Shown here one piece after another: positions 1-64,000 of a stretch of 64,000 nt of DNA. Origin of the DNA: Rhea pennata (taxonomy: Eukaryota > Chordata > Aves > Rheiformes > Rheidae); NCBI RefSeq assembly GCF_028389875.1, contig NC_084687.1, positions 4,872,157 to 4,936,156 of the forward strand, in the 5' to 3' direction. Below the pieces are notes generated by a model that was not told where the DNA came from, did no database searches, and saw only the letters and a list, made by a program, of their open reading frames with translations. A program made the translations under genes and the position numbers. The number at the start of each line of letters is the position of its first letter. Positions within the stretch are counted from its first letter, which is position 1.

Positions 1-1554
1 GCCCGCTGTTAGCAATTTTTTCCATGCATCCTGCTGGAGTCCTTGGGCAGGAAGCGTCCCCGCGTGGGTTGGGCTTGAGGAGGCTGTCGGGGCCGGGAGA
101 TCCCAGGCTCTGCTGGCCCCGTCACGGCAGGGTGGGGACGCCTGGGCCCGCTCTGCCAGCGCGTCGCCTCCCTGCCTCCGCGGGGTTTCGTCAGAGGAGA
201 AAGGGGGGGGGGGGGGCTCGTCCTGCCTCTTCCTCCCGGCCGGACGCTGGGACGCAGCCGAGTCGGTGGGAAGGTGTTCCCCCCGCCCCTCGCCCCCGAT
301 CCAGGGCCCGCTCGCCCCGGGAGGGCTTGCAGCGCTGCCAGGCGGCTCCAGGCACGGCGACGTGTCCGTCGGGCCCGTCCCAGCGCTGCAGCCGCCCTGC
401 CCTGCCCTGCCCTGCCCGGTGCATCCATCGCCCTGCCTGCCTGGTGCATCTCGGGAGCTGGCCGGAGCCCGCGGGCGCTCTTAAGGTGGAGAGCGCGAGG
501 GCTCCGTGCTCGCCTCGGTTAAGGTGGTGCAGGGCAGGAGGGGGCTGCCCTCGTGCTGGGCCGCCCCGAACCCTTCAATGGCTTTTAAGGGACGGCGGGG
601 GAGGTTGCAGGCTGAATTCCCATCTCCCAGAGCTTCGTTGCTCGCCTGTGGACGTGGGGCCGTGAAGCAATCCAGCTTCCGGGGGCTGCTGTGCTCCGCA
701 GTCTCTTGCTGCTTGCATGGGAAGGAGTTTGGGGGTCCCTTTTTGCACCCCTCTCTCCGTGCCGCGCTGCAGGATTGCAGCGTGCACGGCAGCGTGCGCC
801 GCTCCATCTGCACGGCGCCCTTTGGGCTGGCCTGCTCCTTTCTAGACATTCATTGCCTGTTTTCTGGTGGTGGTGGTGGGGAAAACCCCGTGTGTCCTTC
901 CACGAGCTCCTGCCCTGAGCCGATCCGGTGTCGTTGCCCCAGCCCCTTGCAGCTGGCGCGGTCCCTGGGATGGTGCAGCGTTTGCGGGGGAGCTCGGCGT
1001 CCCTCGGCGATGGTGCCTGGGGCAGGGCCTCCGCGGCCGAGCTCGGAGACGGTCCTGCTGCGCCGGGTCGCTGGCGGCGGCTGCTTCTCCCCCTGAGCTG
1101 GCAGCGGAGGGCGGATCAGGTGGCTCTGACAGCTCTGAGCGCCGTGCTCGGTGCCAGATTTACGGCTAATTTGATGCAGCATGTAAACAAGCCGGCCAGT
1201 GCCAACTGGCATTAACTGGCACGCGGGCGCTTCGCTCGCCTGCAGCACCAGCGAGAGGCGGAGGCGATTCAGCTCGCGCTCTCCTTCCTGCGGGTCTTCC
1301 CCCAGCGCCGTCGGCCCCCGGGGCTCATCGGAGCCAGCAGCAAGGGCCCTGCTAACGGGGCCTGGGGGCAAGGACCCTGCGCCGTGCTGCTGGGGGGCTC
1401 ACGTGGCCGCAGCCGGTCCCGGCAGCAGCTCCGGCTCTTGCAGCCCCGCAGGGACGGCAGCACCGTGATGCTGGGGTGGGAGCGTCTCGCACGGCGGTGG
1501 AAGGCATGCAGGGGCACACGAGCCAGCCCTCATCTCCTTCTTTCTCTTCTGCAG
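1..1554 (+). other. ATP2B4 intron (upstream part cut by window edge)
   Basis: GC- and CpG-rich sequence upstream of the first recognisable ATP2B4 exon, with a G run near 205-216. I looked for the exon encoding the PMCA N-terminus (start Met to about residue 69 in human) and did not find it, so the start codon probably lies upstream of the window. The open frames here are low-complexity readings of GC-rich DNA and resemble no protein I know. The segment ends in the acceptor tttctcttctgcag. Confidence 0.7.
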
Positions 1555-27391
<25,837 letters not shown>

Positions 27392-30300
27392 CCTTAGAAC
27401 TTCGAACCCCCCTCCTCCACCTTCGCCTCTCGCCCTGTGTGATATCAGCACCAGTAACTGATCACACACTGTGGTCACTTCATGTCAAACTGCTCATACG
27501 TATATCTTTTTTATTTTATTTTTTTTTAACAATTATTTAGTGGTGGGAACCAGAGTACCACAATGCTGGGTGTTGGGAGGGGCTAAGCCAAAATTGTGCA
27601 TCTTCATCCCTAATTTTCAGTGGTACTCACCCAAGCAAAACAGCAAAAACAGCCAGGTTATTTCCTCTCTGAGAGTTGGGCTCCATGCATCTGTAGGGGG
27701 GTTTCACTTTGAGAAATGCACGTTCAAAGAAAGTTCAAATCGTCATAGTCTTACATGCACGTTCTCTGCCCAAGGGCTGGGAGTGCACTTCTGACTTTAT
27801 TTTTACACTTGTGGTTTTTTGATTTTTTTTTTTCTTCCTAATGTTGGGGTTTGTTCCTTTGCTTGTGAAATTTGCTCCCAGTAACTTCACAGTGGGAAGT
27901 GAGGGAGCTAGCACTGTGGTGCGAAAATTAAACATAACAGCCAGGGGGAAGGTGTTTACCCACAGGTTGATAGATACAGGGATGTACACCAGTCTTCCAC
28001 CTTTAAAAATGGTACCTAGCCTTTACAGTTCCTCCTTTGTGTGTGCATACACACATTTCTCTCTGTTTCCAAAGTAGTAGTTGTTAAACAAGGGATGAAG
28101 GGGACTTTGCTGTAACCTTGCTGGATTTGAAAGATTTTTTTTTTTTCCTACAAAGCAAGGTGGAGGTGAACTGACAACATAAGAGTGGTGGAAAAAAAAA
28201 AATCCAGGATCTTAAGATTCCCCAGGAAGGAGCCCCATATCTTATGAAATGCTTCTCTCCTGCTCTTGAACAACTGTGAAGGTCTTGGCAAGAGCCATGC
28301 AAAACTTGTAACAGCTCCTGCCATCAGGAGCAGAGGGGATTTTGGCTCTTGCATGTTCTGGCTTTATGACTTTATTTAGGCTAAATAATCCTTGAGTGTT
28401 GGAGTACAAGCTGTGGTTAACTCCTGAGGAATCCCTGAGGACAATGCAGCTGTGCCCACTGGTTCTGCACATCACTTCCAAAGAGGTAGCAGGCTGAATG
28501 GAGAATGAACATCCAGTTATTGACAGTACAGCTGGGTAAAGTCATAGATCATAGAAAGGATAAGCCAGGTAGGCCCTTTAGCTGGTGGAAGGATGAGAGG
28601 TTCCATGGCTGTTGGGAGGAGCCTTGACATGCGTAGCTGATTTGCCAAGAGAGGTACTTCCTTGCAGAGCCAGTAGGTTGGTTGGCTAGGTCTTCCAGAG
28701 AAAAGTTGCTGCATTGAGGCTTTGCCTCACTTGCTGCTTTTTTGAAGGCCATCTCTTCACCCTGCTTCCTGCCTTACCTTGGTCTCTTCTAATCATTGCT
28801 CTCCAGATGAGAATCTTGAGAAGAGGCCCTGGGTGTCCTGGGCAAGTTTGCTCTGAACCAGTCCTCTTATGATGGCAAGAATGGGCCAGACTAGGAGACA
28901 GGAGATTGATTTGCTTGGGCTTAGTTTCTTCACTGTGGAGTCTTGTTGGTTCATCTGTGGTTGTTGCTCCCAGATGGGAGCGGCTGGAAAAAAGCTTGTC
29001 TGCCTTCTCTCCTGTGACCCATTTGGTTTTTTTGGAAGCAGTGAGAACCTGGTTGTAACTGGCTGTACAATGTCATCTTCTTTGTCCAGCCTCTGTCCCT
29101 GTAAGCAGAGAGGTTTTAGTGACAGAGTAGGTTGGCTGGTTTCTTTTTTCTTTTTTCTTAAGAACGCACAGCAGAATCTCCCGTGCCTTCTCCGAGCACT
29201 GCCTGCAGCACCGCCTGCCACTCGAGAGCCCAGTACTTTGCCAAGAAATAAGTGTTCCTTAAATGACAACAACAACCAAAACCCTGTGTCTTGGTTTCCT
29301 TTCCAGTCCAGCACTGACTTGTCCCTTCCTTGGGTTGGGAAGAGGGAAGGACGTGGTGACGCTGTGCTGTTCCTCTCCCAGGTAGCTGACAAAAGGCCCT
29401 TCTCCCACGGGTCTCCTGCCTTGGTGCTGGCAAAGGCAGGTGAGCGCTGGGCTCCATACACTGCCAAAAGCAAGAAGAAATTGCCACCACTGCCCATCTC
29501 AGTTGCAAATCCAGTGTCGAGACACCTGCCCATGCAGACAAACCCATTGCTGTCCTCCCTTTTTGTTCTTCACACGAGCTGAGAAAACACCTTGGGCAGA
29601 ACGGAGGGGGGTGGGGGGGCCAGGGCGGGGGCTCGCGGTTTTCTTAGGTGCACTCAAGTGATGGGAGAGGAAAGGTAAAAGAGGTGGTGGGGTTTGTTCT
29701 GTTCTAAAGGTGACATTGCTTAAAAGATCACTTTTTCTATTTTAATATTTGCAAAAAAGGATGAAAATATGGTGTTCTTACAAGCTTACATAGATATTTA
29801 TTGAATACTTTGTGGGGGGGGACACTGATTTTTGTTTCTTTTGATATTTTTTTATTACCTCAGACCTGTTTTAGAGAAAAAAGACTTAAACCAACAAAAA
29901 ACAACAAAAAGCTAACTTTGGAGGCTCTTAAAGTCACACCCAGAAATCTGTGACTGGCAGGTTGCCACAAGGGTCTGGTTGTTCTTCAGTTGATGTATTT
30001 TTGTTGTTCTAGTTTCCATATTAGGAGGGGGAGAAATAATTATATATAAATATTATGCAAAAAAATATAGTTTTCTTTAGATCAGAAACTGATATTTTTA
30101 CGTCAGCCATATGTATTTTGTTTAAAGGAAAAAAAAATAAATCTTGAGTCATGTGTCTGCAATGGCATGTGACCGTGTGACAGCAGTTCAAAGTGACAGG
30201 TAATTTAGTATATCAGCGATTGGATGCCAGTCAGCTTCCTTTTCTCTGAGCAGCCATCTTTATACTAGATGTTAGTTGGATGACACAAATGTTTTTTTAT

Positions 30301-32010
30301 ATAAATTATGTTGGTATGGCTGGTTGCTTAAAGTATAAATGTTTATTGTGCATACATCTTATGTAAAGTATTTTTTCTATTTAGTTTCCGTGATATACTG
30401 GCAGCAGATGACTATTGGGTTAAGTTATTGAGGACATTATAAAACCATTGGGGGAGATTGGTGCTCTACACTAAAAGGCATGGTTGGCAGCATGAACTTC
30501 TGGGGACTTCTCTGCAACATGCCTTGAAGGAGGGGGGGAGATTTTTGCTTTGTTTGATCTGCCACGAGTGTGCACAGGGGAAGAGTGCCATGCCAGACAG
30601 GAACTGAAGTAATACCCTGTGATACATGTTAACTTGCCTTGGAATGCTTTGTTATTAAAACACTCTGAACATAATTTTGCATCCAGTTCTTGATAATCGT
30701 AGGGTCTCTGGTGGTGGTGGTTTTCTGTTAAATAAATTGGCAGATTGGTACCAAAGACATTACATCACTTCCTGTGTGCATTGCTGAACAGTCCTTTTCA
30801 GGCATTTGCATTGTGATTAGGTTTTCTTTTATTTGCACAGGAATTACACTTAATTTTCAAAGGTTTTGTGCAATAAGCTTTGAGGAAAAAAATCGAAACA
30901 ATCTCAAGAAGGAAAAAAACTAAACCAAATTTTAGCATGGGCGGCCTTTGGCTTTCCCCAGCGGAGCAGCAGATGTCCTCTAATGCTCAACCACTGCTTC
31001 GTGTAGTGATGTGATGTTGGGGTTAATGGGAAGCCCCCTCCCAGCTGCAGCGAGGGCCTGTCCAGCAGCCTGTATCCACCTCCTGTCACCAGCCACAGTC
31101 TTTGCAGGACTGCAGCACCCAAGCAGCCTTGAGGCGGACATCTCCCCGGAGCCCTCCGGGAAAGGGGTGCTTGGACCTGCCGCAGTCACTCCTCACCACT
31201 GCACCCAGCTCCTGTGCATTGGTCAACCTGTTGGTCAACGCGCTCTTCTTCCTGTCCCTACCAGCAAGACTTTAGGCATGTGGCCGTTCCTTTCCTCTCC
31301 AGCATCTTCTTGCTAAGGCTGTCTACTGAGGTTGGCTGCTCTCTGGCTGTCCTGCCTCTGCTATCCTCCTGCTCAAACCAACAGCAACAAAAAAAGCTCA
31401 GTTTTCCTTCAAAGCCCATGGCTAAAACTGTCTTTAGTTTATTTCCTCCCCTTAAATAAAAATATATATATATATACAGTATTAAACTGACATTTGTGTG
31501 TGTATATATATTTATCCAGTGCTCTTGCAACAAAACTTCCTTTCGAAGAGAGCACACAGATCTGAGTTTTTCTTTTTCCAGTAACTCATATAATAAGCAC
31601 TGGTATTTTTGTATAAAAAAACAGAAAACTACGAAACAAAAGGCTGAATACTATGTGGTATGCATGACATCAAAAAAAAATGGTGGTTTCAAAGCAATAT
31701 GTACCCTGGTGTGTTTGCCATTTCCTAGAGTCCAGCTTAAAGTGCACCTGATCTGTATTGCATTTTGATATTAATCTCTATGTACAATGTTTTGCATGTA
31801 ATTTATATGGTTCTTGGGAGAAAAAATTTTTGAATGAACTGTCAGCTGCTTCTGAGAAAAGACTCCAAGCAGGGGTAATACTCAAATTGGACGCCGAAGA
31901 GTGGTTATGGGGTGGGAAAGGGGTGCATATGAAAAAAATAAATAAAAAGTATGCTGGGGGTGGGGGAGAAGATTAATGGTTTTCAATCAATAAAGCTTTG
32001 GCTGTTGAGC
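27392..32010 (+). other. ATP2B4: ATP2B4 3' UTR
   Basis: AT-rich, with U- and AU-rich stretches and several poly(A) signals. A proximal AATAAA at 30136-30141 is followed by GU-rich sequence, and other hexamers occur between it and the distal signal at 31989. A UTR of about 4.6 kb fits the long human ATP2B4 3' UTR. Open frames inside (for example 28869-29582 on + and 28793-29533 on -) show no protein similarity that I recognise. Confidence 0.75.
31989..31994 (+). terminator. ATP2B4: ATP2B4 distal poly(A) signal AATAAA
   Basis: Last strong hexamers before the ZC3H11A CpG island. A second AATAAA at 32039-32044 precedes GU-rich sequence (gtgtaactgtg, ccgtgtgtcc), so cleavage could be near 32010 or near 32065. 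Confidence 0.7.
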
Positions 32011-32151
32011 AGAAACAAATGCGCGAGTGCATCCAGAGAATAAAACGTGCCCACGTGTAACTGTGACGTCCTCCGTGTGTCCACCATCTTCTCAAGGGGC
32101 TGCGCTTGCCCTGGGGGGAGCCGTGGCTTTCTGTGGGGTGGGGAGATGGAC

Positions 32152-32249
32152 GGGGCTCAGCGAGAGCCACCTCGCCATGGGTCTTCTCTTGCTCTTCTTC
32201 GGGGCTCAGCGAGAGCCACCTCGCCATGGGTCTTCTCTTGCTCTTCCTC
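32152..32249. repeat. Tandem duplication, two 49-bp copies
   Basis: Copies at 32152-32200 and 32201-32249 differ at one visible base. Each contains gccatggg followed by a CT-rich tail. The repeat lies between the ATP2B4 poly(A) signals and the ZC3H11A promoter. Confidence 0.95.
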
Positions 32250-32449
32250 GGAGGCCGGTGCTGGCCTGGCTGCACCTGTTGGCTTTGCCCAACTCACGGC
32301 TTCTTCCCTCTCCAAGTGTGCTCCAGGGCTGAGTATCTGACAGCTCCTGGGCGCTGCCCCATAGCGGAAACCACCTCCCCTGCGGTGCCCCCAAGGTTGT
32401 CGTCTCCATGGCCTGGGCGCTGGGTGTGAGCCGTGGCCTCCTGCTCCGT

Positions 32450-33700
32450 GGCGGGATCCCACCCGGACAAGGATGAGGGGAAACGAAGGCGGCCTGCGAA
32501 GGCCCGCGTCGCTCCCGGGCCTTGACCGAGCGACCGCCCTTCTCCAGGCCCAGGCGCCACACGGGGCCAGGGCGAGGCCCGTGCTTGCAGCCCTGGAAAA
32601 CCCTGACGAGAAACAAGCGACTTCCAGCTCGGGAAAAGCCGCCCCCGGGTGGACTCGGGCCCGCTTGCGCTGGCCCCAGACGGAGGTTTCCGCCATGGCG
32701 GCAGACAGAGCGAGGCGCCCGCAGGCCCGGGCCGCAGCAGGGGCTGAGGGCGTGGCAGGCGGGAAGGAGGGGGGTTCGCTGCGGGTTTCCCTCAGGTTTT
32801 GTTCAGGGATCGAGAAACTCAGGGAGACGCTTGGCAGCAGCAGGAAGAGGAGGAGGAGGAGGAGGAAGGAAAGACCCGCCCGCGCCGTTCTCTTCGCCCC
32901 TCCCTCCCGCGCCGCGATTATCGCTGTGTTACGCGGCGCCGCCCGCGCGTCGCTGTGTGCCGTGGCGGGAGGGACGCGAGACCCCGCCCTCATGCGTCAA
33001 GCGGGCGGAAGCAGGCTCGAGTGAAGCCGCGCCGGCCGCCATCTTAGCAGCGGGCGCGCGGAGGTGCCCGTATGTTGAGCGCCATCTTTGAGGCTGGCAG
33101 TGGTGAAGGCGACGGCCTGAGCGGTGGCTCCGGTGGAGCGAGGGGACGAGGCGACGGCGGCGGCAGCGGCAGCAGCAGCAGCAGCTCCCCAAGGGTTCGG
33201 TAAAGTGCCTGCTCGCCGGTAACTAGAGCCGTTCATAGACCGGCGGGGGAAGGGCCTGGGGTTGCGTCCCCGCCAGGCCCCGGGGCCCCTGCGCTCTCCT
33301 CGGCGGGGGGAGCAGGCCGCAGCCCCCGCGCCCGGCGGCCCAGGCCGCGGCCCCATCCCCGTCCCCTCGCGGCGGGGGGTCCTTAGGCAGGCGGCGGCGG
33401 CGGCGGCTCCTCCCCACTTCTACGGGGCAGCCCGGGCTCCCCCGGCGAGGGAGCGGCAGCCGGGGCGCTCCTCCGGGGCCTGGCGGGGGGAGCCGCTCCC
33501 GGCGGCCGGAGGCTGGGCCCCAAGGGCCCTCTCCCCCTCGCAGCAGGGCCGCTGCCTCCCCCTCCCCGCCCCGCCGCCCTTCCTGCGGTCCTTCGCCCTT
33601 CCTGCAGGCCTTGGCTGCCCTCCCCGGCCAGGGTGCCCTTCCCTGCGGTCTCCCGGGGGAAGAGAGACCTCGGAGTGGCTCCAGACGTATTTGAGTACGT
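32450..33700 (+). promoter_or_regulatory. ZC3H11A: CpG-island promoter of ZC3H11A
   Basis: Very CpG-dense and TATA-less. Two YY1-type motifs, ccgccatctt at 33036-33045 and gcgccatctttg at 33079-33090, mark the likely transcription start; YY1 sites are often at or just after the start site of housekeeping genes. The exact start cannot be read from sequence. Confidence 0.85.
33040..33199 (+). other. ZC3H11A: ZC3H11A 5' UTR exon 1 (start approximate)
   Basis: Ends with the donor gttcg|gtaaag. It contains an upstream ATG at 33072 that stays open to the exon end (42 codons, Gly/Ser-rich). If exon 1 joins 40931 directly, this uORF would end after about 51 codons at TGA, upstream of the main ATG. 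Confidence 0.7.
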
Positions 33701-34839
33701 TTCTGACCCCAATACAATGCCTGACGAGGACAGGATAGGCTATTCCGCGGTGAAAGCTTGTGCCTTCTTTTTGTAGCAATGCATATGAGGAGTATGCTGT
33801 AAACTAGTCATCTGACAGACTGCTCCTCCATTCCCCAAAGCAACTGCCTTCAGGATCTGACTAACTCTGGGTGCACCCAGTTGTCATAATTGTCATAATT
33901 TCTCCTTCAATTCCTTTTAAAAAGGAAGGAGTGATTTTTTTTTTGTTGTTGTTTCTTAAGAATCTGATCCTGCAACTTTCTGTTTTCTTATACTGAAGTT
34001 TATAGCGCAAGTGCAAAAGTCACTTTTGCCGCTGTAACAGTCAGTTTGTGGAGTTCACGGAACTGGTTGTTTGGGGTTCCTGCTGCACTCAGAAATCAAG
34101 TTCTGAGCCCTACTTTCAAAATACAAAGTTGTGTTACTTGATTAAAAAAAAGAACTATCCAGGAAATGGGTGATTTTGAAGCAAAATTGGAACCAGTTGT
34201 ATTGGACACCCAATAAGCTGATCAGGCTGAACGGATAGGATTTTTTTTTCTGGATGGCCTAGTGGTACAGGAAGAAAGCTTAGAGAAAACTTCTCTTGCT
34301 GTCCCTTCTCATCTAAAATGGCACCCTTCCAAATGACTGCTTCCAGAGGAAATTGACTCTTTTTGAGATTTAATAAAACATTTCAGTGAGGAAGATGAAT
34401 TGTCATTATTTCCATAATAAGTTGCTGTCAGGGCCTGGCATTGATTTCAGACATATAAAAAGAATGAGTGTATGTTTGTTCAGCATGCTAGTCTCCCCTG
34501 AGAGCAACTGCAGCAGCTTCATCAGTGCCCTCAGTCTGAAATTTATTTCTAATGCCAGTCCTGACAGCAAGGAGGAAAAGTTGATGGTGGACAGAGGGAA
34601 AGGTAGAAGAGAGCCACCTATTAGTATAGGGAAGAAGGGGTTATGGACTAAGGGAAAGCCACTACATTTGGGAAAAAAAATACTATCTAAAAATTTGTTA
34701 AGGATTTGGGCCTGCAGGTGCTGCTACAGCTGCAGGTGCTGCAGCTGCAGAAGTCATGTCTGTTGCTGCTGAGCAAGATGGAGAGAGCTGCTTTTTGGAG
34801 TGCAATACGTTAAAGCTTGTACTGTTGCCTAGAAGAAGA

Positions 34840-35016
34840 GCAAAGGTTTCTCTTTGTGGGACTTCTTCCGTGTTGATCCTTGGTTTACCTGGTATGCCAT
34901 CTCCAGCATACGTGTAAGGAGAAGAGAGGAAAAACAAACAAAAAAACATTGGCTATGATAAGCCACGTACTTACCTGAGGACATCGACTCTACAGTAATA
35001 CCTCCAAGTCAAGCAT
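34840..35016 (+). pseudogene. ZBED6: ZBED6 relic: first BED finger
   Basis: RAKVSLC changes frame into DFFRVDPWFTWYAIS, a further frame gives KPRTYLRTSTLQ, and an in-frame stop precedes YLQVKH. Both zinc-ligand cysteines expected after the AI are replaced (AISSIR), and the first ligand His is Tyr, while the last His remains. The finger could not fold around zinc as written. Confidence 0.9.
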
Positions 35017-35401
35017 TTTGTGCATCGAACCATGGCTAACAAAATAAGTGTCACAGCTGGAAGTACTGTAAGGGAGGAAGAATTTGCCTTTAGTACGTCT
35101 GTGTCAGCCATCTCCCCAGATAGCAGTTATAGCAGTGGGAGTTTGATGCATGTTCCCAACTCTTTTGCAGTGATGATGTAGAAAAGTCAGTGGGCTTTTT
35201 TTTTCAACTCAGAGAAGCAGGAATGGACTCTAATTACACCCAGGTAAATCAGAGCTGTCAAAAAGAGTTTCCAGAGATGTGGGTCATATCAGTACAATTA
35301 CAGCAGCCATTGCAGCTGCAGCAGTAGTTGTTCCTGGAGCATCTGGAGAAAATAGAGGGAGTTTTCTTTGTGAAAGCAGTACTGACAAAAGCATTTTGAT
35401 G

Positions 35402-35576
35402 CCAGAAATCAGGATAAAGACATCTGCTGCCTGGATTTTCTTCTCTGTTGATGCTCAATATTCATGACAGACATCTTTGTCATGTCTGCAATGTGTCTAA
35501 TAATTGTGTCAGTCAAGGCAAGCCAGGGGCTCGCCTTGGCATTTCCATGCTGCTGCAACAATTGCAGGTCATGCAC
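35402..35576 (+). pseudogene. ZBED6: ZBED6 relic: second BED finger
   Basis: KTSAAWIFFSVDAQYS ends at a stop. Another frame resumes with HVCNVSNNCVSQGKPGARLG and LQVMHPIRWA. The first ligand Cys is kept, the second is Ser, the first His is Gln and the last His is kept. The two fingers remain recognisable as duplicates of each other (GKPGARLGIS versus KPRTYLRTS). Confidence 0.9.
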
Positions 35577-38500
35577 CCTATACGCTGGGCCAGGATCTAA
35601 AAATCTGATGGTGCAGTTGGTAATGATGAAGTTCGGGAAGCACTTGTGGATTCTTCTACCATTCCACAAGAATTCTTGAGGTGAAAATTTGAGCTATTTC
35701 TTTTCAAGGAATAAGCTTACAGCAAGCTGTGTTTAGCATCTCCAGGTTTGGGTGTTCCTACTGCAGCTTCATCTACTGAGCCGAGTCTTGGTAGGAGAAA
35801 GACTACAAATGCTAGCTGTCAGACTCAGAGACTCTCAACTACCTATTGCTGTGAAGAAACTGAGATTAGAGAATGTAGTTGCATAACAGAGAAATGGAAG
35901 TATTACAAAATTGATTATTTAAGATTTTTTTTCCCCAAACACAAGCTTTTCACAAACTCATACGGACTGTGGCATGAAGTGATCAGTTGCCATCTAGAAC
36001 ACACTCTTTCACAGAAGTGGTTGTGGAAGGTTTTGGAGAAAACAGAATGCAGAAAAATGCATTTAGCAATTGATAAGTGAACCTGTGAACTCACTACAGA
36101 CCACCTGACAGTGATGGCCTATTGGCTATCTTGTGATAAGCTGCCTTCCTCTGACTGCCGCAGCAGAAGTCCCCTTTTAGAGAATGGGCAGCTCACTGTA
36201 GCTGGCTTCGCTAAAAATTCTACAGCAGCAAGTGTCCTACAAGAACCAAGTTACCAAATTGGCATGTGGTTTTTCCTGATTCCCTCACCCTTGGCTTTGT
36301 AGCATTTGACAACACTGTGGCAACACCTGGCACTGTTATCAGTACCGTGTTTTACATATATTTCAAGTTTAGTGATTTAGAACTTCCTCAGAGCAAGAGC
36401 ACTGAGAACATCTTAGCAGTTGCTTAAGAGATTTGCTGTCACTTTCTCATTCTGCTAAGGCCCATCAAATTCTTCAGGAAATCCAGGATGCAAATCATCT
36501 TTCACAGAATCTGCTGGAGCAGGAAATAGCCACTCAGTGGACATCTGCCTTTTATGTGTTAAAGCAACTGTAGAGCAGCAGAAGGTGGAGCACAGCTACT
36601 GCGTGCAGCCTCCTCCTGGGAGGGTGGATGGGGCTATTCTCAACTCATTCCAGAGGTCCCTGATGTCACATGCGTGTGACATTCTTAAGCCATTTGTTTG
36701 CGGCAACCACTCCGGAACTGCGGGCGTGCACTGCAGGTCCTGCTCGAGTGCTGCTGTCCTCGGTTTGCCTCCTCCTGACTTTGCAGGATCTGTGGAAAGA
36801 CTCAAATCAAAGGTGCTTCTGTGGCTCTTGAACTGGGGAATGATTTGTCTTAGTCTTGAAACCAATTCTCTGCTGAGGTGGGCACTCAAATCCGAACACT
36901 TCACCTTGGCCACCTTAGATCTGTACTTTAAAGGCAGTTTTGAAGAACTGCTGGGTTTTTGAAGTGTTTAGCTGTAGAGAAATCTGTATTGAATGAGTGT
37001 CTGATCAGATATCTGCTTCAGTACAGGGTTATGTTTTGAAAGTTACAGAAGTGTTAGGCCGGTCAGCCTTTTAGGAACAGACTGATTTGCCTCTGACCTT
37101 AACTCAGGCACCATAAAGTGGCTCATCTTCAAACAGTTGCTGCAGCCACCAAGAGGCTGTTGTGCTCCTTAGCTGTGGCAACCGTAGAATTCTCCGAGGT
37201 CAGAATAAAAGGTGAGCGCTGGCTTGTCGGCGGAGGAGGCTCGCGGTGGCCGTGTTCGCTCACGCTGCTGTTCTTGGCTGGCAGCCTTGCAGTCTTCGCT
37301 CTGAGTGGGTCGTGAGTGACATGTTGTCCCCTGTCCCTCCCCACCCTCCTCAGTTTCTGAATGTGCACCTAGTCTAGGATTAGATACTGTTGAACAGCTA
37401 GAATTCATTAAAACAAGTCTAAGGAGTATTAATTGCAAGTGTTCCACTGTTAGCTTTAGACTTTGATAGAGGATGAGATCCCTTGTAGTAGGGAGGAGGT
37501 ATTAGCAAGAGAGTATTCTGTGCTTCAGACCATTGGAAGTGCTGAATACGTACAGTTTATGTAGGCACTATGTGCACTATTTCTTACGATTTTTTAACAC
37601 CTAGTGCACATTGCACTTTCAGCTATGGAATGCGCTAACAAGTGGGTGAATCGAGTGGTCTGTTTTGCAGCCGAGATAACACTGACAGATTGAAAAGTGA
37701 GATTGGAACGTGCAGTTCTTGGTGCTCTTCCTTCCTTGTCTTCTGATTGTCAACTCGTACGTAGCCTCTTATGAAGAGGGGTGTTAAGCACATTTGCTGT
37801 TTTGTAATGAGTTAAAGGCACACAAAAATAGACCAGGAATAGAGACTGTCAAAGCTAAAGTAGTTTGTGCTTTATGACCAAAAAGTACCTGTAGGTATAT
37901 GCCTAGTTAAGCACAGTGCTGTAAGTACTGAATAATCCTTCCTTTGTGTGTGTTGGAGTGGAGAAGAAGAAAAATTTGTTGTTCCCCTTTTGCTTTTCTG
38001 TGAATTCAGTAGAAGACAAATGCTGGTCACCAAGCTGGAAGCTTAAAATGAATTCAAAATGTTAAGTGCAGCTCAATCTTAATAGAAAAACTTTACTACA
38101 ATTCTGGAAGGAGGGGGGAGGGAGGGAAAAAAAAAAAAAAAAAAGGCCTTAAAATTCTTACCAGCTTTTGAGAGACTTGCTGAGTGCACCAGAGTTACTC
38201 ATTTTTATTTGGGCTTTCAGGTGTTAGTTAAGTTGAATGCTGCTTAGCACTCAGATTGCCAAGTTAACTGACCTCAGTTAAAAAGAAAAAAAAGGTCTCT
38301 GAGTTATTCCCCCCCTTTTTTTTTTCAATGAAAGAACTTTTCTGGAATTTATAGCGGTGAGTTTTTGTTTTGTTTTAGTCTTACTTTCTTCCCATTCCTG
38401 AACAAGATATATTCAGATTCAAATTCTGAACAGCAGTCAAAGTGTATTCAGAAATAAGGAAGGCAACAAGCAAAATGTGTTAAATTTAAGCAGCTGAGCT

Positions 38501-40139
38501 GCTTGGACATTTGAAAGAGCTAATCTGTAGGGGCTTTTTTTTTTTTTTTTTCCTTTTTCTCCCCCCCCCCCCCACATTGTGATGGATATAGTAACCCTAC
38601 ATTATACAGGTGGCTGACACTCTTCCTATGAAAAAGAAATACAGCCTTCTAGACCATGAATTCCTTCTGATTTGGATTTGAAAATCTCTGCTTAGCAAAG
38701 CAGTGGTCTTTAATTACCATCTGTTTAAGTGCTGATTTATGCAAACTGAAGAAATCATGCTTGGAATTGCATTAATTAACAATGATATTGGTAAAACATT
38801 TGGCAATATATTTCTTGTCAAACTTGCATGCAAAAGAGCACCAGTAATCTTTAGAAGCTGCATAGGAGTTTGTATGACACAAAGTTTGGTTTTGAAGGTG
38901 CTAAGAGTCAAAAGTTGAATAAACATACCAATACTGAAGAAGGAAAGAGACATTGCTCTTAATTTCTGTTTTTATTCCCTTTGTCAAGCAGTCAAATACA
39001 GTAACTAATACAAGAACTCAACTTCTCCTCTCTTTATTTTAGATTTGGGAAAATTCCCTGCCAAAAAAAAATATCCTGGAAAATTCACTAGTGTTTGTGT
39101 GAGTAAAAGGTTCCAACCTTTTATTATTAATTTGTAAGAAGTATTTAATTCAGTTTTGTCCAAAAGAGTCAGAAATGTTTAGCAGAGAAGTGTGTAGCGT
39201 TTTAGTGATAGGGATCAGAATCACTTTAATTTGTTTCTGTTTTTTTTTTTTTTTTTTTTTAATCTGGTCTGGTTGCAGGTTTTATAGCATTTAGTATATA
39301 TGAAAATTAGAAACAAAATATCTGACTTCGCATCAAAAAGCTGCTTGTGGCTAAATGGAATCAATTTCAGCTTCTGCAGCATCCAAAAAAATCATTAACT
39401 GTTAAGAATTGGACCTAAACAATCTTTTCAAACCTTTGATCTTGCAGCAATAGATAATGGTGGATATATGGATTGGGGAACAGCATGTGGTGGCAAACTT
39501 GTAGTATTTGTTCTCATGTAAAATTATATATATCCCAAAATCCTAATAATTCAAAATTCTTAGTATCATGCAGCCATGCCACTTCCAAAGTGAGCATTTC
39601 CCTGCCTCTCAAAGCTTGCTGTATCCTTGATCTGCTGTCTTCCTGCTCTTAATTTGGTTGCGACTCCAGATGTCTGATTAGGGCTAAAAGTATTGCTTTT
39701 GGTTATATACAACATATACTGTGCACGCTTATGTGTATAGATATGTTTATACTGTATGCATGTACATAAGTATGCATATTTGTATGCTGGCCCCCAAATC
39801 ACTCACATTATAAAGCATCAGCCTTGAAGGAATATTCATCAAAATATAATGTAGCACTTTCATTTTTGCCGGTTCCCTCAAAATGAGACGCTTTTTATGC
39901 ACCCTACTTGGCCAATAACCAAAACGTCTAATTTTTTGTTACCACTCCTGCTGATTTTATTATCACTCACTGTTGGCGTGTGTATAAACACATATGTGTA
40001 TATGTATATGCACATTTGTGTATTTATATGCACAAGTATGTTTTTGCTATGCAGGTAATAAAGATGGGGGAAGATTTTTGTGTTTTCTTAATAGGTGAAG
40101 AAATCTTGAAGACCAGAAATTGGAACTTACTGAATTTTA

Positions 40140-40178
40140 AATTAAATATATATATATATTATATATATGTATATATAA
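40140..40178. repeat. (AT)n microsatellite in ZC3H11A intron 1
   Basis: Runs of atatat broken by tt and gt in the 3' part of the intron. Confidence 0.9.
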
Positions 40179-40930
40179 ATTGTCCGGCTGTGGAAGATGG
40201 ATCTTCATTTTTGCAGCCACTTTGAATCACAAGTTCATCTTTAAATGAACTGGGTTTTTTTTTTTTTTTTGAAGAGCTAACTAACCCTGGCTGTCTCCAG
40301 TCTGACAGAGTATTCAAATGGACTTGCTTCCTCCATTAGTTATAAGATGTTTAAAAGCACATCCTGTGTTTGAATTGTGGATGAGAGGTTCCCTTGGCAA
40401 TGTGAGGAGGAAAATTCTTTCTACCCCTTTATTATTAATTCACGGATTCAGTGTTGGTTCGGCCTACAGGAGAAGTTAACTGGAAGTCTTTGAAGATCAG
40501 TACCTTTGCTGAGATTGTCCAGGTGGGTGAACTTGAAGATCCACTGCAGTTGGAAAATAATGTTTCAAATGTCAAATTGTATTTTGTAGAAATCATTTAG
40601 TACCCATAGCTAATCATTGACTGATAACTCAACTGTAGGATCGCTTTTTTAAGAAGTAGCTCTGGTATTGTGATTAAAGCTAGATGCAGCGTTTTTTTCT
40701 GTGCTCTGAGGCACGTAAATATTGCTAAGAATGTAGAAGAGTGTGTTTTGTGACAAATTCATGCAAATTTACTTTTTTGTGTGTGTGTGTGTGTGCGCTG
40801 GGATAATTTTGTAACCAGCTAATTTCTAGACATTGCACCCTTTTCAAAACTAATTCAATTAACTGAAGGAAGCTGGAAAAATGCATAGTACTTTATAATT
40901 GGATTTTTGTTCACTTAATGCTTTCTTCAG

Positions 40931-52158
<11,228 letters not shown>

Positions 52159-52842
52159 ACTGCATATTCTTCTGTTTTCAAAAAAAAAAAATTAAAACTG
52201 TACATTTTGTTGGATACCCTGAGATGATCCTTTTTCTAGCTGAGGCTTTGCAATGAGTCTTAAAGCACATTTGAACTGGTAGAAATTGGCAATCTCTGCA
52301 CTCAGTTGTCCTAAATTTCCCTGCTGGTCAGAGTTCAAGTCCTGCGCATCCGTTCTGTTACTATTGGTGGCAACCTTCAATGTTAAGAGGACAAAGCACT
52401 TCGTTATTTCAGACCAGAAAGATGCCCATCTACAAGCTGTGGTGGTTGTGAATTGATCTACTGAGTCAGTGATGCTCTGAAGGCTTACACTTAAAGCTTC
52501 TTTCCCTGCCCTGCCCCTTCCTTGGCAAAACACAGTATTGGGTGTATTTCAATGTTTTTGGATTCTGATTTCTTGGACAGTTGATACTAAAGCCTGGAGT
52601 TACTATGTCAACTCTTGATTTCTATTTATGTATGCTATCATTTTGACTTTACTCTTTTAGGGCAAATTCATGAAAATGAAGGGATGGGAGGGAGCAGAAT
52701 AATTGCTTCTAGCATTTTGGACCAAACATGCTGCCAAGGGTGATGGTTGGAGTCAGTCCATCCAGCCTTACTTCTCTTCAATTATCAGGGACAATACAAT
52801 ATCAGTGTGAAAAGCAGCAGCTATACAGTATGGCTAGAATAT

Positions 52843-52849
<7 letters not shown>

Positions 52850-52884
<35 letters not shown>
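52850..52884. repeat. Poly(T) run, 35 nt
   Basis: Uninterrupted T tract inside the ZC3H11A 3' UTR, directly after a short C run. Confidence 0.95.
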
Positions 52885-52885
<1 letters not shown>

Positions 52886-54100
52886 TACTGTATCAAAGCT
52901 TGGGGGTTTGGTGCTTTTTGCTGATGTGAACAGGATGCTGGGGTGAGAAGTCAGGATTCTTCGTGTAGTCTGCTGTGAATCAGTAAATGAAGAATTGGTT
53001 TAAGTGCCTCTTGGTTCCAAGAATCACTCCCCTGAGCTGCTGGATCTTCTGCTGGGAAGTGACAGCTGCTAGGGTTAACCTTAAAACGCTGACTGTCAGC
53101 TTTATTTGAACTCCTGTTGGCCGTGTGGCGTCTATCTGATGATGTGGTTGTTGGCATTGAACCAACAGGAGGTTGGTGCCCAGGCGAGCAGTCTTGAGAC
53201 TTGGTACTGCTGTGGAACTGACTGTGCTCTCCTCTTTAGGCATGTCCTAGGGATCCTTTCCTCTCATCTCCCTTTTACTTCCACCCTGCCATTGAGGCTT
53301 GAGCTCCATGTAGAAGTACTCATTGGAGTCAGGATTGGAGGTTACTATCCATCTGTATGTGCAGTCTGAAATTGTGACCCTGCAGAAAATAGCTGAGACT
53401 GGGGTGTATTGTGTACCCTGCCACCAGTGATCATTTTCCCTAGCAGATATATTTTTTTAATTATTTTCTTAACTTTCTGGAGAACTTTAGTCTCTTCCCA
53501 TTATCATTTGTGAAGCTGTAGGGGCCCTCAGGCATTTGCTGCTGGCAGAGGAAAATGATTTGTCTAGTTTATTGTAAATATTTTTCTCTTTGGAAGAAAA
53601 CACTTGTGTGCTTTGATAATCCACTGTGATGTCTTAGTTCCTAGAGGAAACGTTTTGAACCAAAATTGGAGAAGCCCGTTCTGAAGAAACTGCTGTTCTA
53701 GTTTCAGAAGGGTCACCAAGCTGGCACCTTCCTCCAAGGAGGGCAGGACACTGCTGACCCTTTATCCTGCTGAAGGACTGTTTCGTGATGCAACTTCTGC
53801 CAGCTCTGGCTGCTTGTGCACAGACAGAAGTGACTGAGAAGGAGAGGAGCACATGTGAGAGACTGATGTGGAAGCCTCCCCCCTTGCTTTTTCTCTCCCT
53901 GCTGTTGCTTAAGCAGAATATTCTCTTCTGTTGTCAGCCTTCTGACGGGATTTTGTGTATGCCGTTGTTTCTGTAAATATTTTATTCTTTCATTTTATAT
54001 TTGTATTCTATTTAAGGTATTGTATTAAATGTAGTTGGCCCTCTTCCACGTTCACCATTAGTTGAACTGTTCTACGTGATGGCAGTTACAGGTGTTTTTA

Positions 54101-54106
54101 AATAAA
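54101..54106 (+). terminator. ZC3H11A: ZC3H11A poly(A) signal AATAAA
   Basis: Lies about 370 nt upstream of the SNRPE start codon and is followed by GU-rich gtggtggcgcgtggtc, a typical downstream element. Confidence 0.85.
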
Positions 54107-54129
54107 CCTGGCGCAGGAAAGGTGGTGGC

Positions 54130-54476
54130 GCGTGGTCTCTGCAGGGCAGAGGGGCCGAGCTGCAGGGCGGCTCGGGCAAGGGCACGGGGAAGGGGGCTTC
54201 CCTGAGCCCCCAGAGGGGAAGGACGGGTTCCCTGAGCTCCTCTAGAGCGGGGAGCCGGCCAGCCCTCCGGCTGCCCCCGCCAGCCCTCCGGCTGCCCCTT
54301 GGCACGGAGCAGTAGAGACGCGGTCCTCCCGCGCGCCCGAGAGCGGCCGGGCCGCGCGCCGCGTCCTCCCGCAATCCCACGGTGCCGCGCGCTCTCCCGG
54401 CGTGCCCAGCGGCTTCCGGCGGGCGGGCGGCGGCGGGAGCGCGTGCCTGGAGGCGGGCGCGGGCGGCGGCGCAGCC
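54130..54476 (+). promoter_or_regulatory. SNRPE: SNRPE promoter and 5' UTR, CpG-rich
   Basis: TATA-less and CpG-dense, with an ETS-like cttccgg at 54413-54419 some 60 nt before the ATG. It begins almost directly after the ZC3H11A poly(A) signal. The transcription start is not determined. Confidence 0.75.
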
Positions 54477-56256
<1,780 letters not shown>

Positions 56257-56475
56257 AATTTGCTGTTCTTCACTTAGAACAATAGTTACTGTGCTTCAGA
56301 GTGGATAAAGTGCTAGGTCATGGGAACATGACCTGCTGGTAGATAGGAAGCTGTGTGTAGCTGGGGTTGCATGCTGAGTTTAAAATGACTTGTTTCTTTG
56401 TGGGAATATTTTTTTTTTAACTTTGAAATGATAAAAGATGTATTTCACAAATAAACATTTTTCATGTTAACTGTA
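56257..56475 (+). other. SNRPE: SNRPE 3' UTR
   Basis: Short UTR ending near the AATAAA at 56450-56455; downstream sequence is T- and G-rich (ctgcttgttttcagtcttgtg). Confidence 0.85.
56450..56455 (+). terminator. SNRPE: SNRPE poly(A) signal AATAAA
   Basis: In cacaaataaacatttttc, about 195 nt past the stop codon. Confidence 0.88.
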
Positions 56476-59400
56476 AACATAAATCTGCTTGTTTTCAGTC
56501 TTGTGCCCTTCTATGAGTGGAAGAAGGGGAGAAATGTGTTTGAAGTTCTTTTTACCATGAATCTATGCGGTTTTTGATAGGAGAAATATCTCCATGTGTT
56601 CTGGAATGTTAAATCTGCATTATACTGACAAAATGGACTTGTTCAGGAAGGATACTGGAACCACATGCGCTCCTTGAGCTTGCATGGTTCTGGCGAAGTT
56701 GTTACAGGTTTTCCTCGAGAATATGCAGCTATAGCCCTCTGCCCACTGTGACAGCTTCCTGAGATATTTTCCAAACAGGAAAAAAGAAATAATAATTTCT
56801 TGAGAATTTGTACAGAAGTGCTCATTGGGTTTCAGTCATTACAAATTTGTTAACAGGTTGGTGTGGGATTTGGAGCTGTAGTATATTAATCTGACATTTA
56901 CAAACTTCACTGTTCTTCATGCTTGCAAAATAACTTTTTAGATTAGACAGGTGTAGTGGGTATGGATAAAATCTTTAATTCTTGCTTCTTTGTCTGGGAA
57001 GTCTAGATTAAACTATGATTCTGTTAAATAAGTTGGCATATCAAATGTATTGGTTGCTTTTTTTAAAAATCTTTATTATTATCCTCTTGAGGATCTGGCT
57101 GGTTTATTTAGGGCTCCACAAGAGAGTTGAGTTGCATCTCATTAATAAAATATAAGTTTCATCACTTATTTGTGATTATCACTCCCCTCTACTGCTTTTC
57201 TGTTTAGAAAAAAGAAAAGGGAGAAAGTTTCAGCTGTGATTGTAGCTGTTAGACTGAGATTACCTGGGTAGAGAGAAATTAATTTTGATATACAGGTGGC
57301 ATTAGAAGTCATTTAATCAACTTTCAGTTTTTCAAAACATAAATCTGTGTATTACTTTAATCATGAAAATTAATAAATTCAAGATAGAAGAGTCTTGTCT
57401 CACGGAATAGGGTTACAAGATCTGAGTCTTCTAGCAGAGATAATCCAACCCACTTGCAAGAAGTCAGGAATACTTTAGGAATTGGGAATATGGTACCAAC
57501 TATTCCTGGCAAGAAATTTCTGAGAAGCGGCATGACATTTTAGTGGCCAGACCAGATTTAGCTGTACAGTCTGCTGATGGATTCAGTAGTTTTGTATCAG
57601 TGTTTACAAGTTTCAAAGTCCTTTGAACACATAGTAAATATAAATAACCTACCTACCAGTGTCATTTGGGAATAGAAGTCATTAAATGTCACCAGCAGCG
57701 AATCCATATGGAATAAAATAGTAACTGGGTCCACTGCATCTGCTTTCCATATTATTCTTGGTGTGCCAAGTGAAGCCTTCAGGGAAGTAAGGAGGTTGTC
57801 TCAATCAATAGTTTAGGTGTTGCAATAATGGGTATTTACAATGCAGTGCCTGTACAATTTACCTGCCTGCATCTCTTTCTTGCTTCAGACAAATAACAAC
57901 TTTGAGATTCTTTGCCTAAAACTGTAAAACCGCTTCTTAAGTAATAATTTTTCTGTCCAAATATATATGGAAAATATCATACGAATGTGGAGATAGAGGT
58001 TATTTAACAGAGTCTGTTGCAATCAGATTGTTTAGGTCCAGTAAATCAAGGGCCAATTGAAATGAAGTTGCATCAGAGCCTGCAGGGACCTGTCCTTTTT
58101 TTTCATGGCTGGCAAGAGGTTTCACTTTGTGAAAAGCTGGACGTTAAGAGAAAGAGGTTGTTCTTATCAGCCCTACTACTACCAGCTCCAGATTATGTAC
58201 TTCAAGATGCTGTAATGCCTCCTAGAGCTGGTCTCTGCTCTTTGATATCATCAGATTAGTGCAAATGAATGTCAATATTGGAGTAGGTTGATGATGGGAG
58301 GAAGGAAGTCCAGGCTAATCAGCTATGAAGCATCTCATGATAAGGTACCGAAATAGGCAGTAATTATGTGTGGGGGGGAGTTGCAGAAGAAAATGAGAAG
58401 CTCCTCAGCAGGAAACCATAAAAACTGCAGAAAGCCTGCAGGAGAGTCCAAGCATGTGTGGATGTCCAGGAGGAAATACAGCCCCATTGTTTGTGGAGTG
58501 CCTGGCAATGGGGTGTTGTGGTCCAAGAACAGAGCTTCTAGGCATTATCAGCACACAGATGGGGCACTGAAACAATTCTGGCTTTGCTGAACTGGCTTCC
58601 CAAGAAGCACTTGTCTGCCCTCATAAAAACCACAGGACTGACTCATCTAATGCTTGCATTTTTAACCCCGAATTCTTTCAGCTTCCTGAGCGTTTCCAAG
58701 CTGTAGGCAGCGAGAAGGTAATGTCTCATGAGTCGTTGAATGTGCAGTGCCAGAACGAGATCGTGAGACCCGGGCTGGCTGCAAAAGAGCGCGTTAGACG
58801 GAAGGGGGTGCTGCGGCCTTAGCGAGCTCTCCCCTACCCCTCCAGCAAAGTGTCATAAGCCTCCACAGGAACACAGAGTTCCCCAGCATTCAAGCAGCTT
58901 TGTTGGCTCTCGAACAACCTGGAAGAAGGAAAACTGGGCTGCCCAGTGTGCAGCTGCTCTCTACTGGTGCGGCAGCCAGACAGGGTGCGTGTTTCTCCTC
59001 GGCACTATTGCCTTCTCTGACTCATCTGTACCCTGAGAACTGGGGTGTTCCTGCTCCTGAAAGGGATGAGAAATGAGAGGTTCTGTTTTTGACTGAGCAA
59101 GAGGCGGTGAGGAGGAGTAAGGTAGAGTGAATGCTTACAATTGGGCTCTGTTTAGAGAACTCCCATTGCTTGGCTTTCTGCTATGTTGAAGCCTGTTGTG
59201 TTTGCTTTTGCAAGTTGTACTTTTCCATAACGTGCAAATTCCTTTCCTTTGAGTGCAGGGGTGGGGGGAGGTGGGGGTGAGTTGGAGAGTAGTGGGGGAG
59301 GACTGGGCTGGGGCAGAGGGTTTGTAAAGACTCCTTTTGAAGAAGGTGCCTTGAGGTGGTGTTAGGAGGAGTGCCCCAGTGTGCTGGGTTATTGCAGTGA

Positions 59401-61051
59401 GATATCATGTCATCATGCAAATACCATGCAGCAGTGTTCACACATCTCCAGGAAACAAAGTGCTTATGGTGGAGTTCGTCAGCAAAAGTTTTCTTAAAAC
59501 TACCAGCACTCAGATGTTACAAACAAAAATCAAGCTGAGAGTAGTTTTAGATACTCATCTCAATCTCCCCTAGTGTGAATTTTGTAGTAATAAAACTTGT
59601 ACCTCTTTCTTAAAAACCAAATAGTTGAGGACTGTTTGTGCACTAAAGATGGCACTTTACAATGTAGTTATGTAAGACAGAGGTCTCTACCATGTGGCAT
59701 TTCACTCCTAGAGCATTGCGTTGATTGTGGCAGATAAATGACAGCCCACTTGGATCAAGGTGGGGCCTTTGCAGTGCCTGTTTGGACTTTTTGTTAAAGG
59801 TGAAGGTGACTCAAAATACTGGAAGGTGCTTTGAGAAAGTATCTGTCCCCTTTGCCTGTTGCTTTGGGGTTCCAGGAAAAAGACTGCACTTCAGATAGTC
59901 CCTTTCACATGCCAAAATTGATTGCCCTACCCCAGCCTAGTCCTTTTGCAGGATGAGGCTCTGCATCTGTGAAACAGCCTCCTAAGGAGGGAGGCAGAGA
60001 GGTTGTGTCTCTCCTGAGGGGAGAGTGTTTCTCTGTCCTCCTTTGGTAGGATGTTATGGATTTGCACAGTAGTTTTATATATGCTTGAAACTAAACCTAG
60101 GAGTCAGCCAGCTGCCTGGTACCAGTGGAGACACTGGCAGGTGTTTCTTGATGCTCTGCTCTGCTGTTGAAAGGTGTGATTGCACTTCTGCTCACATATC
60201 TCAGGTTTTGTGTGTACCTTTTGCTGCAGTGGGATTAGTCCTAGGGCAGGACATGGGCCTGCATTGGCACCACACAAGGGAGTGGACACTGTGAGTAGCC
60301 CGGGGCTGCTTGCTGAGCTTGGACTAGCTTCAGCATTTACTGTTTTCTCAGACCTGTAACCTTCAAAGTGTCCATAAAATAAGTAAATGAGGAGATGAGA
60401 TTTGTAGCTGTGTAGGCTCTACAAGGGGAAAATCGCCTTTCCCTCCACAGTGCCCTGCCACCACCTCTGATCCCATAGAACTTCCTTCTCCACGAGCTTC
60501 ACCACCTTGGACTTAGTGTGTATTATCTGAGAACTTATTTCAAGTGCTGGTATGTTTTATGCCTTGTGTACCTAAAAATAATGGTATCAGAGAGCAACAA
60601 CAGTGGAAGGTTAAGGAATCAAATGGCTGAGAAGTTGTCCCCTTAGGGCAGCATCTGAATATGGGCAACTTGTGTGGACGATAGAGGCAGGAGGTCACAG
60701 AGAACAGCCTTAAATCTTTGTGTAAATCATGGTTTCCAAATTCCCTGTTCATCCTGTTCCAGTCCAGAGTGGGGATGGAATAGTTCAGGACTGTTTTCCC
60801 TCCAAGTTCTCCATTTTTCACTCTGGATAGTAAAACTGGTTTCCTCTTGTTGAAGACTAGGTTGGTGTCCATCAAAAGCAGATACGATGCCTGAGGAAAG
60901 GAGTTTGCTGGGCAGCCGTTTCACTCCTCTTCCCCTATAGTCTTGTAGAAGGGCTCTCTTCAGACAAAATGCCAAAAACTGGCTTCAGCAGGTTTTGTTA
61001 GTGGCAGTCCCCTCCGTTGGCAGCCCACACACAAGGTGCCCAGCATGGCTG

Positions 61052-61073
61052 CCCCCCCCCCCCCCCCCCCCCC
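61052..61073. repeat. Poly(C) run, 22 nt
   Basis: Uninterrupted C tract in intergenic DNA. Confidence 0.95.
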
Positions 61074-61879
61074 GTCGTGCATTTTCACATTCATACCCAC
61101 CAGAGACATCATTACTATTGTTTGTAACATCTCTTGGAAAAATGAGTCATGGGCATTTTGCCTGCCCTCAGCAGGGAAACTCTGCCACATTAGCAGCAGC
61201 AACGCCCGCCCCGCTGCTCTGGTGCCTCGCATTCCAGCAGGCCCTTTCGTGCGAGGAGCTCGCCTTGCTTTGCTGAAGTTGGTTGATACTGCTTCTTGTC
61301 TTGCCAGTGGTAACCTGGGTCTCAGAGAGGGTGGTGGTCCCTCATTTTAGATGCACAAGAGCCCAGGAGGAGTTCAACCCAACGTATCGTAGGAAATCTC
61401 CCTCACCCACTAGGAGACCTGGTTCTTGCAGGTTGTCTTCCCTCCTGTACCTGGAGCTAAAATATTTAAGTTCGAGCTTCCTGCTCTTGGCTTTGAAACA
61501 CACTCTTTACCTAGGATAGTGTGAGTGAAACACACTCCTTTACTTAGGTAGATAGTGTTACATGCAGACTCTTCCAGCAACGGTGCCAGTTTGTCTGCAG
61601 TAAAGATGGAGATCTTTATTTACAGTAATGATCCTTCTGCTCTTGTGTGGTAGGCTGTCATCTACCTGCACAACTTGGAGTACAGAAATAGTAAGAGAAA
61701 GCCAACTGATAGCCTTAGTTTGAGGCAGTTTGTTTTACTCACACGCAAGTGTTTATTAGCAACCTTAAGACCCCAGGACATGTGGGTGCTATTCTAGATT
61801 TTGCCCAGCTCGCCAGAAAAGTCAAATGGGATCAGATTTTCAGAAGCACTTGCCGTGTTGTAAGGACCAGAGTTTGACA

Positions 61880-62010
61880 GCTTTTCTGCGTATCTGGCAC
61901 TGATTCTGGCTGCTGCTGTTTGGAATTTTCCTTTATCTGCTCTTCTTCAGCTTCTCTTGTCTGCAAAATAGGAACAATATCTAATAGTCCCCTGAGGGGG
62001 TAATAGCTGA
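61880..62010 (-). mobile_element. MIR-like SINE fragment (old, reverse)
   Basis: cttcagcttctcttgtctgc followed by aaaataggaacaat resembles the reverse complement of the MIR core (cagtttccccatctgtaaaatgggg). Ends are uncertain. Confidence 0.5.
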
Positions 62011-62987
62011 TGGAGTGGTGTCCTCAGCTGAGTGGAACAACACTGAGCACCGACCTGCTGTCTCTCTGGCTCTCCTCTTGCCAGGCAATCTGGTTTGTAA
62101 AGAAATCTGAGTTTTCCAGGGATACTTTTCTCCTTCCCTGTGCTCTCTGTTGGATGGGGATACAAATATGATTGCTCGCAGCAGAATTACGGTGACTGTT
62201 CAGGTGGTCATATTTTCCCTTGTAACTGAGCTAGGAGCATGCCAGCTCCAGCTGGTGGGGAATCTTGCAGGGCTGCCAGACCTCAATTGCATTTTGTAAT
62301 TAGGATGTTATAAAATAAAGGGAAAGTTTAACCAACCACCGTACCCTGGACGTGTGCTCTCACCTGAACAGGAGCTGTGCAAGCACACAGGGCTGTAGAG
62401 AAGTGCCAGAACCCCCTGGACTCCTCAGATGTGTTTGTGAACCTGGGTCAGTGGCTTTGAGTCAAATGCCGGGGTCTCTCACGGCACGGGGATGTGTATC
62501 TTTCCTGGACGTTATTTCTGACGCGGTGGCACCTGCGGAGCTGCTCTCTGCCCCTGAGGAGCCTGCCTCCCTGCAGAGCATGGGCGGCCCAGAGCTGCTC
62601 TCTGGGCCCCCGTCCGGCTCGCCACGTGCAGGTGTCGGGGGGCAGCAGGGCAGCACCAACGGGAACCGTGCTTGCGTGGAGATGGGCTTTCAAGTTAACA
62701 TTATGGCAGGTACCGGCATCCGCTCTTTAAAAGGCTTTGTTCTCAGCTGGGGCACAGCAGACCATGCCTCCTCCCCTACGTACAGTGTTTCGGAGCTCAT
62801 CCCTTTATCATAAATCAACAGCAGAGCTAATATTCGTATCAAGGAAGTGAGATAATATCAGAGCCCAAGGTGGGCTCCGAAATGGGTGCGAGAGACGTGT
62901 ACGGGTTTGAGGGGTGAGGGAAAGGGGGGCTGCGGTAGGATCTCTTTATCTGAGAGGAAATTGCACTATTCAAGGAGGGAGGCAAGA

Positions 62988-63032
62988 GTGTGTGTGTGCA
63001 CATGTGTGTGTGTGCGCGCGCGTGTGTTTGTG
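62988..63032. repeat. (TG)n/(CG)n alternating repeat
   Basis: Alternating purine-pyrimidine stretch, including gcgcgcgcg, of the kind able to adopt Z-DNA. Confidence 0.9.
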
Positions 63033-64000
63033 CAAGTAACATTTACCAGGAGCATGAAAGAGCTGCTAGTGCAGGATGGACTTGCTAACAGCTCTGGGCA
63101 GCGCCTGGGGCCAGGTTAGCGCTTTGCGAACTCGGGCTGATCTTTGGTGCGTGGACTGGGGTCGGTCGGGCCGTGCCATGGAGCCTTCCACTCCCCAATT
63201 CCCGGGATGGCGGATCGAGGGGGCGAGAGCCAGACCCCTGAGGGCCCTGGGTTCAGGGCAGAAGCCGCTGAACCGAACGCCAAGCTCCTGAGAGGCCCCG
63301 GGGCTGCGGCTCCCGTGGGAGTGTTACCCTGGGGATCCAGCAAGTTGGACAACTGCAGACTGCAGCTGGGCTCACCAAAGGAGGAAACATCTCCCTCCAC
63401 TGCAGCAGTGAGGCCCCGGGGAGTGGAGGGATTTGCCTAGAGACGGGCAGTGAGTCGGTGCCAAGATCAGATGTCCAGTGTCTTCTATCAGGCCTTACCT
63501 GTTTTTCCCAAATCGCTTCTATTGCTCTCCAAACAAATCCCTTGGCACTTTTTTTCTGAAATTAACTTCAGAGGTATTTGAGAGGCCAATTCCACCTCCA
63601 TTTTATTAGCAGCAGTGGGAATTTCCAGGATTAAAAAATAAACAGAAGTAGGTTGAATGTATACATTTATTAGTTGTGTTTTCTTTCCTTTATAAAACAT
63701 TTTTTTGGTGTTATTTGTGCTTGTGCAGCACTTGTTCACCAGCAGTTGTTCTGTGGGGGTATTACTGTAATTGGACGCTCACGGTGATGCACAGCAGTTT
63801 GGGGCTGAGCTGTGAGGTGTCTCCTGGCTCCCTCTGCCCAGCCACGCCAATCTGACCACAGAGGAGCCGCGACACAGCCGAGGTGCCTGCTTAAGGTCTC
63901 CCATTGCCTGGCCATTGCCTGGCCGCGCGTGAGCGGGACGTGCAACGCACAGGGCTGCCTCCTTCGCTGCACTGCGCTGCAGATTTGCTGCTCGGAGAAC

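What the first reader, a model, noticed from the sequence alone, without database searches (positions are those of the whole stretch)
34464..37466. Full-length ZBED6 relic in the same ZC3H11A intron as in placental mammals
Seen: consecutive blocks in changing frames follow ZBED6 from MSVC to the C-terminal VEQLEF(I)K segment, over 3.0 kb, on the same strand and in intron 1 of ZC3H11A. Clear matches include TSTLQ, GKPGARLGIS, HPIRWA, SAKAHQILQEIQD, CDILKPF and LDTVEQLEFIK. Known (from memory): ZBED6 is a domesticated hAT-type transposase described as arising in an early mammal and functional in placentals. Inferred: a positional orthologue in a sauropsid means the insertion predates the mammal-sauropsid split.
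Basis: partly seen in the sequence, partly recalled or inferred. Interest (0 to 1): 0.95.

Follow-up and report, generated by a model that had tools for sequence, protein, structure and literature searches.

The report
Dead ZBED6 gene in a bird
A bird genome carries a nearly complete but broken copy of ZBED6, a transposon-derived growth-control gene thought to be specific to mammals, at the same place inside the gene ZC3H11A, so the gene is probably older than the split between mammals and reptiles and birds.

Summary
Confirmed, with strong support. It covers residues 1-959, with 351 of 888 aligned codons identical, 20 frameshifts and 14 stops. The best off-locus score is 61, the best of 100 shuffles 62; ZBED4 scores 139 and ZBED1 49. 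In a tree with this genome's intact ZBED4 and ZBED1 the relic joins ZBED6 (100/100). DNA search finds one copy, in the inferred first intron of ZC3H11A (33200-40930). The genome is a bird's: 1.27 Gb, bird-like contig sizes, at least 150 feather-keratin matches. The integration therefore predates the mammal-sauropsid split, while papers seen call ZBED6 placental- or mammalian-specific. Decay simulations suggest that the frame stayed open long after that split and died roughly 60-285 Myr ago (medians 120-160); death at the split gave 0 of 500 matches on both score and stops. If so, placentals kept an ancient gene that this bird's line lost. Limits: recalled reference protein, one species, model-dependent dating.

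The parts
34464..37451 (+). ZBED6 pseudogene, residues 1-959 of the 980 recalled traceable; 20 frameshifts and 14 stops (9 in matched, 5 in inserted codons) in the conservative alignment
37452..37504 (+). possible remnant of residues 960-979 (only under cheaper frameshift penalties)
34837..35043 (+). relic of BED1 (ends counted by hand from the alignments); scores 128 against human BED1 and 94 against BED2; at least one zinc ligand changed (H to Y, also in tblastn), a second (C to S) in the alignment used
35411..35603 (+). relic of BED2 (ends counted by hand from the alignments); scores 142 against human BED2 and 135 against BED1; one zinc ligand changed (H to Q, also in tblastn)
35939..37112 (+). 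relic of the hAT transposase-like core
33200..40930 (+). inferred first intron (5' UTR) of ZC3H11A that holds the relic
   Evidence: splice-like signals only
41080..52155 (+). ZC3H11A coding exons; 12 stretches picked from the tblastn matches read without a stop; 466 of 710 aligned residues identical to recalled human
54477..56253 (+). SNRPE exons, four pieces identical to recalled human protein; LSM domain in one
2622..17611 (+). plasma-membrane calcium pump exons (nearest solved structures are pumps 2 and 1; ATP2B4 by recalled gene order); three Pfam hits, one over its cut-off
32001..33700 (+). CpG island, likely ZC3H11A promoter and exon 1

Best explanation
The sequence is the orthologue of placental ZBED6, now a pseudogene, in a bird. 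The intronless ZBED6 coding sequence, with its N-terminus, two BED domains and hAT core, sat in the first intron of ZC3H11A in the common ancestor of mammals and sauropsids (shown by position plus sequence). It probably stayed an intact, selected gene on the line to birds for a long time, presumably made from transcripts of the ZC3H11A promoter that keep intron 1 (inferred; the shared promoter in mammals is stated in PMC8035546). It was then lost, roughly 60-285 Myr ago with medians of 120-160 (inferred by simulation), and has since decayed as probably inert intronic DNA. The confidence given is for the orthologous pseudogene; for the long functional life on the sauropsid line I give 0.75 (see the section on the most novel reading).
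For: Nearly full-length collinear match from the start codon, score 773 against controls of at most 62. Closer to ZBED6 (39.5% of 888 codons even after decay) than ZBED4 is to ZBED6 (29-30%). Tree of 7 proteins: relic with ZBED6, 100/100. N-terminus and inter-BED linker match above controls. Same strand, same intron, same neighbours. One copy in 1.27 Gb by DNA search, and none of the 6 BED matches of the genome lies in another two-BED gene. Bird identity. Dating: the 60 of 2,091 decay simulations nearest the data have post-death divergence 0.19 (middle 95% 0.10-0.40) by six measures and 0.24 (0.13-0.41) by four, below the 0.46-0.49 expected since the amniote split from rates in PMC2911116; 0 of 500 simulations of death at the split reached both the observed score and 14 or fewer stops, against 96 of 300 with divergence 0.15-0.30. 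The recall is checked in part: its residues 61-80 and 231-248 are basic stretches where PMC2780926 reports nuclear localisation signals; Pfam finds two BEDs and the hAT dimerisation region in it; ZBED4 and ZBED1 typed the same way are 79% and 84% identical to genes read from this genome.
Against: The reference protein is recalled, not fetched. Pfam finds no BED or hAT family in the relic, neither in ten pieces nor in a read-through. The post-BED linker gives no signal alone, and relic BED2 is barely nearer human BED2 than BED1. The tree program warns of long branches, the relic among them. In the dating, starting identity, indel rate and divergence trade off. By stops alone the middle 95% is 0.08-0.43, close to the amniote split at its top. 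In the grid, starting identity 0.9 with divergence 0.45 and indel ratio 0.05 gave mean score 714, identity 0.387 and 20 frameshifts, near the data except for 26 stops. In the null set 22 of 500 reached the score alone, and 12 of 500 had 14 or fewer stops with at least 800 codons. The set with divergence 0.15-0.30 and identity 0.70-0.85 has a median score of 1414, well above the observed 773, so the relic is more decayed than that set is typically. Only one species was seen. Xenopus ZBEDX, which also has two BED domains, was not available.
Confidence: 0.93

Rival explanations
1. The element inserted before the amniote split but never had a function in sauropsids; it has drifted neutrally for about 320 Myr, and function arose only in placentals, as published. 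(Same orthology as the best explanation, other history.)
For: Fits the published view that function evolved after the marsupial-placental split. A decayed copy alone does not show former function; in 22 of 500 simulated cases of this kind the alignment score reached the observed value, and one grid point of this kind is near the data except for its 26 stops.
Against: 0 of 500 simulated cases had both the score and 14 or fewer stops; of 646 broader simulations with divergence 0.42 or more only 1 had score at least 700 with at most 16 stops.
Confidence: 0.15
2. Independent insertion of a related hAT element into the same intron in the sauropsid line.
For: hAT elements are widespread, and this intron begins next to a CpG island (general knowledge).
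Against: Same strand and intron, nearly full-length match including N-terminus and inter-BED linker, one copy in the genome by DNA search, tree position.
Confidence: 0.02
3. Relic of another ZBED gene (ZBED4, ZBED1 or ZBEDX-like), duplicated into this intron.
For: ZBED4 aligns to part of the locus, score 139 recalled and 151 own.
Against: ZBED6 scores 773; the relic is nearer ZBED6 than ZBED4 is. ZBEDX could not be compared.
Confidence: 0.03
4. Chance or the reader's pattern completion.
For: Short blocks in changing frames invite over-reading; Pfam alone sees no BED or hAT family.
Against: Shuffles max 62, off-locus 61, reversed protein 41, against 773; tblastn E 3.8e-26.
Confidence: 0.001

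Closest known systems
ZBED6 of placental mammals (PMC2780926)
   Same: Place (ZC3H11A intron 1), single-exon length of about 3 kb, N-terminus, two BED domains, hAT core, C-terminus
   Different: In a bird; 20 frameshifts and 14 stops; at least one zinc ligand lost in each BED; no ORF
Non-functional ZBED6 sequence at the orthologous place in platypus and opossum (PMC2780926, stated there as unpublished data)
   Same: Dead copy in the same place
   Different: Those are mammals; this one is outside mammals and moves the minimum age of the integration to the amniote ancestor
ZBED4 and ZBED1
   Same: Related hAT-derived BED genes; both with open frames in this genome (1170 and 695 aa)
   Different: Four and one BED matches, other loci, much weaker match to the relic

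Membership tests
ZBED6 orthologue | Sequence closest to ZBED6 over nearly the full length | tested here: met
   Score 773 against 151 (own ZBED4), 43 (own ZBED1), 48 (own 668-aa hAT gene); tree 100/100
ZBED6 orthologue | Lies in intron 1 of ZC3H11A on the same strand | tested here: met
   Inferred intron 33200-40930 and coding exons from 41080; transcripts not seen
ZBED6 orthologue | Two BED domains in order | tested here: met
   Remnants of both, in order; Pfam does not recognise them
ZBED6 orthologue | hAT core and C-terminal part | tested here: met
   Core 407 and residues 861-979 62 against control maxima 57 and 46; Pfam does not detect the dimerisation domain in the relic
ZBED6 orthologue | Single copy | tested here: met
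   One DNA match in the genome
[quoted passage not shown]
   20 frameshifts, 14 stops; longest + strand stop-to-stop stretch in the locus 167 aa
Functional ZBED6 gene | Four zinc ligands in each BED | tested here: not met
   2 of 4 kept in BED1 and 3 of 4 in BED2 in the alignment used; the two cysteines of each BED depend on the alignment, the lost histidines are also seen in tblastn
ZBED6 orthologue | Closer to ZBED6 than to ZBEDX | not tested
   No ZBEDX sequence at hand

The most novel reading that the evidence does not exclude
ZBED6 was already a working, selected host gene in the amniote ancestor, more than 300 Myr ago, and stayed so on the sauropsid line for probably over 100 Myr; the bird line, monotremes and marsupials each lost it, so placentals are survivors and not inventors of the gene. 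Living sauropsids with an intact ZBED6 may exist.
Probability: 0.75. Interest if true: 0.82.

Novelty: new member of a known kind. Interest (0 to 1): 0.74.

Why it matters
ZBED6 is a well-studied transposase domesticated in mammals, with a strong effect on IGF2 and muscle growth. The published account dates the integration to before monotremes diverged and the function to placentals (PMC2780926, passages), and a later paper calls the gene mammalian-specific (PMC8035546, passages). A nearly full-length copy in a bird at the same place moves the integration to the amniote ancestor at the latest, and its moderate decay argues that it was alive on the sauropsid line. This changes the question from how placentals gained ZBED6 to why other amniotes lost it, and makes it testable in public genomes.

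Tried and rejected
Pfam on ten frame pieces: 9 of 10 had no hit, one had three weak hits below their cut-offs, none BED or hAT; 0 families in the relic read-through. CR1 tail patterns and a CR1 protein piece found nothing in the window, and recalled MIR, L2, Mon1 and Alu pieces gave only weak hits (best E 0.002), so repeats could not name the clade; the absence of self-similar repeats (0 pairs at E 1e-6) only hinted at a bird, and the keratin search settled it (its 14 control genomes had no match, but I do not know which genomes these are). Rfam: 0 matches. Scans of viral and prokaryote contigs with one ZC3H11A exon for stray vertebrate relatives confirmed none. Structure prediction was not tried: the relic is a broken frame. 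Papers: of the ten searches nine held the term ZBED6. No title or abstract start that they listed, and no passage that I opened, reports ZBED6 in birds or reptiles. The lists were capped (20 of 41, 20 of 2,969), and I opened only PMC2780926, PMC7786948, PMC8035546, PMC3424704, PMC10027918, PMC6599137 (passages found by terms) and PMC3606216 (passages and section 4), plus PMC2911116 for rates (passages). One of them says that ZBED genes as a family occur in birds and reptiles (PMC10027918), which is not ZBED6. A 2018 PNAS paper tried by id is not held.
Full report
What is there. Between 34464 and about 37.5 kb the + strand holds the remains of a nearly complete ZBED6 coding sequence. The score is 773 at this locus; with the locus cut out the window reaches 52 on the + and 61 on the - strand. 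One hundred dinucleotide shuffles of the locus average 42 and reach 62; the reversed protein scores 41. The alignment begins at the ATG at 34464 and covers residues 1-959: 888 codons aligned, 351 identical, 20 frameshifts, 9 stops in matched and 5 in inserted codons. Cheaper frameshift penalties take it to residue 979 and 37504, with 37 or 47 frameshifts. Ordinary tblastn agrees, with seven pieces of E 3.8e-26 to 4.3e-4 in the locus and a best piece elsewhere of E 0.28.

The reference. I fetched no database copy of ZBED6, so the protein is recalled. Checks: residues 61-80 and 231-248 of the recalled protein are basic stretches at the places that PMC2780926 gives for bipartite nuclear localisation signals of the mouse protein (passages); Pfam finds two BED stretches and the hAT dimerisation region in it; ZBED4 and ZBED1 recalled the same way are 79% and 84% identical to open frames read from this genome. 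A wrong recall could hardly give a collinear match over 959 residues.

Why ZBED6 and not a relative. ZBED4 scores 139 (recalled) or 151 (own), ZBED1 49 or 43, and another BED/hAT gene of this genome 48. The relic is 39.5% identical to ZBED6 over aligned codons even after decay, whereas ZBED6 and ZBED4 share 29-30%. A tree of 7 proteins joins relic and ZBED6 with 100/100 support, although the program warns of long branches, the relic's among them. The N-terminus and inter-BED linker match above shuffled controls (90 against 50, 59 against 46); the post-BED linker does not (37 against 42). Relic BED1 fits human BED1 better than BED2 (128 against 94); relic BED2 fits both almost equally (142 against 135). 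So the BED duplication probably predates the split, but this rests mainly on BED1 and the order of parts. ZBEDX was not at hand.

Where it is. A CpG island spans about 32.0-33.7 kb with a donor-like GTAAAGT at 33200; an acceptor-like AG lies at 40929-40930, before the exon with the ZC3H11A start at 41080. Twelve ZC3H11A stretches picked from the tblastn matches read without stops, and two of those tested carry its zinc-finger family domain. A plasma-membrane calcium pump lies upstream and SNRPE downstream. That this is the human gene order is from memory; that ZBED6 lies in ZC3H11A intron 1 in placentals is in PMC2780926 and PMC3606216 (passages and a section).

Which animal. The genome has 1,268,942,789 bases in 180 contigs; the window lies on contig C25 of 8.35 Mb. 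I saw the lengths of 22 contigs: 217, 165, 130, 82 and 70 Mb, then 44 Mb down to 0.19 Mb, as in bird karyotypes. Feather-type keratin (PF02422) gives 150 matches, all that were scored of 178 candidates. There are no self-similar repeat pairs in the 64 kb. The source is a bird; the sizes suggest a fowl or duck relative (recalled, untested). DNA search finds the relic once, and the 6 BED matches of the genome lie in three open frames of 1170, 695 and 668 aa, none of them ZBED6.

Is it dead, and since when. The frame is broken throughout. In the alignment used, 2 of 4 zinc ligands are kept in BED1 and 3 of 4 in BED2; the lost histidines are also seen in tblastn, while the fate of the cysteines depends on the alignment. 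Of two aspartates that I take for the hAT catalytic motif (recalled), D486 is kept; D565 is kept in one alignment and falls on a stop in the other. I simulated decay of a ZBED6-like frame under a range of starting identity, divergence and indel rate and aligned each result in the same way. Of 2,091 runs, the 60 nearest by all six measures have a median post-death divergence of 0.19, middle 95% 0.10-0.40; by four measures 0.24, 0.13-0.41; by stops alone 0.19, 0.08-0.43. With bird rates from PMC2911116 (passages: 1.33e-9 on the ancestral branch, 1.63e-9 in chicken and 1.90e-9 in finch, split at 105 Myr) and an amniote split at 320 Myr (recalled), the whole sauropsid line is worth 0.46-0.49. The medians give about 120-160 Myr and 0.10-0.41 gives about 60-285 Myr. 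With death at the split (divergence 0.44-0.52, starting identity 0.82-0.95, indel ratio 0.03-0.10) 22 of 500 runs reach the score, 12 of 500 have 14 or fewer stops with at least 800 codons aligned, and none do both of score and stops; with divergence 0.30-0.44, 11 of 300 do both; with 0.15-0.30 and identity 0.70-0.85, 96 of 300 do, though that last set has a median score of 1414, well above the observed. In an earlier grid one point with divergence 0.45, identity 0.9 and indel ratio 0.05 came near the data in score (714), identity (0.387) and frameshifts (20), with 26 stops. If starting identity is set at 0.70-0.85, near that of ZBED4, the fit moves to 0.30 (0.21-0.38), about 200 Myr. So the frame was most likely kept open for a long time after the split. 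This is a model result from one sequence.

What is known. PMC2780926 found no functional ZBED6 outside placentals and non-functional sequence in platypus and opossum (unpublished data there), and inferred integration before monotremes diverged (passages). PMC3606216 lists ZBED6 orthologues in cow, pig, horse, panda, dog and mouse only, although its clock puts ZBED domestication several hundred million years back (section 4). PMC8035546 calls ZBED6 mammalian-specific and reports it undetectable in opossum (passages); two abstract starts in the listings call it unique to placental mammals (PMC8577783; PMC3979763). What I saw of the nine paper searches with ZBED6 held no report of it in birds or reptiles. 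The present locus moves the integration to the amniote ancestor or earlier.

Verdict. It is an orthologue of a known gene, dead here, so a new member of a known kind; its value is in changing the age and history of a well-studied domesticated transposase.

Noticed in passing
L010 2685-4691 (G000 C42, about 615 kb): An open frame of 668 aa with BED and hAT similarity, only 21-24% identical to ZBED6, ZBED4 and ZBED1; a further hAT-derived gene in this bird that I could not name.
   Followed up: partly
window 16677-16711, 52850-52884, 54811-54835: Two homopolymer runs of exactly 35 bases (A and T) and one of 25 T; possibly assembly or sequencing effects.
   Followed up: no
window 32151-32251: A 49-bp unit in two nearly identical tandem copies (98%) at the CpG island near the ZC3H11A promoter.
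   Followed up: no
G000 C2 163.25-163.49 Mb, C10 24.69-24.87 Mb, C26 6.19-6.48 Mb, C41 0.87-1.06 Mb: Large feather-keratin arrays with many identical-scoring copies, at a spacing of about 5.5 kb on C2.
   Followed up: no
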